A stretch of DNA of 64,000 nt from Thalassolituus oleivorans MIL-1 (GTDB taxonomy: Bacteria; Pseudomonadota; Gammaproteobacteria; Pseudomonadales; Oceanobacteraceae). The translations under genes and the position numbers were made by a program. Location: contig NC_020888.1 in NCBI RefSeq assembly GCF_000355675.1, positions 2,711,501-2,775,500 on the forward strand, in the 5' to 3' direction. Shown piece after piece: positions 1 through 64,000 of this stretch. Each line of letters opens with the position of its first letter. Position 1 is the stretch's first letter. The notes beneath the pieces are model-generated. The model saw nothing but the letters and a program-made list of their open reading frames with translations. It searched no databases and had not been told where the DNA came from.

Positions 1-1215
1 TCGCGATATGGTGGTGTAGCTTTGCTGCGCTGCTTCTAATAAAAACGTTTGCAGCGATAGCCTGCTGACGGCTTCGGCAAAATCCACGTCTGATAATTCT
101 GATAGTACCGCTTGGCTTACTAATTTTACGTCGTCGCTTAAATTACGCGTGTTGTCGATGACGTTTAATCGCGCGCCAACTTGGCTACGCACTTCGGATA
201 TTGATGATTGTGCAAATGCGAGGTTGGTTAGGGTGTCTTCGATCAAGATATCTAGGGTCGCTGAATCTTCTGGGTTGTCTTCCAGCGAATCCAGTCCTTG
301 GCGTAAGCGAAATACGGTGTCGGTGATACTTTGCTTGGGCGTTGATTTTGCCAGCACTTCGTCGCCGGGTTCTGGGTTGCCATACACTGTCATGCTGACG
401 CCTGCGACTACGATGTCTTTCGAGCCTGTGTAGCCGACATTTACTTTGCCTTCGATAACGTGATTATCAGAGGCTCTGCGTGCGGTGTAATTTGGCCCTG
501 GTGGGCTGATGGCGGATTCTTGGTTAAACGTTATGATGATATCGTCGGGATAGAAGTCGGCGTAGGCTTCTTCGTCGACTACAAACCCTGCATTCACCTG
601 AGCATCGCCGGTATTTAATGGATTTATTTGTGTGGTAAACGTATTTTTAGCGGCACGTACGTCGATAAATAATGATTTACCGCTATCACCGGTAGCAACG
701 TTGGTGGTGTCGCCAATGGATAAGAAACGTTGACCTTCGTCGCCTTTATAGGCATAGCGACCATTAGCTTGTTGTTCGAATGGTGGATTTTTTCCTTTAA
801 ATCCAGCAAAAATAAATTCACCGTTGGGATCACGGGTATTAAATAAACTGGCTAGACTTTTTTCTAGCTGATTAATTTCTGAGCTGATTGCTTGGCGGTC
901 GGTTTGCGTGAGTGTACCACCACCGGCGTTAACGGTGAGTTCTTGTAGCCGCGTTAGGTTGTCGGTTATCGACGATAAAGTCGCTTCTTCGAGTTTTAGG
1001 CGGTTTTCTGCCGCGGTCATATTGCGGTCGTATTGATCCCGCTGAGCGATATCTTGCTGCAACTGTAAAATTTTAGTCGAGGCAATAGGATCATCAGCCG
1101 GAGTTAAAACACGGCGACCCGAAGATACTTGTTGCTGGGTTTTATTAACTGATGATTGATTATCCAATATCGAGTTTAAGCCGCTATTAAATGACTGCAA
1201 AGTTGCGACGCGCAT
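1..1215 (-). CDS. flgL: Flagellar hook-associated protein 3 (hook-filament junction), 3' end outside the window
   Basis: FlgL forms the second junction layer between hook and filament. The start at 1215 gives a typical FlgL N-terminus (MRVATLQSFNSGLNSIL), and the frame stays open for 405 codons to the window edge. The helical N-terminus contains the flagellin-like pattern QQQVSSGRRVLTPADDP, and the last visible residues (...QSYTTISR) lie only a few codons before where FlgL proteins normally end, so almost the whole gene is present. The gene starts 9 bp after flgK and should be co-transcribed from the sigma-54-type promoter upstream of flgJ. The identity is secure; only the extreme C-terminus is unseen. 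Confidence 0.93.
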   Translation of the reverse strand, partial: MRVATLQSFNSGLNSILDNQSSVNKTQQQVSSGRRVLTPADDPIASTKILQLQQDIAQRDQYDRNMTAAENRLKLEEATLSSITDNLTRLQELTVNAGGGTLTQTDRQAISSEINQLEKSLASLFNTRDPNGEFIFAGFKGKNPPFEQQANGRYAYKGDEGQRFLSIGDTTNVATGDSGKSLFIDVRAAKNTFTTQINPLNTGDAQVNAGFVVDEEAYADFYPDDIIITFNQESAISPPGPNYTARRASDNHVIEGKVNVGYTGSKDIVVAGVSMTVYGNPEPGDEVLAKSTPKQSITDTVFRLRQGLDSLEDNPEDSATLDILIEDTLTNLAFAQSSISEVRSQVGARLNVIDNTRNLSDDVKLVSQAVLSELSDVDFAEAVSRLSLQTFLLEAAQQSYTTISR

Positions 1216-1224
1216 AATCTGCTC

Positions 1225-4206
1225 CTATCGGAATGTGCTAATTAATGTGTCGAAGATTTGCCGTGCCACCTGAATTACCTGCGCGCTGGCGTTGTAGGCC
1301 AATTCGTATTTAATTAGGGCTGCTGCTTCTTCATCAAGGTTTACGCCGGAGTTACTGTCGACTGCATTTTGCGAGTTGCGCAATAATACTTCGGCGGAGT
1401 CGCGGTTAATTTGCGACCGACTGGTTACTGAGCCTACGACTTCTACTAAGCGTGCGTAAGCTTCGGTATAACTGGTATTTCCGCTAATAGAGTCTTCTGT
1501 TTGCAACGCGGCCATTGACGATCCGTTACGACTATCGGAGGTGCCATCGGTGTTAAATTCGATGGTAAATTCATCTCCGGCCTGGGCTAAGCCCGATACA
1601 TTAACGTCAAAACCAAAATGCACGGGTTCGCCGACGGGGTCGGTGTCGAATAAATTATTGCCCGGCGGAGCAATGCTAAGGCTGTAATTTTCGTCGAGCA
1701 CGACTTTTAGTTGGCCACCCATAGTGAGCTTGGATGAGCCATTAATGCCGGTTGCGTTCATTTCTAAGCGCGGCGTAAAGCTGATTTTTCCACGTTCGTT
1801 AATGCCGACGTCTAGGTTGCCTGAAAATACGTAACCGGAGTTTTCGAGTTCGGTTCGAATACCATCAAGCAGTTCATCGCCTGTGGCGTAAGTGCCGGTC
1901 ATTTCGATACTAAAAGTGCCCTGCCCCGGTACGTCAAATTCGTAGGTATACGGCCCGCCTTCGCTAAAATCGTAGCCTTCGTATTCACTCAATGCGGTAA
2001 AGGTGGCATTGCCGGTTTCACGAAGGTCGGTATATTCGCCGTTGCCTACGGAAAATCCGTCTCCTACATCACCGGTAATTTCTAGGTTAACGTCTTCACC
2101 ATCGAGCGAAATAATGGTTAGTTTAGCGCCGTCGCTGCGTGCGACTAAGCCTTGATCTTGAAAGTCGATGTTGGCGTTAATTCGTTCGGCTAAGAAATCA
2201 AGAGTAATAGGATCTGGGACTTCTTCTGGGTAGCCGCTGGAGTATTTGGTTTGGTTAGGGCCAAGTGTGTCGGTAAGCACGATGCCATTAACGCTAATCA
2301 CCATGTCTTGGAAGGGGTTAGGATCGTTGGTAATTCCGGTTATTTCGACGGTGGTACGCGCCGATGCTTCTACCCCGTCGCGCTTACTTAATGCTTGGGC
2401 AATTTCTTTTGCAGAAGCATTTATTGAGGTAATTAATGTGGGCTGTGTGGTTACTTTTCCGGTCGTTGGATTGGTATAGCTGATACCAATACGTTCTGGA
2501 AAGAAACCATTAACTGAGTCGACTATCGCAGCGGGGGATGCCGCCTGATAGGTTGGCTTTGTCGGTAGTACGCCACCAAAACTGGTAAATGCAGTTTTGC
2601 CTTCGTCGGCTGGCAACATGGAGTTGCTAATACCCGGCACAAAGGTTTGGTTCATTAATGGTGGAAATAATGGTATCGGATTACCTGGGTCGGTGTTGTC
2701 CAATACGTCGTAGGTGGTTGGCGATGTAAATCGAATAATGAGTGGCGGGTCGAGTTCGCCTTCATTCATTAGATAGGTGGTGTTGGTGTCGTAAACTTCA
2801 CCTTGGGTTATTTCACCACTACCACGGTTACCAATGGCTGCATCGGTAACAATAGGAGACGCCAGCGCTAATTGCTCAGCGCGGGTGATGTTCATGTCTA
2901 TTTTTGCGGCTTCGTTACGCGTTGGTGTCAGTAAGAAGTTGTCGCCTTTTTGAAACGAACCACTTTCAAAACGAATTTCAAAACCATCGACTTCGATACT
3001 GTCGGGAAAGCCGCCACTGAGGGAGTTGGTTTCTAATATTTTATTGTCACTTAAGCGTTTTATGCGGTAGGTGAAGTCGTCTGGCCCTGGAAATTCGACT
3101 TCGTAGTCGCTGGTTGTAAGTTCACCGGCGTCGATAATATGTACCGACATAATGCGGTCGTTCGGTTGGGCATTGTTACGATCACCCAATACACGCTCGT
3201 AGGTTTTTAATGGATCGTTAATGTCTTCAAAAAAGTTTTCACCTTTTAAGCCATCGTAGTCGATACCTAATTTATGCTGGTCGTTCATTGTTTGCGCTAT
3301 GGTGAGCGCGATGCGACCAAGACCATTCATAGTAGGATCGAGTACTTGTTCGCGAAAATCTAGAATACCGCCAAGCTGTCCACCGGTAATTTCACGGGTG
3401 ACGTTTTGCACGGAATTTCCTTTACGAAAATAGATATCAACACGGGATGGGTCGTTGGCACCAATGTCGGTAAATACTTCGTTAAAATCATTACCAATTA
3501 CTAACGACTGGCCATTACCAATAAATACGTTGATCGATGAACCGTCTTGTTCGACGACGTTCACTTCTACGTACTCTGATAATTGTTTTAATAGGCGGTC
3601 GCGCTGATCGAGCATTTCGCTGGGTTCGTTACCTTGAGCTGATGCGGTAGCAAACGAGATTTGTTCGTTGAGCTCAGCGATGGCTTCAGCAATGGTGGTA
3701 ATTTCACCGGCAATGACTTCCATTTGGCCGTTAATAATGTCGTTTTGAGCATTTAAACGATCTGAGATGGTAGTAAAGCGGTCGATTAAGCTGTTGGCTT
3801 CGCTGATGACTACTTCACGAGCGGCGAGCGATGATGGATCGTCAACCGATGATTGCAGGGCACCAAATAAGTTTTCTAAGCCCGGTTGTAAACCGGTGCC
3901 CGCATCGGCCAGTAGGCTGTCGATTTGTGAGGCGTTGACCGCGAGCGCGTTAAATTCGTTAAATGTGGAGGTATCAAGGCGTACTTGTTCGGTTAAAAAT
4001 TGGTCGTAGACGCGACGAACAGAATCGACATTAACGCCCGAACCTACCCATACACCGGCAGAAAACTGGGAATCGTTTTCGCCAAAGCTAACTTCTTGGC
4101 GGCTATAACCTTCGGTTCCGGCGTTGGTAATGTTGTTACCGGTAATGGTTAACGCAGCTTGGTGCGCTTTTAAACCTGAAATACCAACACTTAAAATATC
4201 GCCCAT
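1225..4206 (-). CDS. flgK: Flagellar hook-associated protein 1, unusually long
   Basis: FlgK is the first hook-filament junction protein, exported through the flagellar type III apparatus. The N-terminus carries the rod/hook family signature (SGLKAHQAALTITGNNITNA) and the C-terminus the matching helix (LDEEAAALIKYELAYNASAQ). At 993 residues it is well beyond the roughly 550-680 of common FlgK proteins. The extra length lies in the middle, in Asp/Gly/Thr-rich beta-type sequence between about residues 330 and 900, which in this family is exposed on the outside of the structure. It lies 2 bp from flgJ and 9 bp from flgL, as in a normal flgJKL operon. Confidence 0.96.
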   Translation of the reverse strand: MGDILSVGISGLKAHQAALTITGNNITNAGTEGYSRQEVSFGENDSQFSAGVWVGSGVNVDSVRRVYDQFLTEQVRLDTSTFNEFNALAVNASQIDSLLADAGTGLQPGLENLFGALQSSVDDPSSLAAREVVISEANSLIDRFTTISDRLNAQNDIINGQMEVIAGEITTIAEAIAELNEQISFATASAQGNEPSEMLDQRDRLLKQLSEYVEVNVVEQDGSSINVFIGNGQSLVIGNDFNEVFTDIGANDPSRVDIYFRKGNSVQNVTREITGGQLGGILDFREQVLDPTMNGLGRIALTIAQTMNDQHKLGIDYDGLKGENFFEDINDPLKTYERVLGDRNNAQPNDRIMSVHIIDAGELTTSDYEVEFPGPDDFTYRIKRLSDNKILETNSLSGGFPDSIEVDGFEIRFESGSFQKGDNFLLTPTRNEAAKIDMNITRAEQLALASPIVTDAAIGNRGSGEITQGEVYDTNTTYLMNEGELDPPLIIRFTSPTTYDVLDNTDPGNPIPLFPPLMNQTFVPGISNSMLPADEGKTAFTSFGGVLPTKPTYQAASPAAIVDSVNGFFPERIGISYTNPTTGKVTTQPTLITSINASAKEIAQALSKRDGVEASARTTVEITGITNDPNPFQDMVISVNGIVLTDTLGPNQTKYSSGYPEEVPDPITLDFLAERINANIDFQDQGLVARSDGAKLTIISLDGEDVNLEITGDVGDGFSVGNGEYTDLRETGNATFTALSEYEGYDFSEGGPYTYEFDVPGQGTFSIEMTGTYATGDELLDGIRTELENSGYVFSGNLDVGINERGKISFTPRLEMNATGINGSSKLTMGGQLKVVLDENYSLSIAPPGNNLFDTDPVGEPVHFGFDVNVSGLAQAGDEFTIEFNTDGTSDSRNGSSMAALQTEDSISGNTSYTEAYARLVEVVGSVTSRSQINRDSAEVLLRNSQNAVDSNSGVNLDEEAAALIKYELAYNASAQVIQVARQIFDTLISTFR

Positions 4207-4208
4207 GA

Positions 4209-5270
4209 TTATTCTCCTGCCGACGGTGTGGCGGTGGACGAAATTTCAGTTGGCGAATTATTGAGTGCTTGTTTCAGCACGGTATTGAGTAATTCACTGT
4301 CTGAAATTCGTTCGATTTTTGCGCCATACTGCGGGTCGGTCGCATAACCGGATTGTTGTAATGCATGGCCGTATTCGCCAGCCGATAATTGTTGATCTAG
4401 GGCATCTTGATAACGTGAAGCCGAACGTAGGAAGTTAGCGTAATCTTGCACGCCTTCTTCTAATGAGGCGTATGAGCGGAATTCAGCGCGCTCGTTTACG
4501 CGAACACCGTTACGGTATTCATGAGTAGTGACTTCTACTTTGCTGCCATCCCAACGAGGATCGGCTTTAATACCAAATAGGTTATGGCTGGTGTTGCCTT
4601 GTTCATCGGCAATCATGTACTTACCCCAGCCAGTTTCGAGCGCCGCTTGCGCTACGATGGCTTTTGGATCAACACCTAAATCACCGCCGACTTTTTCTGC
4701 GAGTGGATACAAAGCGGCAACGAACTCCGCAGGCGTGGCAAACTGTTGCCCCTTACTGCCAACGCCGCTAGCAACGATTGCTGTGGTATTTTCGCTATTG
4801 GGCGCATCTTGATTTGCGCTGGCGGCTGCGCTGCTGTCTTCTTTGATTTGCTCTAATTCTTCATCAACTTTTTTAATTGCATAAGCCAATGACGTGGACT
4901 GACGACGGTCGTTTAATTTAGAGAAATCGAGCGGTTTTTCTTCGCCGTTCTCACCGTACTGAACCATGAGCTGACGGTGTATCACCTCGGCCAAACCCGT
5001 GCCCTGCCCCGCTGTCAGCGATACAGACATCTGATCGTCGTACATATTTTGGTAAAAATCAGACTCTGGAGACGAGAACATGTTGTCTTCGGAAAATACC
5101 TTACCCGCGTCACGCATAGACGACAGCATCATGCCGATAAACATCGACTCGAACTGTTTCGCGACTTCCATTAATGCCGCGCCTTTGTCTTCTTTTCCGA
5201 GCTTACGGATGCCCTGAAGGCCATTCAGATCGGTAAAAACATTAGCAGCGTTGGTTTGGGTTTGGATCAT
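4209..5270 (-). CDS. flgJ: Flagellar rod-cap protein with peptidoglycan hydrolase domain
   Basis: Two-domain FlgJ of the gammaproteobacterial type. Residues about 1-110 are the rod-binding domain (KQFESMFIGMMLSSMRDAG). After a Ser/Ala/Asn-rich linker, residues about 175-335 are the glucosaminidase domain, with the motif AIVAQAALETGWGKY holding the presumed catalytic Glu and a downstream HNLFGIKAD block. It digests peptidoglycan so the rod can cross the wall. A strong AAGGAG ribosome site precedes the start at 5270. Normally flgI lies directly upstream on the same strand; here flgI is inverted and a REP array sits in its place, with a separate sigma-54-type promoter at 5295-5310. Confidence 0.97.
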   Translation of the reverse strand: MIQTQTNAANVFTDLNGLQGIRKLGKEDKGAALMEVAKQFESMFIGMMLSSMRDAGKVFSEDNMFSSPESDFYQNMYDDQMSVSLTAGQGTGLAEVIHRQLMVQYGENGEEKPLDFSKLNDRRQSTSLAYAIKKVDEELEQIKEDSSAAASANQDAPNSENTTAIVASGVGSKGQQFATPAEFVAALYPLAEKVGGDLGVDPKAIVAQAALETGWGKYMIADEQGNTSHNLFGIKADPRWDGSKVEVTTHEYRNGVRVNERAEFRSYASLEEGVQDYANFLRSASRYQDALDQQLSAGEYGHALQQSGYATDPQYGAKIERISDSELLNTVLKQALNNSPTEISSTATPSAGE

Positions 5271-5294
5271 AACAATCTCCTTTGTAATGGAGAT

Positions 5295-5310
5295 TGCAAA
5301 GAGTTTGCCA
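5295..5310 (-). promoter_or_regulatory. Sigma-54-type promoter for flgJKL
   Basis: Read on the minus strand, TGGCAAACTCTTTGCA matches the sigma-54 consensus TGGCAC(R)N4TTGCA with one mismatch and correct GG/GC spacing. The predicted start is about 15 nt before the flgJ ATG. It lies just downstream of the REP array, so flgJKL can be transcribed without read-through from flgF. Confidence 0.75.
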
Positions 5311-5328
5311 AGTTTGAGGAAGATGGTT

Positions 5329-5683
5329 TCGCGGCTACGAACAAAATACGTTCGTTGAATCGCTCCTACGGGAAGATAATATATTTTGAATGTATAGATG
5401 ATACTCAGGAATATCTGTAGGAGGCACTCAGGGAGCGAAGCGAGCAGTGCCGATTTATCGCGACTACGAACAAAATACGTTCGTTGAATCGCTCCTACGG
5501 GAAGATAATATATTTTGAATGTATGGATGATACCCAGGAACGTCTGTAGGAAGTACTCGGGAATATCTGTAGGAGGTACTCAGGAATATCTGTAGGAGGT
5601 ACTCAGGGAGCGAAGCGAGCAGTGCCGATTTATCGCGACTACTAACAAAATACGTTCGTTGAATCGCTCCTACGGGAAGACGG
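5329..5683 (-). repeat. REP palindrome array between flgJ and flgI (reverse orientation)
   Basis: Three copies of a palindrome beginning TCGCG(A/G)CTAC and ending GAATCGCTCCTACGGG (5329-5372, 5459-5502, about 5631-5683) alternate with two copies of a second element, AGGGAGCGAAGCGAGCAG. Between them lie short tandem units of about 23 bp with the core TGTAGGAGGTACTC. The palindrome folds through ACGAAC/GTTCGT-type inner arms and GCGATT/AGTCGC outer arms. The orientation is opposite to the arrays at 7.25-8.52 and 10.94-11.14 kb, making inverted repeats around flgI. Confidence 0.93.
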
Positions 5684-5714
5684 TATGTTTGAATCTGTAA
5701 TACACGTAAGGAAT

Positions 5715-5730
5715 AGGCACACCTTCTGCA
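5715..5730 (+). promoter_or_regulatory. Sigma-54-type promoter for inverted flgI
   Basis: AGGCACACCTTCTGCA matches TGGCAC(R)N4TTGCA at 14 of 16 aligned positions' scheme, with GG and GC at exactly the right separation. The same C at the first T of TTGC occurs in the flgF promoter. The predicted start is near 5742, about 45 nt before the flgI ATG at 5787. It reads toward flgI in its present, inverted orientation. Confidence 0.68.
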
Positions 5731-5786
5731 TACATACCTGTAATTGAGGAAAAAACGGCGCTGTTGCCGATAAAACAGGTATAAAA

Positions 5787-6884
5787 ATGAAAATCTGGCG
5801 TCAATTATCAGTCATGCTCGTACTGCTAACAGCCTCAACGGCCTACGCAGAGCGAATCAAAGACATCACCAGCATCTCTGGTGTTCGTAGCAATCAACTC
5901 GTCGGCTATGGCCTCGTCGTGGGCCTTGACGGCACCGGTGACAAAGCACCGTTCACCACTCAAACCTTCCTCAATATGATGAGTGAATTCGGCATCACTT
6001 TACCAGTAGGCACCGATCCAAAACTTAAAAACGTTGCTGCTGTGTCGGTTACCGCCGATTTACCACCGTTCGCAAAACCCGGACAACGCGTAGACGTCAC
6101 CGTAGCATCATTAGGCAATGCTAAAAGCTTACGCGGTGGTGCATTACTCTTTACACCGCTCAAAGGTGCAGACGGCAATATCTACGCCGTTGCACAGGGT
6201 AATTTAGTGGTTGGCGGATTTGGTGCTGAAGGTAACGACGGATCGAGTATTAAAATAAACGTGCCGAGCGTAGGACGAATTCCAAATGGCGCATCGGTAG
6301 AACAAGCCGTACCTAATAATTTCGCCCGTGGCGATAGTTTAATTTTTAATTTAGACCAACCCGATTTCACCACCGCGCGTGCATTGGTCGATAAAATTAA
6401 TGACATGCTTGGCCCAAATACCGCAGAAGCACTCGATGCTACCTCAATTCGTGTAAGCGCCCCACGAGATACAAGCCAGCGCGTTGCTTATTTATCCGTT
6501 ATTGAAAATCTAGTGGTAGAAACCGGAAAAGAACGCGCCAAAGTTATTATTAACTCGCGCACCGGCACCATCGTGATTGGCCAAAACGTAATGATCGAGC
6601 CCGTAGCCGTCACCCACGGTAGCTTAACCGTTACTATTACCGAAGATTTTGCTGTCTCTCAGCCGAATGCCTTAGCCGAAGGTGAAACCGTCGTCGTACC
6701 TCAAACCAACATCAATATCGACAACGGCGCAGACAGCCGCATGTTTAAATTTGGTCCAGGCGTATCGCTGGACGATATCGTCAAAGCAGTTAATGAAGTT
6801 GGCGCAGCGCCTGGTGATTTAATGGCTATACTTGAAGCAATGAAACAAGCCGGTGCGCTTAAAGCGGAGTTAATTGTCATATGA
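5787..6884 (+). CDS. flgI: Flagellar P-ring protein, inverted relative to the operon
   Basis: FlgI forms the periplasmic P ring around the rod, in the peptidoglycan layer. The 365-residue product has a Sec signal peptide (cleavage near [10 protein letters not shown]) and the conserved start of the mature protein ([20 protein letters not shown]). It is full length and ends with the usual ALKAELIVI. It overlaps the next gene by 4 bp. In related clusters flgI lies between flgH and flgJ on the same strand; here it runs on the opposite strand between two inverted REP arrays, with a promoter match at 5715-5730. No damage is visible, so it is probably still expressed. Confidence 0.98.
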
Positions 6885-7183
6885 AAAAAGATCTGTTCGT
6901 ACAGGTAAAAAATCTCTCGCTGGAACTGCGCTCATTAATTCGCCAAGGCGTTAAAGAAGGCGTAGAAGAACGAATTAATAAACGTAATGAACTAATGCAA
7001 GAATGGTTTGCCGAAATAAACGACCTGATTAATTTAACCAGCGAACAACAGGTATTTTTAGAAGATTTACTGCAAGAAGAGCAAGGTTTACTAGAACAAC
7101 TGCAGGACGAGCAAAAACAAATTGTCGAACATAACCAAGGGCAAAATAAGCTCAATCGTTATCGTCAAATATTGCAGCACTAA
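6881..7183 (+). CDS. Small coiled-coil protein encoded after flgI, unknown function
   Basis: A 100-residue, highly charged protein with no signal peptide or membrane segment. It is almost entirely helical/coiled-coil by composition (Glu, Gln, Leu, Lys), for example from [17 protein letters not shown] onward. Its start overlaps the flgI stop by 4 bp (ATGA), so translation is likely coupled, and the gene travels with flgI inside the inverted segment. Size and composition resemble export chaperones of the FliT/FlgN kind, but that is only a resemblance. A terminator follows at 7212-7235. Confidence 0.8.
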
Positions 7184-7211
7184 AACGATTTTCTGAGGGC
7201 TCCACTCCTTG

Positions 7212-7235
7212 ACCACCGCTTGCGGTGGTTTTTTT
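7212..7235 (+). terminator. Rho-independent terminator of the flgI unit
   Basis: ACCACCGC and GCGGTGGT form a perfect 8-bp stem with a minimal loop, followed by a run of T's. It ends the inverted two-gene unit just before the REP array. Confidence 0.9.
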
Positions 7236-7252
7236 CTGGCTGGGTCAAATAT

Positions 7253-7604
7253 CGGCACTGCTCGCTTCGCTCCCTGAGTACCTCCTACAGTTTTACCTTG
7301 AGTACCTTCTACAGTTTGGCCCTGAGTACTTCCTACATATTCAACCAACGGTGTTCTGTAGGAGCGATTCAACGAACGCTTTTTGTTCGTAGTCGCGATG
7401 TGATCTGTGAAGGTCATCAATATTCATCCTCATCGGCACTGCTCGCTTCGCTCCCTGAGTACCTCCTACAGTTTAGCCCTGAATACCTCCTACAGTTTAG
7501 CCCTGAGTACCTTCTACAGTTTGGCCCTGAGTACCTCCTACATATTCAACGAACGGTGTTCTGTAGGAGCTATTCAACGAACGCTTTTTGTTCGTAGTCG
7601 CGAT
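7253..7604 (+). repeat. REP palindrome array downstream of the flgI unit
   Basis: Two long palindromes beginning GTAGGAGC(G/T)ATTCAACGA and ending TTCGTAGTCGCGATG (7358-7400, 7562-7604) alternate with two copies of the second element, CACTGCTCGCTTCGCTCCC. Tandem 24-bp units with the core GAGTACCTCCTACA follow each second element (three, then four copies). The array is opposite in orientation to the one at 5.33-5.68 kb. Open frames across it (7220-7712 plus strand, 7091-7420 minus strand) only translate repeats. Confidence 0.93.
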
Positions 7605-7614
7605 GCTGGGGTGA

Positions 7615-8073
7615 TTACAACCAAACGGCATCCCAGTAAGGATAATCGCCGAGTCGCTTCACCAGGCCGGCCCTCAGCGGATTGGCTACGATATATCGCG
7701 CTGCTTGTTTAAGATCTTCGTCTTTACGTATCGCTCGATCATGAAATGCGGGGGCCCATACTTTATTCCCGAATCCACGCTCTCGAATTATTCGTGCAGA
7801 ACCTGATTTAAGTAGCTGTATGGTTTTACTGAGATCGCCATTCTCACCGAGTTCTATTAGCCAGTGGATGTGGTCAGGCATTAACACCCAACTTAATAGT
7901 GAATTACCTAATAATGAGGTTGGTTTAGTAAAAAATCTACAGGTTGGAATTGCGTATTTAGGATCAGAGAATATTGGTGTGCGGTCGTTGGTCGTGGCCG
8001 TTACAAGATAAATGCGGCCAGACTCTGAAAATCGGCCTTTGCGTAAATTAGAGTGCCCTTTGAGCATATTCAA
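7615..8073 (-). CDS. REP-associated tyrosine transposase (RAYT, TnpA_REP/Y1 family)
   Basis: A 152-residue single-domain HUH nuclease. RAYTs nick REP palindromes and are the presumed agents of their spread. Visible family marks are the N-terminal strand GRIYLVTATT, the metal-binding HUH motif in LMPDHIHWLIEL, and the presumed nucleophilic Tyr in QAARYIVANPLRAGLV. The length is normal and the frame intact. It is flanked on both sides by REP arrays containing the repeats found nowhere else in the window in such density, the usual arrangement for a RAYT and its cognate REPs. It lies between flgH and inverted flgI, inside the broken flagellar operon. Confidence 0.95.
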   Translation of the reverse strand: MNMLKGHSNLRKGRFSESGRIYLVTATTNDRTPIFSDPKYAIPTCRFFTKPTSLLGNSLLSWVLMPDHIHWLIELGENGDLSKTIQLLKSGSARIIRERGFGNKVWAPAFHDRAIRKDEDLKQAARYIVANPLRAGLVKRLGDYPYWDAVWL

Positions 8074-8161
8074 TCCTTGAATTTATGTCCCTATTCATCG
8101 TTTTAATTTAATAGTGATTCAATTTCAAGAAGGTTCGTGCAGATTGAGTAATGATTTATTC

Positions 8162-8520
8162 TTGTAGGAGCGATTGAACGAATGCTTTTTGTTCGTAGTC
8201 GCGATGTCATCTGTGAAGATCATCAATACTCATACTCATCGGCACTGCTCGCTTCGCTCCCTGAGTACCTCCTACAGTTTTACCTTGAGTACCTCCTACA
8301 TGTTCAATGAACGATATTCTGTAGGAGCGATTCAACGAACGCTTTTTGTTCGTAGTCGCGATGTCATCTGTGAAGATCATCAATACTCATACTCATCGGC
8401 ACTGCTCGCTTCGCTCCCTGAGTACCTCCTACAGTTTTACCTTGAGTACCTCCTACATGTTCAATGAACGATATTCTGTAGGAGCGATTCAACGAACGCT
8501 TTTTGTTCGTAGTCGCGATT
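8162..8520 (+). repeat. REP palindrome array between the RAYT gene and flgH
   Basis: Three long palindromes (about 8164-8204, 8319-8361, 8478-8520) and two second elements in the same orientation as the 7.25 kb array. A unit of 157 bp is tandemly duplicated almost perfectly (8204 onward and 8361 onward), showing recent unequal exchange or slippage. The array ends 3 bp before the flgH stop codon. Plus-strand open frames here are repeat translations, not genes. Confidence 0.93.
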
Positions 8521-8522
8521 CG

Positions 8523-9200
8523 TTAAAACGGCCACCACGGTGAGGTTAATATGCGGTCGGCCCAGCCTTGTTTGGTGGAGTTGTTAAGCGCTCCACGTCC
8601 GCCAAATGAGATACGTGCGTCGGCGACTTTGCTGGAGGCGACTGTGTTATCTGGGGTGATGTCTGCCGGGCGGACGAGTCCTTGGATGCGAATATATTCT
8701 TCGCCTTCGCTTAGGGTTAACCATTTTTCGCCGCGAATTCTTAATATTCCGTTCGGTAATATTTCGGCAACGGATACGGTTATTTGGCCGCTTAAACTAT
8801 TCGAACGGTCAGCTTCGCCTTTGCCGCTGAATTTTCGGTCGGCTGAGGTGCTGGTGTCGAGATTTAGGTTTTTAAATCCTGGCACTGTGCCCATTAAACT
8901 CGGTACGGCGAGGTCGTTGGTCGATGATTTGTCGGCGTTGGTGGCGGCGGATTTACTCGATTGATATTGTTCGTCGAATATCACGGTAATGATGTCGCCG
9001 ACACGGGTGGCTTGCTGGTCGGTGTATAAACCTAGGCTGTAGCGCGCCTGATACAGCGAGCCGTTAGCATTAGGTGGTGGCGCTAGGCTTTGCGCGGATA
9101 CAGGGGCGAAGTCTGGGTCGTCAGGAAATACGTCGCGCTCCATGGGAACGGATGTGCAGGCTGGCAATAAAATAACGAGTATTGATGCGATGCGCCACAT
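8523..9200 (-). CDS. flgH: Flagellar L-ring lipoprotein
   Basis: FlgH forms the outer-membrane L ring. The 225-residue product begins with a lipoprotein signal peptide whose lipobox is LLPAC (Cys15). It continues with conserved FlgH blocks, including LYTDQQATRVGDIITVIFDE, ILPNGILRIRGEKW and RIQGLVRPADI. It is last in the flgF-G-H unit; the stop is followed at once by a REP array, where flgI would be expected. An AGGAGG-type ribosome site precedes the start at 9200. Confidence 0.97.
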   Translation of the reverse strand: MWRIASILVILLPACTSVPMERDVFPDDPDFAPVSAQSLAPPPNANGSLYQARYSLGLYTDQQATRVGDIITVIFDEQYQSSKSAATNADKSSTNDLAVPSLMGTVPGFKNLNLDTSTSADRKFSGKGEADRSNSLSGQITVSVAEILPNGILRIRGEKWLTLSEGEEYIRIQGLVRPADITPDNTVASSKVADARISFGGRGALNNSTKQGWADRILTSPWWPF

Positions 9201-9218
9201 AAGGCACCTCCTAATCTG

Positions 9219-10004
9219 TTATACGTTTTGCGTCAGGAATTGCAGCATTTGATCGGCTGCGGAGACGACTTTTGAGTTCATTTCGTAGGCGCGTTGAACG
9301 GTGATCATTTTCACGAGTTCTTCTACTACTTCGACGTTGGAGTTTTCGAGTGCGCCTTGTTCAATGGTGCCGAAGCCGTCGTTGTTGGGCGTTCCACCTT
9401 GTGGTGCGCCGCTTGAGGCGGTTTCAAGAAATAAGTTGCCACCAGCCGCTTGCAAGCCTGCGGGGTTAATAAAGTCGACGGTTTCTATTTGGCCTAGCTG
9501 TTGCGGTGTTGGGTCACCAAATAAGGTGGCTTGTACGATGCCATCTTTGCTAATGGTGAGCTGGTTGGTTTGGTCGGGGATGTCTATCTGTGGCTCTAGC
9601 GGGTAGCCGTTAACGTTAACGATGGTGCCGTCGGCGTTGATATGAAATGTGCCGTCGCGACTGTAGCCAATATTGCCGTCGGGCATTTGAATTTGGAAAA
9701 ACCCGCGGCCGTTAATGGCCATGTCTAGCGGTTGGTCGGTTAGTTGCAGCGAGCCGGTAGTAAAGATTTTTTGTGTCCCAGCTGTGCGTACACCGGTACC
9801 GAGTTGTAGACCAGATGGCAGACGACTATCGGCGGATGAGTTAGCCCCCGGTTGACGTTGAATTTGATACAGCAAGTCTTCAAATACGGGGCGGTCTTTT
9901 TTAAAGCCGGTGGTCGATACGTTGGCAAGGTTGTTCGACACTGTTGTGAGTGCCAAGTCTTGTGCTTCGAGGCCGGTTTTGCTTACCCATAGTGAATTTA
10001 ACAT
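9219..10004 (-). CDS. flgG: Flagellar distal rod protein
   Basis: FlgG builds the distal rod. At 261 residues it is the family's standard length. The N-terminus MLNSLWVSKTGLEAQDLALT with NNLANVSTTGFKKDR and the C-terminus VEELVKMITVQRAYEMNSK are diagnostic of FlgG. It lies 13 bp after flgF and 18 bp before flgH and should share the sigma-54-type promoter upstream of flgF. Confidence 0.98.
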   Translation of the reverse strand: MLNSLWVSKTGLEAQDLALTTVSNNLANVSTTGFKKDRPVFEDLLYQIQRQPGANSSADSRLPSGLQLGTGVRTAGTQKIFTTGSLQLTDQPLDMAINGRGFFQIQMPDGNIGYSRDGTFHINADGTIVNVNGYPLEPQIDIPDQTNQLTISKDGIVQATLFGDPTPQQLGQIETVDFINPAGLQAAGGNLFLETASSGAPQGGTPNNDGFGTIEQGALENSNVEVVEELVKMITVQRAYEMNSKVVSAADQMLQFLTQNV

Positions 10005-10017
10005 TGGTTAGCTCCTA

Positions 10018-10764
10018 TTACTGATTCGACAGTATTTGTGTGGTGGCTGCGCTTATTTCGTCGGCGCTTTTCATTAGCTTCACTTCCATTTCGTACTGTC
10101 GATTGAGCGAGATTAAGCTGGTTAATTCGGTGACGGCGTTTACGTTGCTGCCTTCAATAAAGCCATTGACTAGGGTGATGTTAGGGTCGGCTGGGGCTTG
10201 GGTGACGGCTGGGTCACGAAAGCGAAACAGGCCGTCTTCACCTTTTTCTAGTAATTGCATGTCTGGATTTACGAGTTTTAGTTGTACGGGTTCGGCGACG
10301 GCTGCGGGGACTTCGCCCGTGGGTTGTACGGTGACAATGCCCGCGCGACTGATTTCTATTTTTTCGTATTCTGGCAGTACGACTGGGCCGCCATCGCCAA
10401 GAAGTTGTAGGCCGGTGCCGGTGATGAGCCTGCCGTTGGGATCGACACTTAAATCGCCTGCGCGAGTATAGGCTTCGTTACCGTCGGGGCCGACAACGGC
10501 GAACCAACCTGGGCCTTCAATGCTGACATCTTGGGCGCGGCCTGTTTCTACCAGTGGGCCTTGACGGAAATCAGACGCTGGGCGTTCGGTCATGGCGTAG
10601 GCGCGAGTTGGGAAGTGTTCACCATAGACGCCCATAGCTCGGCTTTGGGTGTAGTCGGAGCGAAAACCTGTGGTGCTGGCGTTCGCTAGGTTGTTAGCGT
10701 GCGCGGCTTGGCCAAGTGTATTTTGTTTGGCTCCCGACATGGCGATGTATAGCGCTCGATCCAT
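10018..10764 (-). CDS. flgF: Flagellar proximal rod protein
   Basis: FlgF is a proximal rod subunit. The 248-residue protein begins MDRALYIAMSGAKQNTLGQA, has the rod-family NNLANASTTGFRSD block and ends with the paired helix ELTSLISLNRQYEMEVKLMK. It is the first gene of flgF-G-H. Upstream, a sigma-54-type promoter (10807-10822) and a REP array separate it from flgE. Confidence 0.98.
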   Translation of the reverse strand: MDRALYIAMSGAKQNTLGQAAHANNLANASTTGFRSDYTQSRAMGVYGEHFPTRAYAMTERPASDFRQGPLVETGRAQDVSIEGPGWFAVVGPDGNEAYTRAGDLSVDPNGRLITGTGLQLLGDGGPVVLPEYEKIEISRAGIVTVQPTGEVPAAVAEPVQLKLVNPDMQLLEKGEDGLFRFRDPAVTQAPADPNITLVNGFIEGSNVNAVTELTSLISLNRQYEMEVKLMKSADEISAATTQILSNQ

Positions 10765-10806
10765 GGTGTTCCCCGTTGTTCTTTGTTATTGCGTTATTAA
10801 GAACAT

Positions 10807-10822
10807 TGCAGAGGGCGTGCCA
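10807..10822 (-). promoter_or_regulatory. Sigma-54-type promoter for flgFGH
   Basis: On the minus strand TGGCACGCCCTCTGCA matches TGGCACGN4TTGCA with a single mismatch and exact spacing. The predicted start is near 10796, about 30 nt before the flgF ATG. Confidence 0.82.
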
Positions 10823-10937
10823 AGTGTATTTTTGTGTTTTAAATCAATTAGATAGGGATTTTTCGACGGTTTTTATCGCGTCAAAGGAGGAAAAGATATG
10901 GGGGAAGCGGCAAGTGTATGCCGCTTGTGGTGTATCG

Positions 10938-11139
10938 GTAGGAGCGACTCAACGAACGTTTTTTGTGTAGGAGCGACTCAATGAACGTTTTTTGTTCGTA
11001 GTCGCGATTATCGGCACTGCTCGCTTCGCTCCCTGAGTACCTCCTACAATTCAATGAGTACCTCCTACAATTCCATGAGTACCTCCTACAATTCAATGAG
11101 TACCTCCTACCGTTCAATGAGTACCTCCTACCGTTCAAC
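10938..11139 (+). repeat. REP element and 21-bp tandem repeats between flgF and flgE
   Basis: One partial and one complete palindrome (from GTAGGAGCGACTCAA; 10938-11008) are followed by the second element CACTGCTCGCTTCGCTCCC. Then come five head-to-tail 21-bp units starting GAGTACCTCCTAC at 11035, 11056, 11077, 11098 and 11119. The array lies 5 bp beyond the flgE stop, in the same orientation as the 7.25 and 8.16 kb arrays. The period is exactly 21 bp here, against about 23-24 bp in the other arrays. Confidence 0.93.
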
Positions 11140-11144
11140 CTCTA

Positions 11145-14100
11145 TTAAATATTCAGGATGGTCTGGGTCACCTGGTCCATTGTTTCAATGGTTTTGGCGC
11201 TGGCCTGGAAGTTTCGCTGGGCGATAATCAGGCCAACCAGTTCTTCTGAAAGGTCTACGTTAGAGTCTTCAAGTGCCGATGATCGAATCTGGCCGAAGGA
11301 TGCAGTTCTTGGAGAACCAACCGTCGGTACGCCCGATTCAAACGATTCTGCCCAGCCGGTATCCCCTACTGGCGTTAAGCCTTCTGGGTTACGGAAGTTA
11401 GCCAGTGCTACCTGCCCTAATGTTTGTGCTTGGCCGTTGGTGAAGCGGGCGAAGATAATCCCTTCTTGGTCGATTTCAAGGCCGGTTAAGCGGCCGGTTG
11501 AATAACCATTTTGGTTCACTTCGTTAACGGAGAAGCTGCTACCGAATTGGGTGGAGCCGTCCAACGAAATTTGGAAGTTGGAGTTAACCGGTGGATCAAT
11601 TAGTGGAATACCGCCTTCCAACACGTTGGTTGAGGTAAATGCACCCGTTGGATCGCCATTTTCGTCAACTGGGTCCCAGTTGGTGATGAAGATGTCGCCG
11701 GTGGCAATTTCGTCGAGTGTACCGTCTTGGTTAAAGAAGATTTCGAAACGCGCTGCAGTTGGGTCTAAGTTTTCTGGGAATGGCAGTGATGGATCAGGAT
11801 CACCGACGTTTTGCCCGTCAATTAACACGTACATTGCCCAAATATTTTGTTCGTTAGGGCGTGTCGCATCTAACGGTTCTTTTACGAAATATTGGGTCAT
11901 GACGTGGGAGTTACCCAAGCTGTCATAAATTGTGGTTGAGGTTGCGTTGTTGTAGGTATCTTGATCCAGTGGATCGAACGAATTCAGTACATATGGAGTG
12001 AATTCATCTTCGCTCAGTGCGCCAAAAATACCGGAGACAACTGGGTCTGGGTTCGCAAGAATATACCCTTCGTTAAGAATAAAGGTAACCTGCCCACCAA
12101 TGGCTGCGGCGACGTCGGCTGTGGCTGAACCACCTAATACCACTGGTCCTGTATTGTCGGCGCCTTGAATGGTGATGGAGTCGGTTACAACGGCGCTGTC
12201 GATAGAGACATTAATATCTCGGCCAATTTCGTTGTAAATCACGAGGTCGCCATTTTCACTAATTTCAGCAGAAAATCCGGGTAACGTTGTGGCACGGTAG
12301 TTATTAATTTCATCGGCAATGTCTGCCAGTGATGTGGATTCTAATACTTGGCCATTTACGGTTAATTTTAGGTCGTTACCTGGGCTGTTGTACCCCGATA
12401 GCGGAATATTCATGGTGGTTAATGCGGATGCGGTAACGCCCGGCTGTTGGTTAAATATTGAGACAATTTCGTTACCTTCACTGTGCAATGGCAAGGTAAT
12501 TTCGGTCTCTTCGCCATCTGGATCAATCAGGGTAACGGTTTGTTCTGGGTATTCGTTTGATACACCTTCAATACCGGTTACCAGTAGGCTGGAGTCATCT
12601 GGATTGACTTGTAAAATCCCAAACAATTCGGCTGCCGATATATCTGGACCATTAGCAGAGATGTTGGTGATGGAAATAATGGATGCCTCACCCTCGGTAG
12701 TTGCGCTCAATTTTAGAGTGAATTGCGGCGGTACAACATTCGGTTCAATTTCTACCGCGGATGCTTGTATACCAATATAACTGTCGGCATCTTGGCTATT
12801 TAATTGGCGGTTAATACTGGAAGCCAATTGTTGTACTGAGCGATATTCTTCATCGAGAGAAATCAGTACCGAGCCGCTGCGATTTTCAGAATCCGGCGCA
12901 GGTACCGTTAAGTTAATACGAAAGCTGTTGGAGCGATCCACTTCGTTTTGGCCGGTTACGGTAAATAGGCTGTCTAATCCTAATTCAGCTGCCGCTTGTG
13001 GTTCGGCGATGGTTCCTGAGATAGAAACGCCTTCGCCCGCACCGACGTTGCTATTGGTAAATACTAGCTGTCCGCCCACAGCATCGACGGTCACTTTTCC
13101 TGCTAAGCCACCAGCACCAATATACACATCAATTTGTTGTTGAATGGCGACCGCTAATGCATCCAGCGAGGCATAATTTGCCGGTGGAATGGTGATGGTG
13201 AATGGGCCACCACCATTACCGGATGTGCTGGTTACTTCGAGCACAAATTCGTTGTTAGCGAGTACAGGTTCGACACCACCATCGAAGCGGTTATTCGATA
13301 AAAAACCTAAGCTTGTCAGGCTGTAGCCCACTGAGCTAACCGCGTTATCGGCGATTTGTACAAAGTCGCCTTGGGTTGCTGGTGCTTGGGTTTGAAATTC
13401 AATTTTCCCACCATTAACTACCGCAATCACTTCTTCGTTACCAGCACCGGCGGTGGCGGTAATTTGGGTATTAATTTCAGCGACGGCTTCTGTAATTGAA
13501 ACAGCGTTGTAGCTTACGGGAGCAGCACCAAGCCAAGCGGCTTGGCTCAAATTAATTGGGTATGTGCCGCCTGATTCTGCTGCAATGGTGAAGGCTAATA
13601 CGTTACCGCCACCAGCACTAACGTCGAGTGAGCTGTAGTTATTGTCAGCCGTTAATTGGGCAAATTGGCCAGCATCACTAGAGACAATATTCAGTGTTGG
13701 TGTTGCGGTTGTGCGCGTGGTGGTCGATGTACCTGGAATACTGGTGAAATCCGCGGTGATCGGCGTTGAACCAACAAATAAAGTGCTGCCTTGGGTTCCG
13801 GCAATAACACCGCTGTTTGCACCAAATGCAGCATCCCATGCGGCGGTGTTGGTGGCAGCAAAGCTAGTACCGTTAGTGGCATTGTAGCCTGCACGTTGAA
13901 TCACTAACGCACCCGTCGTGGTGTCTTGGGTGGCAGTCAGCTGCTGTGAACCAAAGGTGGCATCAAGCGCTGCTTGCACGTCGCTTAAAATGGCATTGAC
14001 TGTAGTTGGGCCAACTAAGCCGGTTAATGTGACGGTTTGCGCACCAGCACCATCGCCAACGTCGATATCCATTGTAATGGCACCGTAACCGGCACCGGCA

Positions 14101-14765
14101 GCAACCGTGGCAAGATCGGTCGCAAATGGCATAGTCGCTGGTGTGCCTGCGGTTGTTGGCTGTCCTGCCGCCGACAAAATAGAACGCGTTGATTCGGCAA
14201 TACCGGCATCAGCAGCACCAATGGCCAAACCATTTGATACTAATTGCAAACCTTGTTCTTGTAGTACTAAGGCACCCGCATTGAGGTTTAATATCGACGA
14301 TGCTAATGATGTTAACCGTGGCGCTTGGTTGGAGATTTGAATTTGAATATCGCCTAAAACACCACTAACTACACCGCTGTCATTGGCGTCGTAACCCTGC
14401 AAGCGCGAGCCATTGTTGGCAACGACGTAACCGTCTTTATCTAGAGAAAAGATACCTGAACGGGTGTAAGAAATACTGCCGCGGTCTTCAAGCACGAAAA
14501 AGCCGTTTCCATCGATGGCTAAATCGAGGGCGTTTTCTGTGCCGCTGATATTACCTTGAGAAAATTGTTGGCGAACGTTATCCACCATAACGCCGCTACC
14601 CACAGGCTTTAGACCTGTGCCTAATAAAGTGCTGGTATATACGTCGGCAAATTCAGCACGGGATTCTTTAAAACCAATGGTGCTGGCGTTGGCAACGTTA
14701 TTACCTGTTACCTCAAGATCCGTTGAGGCAGCCCGAATTCCACTTAAACCAATATTAAAAGACAT
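11145..14765 (-). CDS. flgE: Flagellar hook protein, unusually long
   Basis: FlgE polymerises into the hook. The N-terminus MSFNIGLSGIRAASTDLEVT with NNVANASTIGFKESRAEFAD and the C-terminus SEELVGLIIAQRNFQASAKT are typical. At 1206 residues it is about three times the usual 400. A very large Ala/Thr/Gly/Asn-rich insertion of beta-type sequence occupies roughly residues 150-900, which would form extra domains on the hook surface. A canonical FlgE stretch (LDQDTYNNATSTTIYDSLGN) resumes near residue 940. The frame is intact. It is last in flgB-C-D-E. Confidence 0.97.
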   Translation of the reverse strand: MSFNIGLSGIRAASTDLEVTGNNVANASTIGFKESRAEFADVYTSTLLGTGLKPVGSGVMVDNVRQQFSQGNISGTENALDLAIDGNGFFVLEDRGSISYTRSGIFSLDKDGYVVANNGSRLQGYDANDSGVVSGVLGDIQIQISNQAPRLTSLASSILNLNAGALVLQEQGLQLVSNGLAIGAADAGIAESTRSILSAAGQPTTAGTPATMPFATDLATVAAGAGYGAITMDIDVGDGAGAQTVTLTGLVGPTTVNAILSDVQAALDATFGSQQLTATQDTTTGALVIQRAGYNATNGTSFAATNTAAWDAAFGANSGVIAGTQGSTLFVGSTPITADFTSIPGTSTTTRTTATPTLNIVSSDAGQFAQLTADNNYSSLDVSAGGGNVLAFTIAAESGGTYPINLSQAAWLGAAPVSYNAVSITEAVAEINTQITATAGAGNEEVIAVVNGGKIEFQTQAPATQGDFVQIADNAVSSVGYSLTSLGFLSNNRFDGGVEPVLANNEFVLEVTSTSGNGGGPFTITIPPANYASLDALAVAIQQQIDVYIGAGGLAGKVTVDAVGGQLVFTNSNVGAGEGVSISGTIAEPQAAAELGLDSLFTVTGQNEVDRSNSFRINLTVPAPDSENRSGSVLISLDEEYRSVQQLASSINRQLNSQDADSYIGIQASAVEIEPNVVPPQFTLKLSATTEGEASIISITNISANGPDISAAELFGILQVNPDDSSLLVTGIEGVSNEYPEQTVTLIDPDGEETEITLPLHSEGNEIVSIFNQQPGVTASALTTMNIPLSGYNSPGNDLKLTVNGQVLESTSLADIADEINNYRATTLPGFSAEISENGDLVIYNEIGRDINVSIDSAVVTDSITIQGADNTGPVVLGGSATADVAAAIGGQVTFILNEGYILANPDPVVSGIFGALSEDEFTPYVLNSFDPLDQDTYNNATSTTIYDSLGNSHVMTQYFVKEPLDATRPNEQNIWAMYVLIDGQNVGDPDPSLPFPENLDPTAARFEIFFNQDGTLDEIATGDIFITNWDPVDENGDPTGAFTSTNVLEGGIPLIDPPVNSNFQISLDGSTQFGSSFSVNEVNQNGYSTGRLTGLEIDQEGIIFARFTNGQAQTLGQVALANFRNPEGLTPVGDTGWAESFESGVPTVGSPRTASFGQIRSSALEDSNVDLSEELVGLIIAQRNFQASAKTIETMDQVTQTILNI

Positions 14766-14786
14766 GTTTGTTCTCCGGTGCCTAAA

Positions 14787-15575
14787 TTAAGCGTCTAAAA
14801 TCTGTTTGATTTGATCCATGCTGGCGCGTTGCCCCCCAGTTAAATTGAGGGTCACACTGCCGCCTGCGCTCATGGTTACGCTGTCTACCCGTGAGCTCAT
14901 TTGCATATCTAATTCTTCGGCTTCACCGCCGATGGTGGCGTTCAACTTGAAGTTGTATTCACCAGCGGCATAAACCGCAGGAACCGGTTCGCCGTTGCTA
15001 TCCAAGATGGTATCGCCGTTTTCATCGGTTAAATATTGCGGCGCATTTAGCTTGCTGCGATCCAGATTGACGATGTCGCCATCCACCATGAGGTTGTAAC
15101 CATCCCAACGCACGGACATGGATCCTGCATCGTGGTTACCCAGTGGAATTTGTTCTAGCAGTACGCCGTTTTCGTCTTCGATAGATAACGTCATATCGGC
15201 GGCGCTATCCGGAACATCGGCATAGCCACTCACTACTCCGCCACTCAACAGCAGGCCGGTAGTGTTGCCTTCGACGATGACCGACTGCCCCACTAAGCTC
15301 GACGCTTGTAACGCAGCATTGGAGGTAAACTGCGACATCATGCTTTCGGCAGTGGTATTTAAATTATCCAATCCTTCAACCTGAGAGAACTGCGCTAACT
15401 GAGCGACAAACGCTTGGTTATCGGTGGGTTCTAACGGGTTTTGGTTGTTTAGCTGTGCCACCATCAATTCGAGGAAGGCATTGCGGCCTAGCTCGTTGGT
15501 TTTTTCTTCGGTGGTAGTCGGCGTCCGGTATTGGTCTAGGACCGAGGCACTGGAGCTTACGTCGTTAATAGCCAT
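14787..15575 (-). CDS. flgD: Flagellar hook cap / hook assembly protein
   Basis: FlgD caps the growing hook and helps FlgE polymerise. The 262-residue protein carries the conserved block LGRNAFLELMVAQLNNQNPL followed by EPTDNQAFVAQLAQFSQVEG. The C-terminal half, with FlgD Ig/tudor-type beta sequence, contains ADMTLSIEDENG and SVRWDGYN. It lies 10 bp after flgC and 21 bp before flgE, as usual. Confidence 0.98.
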   Translation of the reverse strand: MAINDVSSSASVLDQYRTPTTTEEKTNELGRNAFLELMVAQLNNQNPLEPTDNQAFVAQLAQFSQVEGLDNLNTTAESMMSQFTSNAALQASSLVGQSVIVEGNTTGLLLSGGVVSGYADVPDSAADMTLSIEDENGVLLEQIPLGNHDAGSMSVRWDGYNLMVDGDIVNLDRSKLNAPQYLTDENGDTILDSNGEPVPAVYAAGEYNFKLNATIGGEAEELDMQMSSRVDSVTMSAGGSVTLNLTGGQRASMDQIKQILDA

Positions 15576-15585
15576 GGTCAGCTCC

Positions 15586-16035
15586 TTACTGTCCTAGAGT
15601 TAATGTACGTTGCAGCATTTGTTTTGCTGTTTTTAGTACTTCGATGTTCATTTGATAACTACGCGAAGATGACATCATGTCGGTCATTTCTTCGACGACG
15701 TTAACGTTTGGGTAGTAGACGTAGCCGTCTTCATTCGCCATTGGATGGTTCGGCTGGAAGCGCATTTGCAACGGGGAATCTTTTTCGACGATGCCCATCA
15801 CCTGTACACCCGCGCCAGTGCCTTCTGCGCTTTGCATAAAGGCTTCGTCTTGACTGTTAATGTTGCTTTGCTCTTTTTCGAGTACGGCAAACCAAGGCTT
15901 GCGAGCACGGTAGGTTTCATCAACTGAACTTGAAGCACTCTCGGCGTTTGCGATGTTACTGGCCGTGGTGTTCAAACGAATTGATTGGGCATTCATGCCG
16001 GTTCCGGCGATGTCGAGTACGCTAGTTAATGACAT
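15586..16035 (-). CDS. flgC: Flagellar proximal rod protein
   Basis: FlgC is a proximal rod component of 149 residues. It has the rod signature MNAQSIRLNTTASNIANAES near the start and the C-terminal helix VNVVEEMTDMMSSSRSYQMN. It follows flgB by 2 bp and precedes flgD by 10 bp. Confidence 0.98.
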   Translation of the reverse strand: MSLTSVLDIAGTGMNAQSIRLNTTASNIANAESASSSVDETYRARKPWFAVLEKEQSNINSQDEAFMQSAEGTGAGVQVMGIVEKDSPLQMRFQPNHPMANEDGYVYYPNVNVVEEMTDMMSSSRSYQMNIEVLKTAKQMLQRTLTLGQ

Positions 16036-16037
16036 AA

Positions 16038-16445
16038 TTATTCTCCGCGAATCGCGCCTTTAATGCCTTTGAACTTGCCGTTTAAAAATTCAAAACTGGC
16101 GTTGTAATTCAGGCTGTTACGAGCAAATAGAGCTTGTTCTATCTGAGAATCAACAGTGTTGCCGTCGATGGATGGCTGTGATGGTGTGCGATACAACAAC
16201 TCGCCATCTTCGCCTTCTGTAGCGCCGTTATTGTCGATATGACCACGATGCGTGCGGGCAAGGGTAAGTTGATCTTTACTACGCGTTTGACCGGCCAGTA
16301 CCGCTTGGAAGTCAAAGTCTCGTGCTTTGTATCCTGGGGTATCAGCGTTGGCTAGGTTGTTGGCTAACACTTCGGCTCGTGCTGCGCGAAGCTGCATCGC
16401 CGAGCTGTTTATTCCTAGTGCGTTAGTAAAGTTAATTGAGCCCAT
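16038..16445 (-). CDS. flgB: Flagellar proximal rod protein
   Basis: FlgB (135 residues) is a proximal rod subunit and first gene of flgB-C-D-E. Conserved parts are RAEVLANNLANADTPGYKAR and the C-terminal ARNSLNYNASFEFLNGKFK. A sigma-54-type promoter match lies 36 bp upstream of the start. Confidence 0.98.
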   Translation of the reverse strand: MGSINFTNALGINSSAMQLRAARAEVLANNLANADTPGYKARDFDFQAVLAGQTRSKDQLTLARTHRGHIDNNGATEGEDGELLYRTPSQPSIDGNTVDSQIEQALFARNSLNYNASFEFLNGKFKGIKGAIRGE

Positions 16446-16480
16446 GTTGCACTCTCGATTAGTGACTGTGTAATTACATG

Positions 16481-16496
16481 AGCAAACCCCGTACCA
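16481..16496 (-). promoter_or_regulatory. Sigma-54-type promoter for flgBCDE
   Basis: On the minus strand TGGTACGGGGTTTGCT fits TGGCACGN4TTGCW with one mismatch. The predicted start is about 25 nt before the flgB ATG. Confidence 0.8.
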
Positions 16497-16562
16497 ACTT
16501 ATTTTTTACTTATTTTTCAATAGGTTATTGGTTTTCGACGTTGAATCAGGAGGGCTAGCGGC

Positions 16563-16610
16563 AAGGGTTTTCCCTTGAGCGGCAAGGGTCTATTTACTAG
16601 ACATTGCCGC
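16563..16610 (-). terminator. Paired hairpins between cheR and flgB
   Basis: GCGGCAA/TTGCCGC (16579-16610) closes a stem with an inner TCTA/TAGA pairing, and next to it AAGGG-TTTT-CCCTT forms a second small hairpin. The sequence GCGGCAAGGG occurs twice. The hairpins lie just past the cheR stop; there is no clear U-run, so this could be a weak or Rho-dependent terminator or an mRNA-stabilising structure. Confidence 0.4.
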
Positions 16611-16624
16611 TTTACCGCCGGTAA

Positions 16625-17470
16625 TTAAGACAGGGCTTTAGCGCGGAAAACGATGCCCGGATGGCAGGCGACCATTTCATAATAATCGGGAAGATTGTGC
16701 AGAGACTCAGAGGCCCCTAGCATTAGATAACCGCCAACAGGCAGCAAGGCGTGCATGCGCTTTAAAATGTTGGTTTTGGTTTCGGGTGAAAAATAAATAA
16801 GAACATTGCGACAAAAAATAATGTCGAACTTACCAAGGCTGTTAAAGCTGTCTTGTAAGTTTAAAGCACGGAATTCGATATCTTTGCGAACAAGGTTGTT
16901 GATGGTCCAGATATCATCATGCGTTTTTTGAAAGTAGGCACTGAGCATTGGATCAGTCATCCCACGACGAATCGCGATATGTGGATACTGCCCTTCCTTA
17001 GCCACCGCCAACGCCGATGAGGATATGTCGGTTGCTAGTATGGAGATCGTTTGATTGAGCTTGCCGGGATTTCGTTTGCGATATTCTTCAATTTCCATAC
17101 GCAACGAATAAGGCTCTTGCCCTGTAGAACAAGCCGCTGACCAAATACGCACCGAACGACCGTTAGCGGCGATTTCGGGCAACATTCGTTCACGAAAAAT
17201 TTTGTAGGGATGTTCATCACGAAACCATAAAGTTTCGTTTGTTGTCATGGCATCGACAACATGATTCATCAAGCTAGGGTCGCGCTGACTGGCAGCTATA
17301 AGGGCATCAAGACCAGAAAAAGCCCGATCAGTAATTAGCTTACGCAAGCGACTGGTAACAAGGTATTCCTTGCCGTCGCCAAGTAGTATTCCACTCGCCG
17401 CTTCCAACATCTGTTGGAAGCGGCGATATTCATCACCGCTCATTGGAAATGCTCCAGGGCATTCTGTCAC
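16625..17470 (-). CDS. cheR: Chemotaxis protein methyltransferase
   Basis: CheR transfers methyl groups from S-adenosylmethionine to glutamates of chemoreceptors. The 281-residue protein has the CheR N-terminal helical domain (residues about 1-80). The catalytic domain follows, with RIWSAACSTGQEPYSLRMEI as the SAM-binding motif, NPGKLNQTISILATDISSSA, and FDIIFCRNVLIYF. It starts directly after the cheV stop, without a gap. A cheV-cheR pair beside flgB is the arrangement seen in Pseudomonas and relatives. Confidence 0.97.
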   Translation of the reverse strand: MTECPGAFPMSGDEYRRFQQMLEAASGILLGDGKEYLVTSRLRKLITDRAFSGLDALIAASQRDPSLMNHVVDAMTTNETLWFRDEHPYKIFRERMLPEIAANGRSVRIWSAACSTGQEPYSLRMEIEEYRKRNPGKLNQTISILATDISSSALAVAKEGQYPHIAIRRGMTDPMLSAYFQKTHDDIWTINNLVRKDIEFRALNLQDSFNSLGKFDIIFCRNVLIYFSPETKTNILKRMHALLPVGGYLMLGASESLHNLPDYYEMVACHPGIVFRAKALS

Positions 17471-18400
17471 TCACTGGGAACCAGCATTTACCTGACGTAC
17501 GACTTGTTCAGCCAAAATGTCGGGATCGAACTTCGCAATAAAATCGTCGGCCCCTACTTTTTCAACCATGGCTTTATTGAATACACCACTCAATGACGAG
17601 TGCAGTACGATATAAAACCCAGCCATACGGCTATCGCTGCGAATACGTGTTGTGAGGGTATAACCATCCATTTCTGGCATCTCGATATCCGAGATTAACA
17701 TCATGTAATGGTCTTGCAGGCGCTCTCCACTATCCGCAATCGCTTGCACATGCTCCCACGCTTGGCGGCCATCATTTAGGGCCACCACCTCAACACCGAT
17801 ATTTTCGAGACATCGGCTCACCTGCTTACGAGCGATTTTAGAATCGTCGACAATCAGTACTTTGCGAGCGCTGGCGCGCGACTTCACGCCGTCATCGATT
17901 ATGCCGTCTCGTATGGTTTCATTGACCGGCGAAACTTCGGCGAGAATTTTCTCTACGTCGATGATTTCTACCAGTACTTTATCCACCTCGGTTACCGCAG
18001 TCAGGTAATGTTCACGACCTGTGCCCTTTGGGGGTGGATGAATGGATTCCCAGTTCATGTTGATGATGCGCTCTACGCCAGCCACCAAAAATCCTTGAGT
18101 TTTACCGTTGTATTCCGTAATGATCACGAAGGCATTTTGGATATCTTGCAAGGGTGCATTACCCGTTGCCAAGCTCATATCCATAATGGGTATGGTGCCT
18201 GAACGAATATGCGCCACGCCTCTCACTACCGGATTGCTGCCTGGCAGCACGGTGAGTTTGGGGCATTGCAATACTTCCTTAACCTTGAAAACGTTGATCC
18301 CGTAGATCTGACGTCCGCTGACCCGGAACAACAGCAACTCTAGGCGGTTTTCACCGACTAGTTTGGTTCGTTGGTTGACGGATTCTAAGACACCTGCCAT
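17471..18400 (-). CDS. cheV: Chemotaxis coupling protein CheV (CheW domain fused to receiver)
   Basis: CheV (309 residues) links receptors to CheA and is itself phosphorylated. The N-terminal CheW domain (residues about 15-160) contains IYGINVFKVKEVLQCPKLTV and VRGVAHIRSGTIPIMDMS. The C-terminal response-receiver domain has KVLIVDDSKIARKQVSR and the phosphoacceptor Asp in LISDIEMPEMDGYTL. It abuts cheR and diverges from flgA across a 120-bp region. Confidence 0.97.
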   Translation of the reverse strand: MAGVLESVNQRTKLVGENRLELLLFRVSGRQIYGINVFKVKEVLQCPKLTVLPGSNPVVRGVAHIRSGTIPIMDMSLATGNAPLQDIQNAFVIITEYNGKTQGFLVAGVERIINMNWESIHPPPKGTGREHYLTAVTEVDKVLVEIIDVEKILAEVSPVNETIRDGIIDDGVKSRASARKVLIVDDSKIARKQVSRCLENIGVEVVALNDGRQAWEHVQAIADSGERLQDHYMMLISDIEMPEMDGYTLTTRIRSDSRMAGFYIVLHSSLSGVFNKAMVEKVGADDFIAKFDPDILAEQVVRQVNAGSQ

Positions 18401-18423
18401 GTACGCCTCTCCGGTTTGTAATC

Positions 18424-18439
18424 CGGCACGACCTTTGCT
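18424..18439 (+). promoter_or_regulatory. Sigma-54-type promoter for flgA
   Basis: CGGCACGACCTTTGCT matches TGGCACGN4TTGCW with one mismatch. It overlaps a perfect 10-bp inverted repeat, CTTTGCTGAA/TTCAGCAAAG (18433-18464), which could be a protein-binding site or a 5'-UTR hairpin. Confidence 0.78.
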
Positions 18440-18522
18440 GAAGAGTTAATTAGATTCAGCAAAGCGCCAGATTCATGACATCTTTATTCAGTAACATCTT
18501 GAGCATAGTAGAGAACCGGAAA

Positions 18523-19218
18523 ATGCACCGGATATTTGTGGGATTTTTCCTATCCGGACTAACTGTGGGCGCTGCGCTGGCAGAAACGGCAGCCAATGAG
18601 AGCAATTGGCGCGAGGCTTTAGGCGCCCGGATATTGGCGCAATGGCAAAGCTTAACGACTGAAGAGCAAGAAGCCGAGGTGTCGTTTCCGAGTATTAGCC
18701 CGCAATACGATTTACCTGATTGCCGAGAAGAACCCACCATTGATCTGATGCGCCCGCTACAACCGGGCCGTAATGGCATTGAGCTGCGCTGTGCAGACCC
18801 CTATTGGGTACAAAATTTAGCGCTACAACTGCATATCTACCGCGAGGTTGCTGTGCTACAAAACCCGATAAAAAACGGTGAAATCCTTCAACCAGAGCAC
18901 GTTTCACTGATTCGATATGATACAGGCGAGCTAGGTAAGGGTTTTTATTTGACGCTTACAGATGTTGTTGGCTCTGAAGCTAAGCGCAGTTTGCGCACTG
19001 GCACTGTGATTAGCCCCGATATGATAGAGGCTGCGGACATCATTTCTCGTGGCCAACCCGTAACGATTCGCCTGAAACGCCCTGGAATTCGCATAGAGAT
19101 GGCGGGCACTGCGCTGACGGACGGCCACTTGGGCGAGCATATCCGTGTGCGCAATGACCGTTCACAAAAGATACTATCAGCCGAGGTCTTGGGCGCTGAT
19201 TTAGTACAGATCGATTAA
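18523..19218 (+). CDS. flgA: Flagellar P-ring assembly chaperone
   Basis: FlgA is a periplasmic chaperone for P-ring (FlgI) assembly. The start at 18523 gives 231 residues with a Sec signal peptide (MHRIFVGFFLSGLTVGAALA); an upstream in-frame ATG at 18475 has no ribosome site and would bury it. The C-terminal SAF-like part is clear: NPIKNGEILQPEHVSL, TGTVISPDMIE, RGQPVTIRLK and IRVRNDRSQKILSAEVLG. It is the first gene of flgA-M-N-Z, divergent from cheV. Confidence 0.95.
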   Translation: MHRIFVGFFLSGLTVGAALAETAANESNWREALGARILAQWQSLTTEEQEAEVSFPSISPQYDLPDCREEPTIDLMRPLQPGRNGIELRCADPYWVQNLALQLHIYREVAVLQNPIKNGEILQPEHVSLIRYDTGELGKGFYLTLTDVVGSEAKRSLRTGTVISPDMIEAADIISRGQPVTIRLKRPGIRIEMAGTALTDGHLGEHIRVRNDRSQKILSAEVLGADLVQID

Positions 19219-19234
19219 TTTTTCAAAAAAATAT

Positions 19235-19261
19235 TAAAGTTCGATAATGGGCTGCCGATAA
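19235..19261 (+). promoter_or_regulatory. Sigma-28 (FliA) promoter for flgM
   Basis: TAAAGTTC, 11 nt, then GCCGATAA is an essentially perfect sigma-28 promoter. A late-class promoter in front of flgM is the expected feedback arrangement, since FlgM inhibits FliA. The predicted start is near 19268. Confidence 0.93.
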
Positions 19262-19308
19262 CCACAATGCAGGAGTGTAAGATGAACAATTGGCTCGGAG
19301 ACATAGCT

Positions 19309-19614
19309 ATGAATATCAATAAATTTACTAACGGACTCGACAGCGGCGCTAAAGCCCGCAGTAGCGAGCCGGTGAAAACACCAACGACTAACCCGGATAC
19401 CAAAGCTAAGGAAAGCGCAGGATTCACTGATCAGGTGAAACTGAGTGCCAGTAGCAAGAGCATCCAGCAGATAGAAGCTGAGATTCGTGACATGCCTGAC
19501 GTAGATGATGCAACCGTCGAACGTATTCGTTCTGCTATTCAAAATGGCGACTACAAGATTGATTATGAAAAGCTGGCAGGAAAAATGCTTGATTTTGAGG
19601 AGCGTTTAAACTGA
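19309..19614 (+). CDS. flgM: Anti-sigma-28 factor
   Basis: FlgM binds and inhibits FliA until it is exported through the finished hook. The family C-terminus is clear: DQVKLSASSKSIQQIEAE, then VERIRSAIQNGDYKIDYEKL and AGKMLDFE. The start at 19309 (MNINKFTNGL, 101 residues, GGAG 8 nt upstream) matches family starts. An alternative ATG at 19282 has a better placed AGGAG but leaves a leader of only about 14 nt from the predicted sigma-28 start. An ATG at 19267 precedes the transcript. Confidence 0.93.
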   Translation: MNINKFTNGLDSGAKARSSEPVKTPTTNPDTKAKESAGFTDQVKLSASSKSIQQIEAEIRDMPDVDDATVERIRSAIQNGDYKIDYEKLAGKMLDFEERLN

Positions 19615-19627
19615 AAAGGCTAGGGCC

Positions 19628-20098
19628 ATGCAATCGGATACTGAATTTTTTGCCGCGTTATTGAACACCGAGCTCAAGACCACCTGCACCCTGCATTCGG
19701 TACTCCAGCGTGAACTCAGCGCCCTGTCAGCCAAAGATATGGACGCTTTGCAACATCTTACTCCTGAAAAACAAACACTACTGGCTAACCTGCAGCGGCA
19801 AGCGCAACAGCGCTTGCAGTGGTTAACCGAACAAGATTTGCCGCACAACAATCAATGCCTTCAGCGGCATGACCTTGCCGTCCACGCTGAAATCCCCTCT
19901 CTATGGCAACAACTCATTAATCAATACGAAAAGAATCAGCACCTATCGGTACGCCTAAGCGAAGTTGTACTTTCGCTACGATATCGCACCCAGCAACAAC
20001 TGAAAATCTTGCATGGTCGGCATAATGATCCACACTTATATAATAATGAAGGTAAGGCTAGCGGACTTACGCTAGGCAATAGCTGTATTCAAGCCTGA
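19628..20098 (+). CDS. flgN: Flagellar export chaperone for FlgK/FlgL
   Basis: A 156-residue, all-helical FlgN-family protein. The first half has the FlgN pattern (FFAALLNTELKTTCTLHSVL, LSALSAKDMDALQHLTPEKQ). FlgN escorts the junction proteins FlgK and FlgL to the export gate. It follows flgM by 13 bp, the standard flgM-flgN order. Confidence 0.93.
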   Translation: MQSDTEFFAALLNTELKTTCTLHSVLQRELSALSAKDMDALQHLTPEKQTLLANLQRQAQQRLQWLTEQDLPHNNQCLQRHDLAVHAEIPSLWQQLINQYEKNQHLSVRLSEVVLSLRYRTQQQLKILHGRHNDPHLYNNEGKASGLTLGNSCIQA

Positions 20099-20121
20099 TT
20101 GATCATGCTGGAAAGGACCGA

Positions 20122-20856
20122 ATGCCCGAGCAAACAAACCAAGAATATGTATTAACGGAAGCTGAAGACGTATACGGTGCATTGCGTAAAATCGTGCTGC
20201 TAGAAACCCCAGTGTCCGTGAAAATCGACGGCAGCGAAGAGGTCTTTCACTCAGCTATCACGGATACCATCTTTAAAACTCGAAGCTTTTTCATGGATAA
20301 GGTTATCCCTGAACACGGCAATGATCTCATTCGTGCAGGTAAACGCTTTATCATTGAGTGCGATACCCAAGGTGTTCGTATCGAATTCAGAATGTCAGGG
20401 CGCTTAAAGTACAACCCCGAACACGCACAGTACCGTGCAGAATTTCCATTAGAAGTATTGTATTTACAGCGCCGCACCGCCTACCGCGTGATCGTGCCAC
20501 CGGCTCATCAGATTTTAATTAAAGTTAAAATGAATGATGAACAAGGTGACCTAATTGGACGTATATTAGATTTATCATCCAGTGGCTTTAAAGTGCAATT
20601 TGAAGGCGACTGCAAAGCTCGCTTAGAAGAGCAAAAGCAATTTCCGGTTGCACGGGTACGCTTTAATCGCGAAAACACCATGGATTGCAGCCTAGAAGCC
20701 CGTCACATCGTTATTAATGAAGAAGGCAACACCCATTGTGGCTTTGCGTTCACCCTGCTATCTCCCGCCGCTCAACGCTACCTTGATCGTTTAATAACCG
20801 AATTCCAGTGGGAAGAGCGTCAAATAAAACTGCAGCAACCAACAGAAGAACTGTAA
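20122..20856 (+). CDS. flgZ: PilZ-domain c-di-GMP-binding flagellar regulator (FlgZ/YcgR type)
   Basis: A 244-residue YcgR-like protein. An N-terminal YcgR-type domain (residues about 10-105) is followed by a PilZ domain with both c-di-GMP motifs, RRTAYR near residue 115 and DLSSSG near residue 151. Such proteins slow or bias the motor when c-di-GMP rises. The position after flgMN is that of flgZ in Pseudomonas. GGAAAGG precedes the start. Confidence 0.93.
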   Translation: MPEQTNQEYVLTEAEDVYGALRKIVLLETPVSVKIDGSEEVFHSAITDTIFKTRSFFMDKVIPEHGNDLIRAGKRFIIECDTQGVRIEFRMSGRLKYNPEHAQYRAEFPLEVLYLQRRTAYRVIVPPAHQILIKVKMNDEQGDLIGRILDLSSSGFKVQFEGDCKARLEEQKQFPVARVRFNRENTMDCSLEARHIVINEEGNTHCGFAFTLLSPAAQRYLDRLITEFQWEERQIKLQQPTEEL

Positions 20857-20897
20857 AGCTGACAGTCCCTCTTCAGTTCGGTAGAATGCTCGGCAGT

Positions 20898-20973
20898 CTC
20901 CTTATAGCTCAACAGGATAGAGCATCCGCCTCCTAAGCGGACGATCGGGGTTCGAGTCCCTGTGGGGAGGCCA
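20898..20973 (+). tRNA. tRNA-Arg (anticodon CCT)
   Basis: A 76-nt cloverleaf with encoded CCA. The acceptor arms CTCCTTA and TGGGGAG pair with two G-U pairs; the D stem is GCTC/GAGC. The anticodon stem TCCGC/GCGGA encloses the loop CTCCTAA, giving anticodon CCT. The T arm has TTCGAGT. It lies 41 bp after flgZ. No attachment-site duplicate or integrase is seen beside it. Confidence 0.95.
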
Positions 20974-21003
20974 TTGTTAGATTTAATTGCCAGCCGTGCT
21001 AAA

Positions 21004-21675
21004 TCACACCCCCGCAATAATCGCCCTTGCCCCAGCATTAATAAATATCAACGCTTGATTATAAGAAGCGCTGAAGTCCGAACTCGTGACTTGCCCTTGG
21101 CTTAGGGTGTTTACTCGATAATTGTCAGCAAATACGCTGAAACAAGTCGCAACCATAAATTGATGCACACGCAATGCCGTTGCCTGTGGCAAGGCTGGAT
21201 AGAGCTTAAGCAGTTCGCCAACAAATTGAATCGCAATTGGATTATAAAATTCAGCAATACTGACCAGAATCGGCGAGCGCGAGCTGATCAGTTGCGCCAC
21301 TAAGCGCAAGTAATTTCGCCACCCATCCCCTTCCTGGCTTTTCTCATGCAATGGATCGAGAAAAGCCTGTATCCACGCCGATAACCGTTCATCCGTGCTG
21401 GTATTTGGCCGAATGGCGTTCAGATTATTTTGACGCATGCTATTGATAATGGGAGCTCGACGCTTGATAACCTCATAAAACAAGGCTTCTTTACCACCAA
21501 ACAAGTCGTTCACTTCAGCCACTCTAACCTTAGCTAAACCCGTGATGTCTCGCACTGGCACAGCATGATAGCCGTATGAAGCAAACAGGGCTTCGGCAGC
21601 GTTGAGTAGGGCTTCTCTATTGGCTATTTGCCGTTGGCTAGGATTGGCTATTTGCCGCCCATTAGGATGCGTCAT
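21004..21675 (-). CDS. TetR-family transcriptional repressor
   Basis: A 223-residue TetR-type protein. The N-terminal helix-turn-helix (residues about 18-65) includes REALLNAAEALFASYGYHAV and VRDITGLAKVRVAEVNDLFG. The C-terminal helical domain is the ligand-binding part; its ligand is unknown. It diverges from the hydrolase operon, and two identical palindromes in the 95-bp gap are almost certainly its operators, so it probably represses both itself and the operon. Confidence 0.93.
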   Translation of the reverse strand: MTHPNGRQIANPSQRQIANREALLNAAEALFASYGYHAVPVRDITGLAKVRVAEVNDLFGGKEALFYEVIKRRAPIINSMRQNNLNAIRPNTSTDERLSAWIQAFLDPLHEKSQEGDGWRNYLRLVAQLISSRSPILVSIAEFYNPIAIQFVGELLKLYPALPQATALRVHQFMVATCFSVFADNYRVNTLSQGQVTSSDFSASYNQALIFINAGARAIIAGV

Positions 21676-21706
21676 TATTGACCTTAGTTATTTTCTAAAA
21701 ATGCTT

Positions 21707-21754
21707 GGAACAAGTGTTCCGAGTTGCTAGTATGCCTTGGAACAAGTGTTCCAA
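21707..21754. promoter_or_regulatory. Twin palindromic operators of the TetR regulator
   Basis: GGAACA-AG-TGTTCC occurs twice (21707-21720 and 21739-21752), the second extended to TTGGAACA/TGTTCCAA. The centres are 32 bp apart, three helical turns, on the same DNA face. They lie between the divergent starts at 21675 and 21771. Confidence 0.88.
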
Positions 21755-21770
21755 ACAACCGAGAATTGCT

Positions 21771-22859
21771 ATGAACGACCATCCAGTTTGGATGTCTGGC
21801 CCTTTAAATACGCTAACACGCTTTGGTGAGATCCCTCTTTTTCGCGAGGGGCTCTATAGCATCGCGCCGGATACCTATGCTTGGATGGTGCCGAATGGCT
21901 CTTGGGGTGAAACCAACATTGGTTTAATCGATTGTGGCGGTGAGTCAGTGCTCATTGATACCTGCTGGGATTTAGCATTCACTCAAGAGATGCTGCAGCA
22001 TTTTCATGGTGTACTAAAAAACTCACCGATTGAGTATGTGATTAATACCCACGGCGACGGCGACCATTGCTGGGGCAATCAACTGTTTGCAAATACCCCC
22101 ATTATTGCGACCAATGCCTGCATCCACTCTATGCACCATTACTCCCCTAAATCGCTTACCGCGTTAACGCACGCTGGACGAGTTCTTAAACGTTTGCCAT
22201 TAGGAAGTGTGCGTAAATTTGCGCATTACATGTCATCTATGTTTGCGCCGTATGATTTTTCTGGAGTGCATATTACGCCACCAACCGACGGTTTTAGTGG
22301 TCAGAAATGCATAAATGTTCGCGGAGTTGATATCGTTATTAATGAAGTTGGCCCAGGGCATACTGACGGCGATGCTATTGTGTATGTGCCCGACAGAAAA
22401 GTCGCCTATGCGGGTGATATTTTATTTATTGGCGCTACGCCGGTTATGTGGGCTGGACCCGTTAAAAATATATGTAGTGCGTTAAAACAGTTACTGGCAT
22501 TTGATGCTACTGTAATTGTGCCGGGACATGGTGCCTTCGCACAACGCAAAGACGTACAAAATTTATTAGATTACTGGGAATATTTGCAAGAGCATTTATT
22601 TGCCCAAAGTAACAATGGCATGTCGAGTATCGAGGCCGCACGTTTTGTCGCATTAAGTGACGATTTTAATCAACGGCCCTTTGCTCTTTGGGATTCTCCC
22701 GAACGTATTATTACCAATGCCTGGAACCTATACCGTGAGTGGGGTATCGATCAAACTTCGCTTCCCGGTACACTAGGAACTATGAATTTGTTGCGCCATC
22801 AGGCGACTCTTGCTTTTGATCTTAATAAGGCTTCACCTAGGGTGATGCGCCACTTTTAA
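21771..22859 (+). CDS. Metallo-beta-lactamase-fold hydrolase
   Basis: A 362-residue metallo-beta-lactamase-fold protein. The first metal motif is INTHGDGDHCWGNQ (an HxDxDH variant); later metal-ligand regions are GPGHTDGDAIVYVP, YAGDILF and VPGHG. The substrate is not evident; relatives include lactonases, thioesterases and uncharacterised hydrolases. I chose the start at 21771 because upstream in-frame starts (21705) lie inside the operator region. It is the first gene of a three-gene operon with an alpha/beta hydrolase and a carboxymuconolactone-decarboxylase-like protein. Confidence 0.88.
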   Translation: MNDHPVWMSGPLNTLTRFGEIPLFREGLYSIAPDTYAWMVPNGSWGETNIGLIDCGGESVLIDTCWDLAFTQEMLQHFHGVLKNSPIEYVINTHGDGDHCWGNQLFANTPIIATNACIHSMHHYSPKSLTALTHAGRVLKRLPLGSVRKFAHYMSSMFAPYDFSGVHITPPTDGFSGQKCINVRGVDIVINEVGPGHTDGDAIVYVPDRKVAYAGDILFIGATPVMWAGPVKNICSALKQLLAFDATVIVPGHGAFAQRKDVQNLLDYWEYLQEHLFAQSNNGMSSIEAARFVALSDDFNQRPFALWDSPERIITNAWNLYREWGIDQTSLPGTLGTMNLLRHQATLAFDLNKASPRVMRHF

Positions 22860-22870
22860 TGGGAGTTTTT

Positions 22871-23761
22871 ATGAAGCGTTTAGATATCACCATTCCGTCC
22901 GAAGGTGAGCAACTCGCTGCTTGGTTGTATTTACCCGAATCGACTAAGCCAGCACCTGTCATTGTCATGGCCCACGGTTTAGGGGCTGTACGTACCATGC
23001 GTTTAGATGCCTTTGCGGAAAAATATTGCGAACAAGGCTACGCCTGCTTGGTATTTGATTATCGTTTTTTTGGTGATAGTAGCGGCGAGCCGCGCCAATT
23101 GCTCAACGTTAAAAAACAATTAGAGGACTGGGCAAATGCCGTTAAATTTGCGCAGCAAGAAAAGCGAGTTGATACCAGTAAGGTGATTGTTTGGGGTAGC
23201 TCGTTTAGTGGCGGTCATGCACTGGCGACGGCTGCTAGCGTTCCTGGTATTGCCGGTTCTATGTCGCAGTGCCCTTTTACTAATGGTTTAGCATCAACGT
23301 TAGCGCTAAATCCAATTAGCTCAATCAAGGTATCAACGCTTGGCTTTTTCGACATTATTACCAGTCCTTTTAAAAAGACTCCTATTATGGTCGATTTGGC
23401 TGGAAAGCCGGGTTCTGCAGCCTTAATGTGTGCTCATGATGCGCTGACTGGTTACGAGGCTATTAAACCGAGTAATCATAGGATTCCGGGATACGTCGCA
23501 GCCCGTTTTGCGTACGATATTATTCGCTATTTCCCCGGTCAATCAGCCGCCAAGGTAACCTGCCCTGCTTTAATCATTGCGTGTTTAAAGGACACAGTAG
23601 CGCCAGTAAAACCTACGTTAAAATACGCTAAGCAATTAGCACAAGGTAAGTTGGTGGAATTCGACACCGGCCATTTTGATATTTATGTGGGTGAATGGTT
23701 TGAACAAACCGTAGCCGTTCAAATTGCTTGGCTAAAGCAACACTTTCCGATCAAAGGGTAA
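22871..23761 (+). CDS. Alpha/beta hydrolase (serine nucleophile)
   Basis: A 296-residue alpha/beta hydrolase of the dienelactone hydrolase/X-Pro peptidase-like sort. The HGLGAVRT oxyanion region, the nucleophile elbow GSSFSGG and the C-terminal FDTGHFDIYVGEWF with the likely catalytic His are visible; the Asp of ACLKDTVAP is the likely acid. There is no signal peptide. GGGAG five bases before the ATG at 22871 sets the start. It follows the metallo-hydrolase by 11 bp. Confidence 0.88.
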   Translation: MKRLDITIPSEGEQLAAWLYLPESTKPAPVIVMAHGLGAVRTMRLDAFAEKYCEQGYACLVFDYRFFGDSSGEPRQLLNVKKQLEDWANAVKFAQQEKRVDTSKVIVWGSSFSGGHALATAASVPGIAGSMSQCPFTNGLASTLALNPISSIKVSTLGFFDIITSPFKKTPIMVDLAGKPGSAALMCAHDALTGYEAIKPSNHRIPGYVAARFAYDIIRYFPGQSAAKVTCPALIIACLKDTVAPVKPTLKYAKQLAQGKLVEFDTGHFDIYVGEWFEQTVAVQIAWLKQHFPIKG

Positions 23762-23766
23762 TTACG

Positions 23767-24384
23767 ATGCACACAGAAGATGAGTTATTAACGCCAACTA
23801 AAGGCTGGCAATCAACCAATACCATGCACATTGCGCCCGTTAGCCCTGAAAATGCCAACCTGTTGCAACGTATTCTTCTGTGGGCTATCGAACGTTTTGG
23901 AAAATTAAAAGCAGCCAATCTTTGGTTGTTGATGATGAACAACATGCGCTTATTGAGGGGAATGTTGGGTTTTGCCTCTAAACTAATGCCGTTTGGTGAG
24001 CTGGATCGTCGTGATACCGAATTAGCTATATTACGCGTAGCTTGGCTCTGCCGTTCGCGCTATGAATGGGGTCAACATGTGGATATCGGCACTCGTGCTG
24101 GCTTAACGAAAGAAGAGATTCGTCGTATCCCAGAAGGCCCTAACGCAAGTGATTGGACACCGAAGCAACGCTTAATTTTGAAAGCTTGCGATGAATTGAT
24201 CTCTGATCACATAGTGGCCGAAGATACTTGGAGTGGCTTAAGCGCTGAGTTCAGTGCGCGTCACCAAGTCGAACTATTAATGCTGATTTGCTGGTATCAA
24301 GGATTAGCTGGAGTGCTTAACTCGTCGGGGATTCCGCTAGATGCAGAGTTGGAAAAAACGTTAAAAAAATATACGGCGCGTTAA
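23767..24384 (+). CDS. Carboxymuconolactone decarboxylase / AhpD-like protein
   Basis: A 205-residue CMD-family protein. The core is ELAILRVAWLCRSRYEWGQH, with the family's Cys-x2-3-Tyr-Glu-x3-His pattern (one Cys rather than an AhpD CxxC). The substrate is unknown. It lies 5 bp after the hydrolase, inside the TetR-controlled operon, and probably acts in the same small-molecule breakdown or detoxification route. Confidence 0.85.
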   Translation: MHTEDELLTPTKGWQSTNTMHIAPVSPENANLLQRILLWAIERFGKLKAANLWLLMMNNMRLLRGMLGFASKLMPFGELDRRDTELAILRVAWLCRSRYEWGQHVDIGTRAGLTKEEIRRIPEGPNASDWTPKQRLILKACDELISDHIVAEDTWSGLSAEFSARHQVELLMLICWYQGLAGVLNSSGIPLDAELEKTLKKYTAR

Positions 24385-24403
24385 TTATTAATTAAATGTC
24401 TTA

Positions 24404-24865
24404 TTAAATTGGATGCACGGGGTAATCTTGTTGAAACTGTGTCATCGAAAATAATTCATCAACCTGATCAGCTAAACGTCGACTGCGGCGCTGGTCAATA
24501 CCCAAATATTGCAGCTCGGTAAGGCATTCAATACAAATATGCTGTTGTTTGGTGGGCTGTGCTGTACTTAATTCTAATGACTGCGGTTGATGACGTAAGT
24601 TTTGTACGATTGGACATCCGGCAATATGGATGTCATCTTCGTGCTTGACCCAAACACGAGAGTTTTTTAGGGCTAAGGTCTTATCCCGCAATATGCGTAA
24701 CTGTTGTCCAGATACTTTCATACCGTCGTTTTTAAGAGTTTCACGCTCACCGTATGTTAGCTGATGCTCAGGATCAAAGTCGGTAAAGTCTCCCGATTCA
24801 GCTGCACCCATCATTTTTTTTAGCTGATTAAAGTCATTGTCTTCTGTGAAGTTAAAAAGCTTCAT
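24404..24865 (-). CDS. Small protein with Cys-rich C-terminal motif, partner of the Zor-like motor
   Basis: A 153-residue soluble protein of unknown function. After an acidic N-terminus it has RVWVKHEDDIHIAGCPIVQ and then QQHICIECLTELQYLGIDQR. The spaced Cys plus CxxC with His nearby suggests a small zinc site. The CxxCLxxLxYxG pattern recalls a domain seen in front of some HNH endonucleases, but no HNH motif is present here; that comparison is from memory and uncertain. The start overlaps the stop of the ZorB-like gene by 4 bp, so it belongs to that operon. Confidence 0.78.
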   Translation of the reverse strand: MKLFNFTEDNDFNQLKKMMGAAESGDFTDFDPEHQLTYGERETLKNDGMKVSGQQLRILRDKTLALKNSRVWVKHEDDIHIAGCPIVQNLRHQPQSLELSTAQPTKQQHICIECLTELQYLGIDQRRSRRLADQVDELFSMTQFQQDYPVHPI

Positions 24866-25572
24866 GGCTGTACACGATCCAGAATGGTGGCAATTCGGCC
24901 TTCGGCATCGGTCCGCACGCGGAATTCAACTCGCCGAGACCGCTCACCATCTTCAACACCGGCGGCATCGCGTATCACCTTAGCCGATGACAGGCCATTA
25001 GCGGTTAGGTAATTTTTAAGCCAACTTTTACTGTCTTTAACGGCTGGTAATTCCAATACGTATTCAAGCGTAGAGCGAGTACGTTTTTGCGATAAATCCA
25101 TGTTGCGAATATAGGCTTCATCTTCGTCTTTCGCGCCATACCAACTCGTCGATGTATGCCCTTCTATTCGCACTTCGAGAATATCGTCGCGGTATGGCTC
25201 TTGGGTAATAATACGCACATAACGTGGAAAGAAGTCGTTAAGTATCGCTTGAAATTCGGGCTTAATATCGGCTTCACCTCGATCGAATAATACGTCGGTA
25301 TTATTAAACCGAAATGAGAGGTCTTCATCCAACTCCGCTCCCCAACGAGGCATATCGGCAGCGAATTCATTGTTTAAGTCGCGATACAGTTGAGTACGAA
25401 GTTGGTCGTATAAAATCGCAACGTCTCGAATCTTATCCCGTTCGGTTTCGACGTTAATCATAAAAACCACCGAAACCAACATGAAGACCATCATTAGGCC
25501 AGCCATTAAATCGGATACAGCTACCCAATGGCCTTCGTCTTCTTTTACAGTTCCAAATTCTTGTTCATTCAT
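24862..25572 (-). CDS. MotB/OmpA-type stator subunit, ZorB-like
   Basis: A 236-residue inner-membrane protein with one membrane segment, VSDLMAGLMMVFMLVSVVFM. Asp21 at its start is in the place of the ion-carrying Asp of MotB and ZorB. The C-terminal OmpA-like domain (residues about 90-230) has the peptidoglycan-binding pattern VRIEGHTSTSW...NMDLSQKRTRSTLEYV and SRRVEFRV. It overlaps the downstream gene by 4 bp and the upstream ZorA-like gene by 8 bp. The SDLMAGLM form resembles Zorya ZorB more than flagellar MotB. Confidence 0.87.
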   Translation of the reverse strand: MNEQEFGTVKEDEGHWVAVSDLMAGLMMVFMLVSVVFMINVETERDKIRDVAILYDQLRTQLYRDLNNEFAADMPRWGAELDEDLSFRFNNTDVLFDRGEADIKPEFQAILNDFFPRYVRIITQEPYRDDILEVRIEGHTSTSWYGAKDEDEAYIRNMDLSQKRTRSTLEYVLELPAVKDSKSWLKNYLTANGLSSAKVIRDAAGVEDGERSRRVEFRVRTDAEGRIATILDRVQP

Positions 25573-26803
25573 CGACGCTTTGCACCATATGAACCAGTGA
25601 ACGTAGCTTGTCGGTCAGTGGTGAGTAATCACTAACAAACTTTTCAGACAGCGCGGTAAGCTGTAAACCAAACGCCCGCAACGCTTTGTTAAGCTCTTCT
25701 TCCATACTGGTATCTAACTGAGTCACTTGGCGCTCTAAACGTTCGCCCAAACGCTGCATGTGCTGTTGGCTCGCATGTTGTTGATCTTTCAGTAGCGCAC
25801 CGCTATCGGCGAGTTGATCTTGTAACTGTTGGCTGATCGTCTGCTGCATTTTACCCAGCTCTTCGATGGCCCAGCGTTGTTGCGATTGCACGGTATCGGC
25901 AATGCCTTTGGTGAGTATAGAAATACGCTCTTCGAGCTTTGGTAAGCCTTCTGCCGCGTGATTTACCATGTCGGCTAGACTGCCAAGCTGGGAGTGCAGG
26001 TTGAGTCGTTGGGTTTCAAGGCCTGTTAGCAGATCTTGCAACGACTCTGAGATGCCATTGAAGGCGTTGGCATTATCAACCATATACTCGAATGCATGAC
26101 TCGCTTCTTTCATTGATGCTGAGGTACGTTCCTGCTCACCAATTAAATCATTCAGTTGAGCTTTATATTGCTGCTGCCATTCCAGCATGGCGATAACGGA
26201 TTCATTGAGCTGTTTGAAGTTTTCGCCGTATTGCTCATTAATTTTGGTGTTAAATTCATTCATAACCATTTTAATAGCGCCGACCAGCGCTTTAGCATTG
26301 GCCTCGGCCATGCGCTCTTGATAGCTCTCTAAGGTATCAACCACCTGATCTAGCTTACCCACCATTTGTTGATGATTAACTTGCAAACGTTGGCTAAAAG
26401 TATCGTCGCCTTGAGTACGAACTTGGTCAGCCAGTATGCGTAGCGAGGTATCAAGATCGTCGATGCTAGCAGCGCGGGTTTGTTTTGCTTCTCGGCGTCC
26501 CGTTTGCGCAACGGCTGCGCGTATTTTTAGCGTCAGGGCAGTGAATAGACCGGCAATAGATGACCAGAAAGCCGTTTTGAGGCCGTCCATAAGCTTAGGA
26601 ACACTGCCTTGAATATCACCGGTATCGAATTCCCATAAACCCAAGGCAACACCAAGAAAAGTACCAAAAATACCGATGCTAGTAAGAATGTTAGGTGCGA
26701 TCTCTGCCGTGCGCGCTGAATAGCGAAATGCATGAAAAAAAACGCCAAGCACTAGGATGATGCCGATGAGGCCTAGGGTCCATCCAGAAAACTGTTCGGC
26801 CAT
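25565..26803 (-). CDS. MotA/TolQ/ExbB-type stator subunit with long cytoplasmic coiled coil, ZorA-like
   Basis: A 412-residue protein. Membrane segments near residues 7-27, 38-57 and 75-95 contain the proton-channel family stretch ILTSIGIFGTFLGVALGL and GLKTAFWSSIAGLFTALTLK. Residues about 120-400 are a long Gln/Glu/Leu-rich coiled coil. This layout, a MotA core plus a long cytoplasmic tail, is that of ZorA in Zorya anti-phage systems, but the tail is shorter than usual there and no ZorC, ZorD or ZorE gene follows. It is first in the three-gene operon. Confidence 0.87.
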   Translation of the reverse strand: MAEQFSGWTLGLIGIILVLGVFFHAFRYSARTAEIAPNILTSIGIFGTFLGVALGLWEFDTGDIQGSVPKLMDGLKTAFWSSIAGLFTALTLKIRAAVAQTGRREAKQTRAASIDDLDTSLRILADQVRTQGDDTFSQRLQVNHQQMVGKLDQVVDTLESYQERMAEANAKALVGAIKMVMNEFNTKINEQYGENFKQLNESVIAMLEWQQQYKAQLNDLIGEQERTSASMKEASHAFEYMVDNANAFNGISESLQDLLTGLETQRLNLHSQLGSLADMVNHAAEGLPKLEERISILTKGIADTVQSQQRWAIEELGKMQQTISQQLQDQLADSGALLKDQQHASQQHMQRLGERLERQVTQLDTSMEEELNKALRAFGLQLTALSEKFVSDYSPLTDKLRSLVHMVQSVDE

Positions 26804-27163
26804 AACGATATGTCCTGCCTTTTTGAATCAATAACGTGATATCTGACAGTTTAGTTCAGATTTACCACTTCGCTTCTTTGGTCTTAACTGTCGGATTTTC
26901 GGCCAATCAGCTCATGAAAACAGGCATCACTGAACTGCACGCAATAGCGCTGCTAATGCTCAGTAAGATTAGTGAATTTAAGGCACCAATTACCTGAGTA
27001 AATCAGTCAACCAATTAGCAAATGATGTTTGCGATACACCGAATTTACTGGTTAGAATCAATGGCTAACCCCTGCAAGTGAGTTTCCGCCTTGTGGGGTG
27101 ACAGGTGAAATTAAAGCAAAAATCTTGGCTGTTTTTTTCAGCCTTAAACTTGAGGTATATCGT
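26804..27163. other. Divergent intergenic region between the Zor-like operon and fadE
   Basis: No convincing gene, operator or terminator seen. It must hold the divergent promoters. A GTG-initiated extension of fadE from 27098 is open, but the ribosome site and the membrane segment favour the ATG at 27164. Confidence 0.6.
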
Positions 27164-29680
27164 ATGACTGGTTCTGTGTGGAGTTTACTCCTCGTTGCTG
27201 TACTCGTTGCGCTTACTTATAAACGTGCTCCGCTAAAGATGTCGGCAATTTCGCTCGGCATTTTTGCTGTTGTTGCATTTGTAGGTGGTGCCGCTACTAC
27301 GATCGCTGTCATTGCCGCGCTTGTTGCTATCGCTTGTGGTGTATTGAGCTTGGAATCCTTCCGCGCCAATACCATTACTCGCCCTATCTTCTCGTTGTAC
27401 AAGAAGATCCTACCTAAGATGTCTGAGACTGAAAAAACAGCACTCGAAGCAGGTACTGTTTGGTGGGATGGTGAACTATTTTCAGGCAAGCCTGATTGGC
27501 ATACATTATTGGATCATCCAAATCCAAGCATTCCACCAGAAGAGCAAGCCTTCATAGACAACCAATTAGCAACACTTTGCTCTATGTTGAACGAATGGGA
27601 AACCGCGCAAAACGGTGACTTATCAAAAGAAATTTGGGACTACATCAAGAAGGAACGTTTCCTTTCTATGATTATTCCTAAGTCATATGGCGGTCTTGGT
27701 TTCTCGGCTCAAACTCAATCTCATATTTTGCAGGCGCTAACCGTTTCAGGCGCTGCATTTACTAGCGTTGGTGTACCTAACTCTCTTGGGCCCGGCGAAC
27801 TGTTATTGAAATACGGTACACAAGAGCAAAAAGATCATTACTTACCACGTTTAGCCGATGGCCGCGAAATTCCATGCTTTGGTTTAACTGGCCCACGCGC
27901 GGGTTCAGACGCAACGTCATTGCCAGATACCGGCGTTGTTTGCAAAGGCATGTGGGAAGGTAAAGAAGTTCTTGGTTTAAAAATGAATTTCGAGAAGCGT
28001 TACATCACGCTCGCACCTGTTGCGACAGTGGTTGGTTTGGCTTTCCGTATGTTCGACCCAGAAGGTTTAATTGGCGATAAAAAAGATATCGGTATTACCG
28101 TTGCTTTGTTACCTCGTCATTTAGAAGGTATGGACATTGGTAACCGTCACAAGCCGGTAGGCTCGCCATTTATGAATGGTCCTATCTTCGGTAAAGACGT
28201 GTTCATTCCGCTAGATTTCATCATTGGTGGTGCTGCTAATGCCGGTCAAGGCTGGCGTATGCTGGTTGAATGTTTGTCGGTTGGCCGTTGTATTACTCTG
28301 CCGAGCTCAGGTGCGGGCGGTGGTAAATACGCGATTGCTGCGAGCGGCGCTTATGCACGTATTCGTCGTCAGTTCAATGTGCCGATTTCTAAATTGGAAG
28401 GTGTACAAGAAATGCTGGCGCGCATTGCCGGTAATACCTACACCGCTTCTGCCGGTGCGCGTGTTACCGCCATTGCAATTGATGAAGGTCACAAGCCTTC
28501 TGTGCCATCGGCTATTCTTAAGTACAACCTAACTGAAATAGCGCGTGATATTGCCAACGACAGCATGGATATTCATGGTGGTAAGGCGATTATTCGTGGT
28601 CCTAAAAACTACGTTGAATCGGGCTATTCGTCAGTTCCTGTCGCCATCACGGTTGAAGGTGCCAACATTCTAACTCGCTCTATGATCACCTTTGGTCAGG
28701 GTATGATTCGTTGCCATCCTTTTGTTCTGCCAGAAATGCATGCGGCACAACAAAATGATCTTAAAGCCTTCGACAAAGCCTTATTCGGGCACTTTGGCTT
28801 TATTTTCTCAAACTTCTCTCGCTCTGCAGTGCTGAACCTAACTAACGCTGCATTTACCAGCGTGCCGGTGACTGGCCCAACGAAGAAGTACTATAAGCAA
28901 ATTAACCGTTATGCGGCATCCTTCGCGGTGATGGTTGATATGTGTGCCTTCTCTCTTGGTGGCGAGTTGAAATTCCGCGAGCTTATCTCTGCGCGTTTGG
29001 CCGATATGCTGTCCAAGATGTACCTAGCATCGATGGTATTGAAGCACTGGGAAGATCAAGGTGCTCATAAAGCTGATTTACCTTTGGTGGAATATTCTTG
29101 CCAGAAGCTATTCAGCGAGTTTGAAACAGCACAAGATGGTTTGATTAAGAACTTACCTTCTCGTCCTGTTGCTGCGATATTACGCGTTCTAACCATGCCT
29201 CTTGGCCGTGTAGCAAAAGCACCTAGCGACAAGCTAGTCGCTAAGATCGTTGATTTGGTTACTTCTCACAATGAGACTCGCGAACGTTTAATCGCAGGTA
29301 CTTATCGTGGTGAAACAATCAGCAATGGCTATGCAGAAACCTTGCGTAATCCACTAGCGGTATACGACGGTTTGTTGGATCGCGTGGAACAAGCGGATGT
29401 TATATACAAGAAGATTGGTACGGCACTCAAAGCTGATAAGTACGATGAAGCCACCCTTAGCATTGAAGGCCGTATTACCGACGGTGTTAAGATGGGCATT
29501 CTGACTGCTGATGAAGGTGAGTTCATGTTGGCGTTTGAAAAAGACGTTCTAGACATGGTTCATGTTGATCACTTCCCATTGGAACATTTTGGTCCTGTTG
29601 CTGAGAACCAAGATACGCCAAAGAAGGCAGCAACAACTCGTAAGAAAAAAGCCGATGCTAGCGAGCCAGAAGCGGTATAA
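27164..29680 (+). CDS. fadE: Acyl-CoA dehydrogenase, FadE type
   Basis: FadE catalyses the first, FAD-dependent step of fatty-acid beta-oxidation. The 838-residue protein starts at 27164 (GAGG 8 bp upstream) with hydrophobic N-terminal segments (SVWSLLLVAVLVALTY and a second at residues about 25-60). The acyl-CoA dehydrogenase core follows: IPKSYGGLGFSAQTQSHI, CFGLTGPRAGSDATSLPDTG and DIHGGKAIIRGPKNY. A DUF1974-type C-terminus is present. A Lys-rich tail (PKKAATTRKKKAD) is not typical. It is single-gene, with its own terminator. Confidence 0.96.
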   Translation: MTGSVWSLLLVAVLVALTYKRAPLKMSAISLGIFAVVAFVGGAATTIAVIAALVAIACGVLSLESFRANTITRPIFSLYKKILPKMSETEKTALEAGTVWWDGELFSGKPDWHTLLDHPNPSIPPEEQAFIDNQLATLCSMLNEWETAQNGDLSKEIWDYIKKERFLSMIIPKSYGGLGFSAQTQSHILQALTVSGAAFTSVGVPNSLGPGELLLKYGTQEQKDHYLPRLADGREIPCFGLTGPRAGSDATSLPDTGVVCKGMWEGKEVLGLKMNFEKRYITLAPVATVVGLAFRMFDPEGLIGDKKDIGITVALLPRHLEGMDIGNRHKPVGSPFMNGPIFGKDVFIPLDFIIGGAANAGQGWRMLVECLSVGRCITLPSSGAGGGKYAIAASGAYARIRRQFNVPISKLEGVQEMLARIAGNTYTASAGARVTAIAIDEGHKPSVPSAILKYNLTEIARDIANDSMDIHGGKAIIRGPKNYVESGYSSVPVAITVEGANILTRSMITFGQGMIRCHPFVLPEMHAAQQNDLKAFDKALFGHFGFIFSNFSRSAVLNLTNAAFTSVPVTGPTKKYYKQINRYAASFAVMVDMCAFSLGGELKFRELISARLADMLSKMYLASMVLKHWEDQGAHKADLPLVEYSCQKLFSEFETAQDGLIKNLPSRPVAAILRVLTMPLGRVAKAPSDKLVAKIVDLVTSHNETRERLIAGTYRGETISNGYAETLRNPLAVYDGLLDRVEQADVIYKKIGTALKADKYDEATLSIEGRITDGVKMGILTADEGEFMLAFEKDVLDMVHVDHFPLEHFGPVAENQDTPKKAATTRKKKADASEPEAV

Positions 29681-29710
29681 CATCCCTTTCTAACTCGTGT
29701 TAGTAACGTA

Positions 29711-29740
29711 AAAGCCCCGTATGAAACGGGGCTTTTTTTT
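29711..29740 (+). terminator. Rho-independent terminator of fadE
   Basis: AAAGCCCCG and CGGGGCTTT pair around a 7-nt loop, followed by eight T's. Confidence 0.93.
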
Positions 29741-29804
29741 GCACCAAAGACCGTTATGATAAAGCACCTTTGATGACTTAAATTAACGCTTTTAGGGATT
29801 AATC

Positions 29805-30125
29805 ATGCTGATCAGCAATATGGAAGTCGTACCCGGTAAACGCATCGTTCGCCATCTAGGTATGGTGCAAGGTAGTACGGTTCGGGCAAAACACGTTGGC
29901 CGCGATATCATGGCGAGCTTCAAAAATATTTTTGGCGGCGAGCTTAAAGGTTATACAGAACTACTGTCGGAATCTCGGGATGAGTCGCTCAAGCGCTTGG
30001 AGGAACAAGCACAAGCACTCGGTGCCAATGCAGTGGTCAACGTGCGTTTTTCTACGTCATCCATCGCAGCAGGCGCTTCGGAAATTTTCGTTTACGGTAC
30101 GGCGGTTATCCTGGAGGATCGCTAA
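29805..30125 (+). CDS. YbjQ/UPF0145 family protein
   Basis: A 106-residue YbjQ-fold protein (once called a heavy-metal-binding domain). Family marks are VPGKRIVRHLGMVQGSTVRA, IMASFKNIFGGELKGYTELL and ALGANAVVNVRF. Such proteins form rings; their function is unknown. It overlaps the next YbjQ paralogue by 1 bp, followed by a peptidase gene. Confidence 0.93.
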   Translation: MLISNMEVVPGKRIVRHLGMVQGSTVRAKHVGRDIMASFKNIFGGELKGYTELLSESRDESLKRLEEQAQALGANAVVNVRFSTSSIAAGASEIFVYGTAVILEDR

Positions 30126-30573
30126 TGCAATTGGTGATTTTTCTGGTGCTATTGGCGCTTGGCTACGGTTTTGGCCGTTGGGCCGAAGCTCGCCACTACC
30201 GCCGTATTCATGAGCGAGAGAAGGCGCTACGCCGTATTCTTGTTATTCCCATGCGTTTACCTCCTCCGGAATACTTACAACACGGTAGTACGCTAGTCAC
30301 AGGAAGTGTGGTCATTTCCGTCGATTACTTTAAGACCATTGCTGCCGCACTGAGAAACGTCTTTGGGGGTCGCGTTGGTGCCTATGAATCCCTACTGGAT
30401 CGTGCACGTCGTGAAGCCACCATTCGCATGCAAGAAGAGGCCAAGAAAGTGGGAGCTCAAGCGGTATTGAATGTGAAATACGAAACCAGCCGTATCGGCC
30501 AGCAAGCCGGAAAGTCGATTGGCTCCGTAGAGGTACTGGCCTACGGTACAGCTATGATTCCGAGGGCTCCTCA

Positions 30574-30577
<4 letters not shown>
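30125..30577 (+). CDS. Membrane-anchored YbjQ-family protein
   Basis: A 150-residue paralogue of the preceding gene with an added N-terminal membrane anchor (LVIFLVLLALGYGFGRW). The YbjQ domain covers residues about 38-148: TGSVVISVDYFKTIAAALRN, VFGGRVGAYESLLDRARREA and VGAQAVLNVKYETS. One soluble and one anchored copy side by side, followed by an M48 peptidase overlapping by 4 bp, suggests a membrane quality-control unit, which is inference. Confidence 0.9.
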
Positions 30578-32784
<2,207 letters not shown>

Positions 32785-33504
32785 ATGCAAAAGCGTCAAG
32801 AAGTTCAGCAAAAGTCTCGTTTGGGTCTTCTTCTAATAGAGAAGGGGTTGATTAACAGACGACAACTGGATGAAGCGCTGCGATTGCAGTCCGAGACCAA
32901 TCTAAGATTAGGAGAGGTCATGGTACGTCAAGGATGGTTAACTCATCGCCAGCTGCAGCGAGCGCTCAAGAAACAGTCTCGCTATCGCCTTATTGCTGCC
33001 ATCAGCGCCATGCTGCTTGGACCTCTACAGCCTTTTATGGGTAGTGCCCATGCCAGTGTTGAACAAGCTCCTGTCGTTTCTCAAGAGGAACTGGGGCAGC
33101 GAATTGGCATGAAGGCTATGGACGAAGAATCTATGGGCGAAGTAACAGCTCAAGGTCTTCAAAATGGTGATTACGATAAGTTGGTTGGCATCATCAATGG
33201 TACGGTATCCGACCAAGATGCTGGTGAGACATCCGTTGTTGCCGCATTTGAATCCCTACTCCCTGGCTTGAACTTGCTAACTGACTACGAAATTAGCGAT
33301 GTTGAATATCATGATCCCAACGGGCCACGCACTACACTGAATGCCGACGGTTCTTTAAGTGTGCAAGTACCTAAGCGCATAGGCCAAATTGCTTTCCGTA
33401 ACCTCAATGTCTTAGGGGCTGAAGGTCCAGCAATGGGCGACTTGTTCATCAATGATATTCGCCTAACAGAAGGTTCCAGTATTACTCTGCGCTTCCGCGA
33501 GTAA
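32785..33504 (+). CDS. Orphan protein: MshEN/GspE-N-like domain, membrane anchor and exported domain
   Basis: A 239-residue protein. Residues about 10-65 hold two similar helical repeats (RLGLLLIEKGLINRRQLDEA and RLGEVMVRQGWLTHRQLQRA) like the MshEN/GspE-N domains of type II secretion ATPases, some of which bind c-di-GMP. A hydrophobic stretch (LIAAISAMLLGPLQPFMGSA) is an anchor or signal. The C-terminal domain (residues about 95-239) is shared with the exported protein at 56697-57227, including LTDYEISDVEYHDP and PKRIGQIA. I do not know its function. If the anchor spans the membrane, a cytoplasmic sensor is joined to a periplasmic domain. A terminator follows. Confidence 0.82.
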   Translation: MQKRQEVQQKSRLGLLLIEKGLINRRQLDEALRLQSETNLRLGEVMVRQGWLTHRQLQRALKKQSRYRLIAAISAMLLGPLQPFMGSAHASVEQAPVVSQEELGQRIGMKAMDEESMGEVTAQGLQNGDYDKLVGIINGTVSDQDAGETSVVAAFESLLPGLNLLTDYEISDVEYHDPNGPRTTLNADGSLSVQVPKRIGQIAFRNLNVLGAEGPAMGDLFINDIRLTEGSSITLRFRE

Positions 33505-33529
33505 AGCTTTATAATGTGCATTGATTTTT

Positions 33530-33555
33530 TTGGCCGCTATTAGCGGCCTTTTTTT
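33530..33555 (+). terminator. Rho-independent terminator after the MshEN-like gene
   Basis: GGCCGCTA and TAGCGGCC form a perfect 8-bp stem, followed by seven T's. Confidence 0.92.
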
Positions 33556-33858
33556 ATCCTAGCTTTTTATCCGGGCCGTCTTCTGCGCTAGCCTACCCTG
33601 CTTAAAATCCCAAAGCTTCTGTTGCTATAAACTTCTCTATATTCATAGCTTATCTACGAGCAAGTATTGCCTGATCTTCACCCCTGAATTTTGTGAGAGC
33701 TAGGTAACTTCTGTTACTTAGACTTAGCTTCAAAGCCGAGGGACGAAGCGATATACGATCTGACGCTTAGTATCAGCCACTTCTAATTTACTTGACTAGT
33801 TACAGGTACTCGAATGCAACCAACACTGCTCGCCATCGTTTGACGTATCCGGCAGATA

Positions 33859-33884
33859 CAAAAACGGGAGCCGAAGCTCCCGTA
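33859..33884 (-). terminator. Rho-independent terminator of the TRAP operon
   Basis: On the minus strand ACGGGAGC-TTCG-GCTCCCGT is followed by TTTT; the TTCG tetraloop makes it very stable. It lies 25 bp past the permease stop. Confidence 0.92.
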
Positions 33885-33909
33885 TTTAATCTCAATACAA
33901 CTTATTTAA

Positions 33910-36024
33910 TTAGTCGTATCCGATCATCAGCGGTACATAAGCAACCACTAACAATGCCAGACCCATTGTCACGAGAGGTAATAAAATCTTCTCATGACGA
34001 TACCAGAAGTTGTGACCTTCCAGCGCCGACAATCTTACTTCTTCCTCTCCTACCACTTGCCTCGTGAGTAAGTGGTTGAGGGCTACCGGTGGACTCAAAT
34101 AACCTAATTCAAACGCCACTAGAGTAACCATCCAGAAGTGAACAGGATCAATACCGCTATCGTATGCAATGGTAGCAATGGTCGCGCTTACTAAAATTAC
34201 AGCACCGTATGGGTCCATAATCATGCCAATCACAACAAGAATGGCAACCAGCAAGGTCATAGCAACCCAAATAGAGCCAAACTCAGTTGGAACCATAGAC
34301 ATCAGCTCAACGCGCTCAATTACACCGCCAATACTGATCGACATACCCATCAACATTAACAGAGCACCAATATGTCCCGTTGTTTCTGTGGTTGCTTCAC
34401 GTATGGTCTTCTCAATAGAGTCGTTACCTTTACGAACATCATCCCAAGAATCCACTAGACGCTTTTCAAGATAATCAATATTTAGGTTTTCGCGACCTGT
34501 CTTCTCTTGAGTTAAACGCTCATAAATCAAGATGACCAACAGTAATACCGGCAAAATGATGGGGGCAGAGAATTCATCCAAATAAGCATTTAGCAATAAG
34601 GCGTAAACTACCAAGGTTACACCAACTAAAATGACATATGGGAACAGTGGCTTAAGAGCTGCTTTAAATTCTGGCCAAACGTTTTCTGGCGGGTCTAGAC
34701 GCAGAGGACCCTGGCGAGTTATTAACGCCATCATCGCAAACAGTGCAGTTGTTAAGAAAAAGACTTTTACGCCCCATCCAAACAATTGATCGGTTGTGAC
34801 TTCATTGTTCAACGCTGCAACAATCACAACAAGTAAACATGGACGCAATACAACACCAAGCGAACCCGACATTGCAGTAGCTGCAAGCGCTAACTGACGA
34901 CGAGCACCGGCACGACGCATTTCAGCGTAGATCAATCCACCAACGGCGATAACGAAAATACCTGAACCACCGGTATAAGCAGTTGGAATTGCAGCAAGTG
35001 CAACAACAGCAACGGCTAACATTTCTGGCGGTAATTTGAATGGACGGAAAATATTAAATACTTTACCTGCCAATTCGGTACGCTTTAGCAACATACCAAT
35101 CCAAACATATAAACCGACGTTCAAGAATAGTTGTGACAGCTCCATCATTTGGTTTAGATAAATACCAATACCTGCACTATGACCAGCAGAGATAAAGTAA
35201 GTACCGGAAATGATACACATAGTTGCGTATAGCGGAACCGCCAACTGTGCTTTGAGGAAACTCCCGCCTGGTTTAGCTGTCTTAGGTACGAATATGAATT
35301 GGAACAAACTCAAAAGCAGAATGACGCCGAAGCCCCCGATCCATAACCAATGCAAGATACCGTGTTCAGTGGTGACTGCAATGCCAGCAGAGAAGGCCAC
35401 ATTTTTAAAGCTATAAACGGAATAGAATAAAATCGTTGCTGCAATTAACTGCGCACCGGATGCTACCCGATAATCCATTACGGTTATCATAGGGCGCAGC
35501 GCTATGTGATGACGACGGAATAACGCCGTCAAGCCACATATGAGTACCAATACTGCAAGCATAATGCGCTGAGCACTTAAACCCATTTCACCAAAACGGG
35601 CTACACCTAGCTCAACGGTACGGAACAATTTTACGGCTGGAGTAATGCGCCCATCGGTTGCTTCAAATTGCTCAACTTTGATACGACACTGATCTTGAGC
35701 AGCGAGCAACGACTGACGCATCAAAGCAGGATTGATTGGATCCGGCTCAAATAAATCGAAATCATCTTGAGGTGCAGCTGCACGTTGTTGAATAATTTTA
35801 TTAAGTTCAAATTCAACATCGATATTAGGATTACAGTCTGGGGTCACAGGATCGTGACGCAGCGTAAAATATCCTTCCCAGATGCCTTCACCCAGCTGTA
35901 AAAGCTGTGCATGCATCGTGTGGCTTGTATTAAGGATCACTACAAAAACCAATACCACAAAGGCAGGTAAAGCGGCGAGCCATTCGTACGCCGTGCGGTG
36001 CCCCACACGCACTGTTTGCTCCAT
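33910..36024 (-). CDS. TRAP transporter permease (fused small/large subunits)
   Basis: A 704-residue integral membrane protein with about fifteen hydrophobic segments. Residues from about 300 on match the DctM large permease (TAYTGGSGIFVIAVGGLIYA; MIMDPYGAVILVSATIAT; ELGYLSPPVALNHLLTRQVV). The N-terminal part has extra segments in the place of the DctQ subunit, plus a soluble stretch (about residues 35-140) rich in Asp and Gln. It works with the binding protein and TatT-like lipoprotein encoded upstream on the same strand. The substrate is unknown. Confidence 0.9.
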   Translation of the reverse strand: MEQTVRVGHRTAYEWLAALPAFVVLVFVVILNTSHTMHAQLLQLGEGIWEGYFTLRHDPVTPDCNPNIDVEFELNKIIQQRAAAPQDDFDLFEPDPINPALMRQSLLAAQDQCRIKVEQFEATDGRITPAVKLFRTVELGVARFGEMGLSAQRIMLAVLVLICGLTALFRRHHIALRPMITVMDYRVASGAQLIAATILFYSVYSFKNVAFSAGIAVTTEHGILHWLWIGGFGVILLLSLFQFIFVPKTAKPGGSFLKAQLAVPLYATMCIISGTYFISAGHSAGIGIYLNQMMELSQLFLNVGLYVWIGMLLKRTELAGKVFNIFRPFKLPPEMLAVAVVALAAIPTAYTGGSGIFVIAVGGLIYAEMRRAGARRQLALAATAMSGSLGVVLRPCLLVVIVAALNNEVTTDQLFGWGVKVFFLTTALFAMMALITRQGPLRLDPPENVWPEFKAALKPLFPYVILVGVTLVVYALLLNAYLDEFSAPIILPVLLLVILIYERLTQEKTGRENLNIDYLEKRLVDSWDDVRKGNDSIEKTIREATTETTGHIGALLMLMGMSISIGGVIERVELMSMVPTEFGSIWVAMTLLVAILVVIGMIMDPYGAVILVSATIATIAYDSGIDPVHFWMVTLVAFELGYLSPPVALNHLLTRQVVGEEEVRLSALEGHNFWYRHEKILLPLVTMGLALLVVAYVPLMIGYD

Positions 36025-36045
36025 GAAATATACCTCTAGATGATT

Positions 36046-36076
36046 AAAAAGAACCGAAGCCTGCCGGCTTCGGTTC
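36046..36076 (-). terminator. Hairpin terminator/attenuator between binding protein and permease genes
   Basis: GAACCGAAGC and GCTTCGGTTC pair perfectly (10 bp, loop CTGCCG); on the minus strand the stem is followed by TTTTTAATC. It lies inside the operon, so it probably lowers permease expression relative to the binding protein. Confidence 0.85.
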
Positions 36077-36144
36077 TTATCCCTAACTTCTGCACACTCG
36101 CAACTTCTGTGGTTGCTTTAAGAGTACTTATAAGGGGGAACTTT

Positions 36145-37140
36145 TTATTCTAAATTTTCTACGCACTCACCTTCTGCCGGATTTTCTCGGCAGCGGAGTT
36201 TACGCAGTAAAGTCAGCATAGTAGCGTCGTAAACACCTTCATCACGCAAAGTGATACGAACTTGACGAAGCATTTCGTTATATTTTTCTACGTCTGCCTT
36301 TGGCAAATCAATCCATGTAGTTTCAGGGATACCAGCCGTATCCTGTGTTACGAATGCATTAGCCTTATCAAACAAGCCAGCGACATAAAGTCGAGACTTT
36401 TGACCGAACCCTTCAGGGAAACGTTCTTTGTGCAAAAGCACTTGGAAATCTAAGTAAGCAAGGTTGTAACGTAGAATCCCACCTTTTGTACCAATCCCCT
36501 TGTACATTTCAAGTGGTGAATAGGCGATTGCAGGTGCATAAGCGATATCCACGCTACCGTTATTAAACTTGCCAGAGAAGTTAGCCGAGTTTGACGGAAC
36601 GATTGACGCACCAATATGGTTTACCATTTTTACCGATGGCTCATCGTACTCTAAGGTGGCAATACGCTTGCCTGACATTTCTTCTACGGTATCGACGCTA
36701 CGATCGCGTACAAACAAGTAAATCGGGCCTGCCGGAATCACACCACCGACTTCGTAGCGATCACCAGTGACCATATATTTAGCAGCGCCAGGCTGAGAAA
36801 TGGTGTTAACCAAATTTCTCATAACGCTAGTTGTTGGTACCGCGCCAATCGCTTCAATAGTAGATGCAAATTTGCTGTATGGACGAGCTCGAGCGCCTGT
36901 CAGCATAACGGCATCACATTGCTCTGCTTTGAAATCATCAGAAGCAATTTTTTCATCTGTGTAGGCACGCAAATGAATGTTTACATTTTGCTGTATAGCG
37001 AACTCACGGTATTCCTTCATTAACCCATACAAGTTGCCGTTGGCACCTAGTGGATCATAAATACAAAATTTTCGTTCGTCCGCTGCCGCGAATGTAAGTT
37101 GGCTGGCAGCTAACGCTGCCACACACAAAAGCTTACGCAT
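36145..37140 (-). CDS. Periplasmic solute-binding protein of the TRAP system
   Basis: A 331-residue exported protein, signal peptide MRKLLCVAALAASQLTFAAA. The mature part (RKFCIYDPLGANGNLYGLMK, CDAVMLTGARAR, ATLEYDEPSVKMVNHIGAS) has the look of a two-lobe binding protein and resembles the putative solute-binding proteins encoded next to TatT-type TRAP transporters, not classical DctP. The start at 37140 has GGAGG six bases upstream and lies 1 bp past the lipoprotein stop. Four Cys near the C-terminus could form disulfides. Confidence 0.84.
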   Translation of the reverse strand: MRKLLCVAALAASQLTFAAADERKFCIYDPLGANGNLYGLMKEYREFAIQQNVNIHLRAYTDEKIASDDFKAEQCDAVMLTGARARPYSKFASTIEAIGAVPTTSVMRNLVNTISQPGAAKYMVTGDRYEVGGVIPAGPIYLFVRDRSVDTVEEMSGKRIATLEYDEPSVKMVNHIGASIVPSNSANFSGKFNNGSVDIAYAPAIAYSPLEMYKGIGTKGGILRYNLAYLDFQVLLHKERFPEGFGQKSRLYVAGLFDKANAFVTQDTAGIPETTWIDLPKADVEKYNEMLRQVRITLRDEGVYDATMLTLLRKLRCRENPAEGECVENLE

Positions 37141-37141
37141 A

Positions 37142-38158
37142 TTAATCCTCCAAAAGATCATCGATACTCAGGCTAGGAGCCGCAGATTTCTTTTCGTCAT
37201 CCCAGAAAGTGCCTAAGCCACCAACAGGAGTACGAGAACCAGTTCCTTCAGTCCATAGCCGATCTGATACTGCCAGAATTTGACGCGATGCCACTAAATC
37301 TAACAATTGATAATCGCGGTTTGGCTTGTCTACTTTTAAAGATGCTGCATGACGACGAATTGCATCACGTACTTGTTCTGGGTTACCGGAGCCATCAGCG
37401 ATAACAACTTCTACTGCGTGAGACAAACGCACACCGCTATCTGAACCACCGCGAGCTGCTGCTGCCATTTCAACCCAAGGATCGACTCCTTCAGGCGCTG
37501 TATCTGGCATCAAAATCCACAAACCAGCTTGGGCCGCTAAAGGTAAGCCCCAAAATTCTTGATTATCCAGACACTGCAAACCACGAACGGTTTTCATAGC
37601 AATGTCTTTAGGAACGTTAACAACGCTTTGAGCGCGCAAGTCAGACATAACCGCTTGCAAACCCGCTAAGTTACCAAGAGCCCAATAAACGCGGTCTTTC
37701 TTGCTTAAACTTGGGCATTTTTTGCCGCCTGGCTCACCAAACTCGTGCACCATGTTTTGGTAGGCTTTGTATTGACGCGCTGCTGCAATTGCATAATCGC
37801 GTTTTTCACGGATGCGAGCATCTTTAGCTTCGTTGATGTTTTGCGCTTTAAAGGCACGAATGTAGGCAAGACTGTCTTCCGACGCATCCGCTTCAGCACA
37901 TGAACCAGCCATCATGTTCATCATAAGAGAAGCACGGTCAGGCGTTGACGTTACACGTGTAAACGCCATGACCATAGGTTGCAGACCTTGGGTTGTAGAA
38001 CAAGCTACACCAATGTCATCAACGGTCATTGTATAAGGTGTGATGTGCCGATCAGTTAAGTCGTAAACCACCCAACCGGTGGATTTATAAATGATGCTGC
38101 AGCCAGATACTGAAGCAAGCGCAGCAATAACGATTGCAATACGTGAGAGAAACGACAT
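37142..38158 (-). CDS. TatT-like lipoprotein (TPR-type TRAP component)
   Basis: A 338-residue outer or inner membrane lipoprotein. The start at 38158 gives a signal peptide ending in the lipobox SVSGC. The rest is mostly helical and fits the TatT family of TPR-like proteins that partner TRAP binding proteins, as known in Treponema pallidum. The operon order lipoprotein, binding protein, permease matches that system. Family assignment rests on the order, the length and the helical pattern. Confidence 0.8.
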   Translation of the reverse strand: MSFLSRIAIVIAALASVSGCSIIYKSTGWVVYDLTDRHITPYTMTVDDIGVACSTTQGLQPMVMAFTRVTSTPDRASLMMNMMAGSCAEADASEDSLAYIRAFKAQNINEAKDARIREKRDYAIAAARQYKAYQNMVHEFGEPGGKKCPSLSKKDRVYWALGNLAGLQAVMSDLRAQSVVNVPKDIAMKTVRGLQCLDNQEFWGLPLAAQAGLWILMPDTAPEGVDPWVEMAAAARGGSDSGVRLSHAVEVVIADGSGNPEQVRDAIRRHAASLKVDKPNRDYQLLDLVASRQILAVSDRLWTEGTGSRTPVGGLGTFWDDEKKSAAPSLSIDDLLED

Positions 38159-39348
38159 GACGCCCCCATAGGATGAGTAGTTTGTTGTTATTATGGCCAA
38201 GATAGTAACCTATCTGGGCAATTAACGCACTCCGGAGGATATCCCGATTGTTACGCCAATACCATTGCAAATCCGCTATCCGGACGCTTGGGTGACACCA
38301 TATGGACATTTTCACGCCACAAAAAGGTTTAAACCTGCCAACAAGTACACAAAATGCGACATTTAGAAACATAAACAGTGATCTTTCATGTGGGATTGAA
38401 TGGCACTTTTCAAAGCAAAACAACGAATTCAACCCACGTAAACTCGTCATTTTACGCCACCAAGAAGGGTCATAAAGCGCCATTAAGAGCATAATAAAGA
38501 GCCTATCCATGACGTATTAGCACTCTAAATAGACACTATCCATACTCGTCATCGGCGCTGTGATAGGCCGCCTAAACCTTGCGAATTCTCAGGGCAGGAG
38601 AAAAGTTGGAGCAATTTTTTACATTGACTTATTCGACGGTGATAACTTAGAACGAGCGTTAGAAATATTCTTAGACGCCCAGCAAGCTGAATTCAATAAT
38701 ACTCTCTCCTGATCATCGGACCCTTCGCGCCGCTAAGACATTAGAAATAACAGACCCCTGTCTTGAAACGCACGCCATCATCACAACTGTCCTACATAGG
38801 ATTCGGCTATGCATAGTGTGATTTAGTCTTCATAGAAACTGGACGATCGTTAGATAATAAAACTACTTAAAGTAGAGATATTGCTCTTAATTGAAGGTTC
38901 TTCGGCAACACCTATGCGGCTTAGCGATCCCTGCGAAAAATGCACACAACAAGATAACTTTAACGACTACTTTTCGTCTTTGCACAGCAATGAGGACAAA
39001 GTCACACTCTGAAAATCAGGGGTTGGCAACGGTCAAACTTCGCGCCATAGTGATTAAACACCCAAAGGAGGGAGGTATCGTTTCTGAACGAGAACTTCAC
39101 AAGACTGCCCTTAGTAGGCAGGAGTAAAAGGTCACAGGGCAAACGACATTGCCTCGATCATACTCCAACGACGCTGAACACCCGTTGCAACGTCTGTGTC
39201 TCCTCCGCACTTCGAAAAAACCGCTCTACCCCACTCGCACTACCCCCTAAACCAACTTGCTCATCGCTTACTCATACCTCCAATAGTATGCCTGTATTCG
39301 TTGCGCCTATTTGTCTGACCAGACCCTGCTCATTAGGAGAGTACTACT
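38159..39348. other. Long intergenic region, with a possible gene remnant
   Basis: 1.2 kb without a secure gene. A plus-strand open frame from about 38562 (GTG) to 38713 encodes RRKVGAIFYIDLFDGDNLER and ALEIFLDAQQAEFNN, protein-like in composition but without ATG or clear ribosome site; it may be a decayed gene. Frames at 38085-38510 (minus) and 38891-39127 (plus) look random. Codon use and composition here differ from the flanking genes. Confidence 0.45.
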
Positions 39349-40728
39349 ATGGCTGCGCGTAAATCCGACACTAAGCTGTACGTTCTGGATACCAACGTTC
39401 TTATTCACGATCCGGTTGCGATCCTCAACTTTGAGGAGCATCAAGTCGTGATTCCAATGACTGTATTGGAAGAACTCGACAAATTAAAAATGGGCAAAGC
39501 GTCCATTGCCACTGATTGCCGCGAGGCGATTCGTCAAATTGATCGCATCATTGGTGATGCAAGCCCGACTGAAATAGCTAAAGGTGTTCCTATTATCCGC
39601 CCCGATGGTGGCACCTACGGCCACTTTTCTATCCTACTCGATAGTTTCGATGCTCCTCACCGCGCCCTTCCTGACAACCTCAATGACAACAAAATCATTA
39701 ATAGCCTAGTTATTTTGCAAGAACGCAGTCCTCACCGCGATGTCGTGCTCATCACCAAAGATATCAACATGCGTTTAAAAGCTCGTGGCTGTGGTATTGG
39801 TGCGCAAGACTATCAAAACGATCAGATGGTATCTGACGTGTCCTTACTAGAGACGGGCTTTCAACGTGTTGAAGGGTCGTTTTGGGAAACACAAACAACG
39901 GTTGATACTTTCCATGATGAGACAGGTACTTATCATAAAATCCCATTGGAAAATTTACCTGAAGAACTCTATGCCAACCGCTTTATCGTTGATGAAAAAG
40001 GTTTTATCGGCCGCGTTGATCGAATAGGAGAGCAATTTGCGTTGATTCGCGACCTGCCCTACGAGCAACTTATGGGACAAAGTGCTTGGGGGTTAACACC
40101 AAGAGATATCCCTCAAGCGTTAGCCTTGCACTTGCTACTCGATCCCGACGTGCATTTAGTAACTCTCAGCGGTCAAGCAGGCTCTGGGAAAACCATACTG
40201 GCACTGGCTGCCGCTATTGAAATGACAGTTGCGACTAAACAGTTCCGCCGCATTATTGCGACACGCAGTACTCGCGGACTTGATGAAGATATTGGCTACT
40301 TACCAGGCACAGAAGCCGAAAAAATGGAGCCTTGGTTAGGTGCGATCACCGATAACCTTGAAGCGCTGCATAACGATGACGAACACTCAAAAAGTAGTGT
40401 CGACTATATTTTGCAAAAAGTGCCACTACAATTTAAATCGCTCAACTACATCCGCGGACGCAGTTTCCAGCACAGCTTAATCTTAATTGACGAATGTCAG
40501 AACTTAACACCACACCAAATGAAAACCATCGTTACCCGTGCAGGCGCGGGCAGTAAGGTCGTGTGCCTTGGTAACCTAGCGCAAATAGACACACCTTACC
40601 TCAATCCCATTAGCTCGGGATTAACCTATTTAATTGAACGGTTTAAGGAGTTTCCATACGGAGGCACGATTCATTTAGAGGGCTCACCACGGTCACCATT
40701 GGCAGAATATGCTGAGAGTCATCTTTGA
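39349..40728 (+). CDS. PIN-PhoH family ATPase/ribonuclease (PhoH2)
   Basis: A 459-residue fusion. The N-terminal PIN nuclease domain (residues about 8-150) begins LYVLDTNVLIHDPVAILNFE, with acidic metal ligands. The C-terminal PhoH domain (about 240-455) carries the Walker A motif GQAGSGKT and the Walker B-like SLILIDECQNLTP. PhoH2 proteins unwind and cut RNA. GGAGAG precedes the ATG. It is a single gene with a terminator at 40766-40794. Confidence 0.95.
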   Translation: MAARKSDTKLYVLDTNVLIHDPVAILNFEEHQVVIPMTVLEELDKLKMGKASIATDCREAIRQIDRIIGDASPTEIAKGVPIIRPDGGTYGHFSILLDSFDAPHRALPDNLNDNKIINSLVILQERSPHRDVVLITKDINMRLKARGCGIGAQDYQNDQMVSDVSLLETGFQRVEGSFWETQTTVDTFHDETGTYHKIPLENLPEELYANRFIVDEKGFIGRVDRIGEQFALIRDLPYEQLMGQSAWGLTPRDIPQALALHLLLDPDVHLVTLSGQAGSGKTILALAAAIEMTVATKQFRRIIATRSTRGLDEDIGYLPGTEAEKMEPWLGAITDNLEALHNDDEHSKSSVDYILQKVPLQFKSLNYIRGRSFQHSLILIDECQNLTPHQMKTIVTRAGAGSKVVCLGNLAQIDTPYLNPISSGLTYLIERFKEFPYGGTIHLEGSPRSPLAEYAESHL

Positions 40729-40765
40729 CGGTTGCTAAAGGCTGAACTATAACTTTAAGGAGCAT

Positions 40766-40794
40766 AAAAAGGGGCTGGTAATAACCGGCCCTTT
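40766..40794 (+). terminator. Likely terminator after the PhoH gene
   Basis: AAGGGGCTGGT and ACCGGCCCTTT pair with one bulge and a G-U pair around AATA; the trailing T-run is short. Confidence 0.65.
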
Positions 40795-40828
40795 CCAAAC
40801 CCACCATCCGAACCCACGGAAGGTTGAC

Positions 40829-41245
40829 ATGAAAGCAATCGTTTTACCCTTATTATGTGCCCTAAGTTTTAGTGCCCAAGTATTTGCCGAAGACAAAATT
40901 TACGAATTGGAATTTGAAACTGATTCCAATTGGAGCAGTATCGAGATTCGTGACGATGCGGTATTTGTGAATGCGCCTGCAGGCAGCAGCCAGAGCATCA
41001 GCGCCAAAGATGGACTACGGGCCTACACCATTTCACCGAAAAAAATCTATTTACGTTCAAGAACTCGCGGTTTAGTGAACATGAATGTATTTGTAAAGTC
41101 GGCGAATAACGTACTAGGTCTAACCATCTGTAAGGGCTCACCAAGCAGTTACAGCTGGATCAAATCGGATCAGTCTAAGCAGAAAAACGATTTAAAAGAG
41201 AAAGATAACTGCGAGCAAGCAGCTCTTGTTCTCAACCTCTTTTAA
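40829..41245 (+). CDS. Small exported protein of unknown function
   Basis: A 138-residue protein with a clear Sec signal peptide (ALSFSAQVFA before EDKIYELE). The mature part is about 118 residues, beta-rich, with two Cys near the C-terminus (LGLTICKGS, EKDNCEQAA) that could form a disulfide in the periplasm. GGAAGG precedes the start. I do not recognise the family. Confidence 0.78.
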   Translation: MKAIVLPLLCALSFSAQVFAEDKIYELEFETDSNWSSIEIRDDAVFVNAPAGSSQSISAKDGLRAYTISPKKIYLRSRTRGLVNMNVFVKSANNVLGLTICKGSPSSYSWIKSDQSKQKNDLKEKDNCEQAALVLNLF

Positions 41246-41297
41246 TCAGCCTGATTAGAATAAAACTCGACTGCCGGGATGACACCATGCCGGCTGT

Positions 41298-42863
41298 TTA
41301 TGTTTGCGGTTCTAGTAAGTGACGACTTTCTGCAGCAAAGCCCGACCCAACTTCAGAATAATAGTTAAACGCCACATCAACACCTAAGGCGAGTAACTCT
41401 TCTCTTTCATCTTCATAACGCGCTACCGCGGCAACACGTCCTTGATAGCCAGATAACTGCATCATTTCTAAGGTACTGCGCATTTCTGTTTGCGACGGCA
41501 GAGCCAACATAACTAAGCGAATGTTGCGCTTCGCTGCCTGCTGCCAAAATTCCATATCATCAGAATCACCAGCTATAACGTTTAGTCCCTTTGCCTGCAA
41601 ATAAGTCACACGATCAGAATCCGATTCTACCCCGCAAACCGCACCACCGAAATCTTGGCTTAATGTCTGGTAAGCGCCTTTACCAACTCGTCCCATACCT
41701 AAAATCAAGATGTCGATTTTCTGCGGTAATTTAACACCATTGTGCGCTCCTTTGCGTTCAAAGCGATTAATTAGATCCCTCTGCACTGCGTATATATGGT
41801 GCGCTTTACGATATAAAAAGCTGCTAATAATGAAAGATAACGACATTGCTAAAGCAATAATCACTAACCAGTCGTTACTCAGCCAACCCTCCTCAACGCC
41901 GAGATGAGCCACTATCAGTCCAAATTCGCTATAGTTTGCTAACCCCAAGGACGTGAGATAAGCGGTTCGCCCAGGTAAACCCAAAGCAACAAATAAGAAG
42001 AAAAATAGAGCAAATTTCACCAGCAATAACAAGAGCAAGCCCAAGGTTACGGGCACCATATCTAGTGTCGGAAGCGCAGTAAAACCGATCGAAAGAAAGA
42101 AACCGATTAAAAATAGATCTTTGAACCCCATCAACGATTTATACAGCTCAGCAGATTTTGCATGGGGTGCTAGCAAAATGCCGAACATTAATGCACCGAG
42201 GTCACCTTTAATATGCACTAATTGAAAAAGTTCGGCACCGCCCAAGGCCAAGAAAAATCCCATTAAGGGTAATAATTCACCGTGTCCTGCTCGGCTCATT
42301 AGTTGATATATAACTGGCCGAATTAGCCAAAGTCCTAACAAAGCAAACGCCCAAGGAGAGGGGATCTTCCCTGTCGATGCGACAAGGAACAATACCGCGA
42401 TAATATCTTGAATAATAAGAATTCCGACCGCTAACTTGCCGTGACGAACTTTAAGCTCTGAGGCATCCTCCAGCATTTTAATAACACAAACAGTTGAAGA
42501 GAAACTCAGTGCAAAAGCCACTAATCCGGCCGTTTGCCATGAAACATCGTATACCTGTGCAATACCAAGCCATGCAGGAACAGGAACAAGTGCAGCCACT
42601 AATACAAACCAAATTCCCGAATGGGCAATAGAAGTAGCCCATACCTCGGTACGCAACAAAGCCCGAACATCAAGCTTTAAGCCAATTGTAAAGAGCATTA
42701 AGGTAATGCCAAGATCGGCTAACGTTTGCAGATTAGTTAGCGGTTCGATACCTGCGGCATTCATGCCGAAACCCGCTAAAAGAAACCCGACAAGAGGCGG
42801 CATCGTTAACTGGCGCGCAATAAATCCACATAAAAACGCCACTAAAATCCAAATATATTCCAT
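41298..42863 (-). CDS. CPA2-family monovalent cation/proton antiporter with TrkA-N domain
   Basis: A 521-residue KefB/YbaL-like protein. The first about 370 residues are a membrane domain of about twelve segments (LADLGITLMLFTIGLKLDVR; FALSFSSTVCVIKMLEDAS). The C-terminal TrkA-N nucleotide-binding domain begins DILILGMGRVGKGAYQTL, a GxGxxG fold. It probably exchanges K+ for protons under redox control. It precedes by 22 bp (opposite end) the large outer-membrane peptidase gene, on the same strand. Confidence 0.93.
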   Translation of the reverse strand: MEYIWILVAFLCGFIARQLTMPPLVGFLLAGFGMNAAGIEPLTNLQTLADLGITLMLFTIGLKLDVRALLRTEVWATSIAHSGIWFVLVAALVPVPAWLGIAQVYDVSWQTAGLVAFALSFSSTVCVIKMLEDASELKVRHGKLAVGILIIQDIIAVLFLVASTGKIPSPWAFALLGLWLIRPVIYQLMSRAGHGELLPLMGFFLALGGAELFQLVHIKGDLGALMFGILLAPHAKSAELYKSLMGFKDLFLIGFFLSIGFTALPTLDMVPVTLGLLLLLLVKFALFFFLFVALGLPGRTAYLTSLGLANYSEFGLIVAHLGVEEGWLSNDWLVIIALAMSLSFIISSFLYRKAHHIYAVQRDLINRFERKGAHNGVKLPQKIDILILGMGRVGKGAYQTLSQDFGGAVCGVESDSDRVTYLQAKGLNVIAGDSDDMEFWQQAAKRNIRLVMLALPSQTEMRSTLEMMQLSGYQGRVAAVARYEDEREELLALGVDVAFNYYSEVGSGFAAESRHLLEPQT

Positions 42864-42885
42864 ACAACCCCTATATAACTATCGA

Positions 42886-45696
42886 CTAATAATACCAAGC
42901 AGTGCGCAAGTATGTTTGAGTTTCCCCTAAAGTATCGTCGATACCATAAGCAACCCCAGCCTTTATCGGTAAAATAAGGCGATAGCCTATTAAAGCTTCA
43001 ATACTCAATTCCATGCCAACGGCAGGCAATGCCTTTCTGTCTTGTCCTCTAAACCAAGCAGCGCCAGATTCTGCGTACAAGGATAGTGACACATCTCCAG
43101 CGCCGATTGGCCATACATCCCAATTATCCTCAATGCGCCCTAGCCAAGCGGAAAACTTGATACGTTCGCGGTCATAAAAATGCCCTATCGCGGCTCCCTG
43201 CTGATAACCCGACAAAGATAATTCATCACGACCAAATCGCTGCAAATCTTCTTGCGGAGGTAAACCACCGAGTATAAATGTACCCGCGGTATCGTCTGCC
43301 CAGCCACCAGCAGCACTTAGTGTTAATGAGTGCCGCCCCGCTATATTAAAGCTGTACTGCCAGTCGGCTTGGTACTGCTCCCCTTTATAAGCACTTTCGA
43401 GCAAGTCATTCGTCTCTGCAACGATTTCAATTTTGTGCCCCCAACCTACACCGGTAGACTGTAGGTAGGTTTCTCGATTATCGAAAGTTAATGCCAAGCC
43501 TGCGAGCCCCTGACTTAGGTCACGGGGACCTACAATTGTTATATCTTCTGGTGCACGCACTAAACTTTTATTTGAATAGCTTAGGCCCGCACTCAACGAG
43601 AGTTGATCTTCGATACCGCGTAGTAGGTAATTGCGCTCACCACGCACGGTATCATCGCGAATAACAATAGGATCAAGCACCTCAGAAAATGGAAAGCGAT
43701 AGCTATGGCTGCGATCCCAACTCAGTGTCCAACGTGGGTCATAACTATAAAAAGCGCTTCCTTCCCATACATCTTGCTTAACGTCGCGCAGCAATAATAA
43801 TGAATACATATGCCGCCCTAATGCATCCATGCCGCCGGTTTGCAAACCAACTCGACTGTTCGTGTCGGTGATTTCCCATGCTGGAAGCCAATAATAAGGG
43901 CGCACTGTTTTCAACGGAGAATATGGTTCAGCATCTGATGAGTTTGCTGATATCAACACAGGATTAGGATAATTATGCATTCCTATCGGTACATCCGTTA
44001 CAGTTAATGCGGGCGGCAATGCTGATAACATGGGGATTTCGCGCAACTGATAGCCCGTCACCGTATATTGTTGATACACCACAGAACCATCACGCCAGCG
44101 CGGTGAAAACGCCCCCGACTCAACCTGCGTAATCTGACTAACATCACCTTCACTCGTGCGCAGATAAATATTAAAAACGCCATCATAGTCGGCGGTGAAT
44201 AATAACGATCCGTCGGGGGTGTACTCTGGAGCCGACTCGATCGACAAGCTATTGGTTAACGGTGTCCAAACATGATCGGCGATAGAAAATAACTCTAAAT
44301 TCCAGCCCTGATCTGGGCGCTTTATACTCGCGGCGATGGACAAACCATCAGGACTGACATCGAAATCACCCAGTACGTCACCCGCAACACCACGCCACAA
44401 TAGCGACATTTCACCGCTGAGATTAAGTAAATATAACTCGCTGATACCTGCAACCATTCGACTAGCGACCAAGAGCTCACCTTCTGGCAGCCAGCGTACT
44501 TTGCGTAACCGCTGCTCACTGGTTAAACGAGTCCAATCACTATTCTGCCAAATAAAAATATCGTTTTCTAAACGACCACTACTGTAGCTAATACGCCTTG
44601 ACGCGGCGATAACACCCTCTGCATTAACGTCTAAATCGGTAATGCCTTTGGTGTAGGTAAGAAAATCTCCATCGGCTGCTTGAGCATTACTGTCGATTGG
44701 ATATACGCGTAATTCAGCTCTATCTTGGTCATTGGCATAATTAACGAAAAGCCGATCACCTAACACCGTTGTTGCTAGTGTTCTAAAACCTGAATCTGCA
44801 ATTGAACGACCTTCCACATAAGTCTGCTCCGGATCCGCCGCAAATCGAACCAGCATATCCTTGCGAAAGTCATCCCACAGCTGCGCAAAGTTTTTTCCAA
44901 ATACAGTTCTAGCGACATCATTTTGCATGATATACGGCAAAATCTGCTTACTATACTGCTGCAGATATCGCTGTAATTGCTGCTCGCCATAAGTACGCAC
45001 TAAGTAATCAATAAAATATGCACCGTACAAATAATGTTTGCCATAGGGCCACTCACGCAACGAAGCTACGGCCTCACCAAGCTCATCAAATTCTCCACTG
45101 CGTACTTCTGCACGCATTTGCATTTCATAAAAATTCGATTGCAGACGACCAATACCCAATGTTGGATTCGTTTCGAAATACACGGCTAATCCCTCAATAA
45201 AGAGAGGCGGCGTTAACGCATGAGGAAAGAAAAAGGGCAGTCGTCCAAATACCTTACGACCGTTAGCTGGAATTCCTCTAGCCATTTCCATATGTAAGAT
45301 GTGTACGTATTCGTGACGAATAAGTGCAGCCATCCACTCATCATTATTCTCTAAGCCGTTAATATCTTGCGGTGGCGAAGAGAACAACCGAATTTGCGGG
45401 AAAGGAGAAAATGTCGCCCAACCGTTAGAGATATCAAAATCATCAACCAACACGAGCTGCGTTTTAGTCGCGGGAACAGTGCCAAAAAAAGGAATTAACT
45501 GCTTATGAACCGTTTCAGCAAGATCAAGCGCATGCAGTGCAGTTTCTTCATATTGTTCGCCTTGAGGATAGTGAATCTGAAAATGCTCACTACCGCGTGT
45601 TAGCCAAGACTTGGCAGTGCCATCCCATGCTACCGGTTCCGCCACTGCCATAAACGACCAAAGACATACCAGCAACAGAACGAAACGCTGCTCCAT
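42886..45696 (-). CDS. Predicted outer-membrane gluzincin metallopeptidase with beta-propeller and beta-barrel
   Basis: A 936-residue exported protein, signal peptide ending near MAVAEPVAWDG. Residues about 30-270 form a peptidase domain with the zinc motif in IRHEYVHILHMEMARG (HExxH) and a second Glu in PLFIEGLAVYFETNP, so the active site looks intact. Residues about 290-560 hold repeated TolB/PD40-like beta-propeller blades (DFDVSPDGLSIAASI; APEYTPDGSLLFTADYDG). The rest alternates in beta-barrel fashion and ends in the aromatic LRTAWYY typical of outer-membrane barrels. The domain reading is from sequence; the substrate is unknown. Confidence 0.85.
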   Translation of the reverse strand: MEQRFVLLLVCLWSFMAVAEPVAWDGTAKSWLTRGSEHFQIHYPQGEQYEETALHALDLAETVHKQLIPFFGTVPATKTQLVLVDDFDISNGWATFSPFPQIRLFSSPPQDINGLENNDEWMAALIRHEYVHILHMEMARGIPANGRKVFGRLPFFFPHALTPPLFIEGLAVYFETNPTLGIGRLQSNFYEMQMRAEVRSGEFDELGEAVASLREWPYGKHYLYGAYFIDYLVRTYGEQQLQRYLQQYSKQILPYIMQNDVARTVFGKNFAQLWDDFRKDMLVRFAADPEQTYVEGRSIADSGFRTLATTVLGDRLFVNYANDQDRAELRVYPIDSNAQAADGDFLTYTKGITDLDVNAEGVIAASRRISYSSGRLENDIFIWQNSDWTRLTSEQRLRKVRWLPEGELLVASRMVAGISELYLLNLSGEMSLLWRGVAGDVLGDFDVSPDGLSIAASIKRPDQGWNLELFSIADHVWTPLTNSLSIESAPEYTPDGSLLFTADYDGVFNIYLRTSEGDVSQITQVESGAFSPRWRDGSVVYQQYTVTGYQLREIPMLSALPPALTVTDVPIGMHNYPNPVLISANSSDAEPYSPLKTVRPYYWLPAWEITDTNSRVGLQTGGMDALGRHMYSLLLLRDVKQDVWEGSAFYSYDPRWTLSWDRSHSYRFPFSEVLDPIVIRDDTVRGERNYLLRGIEDQLSLSAGLSYSNKSLVRAPEDITIVGPRDLSQGLAGLALTFDNRETYLQSTGVGWGHKIEIVAETNDLLESAYKGEQYQADWQYSFNIAGRHSLTLSAAGGWADDTAGTFILGGLPPQEDLQRFGRDELSLSGYQQGAAIGHFYDRERIKFSAWLGRIEDNWDVWPIGAGDVSLSLYAESGAAWFRGQDRKALPAVGMELSIEALIGYRLILPIKAGVAYGIDDTLGETQTYLRTAWYY

Positions 45697-45886
45697 AAAG
45701 ACATTCCTTGTATAAAAGTTGACTCATGATAACGGATCAACACATACAGAGAAATGAAGATCAAACACGGGCCTACTTGCCCTATTATCAACACTGGCCT
45801 AAATTACTAAGCAGAACAATAATAGCCTGTGTTCATACAAAGAGATGAAACGATAGCGGCACTTATATGAGGATTACTCGGCCAGC

Positions 45887-46750
45887 ATGGAAAGTTCTGA
45901 CCTCAATCCCAATATTTGGCGAGGCCAACAGCAATGGTTTCATTGGCAAGATATCAAGGTTAACTACCACCAAGCCGGTAGCGGCCCAGATGTATTGCTA
46001 CTACATGGAATCTCTGGCAACAGCTGGGATTGGCATTCACTATGGCCGTTACTAACTCAGCAATACCGAGTTACCGCACTCGATTTTGTCGGTTGTGGCG
46101 ATTCTGATAAGCCCTTTCCCTACGATTACAACATCCACACTCAGTGCGAACTGTTAACAGATTTATTAACTCATCTAAACATTGAAGATATTCATATCGT
46201 CGGGCATGACTATGGCGCTCTGATTGCACTATCGCTAGCACAAGAGTGCGCGGTGATTAATACCATGACGCTGATCGCTCCCCGCCTGCCACCATCGCTC
46301 GCTCGTTGGCCTTTGCTGGAGCGATTACTGGCAACGCCAATCGGTCCTGCTTTAGTACCCTTTATTAATGAAAAGCGCTTTATGCATTATATGCAAAGGC
46401 AAACAGGCCCTTACAGCCGACTATCAACACAATTTTTACGTGATACATGGCAGCTGCTCCGCGTTCATGATGGTTTACGTGCTTTACCTGAACTACTTCA
46501 TTGCCGCTATTATGAAACCGATTGGCTAAGTACTCTTCCTATCCTACTGATTGATGGTGAGTATGATCGTATGGCCGTTAAGGCTCTTCCGGCTGGGCTA
46601 AGTAACGTAACCCACTTACAACTGAGCACCGGCCATTTCCCTCACCTCGAAGATCCACAAAACTTGCTGGATTTAATCCTACATTTTTTACGCAGCCATT
46701 CATCTAAATCGATTACCAGTATTCTGGATGATCAAGATCAATCAGAGTAA
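45887..46750 (+). CDS. Alpha/beta hydrolase with aspartate nucleophile (epoxide hydrolase/dehalogenase-like)
   Basis: A 287-residue alpha/beta hydrolase. HGISGNSWDW gives the oxyanion region and VGHDYGAL the nucleophile elbow with Asp rather than Ser, as in epoxide hydrolases and haloalkane dehalogenases. The acid is probably in IDGEYDR and the His in TGHFPHLEDP. There is no signal peptide. It starts 31 bp before truC's start region and may be co-transcribed with it. Confidence 0.86.
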   Translation: MESSDLNPNIWRGQQQWFHWQDIKVNYHQAGSGPDVLLLHGISGNSWDWHSLWPLLTQQYRVTALDFVGCGDSDKPFPYDYNIHTQCELLTDLLTHLNIEDIHIVGHDYGALIALSLAQECAVINTMTLIAPRLPPSLARWPLLERLLATPIGPALVPFINEKRFMHYMQRQTGPYSRLSTQFLRDTWQLLRVHDGLRALPELLHCRYYETDWLSTLPILLIDGEYDRMAVKALPAGLSNVTHLQLSTGHFPHLEDPQNLLDLILHFLRSHSSKSITSILDDQDQSE

Positions 46751-46780
46751 AGTGCCCGCCTGCAACAAAAAGACAGGCTT

Positions 46781-47587
46781 ATGGAACTCGAATTTCTTTA
46801 TTTAGACGATGACCTTGTTGTTATTAACAAACCCAGTGGCTTACTCGTTCATCGCAGCGAAATTGATCGCCATGAAACCCGCTTCGCATTACAGCTCGTT
46901 CGTAACCAGCTGGGCCGTCGCGTATATCCAGTACATCGCCTTGATAAGCCGACATCGGGCGTATTGGCTTTTGCTCGTAGTCCAGAGATCGCCAGCTTGG
47001 TTGCCGACCAATGGCGCGAACGCGATGTCGAGAAACATTACCTCGCCATTACCCGCGGCTATATGCCGGAATTCATCCATCTAGATTACGCCATGGCTCC
47101 GCCAGTTGATAAATACGCCAAGCACGAGCGTGTCAGGCCAGAGCAAGAAGCCATTACCGACTTTAGTTGTTTAGCAACCGTCGAGATTCCTGTAGAAATC
47201 GATAAATATCCGCAATCACGCTACTCCCTAGTCGATTGCCGACCACACACTGGCCGTAAGCACCAACTACGCCGTCACCTAAAGCACTTAGCACATCCAA
47301 TTATAGGGGATGCACGCTACGGTAAAGGGCGTCACAGCCGTTACTTCCGCGACCAACTCAACGCCCCTCGCTTATTGCTGCACGCATGGCAGCTCAATAT
47401 GGTGCATCCGACGTCAGGAGAAGAATTAGTATTCACAGCACCACTAGATGGAATCTGGCGTCAGCTATGCGAACGATTCAACTGGCTTGACGCATTACCT
47501 GGATCTCTACAATCCACATTAGACATTCCTCCACACCCTTCTTTAGACCAATTTTTATTGCATTCAGAAGAGGATGAAAACAGCTAA
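46781..47587 (+). CDS. truC: tRNA pseudouridine(65) synthase
   Basis: A 268-residue RluA-family pseudouridine synthase of the TruC type. The family start is LEFLYLDDDLVVINKPSGLL with VHRS; the catalytic Asp is in VYPVHRLDKPTSGVLAFA. C-terminal motifs are PHTGRKHQLRRHLKHLAHP and IIGDARYGKG. It modifies position 65 of some tRNAs. A hairpin with a T-run follows. Confidence 0.94.
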   Translation: MELEFLYLDDDLVVINKPSGLLVHRSEIDRHETRFALQLVRNQLGRRVYPVHRLDKPTSGVLAFARSPEIASLVADQWRERDVEKHYLAITRGYMPEFIHLDYAMAPPVDKYAKHERVRPEQEAITDFSCLATVEIPVEIDKYPQSRYSLVDCRPHTGRKHQLRRHLKHLAHPIIGDARYGKGRHSRYFRDQLNAPRLLLHAWQLNMVHPTSGEELVFTAPLDGIWRQLCERFNWLDALPGSLQSTLDIPPHPSLDQFLLHSEEDENS

Positions 47588-47610
47588 AAGGCCCGTATTT
47601 TCGGGCTTTC
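47586..47610 (+). terminator. Terminator after truC
   Basis: AAAGGCCCG and CGGGCTTT pair around TATTTT, with a short T-run. Confidence 0.7.
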
Positions 47611-47615
47611 CGCGA

Positions 47616-48385
47616 GTTACCCACATTTTCTGTTGATAACTTTCTGGATAAGTTTTTGAAAACTCTCTCTAAGGCCCATGAATACAGGCCCTGAGTTAAA
47701 TTGTTCGCTTTTACACCACAAAAAAATCTTATATTTTTCAATGAGTTATGAATACTGAAAGTTAACACTACAAGCGCTTGACTTTTTCATGACAGTTCAA
47801 AATACGAAGATAGCAAATGTGTATAACCAACTTTTTGTCACCAATACCCTGTCAATAGTCAACACCGCATTTTATAAAAAAAATTGCTCAAATTGGCGGA
47901 GATAGTCCGATGAATTTTGCCCACAGATTCTGTGGATAAGTTGGTGGATAAGACTTTGAAAAATGCAACAAATCCCCATCATACTTAGCCTCCCTACAGA
48001 TTGATCATTTTTTGATCTACTAAAAACTCTATATTTTTCAATGACTTATAAAAATCAATAGACATATTTACTTTTTATAAGCCAAATATGAAGAAAATAC
48101 GACTTTAAAATACCTGTGTGCATAAGAAGGCATCATCATGGGGCAGGACGCACCGAAAAAGATCTGAGTAAAGCAGTTTTCTGAACTTTTCGGTAAAAAA
48201 TTAACTTAGGGTGAAAATCAGTCAAAACAGCTCCTGTGGATAACCCTTTGCATAACTTCTGAATACTTGCTCCAAGGCCACTTAATATCAGGCCTGTACT
48301 CTTTCTGAATAAGATATAATGAACGTTTGTACTTAAATAAAACGTGTGCACTGAGCGCCAAGCAATAAAGTTACTTAATCGCAAA
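47616..48385. other. AT-rich intergenic region with a cluster of DnaA boxes and a diverged repeat
   Basis: Four matches to TTATNCACA, all on the minus strand, lie at 47818-47826 (TTATACACA), 47931-47939 (TTATCCACA), 48117-48125 (TTATGCACA) and 48235-48243 (TTATCCACA). Weaker ones are at 47631, 47643, 47943 and 48248. A diverged repeat of about 150 bp occurs twice (about 47616-47770 and 47920-48060), each ending with TATATTTTTCAATGA; a third partial copy follows near 48230. Three GATC sites are also present. No protein gene is seen. Confidence 0.7.
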
Positions 48386-48410
48386 CAAAAAAACCCGCTA
48401 GTAAGCGGGC
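48386..48410 (-). terminator. Rho-independent terminator of dsbC
   Basis: On the minus strand CCCGCT and AGCGGG pair around a 4-nt loop, followed by eight T's. Confidence 0.88.
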
Positions 48411-48442
48411 TTCTTTAAGCGATAAACATGCCGATTTTTCGG

Positions 48443-49303
48443 TTATAAAACGCCTAATCGCTTCGCTAAATCATCTGCTGGCATATAACCAGGAATGAGA
48501 CTGCCCTGTTCTGTGATAATGGCAGGCGTACCCGTGACACCAACCGACTGACCTAACTCATATTGGACAGCAATCGGAGAATGGCAGTCTTTGCTAGACG
48601 CAAGCATTGCTGTCATTTGCGATTGTAATGCACGGTACTCGCCTTCAAGAGTGCTGGCCTGATCTGGACTACTCGCCTTAGACAAGCGCTGGCCAGTGAT
48701 ATTCAAAGCGCGCTGAGTAGTTTTCATATCAGTCATCGCGGTGCCGCGATCAGCTTGGCACCAAACGTAATTGATTTTTTCGTAGGATGACGTCAATTGC
48801 CCCGTTTCACGATCTTTAATACCAGAGCGTGGGTAGGCTAAGTAGCGAACTTTAATACCTAGTTCATTTAGACGTGGAATCTCGGTGTGTAACTTTTGGC
48901 AATAACCACAATCAATATCCGTGAAGATGTTAATCATGGCTTTTTCCTCGCCCTTAGCCGGGAAGACCACTGTGTCACGATCGGGTACCGCCGCCAAACT
49001 CGCTGCGCGCATCGGTTCTTGGCGAGATTCAGTAACACTCTTAGCGCCACGAGCGGTCAACTCATACAATTCATCGCGATAAGTGAAGTAGCTTAAATCC
49101 GGCGTCATATGCATGACACTGCCATCTATTAATACCACTTCTAGTACTTGGCCTTTAGCCAACTGCGCTACTTCCCGGACTTTTAGGTCGGGTCCGAAAG
49201 CAGCAACCAATTTGGCTTCTGCTGCGTCCTTCAGTGTCATTTCAGCATTTGCCGTTGCACCAATTAATAGTCCAAGCGCAGCGGCAATCAGGGTCTTTTT
49301 CAT
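48443..49303 (-). CDS. dsbC: Thiol:disulfide isomerase, DsbC
   Basis: Periplasmic disulfide isomerase. The start at 49303 gives 286 residues with signal peptide MKKTLIAAALGLLIGATANA. An N-terminal dimerisation domain (about 25-90) is followed by a thioredoxin fold with the active site DCGYCQKLH and the cis-Pro loop VTGTPAII. An upstream in-frame start at 49360 would only bury the signal. At roughly 40 residues longer than E. coli DsbC, the extra length is in helices between residues 185 and 235. Confidence 0.94.
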   Translation of the reverse strand: MKKTLIAAALGLLIGATANAEMTLKDAAEAKLVAAFGPDLKVREVAQLAKGQVLEVVLIDGSVMHMTPDLSYFTYRDELYELTARGAKSVTESRQEPMRAASLAAVPDRDTVVFPAKGEEKAMINIFTDIDCGYCQKLHTEIPRLNELGIKVRYLAYPRSGIKDRETGQLTSSYEKINYVWCQADRGTAMTDMKTTQRALNITGQRLSKASSPDQASTLEGEYRALQSQMTAMLASSKDCHSPIAVQYELGQSVGVTGTPAIITEQGSLIPGYMPADDLAKRLGVL

Positions 49304-49407
49304 AAAAATCTGCTCACTAACATATGAAGCGTTTGAGTGACTGAGCCAAACTAAGTTCATGGCCCGTAGAAAGTTGCCAACATCATACAGGCCTAGAGAA
49401 AAAGACC

Positions 49408-49436
49408 AAAAAAAAACGGGCCAATGGCCCGTTTTT
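49408..49436. terminator. Bidirectional terminator between rplS and dsbC
   Basis: AACGGGCC-AAT-GGCCCGTT flanked by an A-run and a T-run; works for rplS on the minus strand. Confidence 0.93.
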
Positions 49437-49449
49437 CCCGCTGAAAAGC

Positions 49450-49803
49450 TTAAAGCTTTTCTTTGATACGTGCAGATTTACCGCTACGCTCACGCAGGTA
49501 GTACAACTTAGCTTGACGAACCGCACCACGGCGTTTCACTTCAACGCTATCAACCAATGGGCTGTGAGTCTGGAAAGTACGTTCTACACCAACACCGTGA
49601 GAGATTTTACGCACTGTGAAAGCAGAGTTCAGACCGCGGTTACGCTTACCGATTACTACACCTTCGAACGCCTGTAGACGCTCACGAGTACCTTCTTTCA
49701 CTTTTACCTGTACAACGATAGTGTCGCCAGGGCCAAATGCTGGAAGTGCTTCTTTCAGCTGTGCATTTTCAATCTGCTGAATGATTGTGTTCTTGCTGCT
49801 CAT
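49450..49803 (-). CDS. rplS: 50S ribosomal protein L19
   Basis: L19 sits at the 30S-50S interface. The 117-residue protein is colinear with the family: [40 protein letters not shown] and [20 protein letters not shown]. It is the last gene of rpsP-rimM-trmD-rplS and ends before a terminator. Confidence 0.99.
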
Positions 49804-49814
49804 TATTTCGCTCC

Positions 49815-50570
49815 TTAACAGTCTGATGAAGGCGCTTCGCGTTCATTCAGATACTCTGTCAATAACTTTTGTTGCTCGTTTGTCAGTTCCAGCGCATCCA
49901 GTAAGTCCGGTCTGCGTTCCCAGGTTCGGCCCAATGACTGCTTTAAGCGCCATTGGCGGATTTTCTCGTGATTACCACTAAGTAGTACTTCGGGTACTAA
50001 CTGCCCTTCATAATCTTCGGGGCGAGTATAGTGTGGACAATCCAACAAGCCTTCCATAAAGGAGTCTTGCTGGGCTGATTGATCATGCCCTAACACACCA
50101 GGCACTAATCGAATCACGGCATCCATTAACGTCATCGCGGCTAACTCACCACCGCTCAACACAAAATCACCGATAGACCATTCTTCGTCGACTTCATGTT
50201 CAATCAAACGTTCATCAATGCCTTCGTACCGTCCGGCTACTAAAATCAACTTATCTTGTTGCGCTAATTCAAGCACACCTTGTTGATCCAGTTTACGGCC
50301 CTGCGGTGACATATAAATCACCTTAGCACCGTCTCCAGCAGCTGCTTTAGCTGCATGGATAGCGTCCCGTAAAGGCTGAATTTTCATCAGCATTCCTGGT
50401 CCACCACCGTACGGACGATCGTCCACGGTTTGATAGTTATCATGCGCGAAATCACGAGGATTCCAACACGTAATCTGTACCCGATCTTGCTTTACCGCAC
50501 GCCCACTAACACCTTGGTCAGTCAGCGCTTGCAGCATTTCCGGAAACAGAGTCACAACTCCAAACCACAC
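49815..50570 (-). CDS. trmD: tRNA (guanine(37)-N1)-methyltransferase
   Basis: TrmD methylates G37 of tRNA and prevents frameshifting. The 251-residue SPOUT-fold protein has [38 protein letters not shown] and [16 protein letters not shown]. It lies 11 bp before rplS and 41 bp after rimM. Confidence 0.99.
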
Positions 50571-50611
50571 CGGTTATTACTCCACTTTAGCCCTTGTTTG
50601 AGGGCCCAAGT

Positions 50612-51160
50612 TTAAAAATCCGGGTCCCAGTCAACTTGAATCTCAGCGCGATCCAAATCCACCTCTAGAACAAATTGATCCACATAAGGAAGCATCCGCT
50701 CACGTTGATCAACACTGCCTTCGCAAGGTTTGATCACCATAACCTGATTGCCACCACCAGATTCAAAAAGCTCTTTAACCTGGCCCAGCCACACGCCGTC
50801 GGTGTTTACCACCTTCAACCCTTCCAGCTGGAACCAATAATGTTCATCTTCTTCAAGTTCAGGTAGTGCTTCAGTCGGTACTGCAATCTCAGCTTTAGCA
50901 ATGGCTAGAGCCTGATCACGATCGTTAATACCTTCTAATTGTGCAACTAACCCTTTGCCCTGCGCCTTGCCTTGCAGCACTTTGAATTCTTTCCACCGGC
51001 CTTGAATCTTAAGTTGCCAAATGGGGTAATCCAGAATGTTGGTGACCGGATCAGTGTATGAAAACACTTTGATCCAACCTTTAATACCAAATGCCGTTGA
51101 GACCTTTCCTAATACTGAAATGTTCTCTTCAGACACTACAGACAACTCCGCGTTTGACAA
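50612..51160 (-). CDS. rimM: Ribosome maturation factor for 16S rRNA
   Basis: RimM assists 30S head assembly. The 182-residue protein has the N-terminal domain (LGKVSTAFGIKGWIKVFSYT) and the C-terminal PRC barrel (HYWFQLEGLKVVNTDGVWLG; MLPYVDQFVLEVDLDRAEIQ). It begins directly after the rpsP stop. Confidence 0.98.
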   Translation of the reverse strand: MSNAELSVVSEENISVLGKVSTAFGIKGWIKVFSYTDPVTNILDYPIWQLKIQGRWKEFKVLQGKAQGKGLVAQLEGINDRDQALAIAKAEIAVPTEALPELEEDEHYWFQLEGLKVVNTDGVWLGQVKELFESGGGNQVMVIKPCEGSVDQRERMLPYVDQFVLEVDLDRAEIQVDWDPDF

Positions 51161-51412
51161 TTAAGCCTGAGCTTTCTTGAGATCTTTAACCAATTTCTCA
51201 ACACGTTCTGTTGGTTGTGCACCTTTGCTCAACCAATAGTCAACGCGCTCAAGATCCAGACGCAAGGCCTCTTCTTGGCCACGAGCAACTGGATTGAAAA
51301 ATCCAACACGCTCGATAAAGCGACCGTCACGTGGTGAGCGGGCATCAGCTACGTTAATGTGATAAAAAGGACGTTTTTTAGAGCCGCCACGGGCCAAACG
51401 GATAACTACCAT
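51161..51412 (-). CDS. rpsP: 30S ribosomal protein S16
   Basis: The 83-residue S16 has the standard start [20 protein letters not shown] and [14 protein letters not shown]. It is the first gene of the rpsP-rimM-trmD-rplS operon. The ffh gene often found upstream of rpsP is replaced here by a decayed efflux locus. Confidence 0.99.
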
Positions 51413-51544
51413 AAATTCAGATCACTCCGATCGTTTTATCAAGTGACAAGTTTTGGAATCGCTTGTCGTTTATCTTCCCAACCACTTCAATGTGCTCAAT
51501 GTTGAACATCACCTAGACGGACGGGGCCTATTAAAAGGGCGCGT

Positions 51545-51573
51545 AGTGTATAAAATCTCTACTCCCAGCACAA
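51545..51573 (-). promoter_or_regulatory. Possible sigma-70 promoter of the rpsP operon
   Basis: On the minus strand TTGTGC, 17 bp, TACACT, followed by the GC-rich ACGCGCCC. The GC-rich discriminator suits a ribosomal operon, but the -35 match is weak. Confidence 0.4.
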
Positions 51574-51580
51574 GTATTGA

Positions 51581-52545
51581 TTAATGCACGGGGGCTTCGG
51601 CTATATCAGCCTGCGCTGCTGCAGGTCGAATGCTCAGCGACACCACCGAAGCCAATAGTAAAGCGATACCTAAGCCAAAGAAGGCTTCATTATAGGACAT
51701 CACCATAGCTTGGGTGTGTAACTCAGCCATGAGTACACCATAACTCTGATCAGCACTGCCGCCACCGGCCTGCAACATATCGCCCAATTGACGTAGATAT
51801 TCCAGCGCATTTTGACTGCCCACAACAATACGCTGCTGCAAATCGGCCAAATACAGTGGCACTAAATAGACCGAGCCAAATAGCGCGACACCGAGAACAA
51901 AGTAAGAGATACAGGCCAAGGTGAAATCTCGGCTCTTAAATAAGCGCAGATTTACCAGTGGATGCTCACTCGCCAACTGCTTGCGAGCGAAAAGAAATAA
52001 ACACGACGCTGAAATCAAGGCCAGGAATCACATTCAGGTAAAAGATGTAGTGCCAGCTAAAGACTTCAGTTAACCAACCACCCAATGTCGGGCCTATCGC
52101 GGGAGCAAACGTTGCGGTAACGCCAAATAAAGCCATGCCAATCGGTCGTTTTTCGGCTGGTAGCAAAGTAACGATGAGAGTGAAGGCCATAGGAATCAGT
52201 GCACCGCCGGTAAAACCCTGCAATACCCGAAAGACAATCATTGAATCGAGATTCCATGCGGATGAGCAGGCAAGCGACGCTAAAATAGCGAAGAAACTAT
52301 CGACATGACGGTTGAATTTCTTACCATCCAAGCCATCGACATGAATAGTCGCGACATCACCCACGTGCATATTAGCAACTTGAGTTTCTTTAAAGTTGGT
52401 ATCAATCCAAATAAGCTCAGTCACTAGGCTTAATAGACGCATACCCGGCTCAACTGTCTGACCTACTTGTGCTTGGCAACTAGTCACGATACCGGCCTTA
52501 ACATAGGCGTTATCTGTATTTTCACGCCCTTGGTGCCACCACCAC
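51581..52545 (-). pseudogene. Decayed emrAB-type multidrug efflux locus
   Basis: Pieces of EmrA and EmrB in order but joined by deletions. At the 5' side lies EmrA N-terminal sequence (ENTDNAYVKAGI), then directly its C-terminal part (VGQTVEPGMRLLSLV; ETQVANMHVGDVATIHVDGL), then, in the same frame, mid-N-terminal EmrB (VFRVLQGFTGGALIPMAFTL; WHYIFYLNVIPG). The EmrB C-terminus continues in another frame from 52018 to 51581 (LFKSRDFTLACISYFVLGVA). At least two deletions and one frameshift are needed. Neither a full adaptor nor a full 14-segment pump can be made. Confidence 0.88.
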
Positions 52546-52705
52546 TAGTAGCCACTAGGAACAACGGCAGCATTAATATTCGTTAAATGAATTATTTTTT
52601 GTTACAGAAATATGAAAAAGCCACCGCTCGCGAAATAGTTGCGGCTATAATCGCGGCCTCAATGCTTCGGCAACACAATTCTAAGCGCGAATTCAGTGGT
52701 GACCT

Positions 52706-54445
52706 ATGAACTACTCCTTCTTCGACTTCCTACAATTGATAGGAGCTTTAGGAATTTTTATCTTCGGTATGAAGATTTTCAGCGAAGGTTTGCAAAATAT
52801 TGCAGGCAGTCGCTTAAAAGGAATTTTAAGTGGCATGACCCGCAATCGCTTTACCGGCGTTCTGACAGGCTTTGGTACTACCGCCATTACTCAATCGTCC
52901 ACCACTACCACGGTTATGGCGGTCAGCTTTGTTAACGCTGGCCTACTAACGTTTGTTGAATCCACTGGTGTGATTATGGGTGCCAACATAGGCACAACGA
53001 TTACCGCCTGGATTGTTGCCCTATTCGGCTTCAAGATGAAAATCACCCCGATTGCCATTGCCATGATCGGTATTTTCTTTGCTTTTCTATTCTCCAAAAA
53101 CAGCCGCTGGCGCAACATTGCTGAAACTATGGTTGGCTTCGGTATTCTTTTTATTGGCCTTGAGTTCATTAAAAATGGCGTACCGGATATTCGTAGCAAT
53201 CCTGAGATCCTAGCGTTTCTCGATATGTTTACTGGCTACGGCTACTTTTCCTTAGTTTTGTTCGTCATTATTGGCACCGTACTTACGCTGCTCATGCAGT
53301 CATCCTCCGCTGCAACCGCTGTAACTCTGGTGATGCTGTTCGAAGGATGGATCTCCTTTCCGATTGCAGCGGCTATGGTACTGGGTGAAAACATTGGTAC
53401 TACCGTTACCGCCAATTTAGCGGCTATGGTCGGCAACGTTCATGCTAAGCGAGCCGCTCGATTCCACTTTCTGTTCAATATCATTGGCGTGATATGGATG
53501 ATGGCATCGATTTACTTTGTACTTGATGCCATCGACTGGGCGGTGCAAACCTTTACCAACAACCCAATATCCGTGTTAAGCGACGACCCAGGAGCACGTT
53601 CCAACGCAACCCTAGCTCTCTCTCTATTTCATACCTCCTTCAACGTATTAAACGTCATCATTTTGTTCGCTTTTGTGCCACAACTCGTGCGCCTAGTAGA
53701 ATATTTGCAGCCCGATAGCGGCAGTGATGAAGATAATTTTCACTTACGCTACATCAGCGCAGGGGTTATGACCTCACCTAACCTATCAATTGAACAGGCG
53801 CAAAAAGAGATTCAGCAATTTGCCGATGTGCTCGAAAAAATGCACGACTCTGTTAATGAGTTGTTGTTCGACCCTAAGGCCGCACGCGAAAAATTAATGG
53901 AACGCATTCAAAAATACGAGCAAGCAACGGATCAATTTGAAATCGAAATTTCCGACTACCTCGTTAGCATCAGTGAACGCACCCACCTAGAACACGACCT
54001 CACTGAACGTATGCGTTTCATGCAAACCATGATCAATGACATGGAGCGCATCGCAGACATCTATTTCCAGATTTCAAAGCTGTTAGAACGCATGCACGAA
54101 ACCAAGTCTGCCTGGCCAGAAGTTGCGACCGCAGAAATCGAACGAATGATGATTGCGGTGCGCGATGTCATCACCAATATGCACTTGAATGTGGCCATGG
54201 ATCCGCAAGAAGTCGATCTCGACCATGCCATTGTATTAGAAAATGAAGTAGACAAACTGCGCGACGAATATCGCGGTAATCACTATGTTCGCTTGGAAAA
54301 TGGAGATTACTCGCCTCGTGCCGGTGTTACCTTTATTGACGTACTGAATCGTCTAGAGCGTATTGCTGATCATGTTTTAAATGTGAATGAATCCGCAGCA
54401 GGCCGCCGCTTAAAGGCCATGCGTATTCTTGGACAAAACCGCTAA
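52706..54445 (+). CDS. Na+/phosphate cotransporter family protein with PhoU-like domain
   Basis: A 579-residue NptA/YjbB-like protein. Two inverted halves of the membrane domain carry the paired QSS motifs: ITQSSTTTTVMAVSFVNAG with MGANIGTTITAW, and MQSSSAATAVTLVMLFEGW with LGENIGTTVTANLAAMVGN. Residues about 350-570 are a helical PhoU-like domain. It probably moves phosphate with Na+, in or out. The start has only a weak ribosome site (GTGGTG). Confidence 0.93.
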   Translation: MNYSFFDFLQLIGALGIFIFGMKIFSEGLQNIAGSRLKGILSGMTRNRFTGVLTGFGTTAITQSSTTTTVMAVSFVNAGLLTFVESTGVIMGANIGTTITAWIVALFGFKMKITPIAIAMIGIFFAFLFSKNSRWRNIAETMVGFGILFIGLEFIKNGVPDIRSNPEILAFLDMFTGYGYFSLVLFVIIGTVLTLLMQSSSAATAVTLVMLFEGWISFPIAAAMVLGENIGTTVTANLAAMVGNVHAKRAARFHFLFNIIGVIWMMASIYFVLDAIDWAVQTFTNNPISVLSDDPGARSNATLALSLFHTSFNVLNVIILFAFVPQLVRLVEYLQPDSGSDEDNFHLRYISAGVMTSPNLSIEQAQKEIQQFADVLEKMHDSVNELLFDPKAAREKLMERIQKYEQATDQFEIEISDYLVSISERTHLEHDLTERMRFMQTMINDMERIADIYFQISKLLERMHETKSAWPEVATAEIERMMIAVRDVITNMHLNVAMDPQEVDLDHAIVLENEVDKLRDEYRGNHYVRLENGDYSPRAGVTFIDVLNRLERIADHVLNVNESAAGRRLKAMRILGQNR

Positions 54446-54453
54446 ATATCCCA

Positions 54454-54483
54454 ATAGGCTACCTTGTAATGAGGTAGCCTAAA
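54454..54483. terminator. Hairpin between convergent nptA-like and permease genes
   Basis: AGGCTACCT and AGGTAGCCT pair perfectly over 9 bp with a 7-nt loop; T-rich on both sides only modestly. Confidence 0.7.
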
Positions 54484-54494
54484 TTTCCTATTAA

Positions 54495-55667
54495 TCATCC
54501 TTCTACTGGTGCCCCCAACAACGCCGCGGCGAAACCCACGACGGTTAACGCGCCATAAAAAATCCGATAACCACCAAGGCTATTACGCGCAGCGATAAAT
54601 GACTGCACCCCGTAATAGAGAGCAAAAGCACGCGATGCAAACGCTATGATAGTGAATACATCCGCAAGCCAAGTTAGAACCAAACCGACCAAGCAAACAA
54701 GCAGATAGCCCTGACGCTCACTAACTCGCTTGTGCGTTACTTCTTCTACCAAGCCGCCTGCCCCACCGGTATCCGCCACCGCAGCGCTAAATTGTGCCGC
54801 CAATGCCGCTACCAAAAGGAGCACAGGCAAAATTGGTGCGACGCTTTTCATTAGGTGGATAATTTCAGTTTCGCTGACGTTCTCGGTTGAAATCGGCACC
54901 GCATAGGTTAATAACACGACATAGACTAAATAAATGACGGTAGAAACATACTGGGCGATTTTCATTGATTTAATTCGTACTGAGGCTGAATACGTAACGC
55001 CCAGATACCTCGAAGTCTCAAACCCTTGCACCGTTACAATCAACCCAAAAAACAAGGTAACAGCATACCAGCCACGAATATCGGCAACAGGAAACACTAA
55101 ACTATCCTGCTGATGAACAGACCACATGTTGTGTCCGAGTGCAAAAATCAGCCCAGTAATCACCGCGAGCTTAACAACAACCGCTGGGTACTCGACGGCT
55201 TCCAATGCTCCGAAGCCGCGCGTCCAACCAAGCAGGATAATAAAGAGGTATACGGCAGTCGTAATGGCTCTCGCTACGAGAGGCGTATCAAAGGATGTAA
55301 GACTAACCGCAAAGCTTCCTAATAAATTTAAGTAGTAGGCTACCGATATCATATAGGCTACAGACAGCACCCAAGCACTGATGCGCTCGCTCCACTCGCC
55401 CGCCGAGCCCTCCTCCGTATCGATTCGTGCGATATTCGCTCTAATTGCCGAGCCAAAACTCCAAGCTAATAGGCAAAGGGCGGCCATTCCTACCGGAGCC
55501 CATGAGCCAAAGTCATGGGCAAGCACAGGACCTAGGACTAAAAAACCAGAACCAATAATAGAAGCGAGTGGCGTAATCGTAGCGCGCCACAAGGGCTGAT
55601 TGCGAAGAGGTCCAAGAAACAAAACTAACGTTGCGCAAGCCACCAAGACCAGAATTGCGACATTCAT
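54495..55667 (-). CDS. APC-superfamily (LeuT-fold) permease
   Basis: A 390-residue membrane protein with about eleven segments. The first, PLASIIGSGFLVLGPVLAHD, has the unwound GSG pattern of amino-acid permeases; VVVKLAVITGLIFALGHNM and TVQGFETSRYLG fit later helices. Substrate unknown. It converges with the Na/Pi gene, and its start lies 126 bp from the divergent ion-channel gene. Confidence 0.83.
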   Translation of the reverse strand: MNVAILVLVACATLVLFLGPLRNQPLWRATITPLASIIGSGFLVLGPVLAHDFGSWAPVGMAALCLLAWSFGSAIRANIARIDTEEGSAGEWSERISAWVLSVAYMISVAYYLNLLGSFAVSLTSFDTPLVARAITTAVYLFIILLGWTRGFGALEAVEYPAVVVKLAVITGLIFALGHNMWSVHQQDSLVFPVADIRGWYAVTLFFGLIVTVQGFETSRYLGVTYSASVRIKSMKIAQYVSTVIYLVYVVLLTYAVPISTENVSETEIIHLMKSVAPILPVLLLVAALAAQFSAAVADTGGAGGLVEEVTHKRVSERQGYLLVCLVGLVLTWLADVFTIIAFASRAFALYYGVQSFIAARNSLGGYRIFYGALTVVGFAAALLGAPVEG

Positions 55668-55793
55668 AAAACACTAGCCAGAACAGAGAAGGCGTCATTC
55701 TCGCACAATCCTCGATTCATACGATTGTATTAAGCGAAAATCTGGATACCATCTGCATTTTAATCGTCATAACTAGGCAGACAAAGCATCAAC

Positions 55794-56600
55794 ATGATAA
55801 CTATTCAGCAGATACAAGAACGCTCCATTGCACTGCGTGACAATCGCACTTTCGAGATGCTGGTTGTCGGCGTCATCATTCTCTCCGCCTTGTTGATTGG
55901 CGCAAAAACCTATCCAATCCCTTCAGCTGTCACCCAAATTATCCTCTGGCTAGATGTCGGCATTACCTTTCTGTTTCTTTTTGAAATCATCGTAAGGTTC
56001 ATTGCAGAGCCGAATAAGAAACGATTTTTCCACAATGGCTGGAACGTGTTCGACACTCTCGTTGTTGTCGTCAGCTTGATACCTATTGATAACAGCGATA
56101 TGGCCTTAGTTGGCCGTTTGGTGCGCGTATTCCGCGTACTACGAATGGTCTCTATCATTCCTGAGTTGCGTACCCTACTTAACTCCCTTGTTCGCGCTCT
56201 GCCACAGCTGGGCTATGTCGTACTGCTCATGTTCATCATTTTTTATATCTACGCAGCCGTTGGTGCCACCTTCTTTGCCGAAATTAACCCGGTATTGTGG
56301 GGCGATATCAGTATTTCTCTACTTACGCTATTCCGTGTAATGACCTTCGAAGACTGGACTGATGTGATGTACGAAACCATGGCAGTCTACCCTTTGTCAT
56401 GGAGCTATTACCTAACATTCATTTTCTTCACTGCGTTTGCCTTTCTCAATATGGTGATAGGTATCGTCGTCAATGTATTAGAAGATGAACACGCAAAAGA
56501 ACGAGCGGAGAAAGCCGAAGAAGACGGCAGCGCTACATTGAATGAATTAAGAGACGAAATTCAAGAACTAAAAGCTCTAATAATAAATCTCAAAAAATAA
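55794..56600 (+). CDS. Voltage-gated cation channel, one-domain type, with Cav-like selectivity filter
   Basis: A 268-residue six-segment channel subunit of the NaChBac kind, forming tetramers in the inner membrane. S4 is visible as GRLVRVFRVLRMVSIIPELR with regularly spaced Arg. The pore helix and filter are SLLTLFRVMTFEDWTDVMYE. The filter FEDW differs from the LESW of bacterial Na+ channels and resembles EDW in eukaryotic Ca2+ channel repeats. A C-terminal coiled coil (ATLNELRDEIQELKALIINL) should hold the tetramer together. Single gene. Confidence 0.9.
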   Translation: MITIQQIQERSIALRDNRTFEMLVVGVIILSALLIGAKTYPIPSAVTQIILWLDVGITFLFLFEIIVRFIAEPNKKRFFHNGWNVFDTLVVVVSLIPIDNSDMALVGRLVRVFRVLRMVSIIPELRTLLNSLVRALPQLGYVVLLMFIIFYIYAAVGATFFAEINPVLWGDISISLLTLFRVMTFEDWTDVMYETMAVYPLSWSYYLTFIFFTAFAFLNMVIGIVVNVLEDEHAKERAEKAEEDGSATLNELRDEIQELKALIINLKK

Positions 56601-56696
56601 AATAGCCGAGAATGATCGCGCTCTAAAGTCATGGTCATATTTCCGGCGGACGTTTTATAACACCGCCGAAATAACTATGACGACTCGACAAGCGAA

Positions 56697-57227
56697 TCAC
56701 ATATTTCGAGGCGTAAGAATTAGTTTAGAACCTTCAACGGTAGTGACATCATTAAAAAAGAGATCGCCAAGCGGCGTATCTTCGAGACCCTTAATAGCCA
56801 TATTATGATACGCAATTTGCCCTATACGCTTAGGCAGTAAAACTGTGATTGTACCATCGGTATTAGTCACGACTTGAGGTGCAGCTGGATCATGATATTC
56901 AACATCTGATATCTCATAATCAGTAAGGAAATCAAGCATAGGAAGCACACTTTGAAACAAGGCCGTAATCCCCTTCTCAGGAGCTTGATCAACAGGACCA
57001 GTACCATCAGCAACATCAATTAAATAATTATAATCGTCGCGAATACCTTGGGCGGCAATATCACTCATACCGTCATCGTTCAAAAACGGCATACCTACTC
57101 GTTTTGCTAAGTCTTCATTCGATTGGTCGAGTACCGTTGAATCGTCAGCCTGAGCTAAACCAGCCCCCAGAGCAAACAGACACAATATCCCAAACAACCC
57201 AAAATCAAAGAATCGTAAACTAGCCAT
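56697..57227 (-). CDS. Exported protein, paralogue of the MshEN-like protein's C-terminal domain
   Basis: A 176-residue protein with a signal peptide (FGLFGILCLFALGAGLAQA). The mature part aligns with residues about 95-239 of the product at 32785-33504, sharing LTDYEISDVEYHDP, PKRIGQIA and GDLF(F/I)ND. No known function. It diverges from cysH across a 600-bp region. Its first 150 bp are duplicated beyond the IS66 element. Confidence 0.85.
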   Translation of the reverse strand: MASLRFFDFGLFGILCLFALGAGLAQADDSTVLDQSNEDLAKRVGMPFLNDDGMSDIAAQGIRDDYNYLIDVADGTGPVDQAPEKGITALFQSVLPMLDFLTDYEISDVEYHDPAAPQVVTNTDGTITVLLPKRIGQIAYHNMAIKGLEDTPLGDLFFNDVTTVEGSKLILTPRNM

Positions 57228-58048
57228 TCAATAACCCTCCCTGTCTTCCGTACCTAAGTGGTGAATTTTTATTAGAGCTATTCTGGCAGGTGAACGATTA
57301 CCGAGTTCCAATATTTCTTAGAAAAATCAGCCAAAGACTGAAAATGTCCGGACGAAATTAGACGCGAGACAAAAGACGTCCATTAAGTATCAAATCGAAC
57401 ATCACACTAAAAATGCCACAATATTAAATCGGCGTAACATGGAGATAAAACCTTAATAAAATACGGCTTAGACACGAAAACCAAATAATAATAGAAGGCC
57501 GATGTTGACCAGAAATTAGAGGCTAATAAGAAAATTTTGATAATTATTTTCGGAGGTTTTATCGGTTTCGCGAGTTATACAATAGAAAAAATATCCCTTC
57601 AAAACCTAAATTTCAGGAATTTTGGGATGAGCCACACGTACCCAATAAGCCAAATGAGGCTGCCCAACAATCTCCACCTATATTCTTTTTAGAAATAAAA
57701 CTTTTACTATTTATTCTTTTGAAGTAATCGCTTGCCAGTTTACTATAGGCAGATATCGTTGCCTCTATCTTTCAACATCTGCAACGCGCACCTTCCATTC
57801 AGTGGGTCGAAAGCCCAAGGAATTACAATGAATACCGCAAACATCACTTCTGCCGACATTATCAGCACCGCAGGTACAAACAACCTTGGGCTGACTAAAG
57901 AAGCCATCGAAAAGCTCAACGAAGAGTACAAACCACTCAACTTCGAAGAGCGCATTCAGCGTGTTTACCAAGACTTCGCTGCGGACAAAATACTGGTAAC
58001 CTCGTCATTTGCCGCGACTTCAGCCTACTTTTTGCACATTATTTCAAC
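57078..58048. repeat. 971-bp direct repeat, copy A (left of IS66)
   Basis: Covers the first 150 bp of the exported-protein gene, the complete 600-bp divergent intergenic region and the first 221 bp of cysH. It matches copy B (60457-61427) with only a handful of substitutions, for example at 57124, 57691, 57823 and near 58010. It starts with GTTCAAAA and ends with ATTTCAAC at the IS66 left end. The intergenic part (57228-57827) is AT-rich and holds no secure gene. Confidence 0.97.
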
Positions 58049-58052
58049 GTAA
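57828..58052 (+). pseudogene. cysH: 5' fragment of cysH truncated by IS66
   Basis: The first 73 codons match intact cysH (61207-61932) almost exactly and then run into the IS66 left end, which supplies a TAA at 58050. It lacks the Cys ligands and active site, so it cannot function. The promoter region upstream is duplicated intact, so the fragment is probably still transcribed. Confidence 0.95.
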
Positions 58053-58078
58053 GCGCTCAAGCAACCCCACCTACCAAT

Positions 58079-59710
58079 TTAAATAACCGCCAGTTCTATA
58101 TTTTCCGGCAGCAGTTTTTCAATATCTTCCACCGTTTCACAGTGCGGCAATCGCGTCAGTACCGTACGTAAATACGCGTAGGGTTCGAGTCCATTCGCTT
58201 TGGCGGTTTCTATTATGCTGTACAGCATGGCGCTGGCCTTTGCACCACGTTGACTATCGCTAAACAGCCAATTTTTGCGTCCAATCGCAAACGGTCTGAT
58301 GGCATTTTCGACTGGGTTGTTGTCTATGTTCAGTCGGCCATCGCTGATGTATACCGTGAGCTTATCCCAGTTTTTATCAAGGTAGGCTAACGCTTCGCCC
58401 GTTTTTCCTTTAGGCAGGGTCTGTTGCAACGCTTTATCCAGCCAAGCTCTGAGTTTATTGAGCTGGGGAAGGCTTTTTTCTTGTCGAATTTGATATTTTT
58501 GTTCGGCTGATTGGTCTTTGATGCTAGCTTCGATAGCGTAAAGCCCTTTGATCATGGTGATCGCCATATCGGCTTTGCTGACTTTCCCTTTCGGGCTAGG
58601 GCTGACTTTTTGCGCCTCGATAAATTTACGACGAGCATGAGCCATGCAGCCTAATGCTGTGACGCCTTCTTGCTGCCCAATTCGGTGATAACCCGCGTAA
58701 TCATCAGTTTGCAGGTAGCCTTGATAGTCGCCTAATAGCGAGGCTGCAACGTCTGTACGTCGACTACTCGCGTAATCAAATAAGATGATGGGATGTTCTC
58801 GATCACCGGTTTTTCGGACCCACATGTAGCTGAGACTTTCGGCCGTTTTATCCGGTTCTTTTAACACCTGCACCCGAGTTTCATCCATGTGGATGTAGTC
58901 GCTATCCAGAAGTTGATCATTCAGCAGGTTATAGAGCGGTTGCAGACATTCACTGCTTTTGATCATCCAGTTGGCTAAGGTGTTACGCGGTAAATGAATG
59001 CCCATTCGTTTGAAAATGGTTTCCATCCGGTAGAGAGGTAAACCGTCTTGATATTTGGCAACCGCAATGTGGGCGAGTAAGCCTGGGCTGGCATTGCTCT
59101 TAGGAAGCGGTTGTTTCGGAAGTTCAGCAATGTGCACGCCGTTTTCGCAGGCCTTACACGCGTATTTTTTGCGGGCATGAACGAGCACCTGAACCACAGC
59201 AGGAATAATATCCAGTTGTTCGCTGGTGTCTTCACCGATGCAGGTTTTTACACAGCCACATTCACAACGTTTATCGACTTCAGCAAGATCGTGTTCGATA
59301 CGTACTCGCGGTAATACCGCAGGCAGAGGTTTACGGCCGGAGGCTTTTTTAGGCGCAGACGATACAGCATCAGAGGCTGATTCTGCGGTGCTCACTTCTG
59401 CATCAATGGACTCTGCGATTTCAGGAGCAGAGGCATCATTCTCATGTTCGACTTCATCAAACAATTCGGCTTGCTGATCACTCTTCTCGCTGCTTTTACC
59501 AAACTGACGCTGTTTAAACAGAATGATCTGTTCTTCCAAAAACTGGATACGTGATTGTTTTTTATTTAACAGTACTTGATGGTGATGAATTAATTGTTCT
59601 TTTTTTTCCAACTGATTCTGTTGCGATTGCAATAACTGACTCTGCGCTAAAAGCTGTTGTTTTAGCGCAACAATATCGTCAGGTAAGTGATCAGCCGGTG
59701 GTGTTTTCAT
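58079..59710 (-). CDS. tnpC: IS66 transposase (TnpC)
   Basis: A 543-residue DDE transposase. The N-terminus is a Leu/Gln-rich coiled coil (residues about 10-70), then a zinc-binding region with CECGCVKTC and YACKACENG. The catalytic region has YIHMDETRVQVL, QGYLQTDDYAGYH and DNNPVENAIRPFAIGRKNW, consistent with the DDE residues. It is full length for the family, and the frame is open, so the element is probably active. Confidence 0.97.
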   Translation of the reverse strand: MKTPPADHLPDDIVALKQQLLAQSQLLQSQQNQLEKKEQLIHHHQVLLNKKQSRIQFLEEQIILFKQRQFGKSSEKSDQQAELFDEVEHENDASAPEIAESIDAEVSTAESASDAVSSAPKKASGRKPLPAVLPRVRIEHDLAEVDKRCECGCVKTCIGEDTSEQLDIIPAVVQVLVHARKKYACKACENGVHIAELPKQPLPKSNASPGLLAHIAVAKYQDGLPLYRMETIFKRMGIHLPRNTLANWMIKSSECLQPLYNLLNDQLLDSDYIHMDETRVQVLKEPDKTAESLSYMWVRKTGDREHPIILFDYASSRRTDVAASLLGDYQGYLQTDDYAGYHRIGQQEGVTALGCMAHARRKFIEAQKVSPSPKGKVSKADMAITMIKGLYAIEASIKDQSAEQKYQIRQEKSLPQLNKLRAWLDKALQQTLPKGKTGEALAYLDKNWDKLTVYISDGRLNIDNNPVENAIRPFAIGRKNWLFSDSQRGAKASAMLYSIIETAKANGLEPYAYLRTVLTRLPHCETVEDIEKLLPENIELAVI

Positions 59711-59733
59711 GGGGTTGGATTATACCAAACCCG

Positions 59734-60090
59734 TTAATTTATAGCAGAGTAAAATAGCGTTTCATGCGGTTTATTATTAAAAATATCCAGTCCATCCAAC
59801 AATAAATTCAGTTGGTAACCGTCAATACAGAGGGATGCAGTGTCGGTCGGCTTTAGCCATTTAAAGCGTTGCTTTTCCAACCGCTTATACCACAGCACAA
59901 AGCCATTGCGCTCCCAGTACAGTAGCTTAACTTTATCGCGGTTACGATTACAAAAGACGAACAGCGCATTGATCATGGGGTTGAGTTCTAACTCCTGCTC
60001 AATCAGAGCGGACAAGCCATTAATCGACTTGCGCATATCCACCGCGCCTGCGTATAAATACACCTGAACCGATGCGCTAGGCCGAAGCAT
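59734..60090 (-). CDS. tnpB: IS66 accessory protein TnpB
   Basis: A 118-residue IS66 Orf2 protein, required for transposition in this family. Diagnostic parts are YLYAGAVDMRKSINGLSALI, LFVFCNRNRDKVKLLYWERN and GFVLWYKRLEK. The start at 60090 has GAGG upstream and overlaps tnpA by 14 bp; a longer start at 60153 lies within tnpA. Confidence 0.95.
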   Translation of the reverse strand: MLRPSASVQVYLYAGAVDMRKSINGLSALIEQELELNPMINALFVFCNRNRDKVKLLYWERNGFVLWYKRLEKQRFKWLKPTDTASLCIDGYQLNLLLDGLDIFNNKPHETLFYSAIN

Positions 60091-60376
60091 ACAAAAGTCC
60101 TCGATCATTAAGAGCCACCAAGAGATCGGGTAAAGCCTCGGTTGGCAGTTCAATCAACACCTGCGAGCCCAATCGTAGTCGTGCCGGAGCCGAGGACGTC
60201 AGTGTGATAGGGATCAGAGCCTTGGTTTTCGTTAACTCGGTCTTGGGCGACAAACGTTTTCGCCAATACTGAAAATTATGAACGGCTATGTTGTGCTGCT
60301 GGCAAAAGGCAACTTGCGATAATCCACTGGCGTGCCAGAGATTAAGGTGTTGTTGCCATTGTTCCGATTTGGTCAT
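60077..60376 (-). CDS. tnpA: IS66 accessory protein TnpA
   Basis: A 99-residue IS66 Orf1-like protein with an N-terminal helix-turn-helix-like region (LWHASGLSQVAFCQQHNIAV, FQYWRKRL), likely DNA binding. First gene of the element, overlapping tnpB. Confidence 0.93.
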   Translation of the reverse strand: MTKSEQWQQHLNLWHASGLSQVAFCQQHNIAVHNFQYWRKRLSPKTELTKTKALIPITLTSSAPARLRLGSQVLIELPTEALPDLLVALNDRGLLYASA

Positions 60377-60456
60377 GAGCTGTCTCGTTAAATAATTTGA
60401 AGACAGCTTAAAGGGATGTTGGCGTGGGTTTTAGGTGGGGTTGTTTGAGCGCTTAC

Positions 60457-60606
60457 GTTCAAAAACGGCATACCTACTCGTTTTGCTAAGTCTTCATTCG
60501 ATTGGTCAAGTACCGTTGAATCGTCAGCCTGAGCTAAACCAGCCCCCAGAGCAAACAGACACAATATCCCAAACAACCCAAAATCAAAGAATCGTAAACT
60601 AGCCAT
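60457..60606 (-). pseudogene. 5' fragment of the exported-protein gene
   Basis: The first 50 codons (signal peptide and start of the mature protein, ending MPFLN) match the gene at 56697-57227, with one synonymous or near-neutral change. It then runs into the IS66 right end. No functional product is expected. Confidence 0.93.
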
Positions 60607-61427
60607 TCAATAACCCTCCCTGTCTTCCGTACCTAAGTGGTGAATTTTTATTAGAGCTATTCTGGCAGGTGAACGATTACCGAGTTCCAATATTTCTTAG
60701 AAAAATCAGCCAAAGACTGAAAATGTCCGGACGAAATTAGACGCGAGACAAAAGACGTCCATTAAGTATCAAATCGAACATCACACTAAAAATGCCACAA
60801 TATTAAATCGGCGTAACATGGAGATAAAACCTTAATAAAATACGGCTTAGACACGAAAACCAAATAATAATAGAAGGCCGATGTTGACCAGAAATTAGAG
60901 GCTAATAAGAAAATTTTGATAATTATTTTCGGAGGTTTTATCGGTTTCGCGAGTTATACAATAGAAAAAATATCCCTTCAAAACCTAAATTTCAGGAATT
61001 TTGGGATGAGCCACACGTACCCAATAAGCCAAATGAGGCTGCCCAACAATCGCCACCTATATTCTTTTTAGAAATAAAACTTTTACTATTTATTCTTTTG
61101 AAGTAATCGCTTGCCAGTTTACTATAGGCAGATATCGTTGCCTCTATCTTTCAACATCTGCAACGCGCACCTTCCATTCAGTGGGTCGAAAGCCCAAGGA
61201 AGTACAATGAATACCGCAAACATCACTTCTGCCGACATTATCAGCACCGCAGGTACAAACAACCTTGGGCTGACTAAAGAAGCCATCGAAAAGCTCAACG
61301 AAGAGTACAAACCACTCAACTTCGAAGAGCGCATTCAGCGTGTTTACCAAGACTTCGCTGCGGACAAAATACTGGTAACTTCGTCATTTGCGGCGACTTC
61401 AGCCTACTTTTTGCACATTATTTCAAC
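60457..61427. repeat. 971-bp direct repeat, copy B (right of IS66)
   Basis: Begins GTTCAAAA inside the exported-protein gene fragment and ends ATTTCAAC inside intact cysH. It carries the complete divergent intergenic region (60607-61206), so cysH keeps its native upstream sequence. Differences from copy A are few, so the duplication is recent. Confidence 0.97.
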
Positions 61428-61932
61428 GATTCGACCAGAGCAGCTGATCCACTTCGTAAATACTGGTTACCACTTTGCACAGACATTAGAGTACCGCGAC
61501 TATCTGATAGACCGCTTCCATCTGAGGGTTGCAGATCTAACTCCCGACAAGCATCTGCACGCATACTCACTGTCGGAAAACCTGTGGGAAACCGATCCAG
61601 ATTTATGCTGTTCAGTGAATAAGGTCAAACCGCTAGAGGAAGTGAAAGCTCGTTACAATATTTGGATTTCAAGTCTCATGGGCTGGCAATCGGATCACCG
61701 AGCGTCACTGAACATCTTTGAAGAACGCAGAGGCATTATCAAGTTCAATCCTATGCTTGATGTCACCAAAGAAGAACGTGATGCCTACATTGCTACTCAT
61801 GACCTGCCTTTCCACCCAATGGTTGCCGAAGGTTATGAATCTATTGGCTGCTCACATTGCACAGTTAAAGGCGAAGGCCGCGCAGGACGCTGGCAAGGAA
61901 AAGAGAAAACTGAATGCGGGCTTCATCTTTAA
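61207..61932 (+). CDS. cysH: Adenylylsulfate/phosphoadenylylsulfate reductase
   Basis: CysH reduces activated sulfate to sulfite in cysteine synthesis. The 241-residue protein has VTSSFAATSAYFLHIIS as the nucleotide-binding start. Paired cysteines in DLCCSVNKVKPL and GCSHCTVKGEGRAGRW fit a [4Fe-4S] enzyme that uses APS, as in Pseudomonas. The catalytic C-terminal motif is ECGLHL. The start at 61207 was chosen over an upstream 32-codon extension because AAGGAAG precedes it. Confidence 0.97.
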   Translation: MNTANITSADIISTAGTNNLGLTKEAIEKLNEEYKPLNFEERIQRVYQDFAADKILVTSSFAATSAYFLHIISTIRPEQLIHFVNTGYHFAQTLEYRDYLIDRFHLRVADLTPDKHLHAYSLSENLWETDPDLCCSVNKVKPLEEVKARYNIWISSLMGWQSDHRASLNIFEERRGIIKFNPMLDVTKEERDAYIATHDLPFHPMVAEGYESIGCSHCTVKGEGRAGRWQGKEKTECGLHL

Positions 61933-61956
61933 TTTAATAGACCAGTCCACACCCAT

Positions 61957-61986
61957 AAAAAAGCCTCGTCTATAACGAGGCTTTTT
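61957..61986 (+). terminator. Rho-independent terminator of cysH
   Basis: AAGCCTCGT and ACGAGGCTT pair around CTATA, with A-run before and T-run after. Confidence 0.93.
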
Positions 61987-62000
61987 GACGCAACATGGAA

Positions 62001-62126
62001 TTACGCTACTTTTTTAAGCTTTTTCTTCAAGCTTTTTAACTTGCCTTCTTGCTTAGAAATTTTAGCTTTACGTGCTTTGATTTCTTTTTTGATACTAACA
62101 ACTTGTTTAGAAACTTTCTTAGACAT
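62001..62126 (-). CDS. Very basic 41-residue protein
   Basis: A small open frame from ATG at 62126, with AAGGG upstream, encoding MSKKVSKQVVSIKKEIKARK and ending LKKKLKKVA. About 40 percent of residues are Lys or Arg and it should form one amphipathic helix. It lies 40 bp before the RHH gene's stop (on the same strand, downstream of it) and may be co-transcribed. A nucleic-acid-binding role is a guess. Confidence 0.6.
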   Translation of the reverse strand: MSKKVSKQVVSIKKEIKARKAKISKQEGKLKSLKKKLKKVA

Positions 62127-62165
62127 GGTTATTCCCTTCTTTTCTTTAATATTTGGCTTACGCCC

Positions 62166-62429
62166 TCATTGATCATCAGTCTCTTGGTGTTCTCGAATAA
62201 AGCTACGAATAAATCGTCGAATCTCCCTGGCTGCACTGGTATCTAAATCGTCACACAAAGCTAAAAACTCATCGCGCTCAACACCATTGATGCGAATCAA
62301 CAACTGGGCGTCATTCTTAACTTTCGGTTTTTTCTTACTACCAGTCTCCTTTTTATCAGGGGCGGATTCAGACTTAGTTTTATCCACAAAAGAACTCAAC
62401 AAGATTGAAGATATATTTATGATATACAA
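62166..62429 (-). CDS. Putative ribbon-helix-helix-like small protein
   Basis: An 87-residue frame (TTG at 62429); a shorter GTG start at 62387 is more likely because a palindrome covers the longer start. A Lys-rich N-terminus is followed by DAQLLIRINGVERDEFLALC and DTSAAREIRRFIRSFIRE, a strand plus two helices compatible with an Arc/MetJ-type fold. No partner toxin is seen beside it. Confidence 0.65.
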   Translation of the reverse strand: MYIINISSILLSSFVDKTKSESAPDKKETGSKKKPKVKNDAQLLIRINGVERDEFLALCDDLDTSAAREIRRFIRSFIREHQETDDQ

Positions 62430-62438
62430 AATATATCA
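62420..62438. promoter_or_regulatory. Palindrome upstream of the small RHH-like gene
   Basis: TGATATA-CAAAA-TATATCA, perfect 7-bp arms. Its place at the gene start suits an autoregulatory operator; unproven. Confidence 0.45.
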
Positions 62439-62501
62439 CCATTCAACAATCCTAGCGAAATGAAATATTAAGTTTTTATGACACTTGAATTCGAAAAATA
62501 C

Positions 62502-62529
62502 AAAAAAGGCCGCAAAAGCGGCCTTTTTT
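62502..62529. terminator. Rho-independent terminator of purL
   Basis: AAAAAAGGCCGC-AAAA-GCGGCCTTTTTT, flanked for either direction; on the minus strand it follows purL. Confidence 0.93.
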
Positions 62530-62530
62530 A

Positions 62531-62555
62531 TCGCGCATACGATGCGCTCCTACGA
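62531..62555. repeat. Single REP-like palindrome after purL
   Basis: TCGCGCAT-ACG-ATGCGCTCCTACGA: a perfect GCGCAT/ATGCGC stem with the same GCTCCTACG tail as the flagellar REP elements. It lies between the purL stop and its terminator. Confidence 0.65.
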
Positions 62556-62573
62556 GTTGATTTCAACGATCAA

Positions 62574-64000
62574 TCAATTCTCTTCACACCATACCCGCGC
62601 ATTGCGGAACATACGCATCCACGCACCGTCTTCGCTCCAATCTTCGCTAGGAATATAAGAGTTCTGAACAGCACGGAATACGCGCTCTGGATGCGGCATC
62701 ATAATAGTAACGCGACCTTCGTTTGCCGTTAAACCGGTAATACCTTGCGGTGAGCCGTTCGGGTTGGCTGGGTATTGCTGCGTCACTTGGCCATAGTTAT
62801 CAACGTAACGCAGGGCAATTTGACCGACTAGTTCGTTGATATCGTCTTCAGAAGCAAACTCAGCACGACCTTCACCGTGTGCCACAGCAATCGGCATTCG
62901 TGAACCAGCCATACCTGAGAGGAATACGGAATCCGATTCTTGTACTTCAACCATGGCAACACGCGCTTCAAACTGCTCGCTCATGTTACGTACAAAGTGT
63001 GGCCAGTGTTCAGCACCCGGAATCAACTCGTGCAAGTTGGACAGCATCTGACAGCCGTTACATACACCAAGAGCGAACGTATCTTCACGTTCGAAGAAGG
63101 CTTTAAACTGGCTACGTGCTTGCTCGTTGAAGAGAATAGACTTCGCCCAACCTTCACCGGCACCCAATACGTCACCGTAAGAGAAACCACCACACGCCAC
63201 TAGGCCACGGAAGTTTTCAAACGTCACTGCACCGCTTAATACATCACTCATGTGTACATCGACGGTATCAAAGCCAGCACGATCAAACGCCGCTGCCATT
63301 TCGATTTGGCCGTTGACACCTTGCTCACGCAAAATGGCAACGCATGGGCGGCCTTCAAGACCCGCAGCAATGTCGTCGTTAATGTCGAACGTTAATTCGG
63401 CATTAATACCTGGGTTTTCCGCGTCTAATAGAGCATCGAATTCTTGCTTCGCACATTCAACGTTGTCGCGACGCGCCTGAATTTCGTAGCTAGTTTGTGA
63501 CCACAAACGCTGCCAAGTCACACGACTTTCGCTCAATACGTCTTCGTCTTGGAAGCTGAAGATAATCTGGTCGTCTTCATTAATAGAGCCGATCACCTGA
63601 GTGCATTCACCCAAGCCTGCGCCTTCGAACTGCGCCAGCACTTCTTCTAGGTCATCGCGGCGAACCTGCATGACGGCACCGAGTTCTTCCGCAAACAAAG
63701 CTGCGGCTAAATCTGCTTCGGTTTCGGCCAACAGATCAAGCTTAACGTCAATACCACAATGTCCGGCAAACGCCATTTCCGTTAATGTGGCGAATAAACC
63801 ACCGTCGGAACGGTCGTGGTAAGCCAGCAATTTATCATCGCTATTTAAGCCCTGAACAACAGCGAAAAAGGCTTTTAAATCTTCGGCATCATCAAGGTCG
63901 GCCGGTTGTTGGCCAACTTGTTGATACACCTGCGCTAAGCACGAGGCACCTAAACGATTTTGCCCACGGCCCAAATCCACTAACACTAAGTCGGTTTCAC
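62574..64000 (-). CDS. purL: Phosphoribosylformylglycinamidine synthase, C-terminal part (5' end outside window)
   Basis: PurL makes FGAM from FGAR and glutamine in purine synthesis. The visible 475 codons hold part of the second AIRS-type domain ([33 protein letters not shown]) and the whole class I glutamine amidotransferase domain. That domain has the nucleophile Cys in [14 protein letters not shown], His in [10 protein letters not shown], and the start [15 protein letters not shown]. The gene is open through the window edge and ends WCEEN. Confidence 0.98.

Follow-up and report, generated by a model that had tools for sequence, protein, structure and literature searches.

The window, a stretch of 64,000 nucleotides from the genome of the oil-degrading marine bacterium Thalassolituus oleivorans MIL-1 (G000), harbors a flagellar gene cluster in which flgK, flgJ, flgH, flgG, flgF, flgE, flgD, flgC and flgB all lie on the minus strand (flgB, flgC, flgF and flgG being named from rod-family matches together with their position). 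Opposed to them in strand are flgI and a gene for a small helical protein, CC. Four arrays of REP repeats (A to D) are interspersed among these genes, and a gene for a REP-associated tyrosine transposase (RAYT), to which the original prediction made no reference, lies between arrays B and C (Table 1). The profile-named genes bear out the original prediction that flgI and a 100-residue coiled-coil gene occupy the plus strand among minus-strand flg genes, and arrays A, B and C occur where it had placed them, the first being reversed relative to the other two. The order of the gammaproteobacterial cluster is flgBCDEFGHIJKL. The window resembles that cluster in gene content and in its sigma-54-like promoters, and the relatives considered here are collinear with it, whereas in the window flgI-CC is reversed, an extra gene, CC, accompanies flgI between flgI and flgJ, and RAYT is inserted. 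FlgK (993 aa, 1225-4206), FlgE (1206 aa, 11145-14765) and the flagellin of the same genome (1219 aa, G000 2663524-2667183) look unusually long for proteins of these kinds. The assembly of G000 is a single contig, and the genome measures 3,920,328 bp (PMC3630401; PMC4149008, in part). The first 12 bases of flgI, ATGAAAA(A/T)CTGG, are common to 6 of the 7 other genus members, the exception being G007.

Table 1. Features of the flgI region, in positions of the window
Feature	Position	Strand	Remarks
flgJ, first gene past the inversion	4209-5270	-	NCBIfam TIGR02541, 262 bits
sigma-54-like flgJ promoter	5295-5310	-	TGGCAAACTCTTTGCA; directly outside array A
REP array A	5329-5690	-	between the flgJ and flgI promoters
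sigma-54-like (-24/-12) flgI promoter	5715-5730	+	AGGCACACCTTCTGCA; within the inverted block, between array A and flgI
flgI (P-ring protein)	5787-6884	+	Pfam PF02119 (FlgI), 473.8 bits; NCBIfam NF003676, 471 bits
CC, 100-aa helical (coiled-coil) protein	6881-7183	+	overlaps the stop of flgI and moves along with that gene
terminator-like hairpin and T run	7211-7237	+	after CC; 8-pair stem
REP array B	7250-7606	+	between CC and RAYT
RAYT (REP-associated tyrosine transposase)	7615-8073	-	152 aa; HIH (HUH-type) motif; NCBIfam NF047646; Pfam Y1_Tnp, 40 bits
REP array C	8159-8520	+	separates RAYT from the flgH stop codon; 157-bp units in tandem
flgH, last co-directional gene ahead of the inversion	8523-9200	-	Pfam PF02107, 196 bits
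sigma-54-like site upstream of flgF	10807-10822	-	top score in the window
REP array D	10934-11138	+	between flgE and flgF

The flgI-CC unit and its promoter-like sites

Orthologues of CC are found between flgI and flgJ in relatives and could be aligned from 24 genomes (located by tblastn). The same search gives no match in five more loci (L027-L031), which at the place of CC hold reading frames that are alike at their ends and 95-108 aa long (57 aa in L031). The predicted structure of CC consists of two helices, one of them short and the other long (mean pLDDT 84, pTM 0.52), and a fold search returns no match with E below 0.001. A likeness to chaperones of the FliT/FlgN type was considered for CC and dropped: the protein matches no Pfam family above the cut-off, and its best profile match among solved structures is a DNA polymerase (E 0.011).

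Promoter-like sites were scored with a weight table built from the sigma-54 consensus. Among 127,970 window positions the flgI site ranks sixth and the flgJ site third, scores that are equalled by 4 and 0 of 2000 shuffles, respectively. Four of the other five sites in the top seven precede flgF, flgA, flgB and flgN; the remaining one (46213, rank 4) falls inside an unrelated reading frame. The flgJ site reaches at least 12.5 in 28 of the 31 genomes scored and 9.9-11.5 in the remaining three. The flgI site reaches at least 12.5 in all eight genus members with flgI (G000-G004, G006-G008) and in 1 of the 22 family members scored from other genera (G009, where the gap between flgH and flgI is 3.6 kb). 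Given this strong site, and the weaker ones in G025, G029 and G033 (9.9), the flgI promoter is not wholly confined to the genus. Since seven of the eight genus members are uninverted at flgI and carry the site nonetheless, the predicted private promoter is older than the inversion, which runs counter to the original suggestion that it rescued flgI after the event.

The hairpin that follows CC is terminator-like in form, and the 76-nt stretch around it folds barely better than shuffles (z -0.60); by eye, no such hairpin is present directly after CC in G001, G004, G006 and G008. A sigma-28-like -10 octamer ahead of flgI (GCCGATAA, 5766-5773) was rejected as a promoter candidate: it is absent between flgH and flgI in the loci of 14 relatives, and no good -35 is seen by eye.

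REP arrays and the transposase

The repeats of the arrays are headed by GTAG and occur both as inverse pairs and as tandem copies. For the repeat GTAGGAGCGATTC a hairpin is predicted (z -1.8 and -2.6 against shuffles), and its partner repeat, GTAGGAGGTACTC, is no more stably folded than shuffled sequence (z about +1.2 and +1.3). The outermost unit of A (5329-5369) recurs in inverted form as that of C (8478-8518), with 93% complementarity over 41 nt, and no exact inverted match between A and either B or C exceeds 40 nt. The likeness of B to C is 91% over 196 nt, compared with longest matches of 63-64 nt between A and either of them (63 nt for A and C). Among the four arrays, it is D that holds the longest match to A (83 nt, 92.8%, inverted).

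The transposase passes the curated REP_Tyr_transpos model NF047646 with 135.4 bits against a cut-off of 80. Its HIH motif reads within MPDHIHW, and the tyrosine present in ARYIVANPLRAG is presumably the catalytic one. Among the genes annotated at 1-20 kb, it is the only one that encodes a DNA-processing protein. In the REPtrons (REP or BIME arrays with their RAYT) of Escherichia coli and Pseudomonas, palindromes of 20-50 nt with a GTAG head, many of them per genome and mostly intergenic, are arranged as inverse pairs and tandem copies around an HUH-type RAYT; the window resembles them in the GTAG heads, in the pairs and tandem copies, and in a RAYT with an HUH-type motif. The RAYT of the window is 43-45% identical to the sister RAYTs at the same place and falls outside their group in the tree: those found at the flg loci of G001, G004, G006 and G008 group together as a clade (92/91), and the position of the window RAYT is weak. 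Its closest matches are two RAYTs of G016 (55 and 54%), on other contigs than flgI of that genome. Given its low identity and separate position, the window RAYT may be an independent gain or replacement, or it may be one and the same gene as in the sisters, strongly diverged.

The REP of the window (GTAGGAGCGAYTCAAYGAACG, with as many as 3 mismatches allowed) occurs 72 times in G000, and no copy is seen in the seven genus members searched; a reversed control pattern has none in G000 and three in G002. As many as 53 of the 72 copies lie in a 73-kb stretch (2,649,720-2,722,631, 1.86% of the genome), the right end of which is the flg cluster (window position 1 to about 11.1 kb). Counted as 1-kb clusters, 16 of 30 fall there (binomial P 2e-20, which is only a guide because the stretch was chosen post hoc). 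This clustering differs from Pseudomonas fluorescens SBW25, where REP spacing beyond 200 bp is no different from random (PMC3116915, in part). The genes scanned in the stretch include those for a FleQ-like regulator, the flagellin, a class II aminoacyl-tRNA synthetase and a peptide chain release factor, together with polysaccharide and GDP-mannose genes.

At the flg loci of G001 and G006, and at those of G004 and G008, RAYT sits amid REP families other than that of the window. These families are common to the four genomes, with one further copy in G003. For the first of them, 14 of 34 copies in G001 and 8 of 22 in G006 are on the contig of the flg cluster; for the second, the fractions are 28 of 43 in G004 and 25 of 47 in G008. 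The REP adjacent to RAYT thus differs between lineages at the same place.

Gene order in relatives

FlgI and FlgH were searched in 165 genomes of the order (drawn evenly, at least 90% complete), and each was found in 122. FlgH lies on the same contig within 20 kb for 131 of 136 FlgI matches; the other five, three of which are weak fragments, have no flgH on their contig and were dropped. The two genes share a strand, flgH first, in 130 of these pairs (119 genomes), and the sole opposite pair is that of G000. The inversion is therefore not characteristic of any wider group sampled. Relatives that lack REPs and share the inverted flgI, which would speak against an origin through REPs, were sought and not seen: flgI is inverted in none of the 119 other genomes with a scorable pair, and it is uninverted in the seven other genus members that have it. 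Both flgI and flgJ lie on one contig in 28 genomes of the family; in 26 of these they are collinear, the exceptions being G000 and G008 (the count leaves out G003 and G007, where they are on different contigs, G005, G028 and G032, which give no flgI match, and G021). No description of such an arrangement was found in the parts covered of the literature on REPs and RAYTs, flagellar inversions and the distribution of REPINs.

The order in the sister genomes G001, G004 and G006 is flgH-flgI-CC-RAYT-flgJ-flgK, with RAYT antisense and REPs within the stretch. CC and RAYT are convergent there, as they are in the window, where array B separates them; RAYT is antisense to flgH in these sisters and sense to it in the window. 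Reversal of flgI-CC alone leaves RAYT on the wrong side, and reversal from A to C restores the sister order. Judged by this order, the turned block is flgI-CC-array B-RAYT, bounded by arrays A and C (about 5.33-8.52 kb). The proposal of a REP-mediated inversion thus stands in so far as the block is bounded by REPs, and its limits have to be widened: the segment first proposed (exactly 5690-7250) is too short, and the block extends through RAYT and array C. The exchange itself would lie somewhere within the arrays.

A further inversion at the locus distinguishes G004 from G008, draft genomes of two close species that show about 91% identity in this region. Positions 126,370-133,001 of G004 match 68,630-62,016 of G008 in inverted orientation (91.7% over 6.7 kb), between one flank, towards flgH, that is collinear over 8 kb at 91.1% and another that is collinear with REPs included (74% over 2.7 kb). 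The inverted block consists of RAYT, flgJ, flgK and flgL (the last named from its sequence), and both of its ends fall within REP arrays (L101, G008 C10:62016-68630, against L039/L108). Since G004 has the usual order, it is G008 that carries the turned state, and a REP-bounded inversion has thus occurred a second time at this locus. The two arrays of G004 share direct exact matches as long as 24 nt but no inverted one that reaches 16 nt, so an origin by simple homologous recombination is not supported there. Both exceptions to collinearity, G000 and G008, are among the five genomes with a RAYT at this place (2 of 5 against 0 of 23; one-sided Fisher P about 0.03, by hand), where the search for RAYT used the family model in 13 genomes and, in the flg loci compared, tblastn with the window RAYT as query. 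This association is no more than suggestive.

Other changes are seen at the same gene borders. Extra DNA separates CC from flgJ in G002 (about 15 kb; L037/L098, C23: 69.5-84.4 kb) and G020 (11 kb; L105), and flgH from flgI in G009 (L106) and G024 (2.2 kb; L104). In G003, contigs end right after CC and right before flgJ (L038, C6 start; L100, C18 end), which suggests that a repeat was left unresolved by the assembly at the same place.

Origin of the inverted block and its consequences

The reading that we favor, at a probability of roughly three in four, is that a block of about 2.5-3.2 kb (flgI-CC-array B-RAYT) was inverted via the REP arrays at its ends, and that the change is fixed and near neutral and does not act as a switch. 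The ancestral order would have been that of the sisters, flgH-(REPs)-flgI-CC-(REPs)-RAYT(antisense)-(REPs)-flgJ. Recombination between array A, at the flgJ end, and array C, at the flgH end, would then have turned the block, by a RecA-type exchange across some 40 nearly identical nucleotides or by an exchange started by RAYT nicks. The event may have been tolerated because flgI-CC was already a self-contained unit, with a sigma-54-type promoter inside the block and probably a terminator of its own, and because flgJ-flgK-flgL had a sigma-54-type promoter outside it. Both promoters would be in use, and in MIL-1 the inverted state is presumably fixed.

The original prediction had offered a motility switch and a fixed rearrangement with a private promoter. 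The latter fits, since the flgI site turns along with its gene. The former finds no support: with the flgI site inside the block and the flgJ site outside, neither gene would be parted from its predicted promoter in either orientation. A reversible switch, in which the block flips and P-ring synthesis, and so motility, follows its orientation, would find its material in the inverted repeats that flank the block and in RAYT, a DNA-processing enzyme, inside it. A programmed flagellar inversion also exists in Clostridioides difficile, where a 154-bp leader with 21-bp repeats is inverted by the tyrosine recombinase RecV (PMC5386303, in part). As in that system, inverted repeats surround a segment at a flagellar operon; unlike in that system, whole genes and a promoter are turned, with no such recombinase nearby (no serine, PF00239, or tyrosine, PF00589, recombinase match within 0.8 Mb, the nearest being at about 0.85 Mb). 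Furthermore, frequent exchange between A and C is not apparent from the arrays, since the likeness of B to C so far exceeds the longest match of A to C, and no sister genome with a scorable pair, in a set of one genome per species, carries the flgI inversion. A switch is thus improbable. MIL-1 itself is motile, with 1-4 polar flagella (PMC3630401; PMC4149008, in part).

A selected change is slightly less probable still. With RAYT co-directional behind flgH, and flgI deprived of read-through from flgF-flgG-flgH, the new order could have a graded effect and have been selected for it; the sense orientation of RAYT in the window, against the antisense one in G001, G004 and G006, agrees with this reading, which is drawn from gene position. 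Excision of flgI-CC and its reversed reinsertion, driven by RAYT or by other transposition, in place of inversion in situ, is very improbable: the convergent order of CC and RAYT is retained, a single inversion accounts for all junctions, and RAYTs move REPs and are not known to move gene blocks of 1.5 kb. What can be said for it is that TnpA-REP of E. coli processes single-stranded REP in vitro (PMC8266576, in part). The block could also have been joined the wrong way round at the repeats during assembly, an artefact about as improbable as selection of the new order. MIL-1 was assembled from 100-base reads (PMC3630401), for which arrays of 350 bp are difficult, but the 40 nt of longest exact inverted match is far below read length, so that a wrong join there is unlikely, and 400-bp pairs, 3.6-kb mate pairs and 294x coverage were available (PMC3630401).

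Beyond the fixed inversion favored here, a bolder and rather doubtful reading is that RAYT actively reshuffles the flagellar units of the genus. REP families that differ between lineages around RAYT would accumulate near the cluster and breaks would fall at those REPs, turning modules with private sigma-54 promoters (flgI-CC and flgJ-flgK-flgL) without loss of function; this would be a RAYT-driven route of operon rearrangement.

On the favored reading, the flgI region of MIL-1 would be a natural example of how a conserved operon comes apart: a private promoter is present first, and repeats then render an inversion harmless. With two distinct REP-bounded inversions at a single locus of this genus, it can be asked whether loci with REPs and a RAYT rearrange more often, and the sister pair G004 and G008 offers a tractable comparison. 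What may give the locus lasting interest is that here, in this genus, flagellar modules around a RAYT have been turned more than once between REPs.
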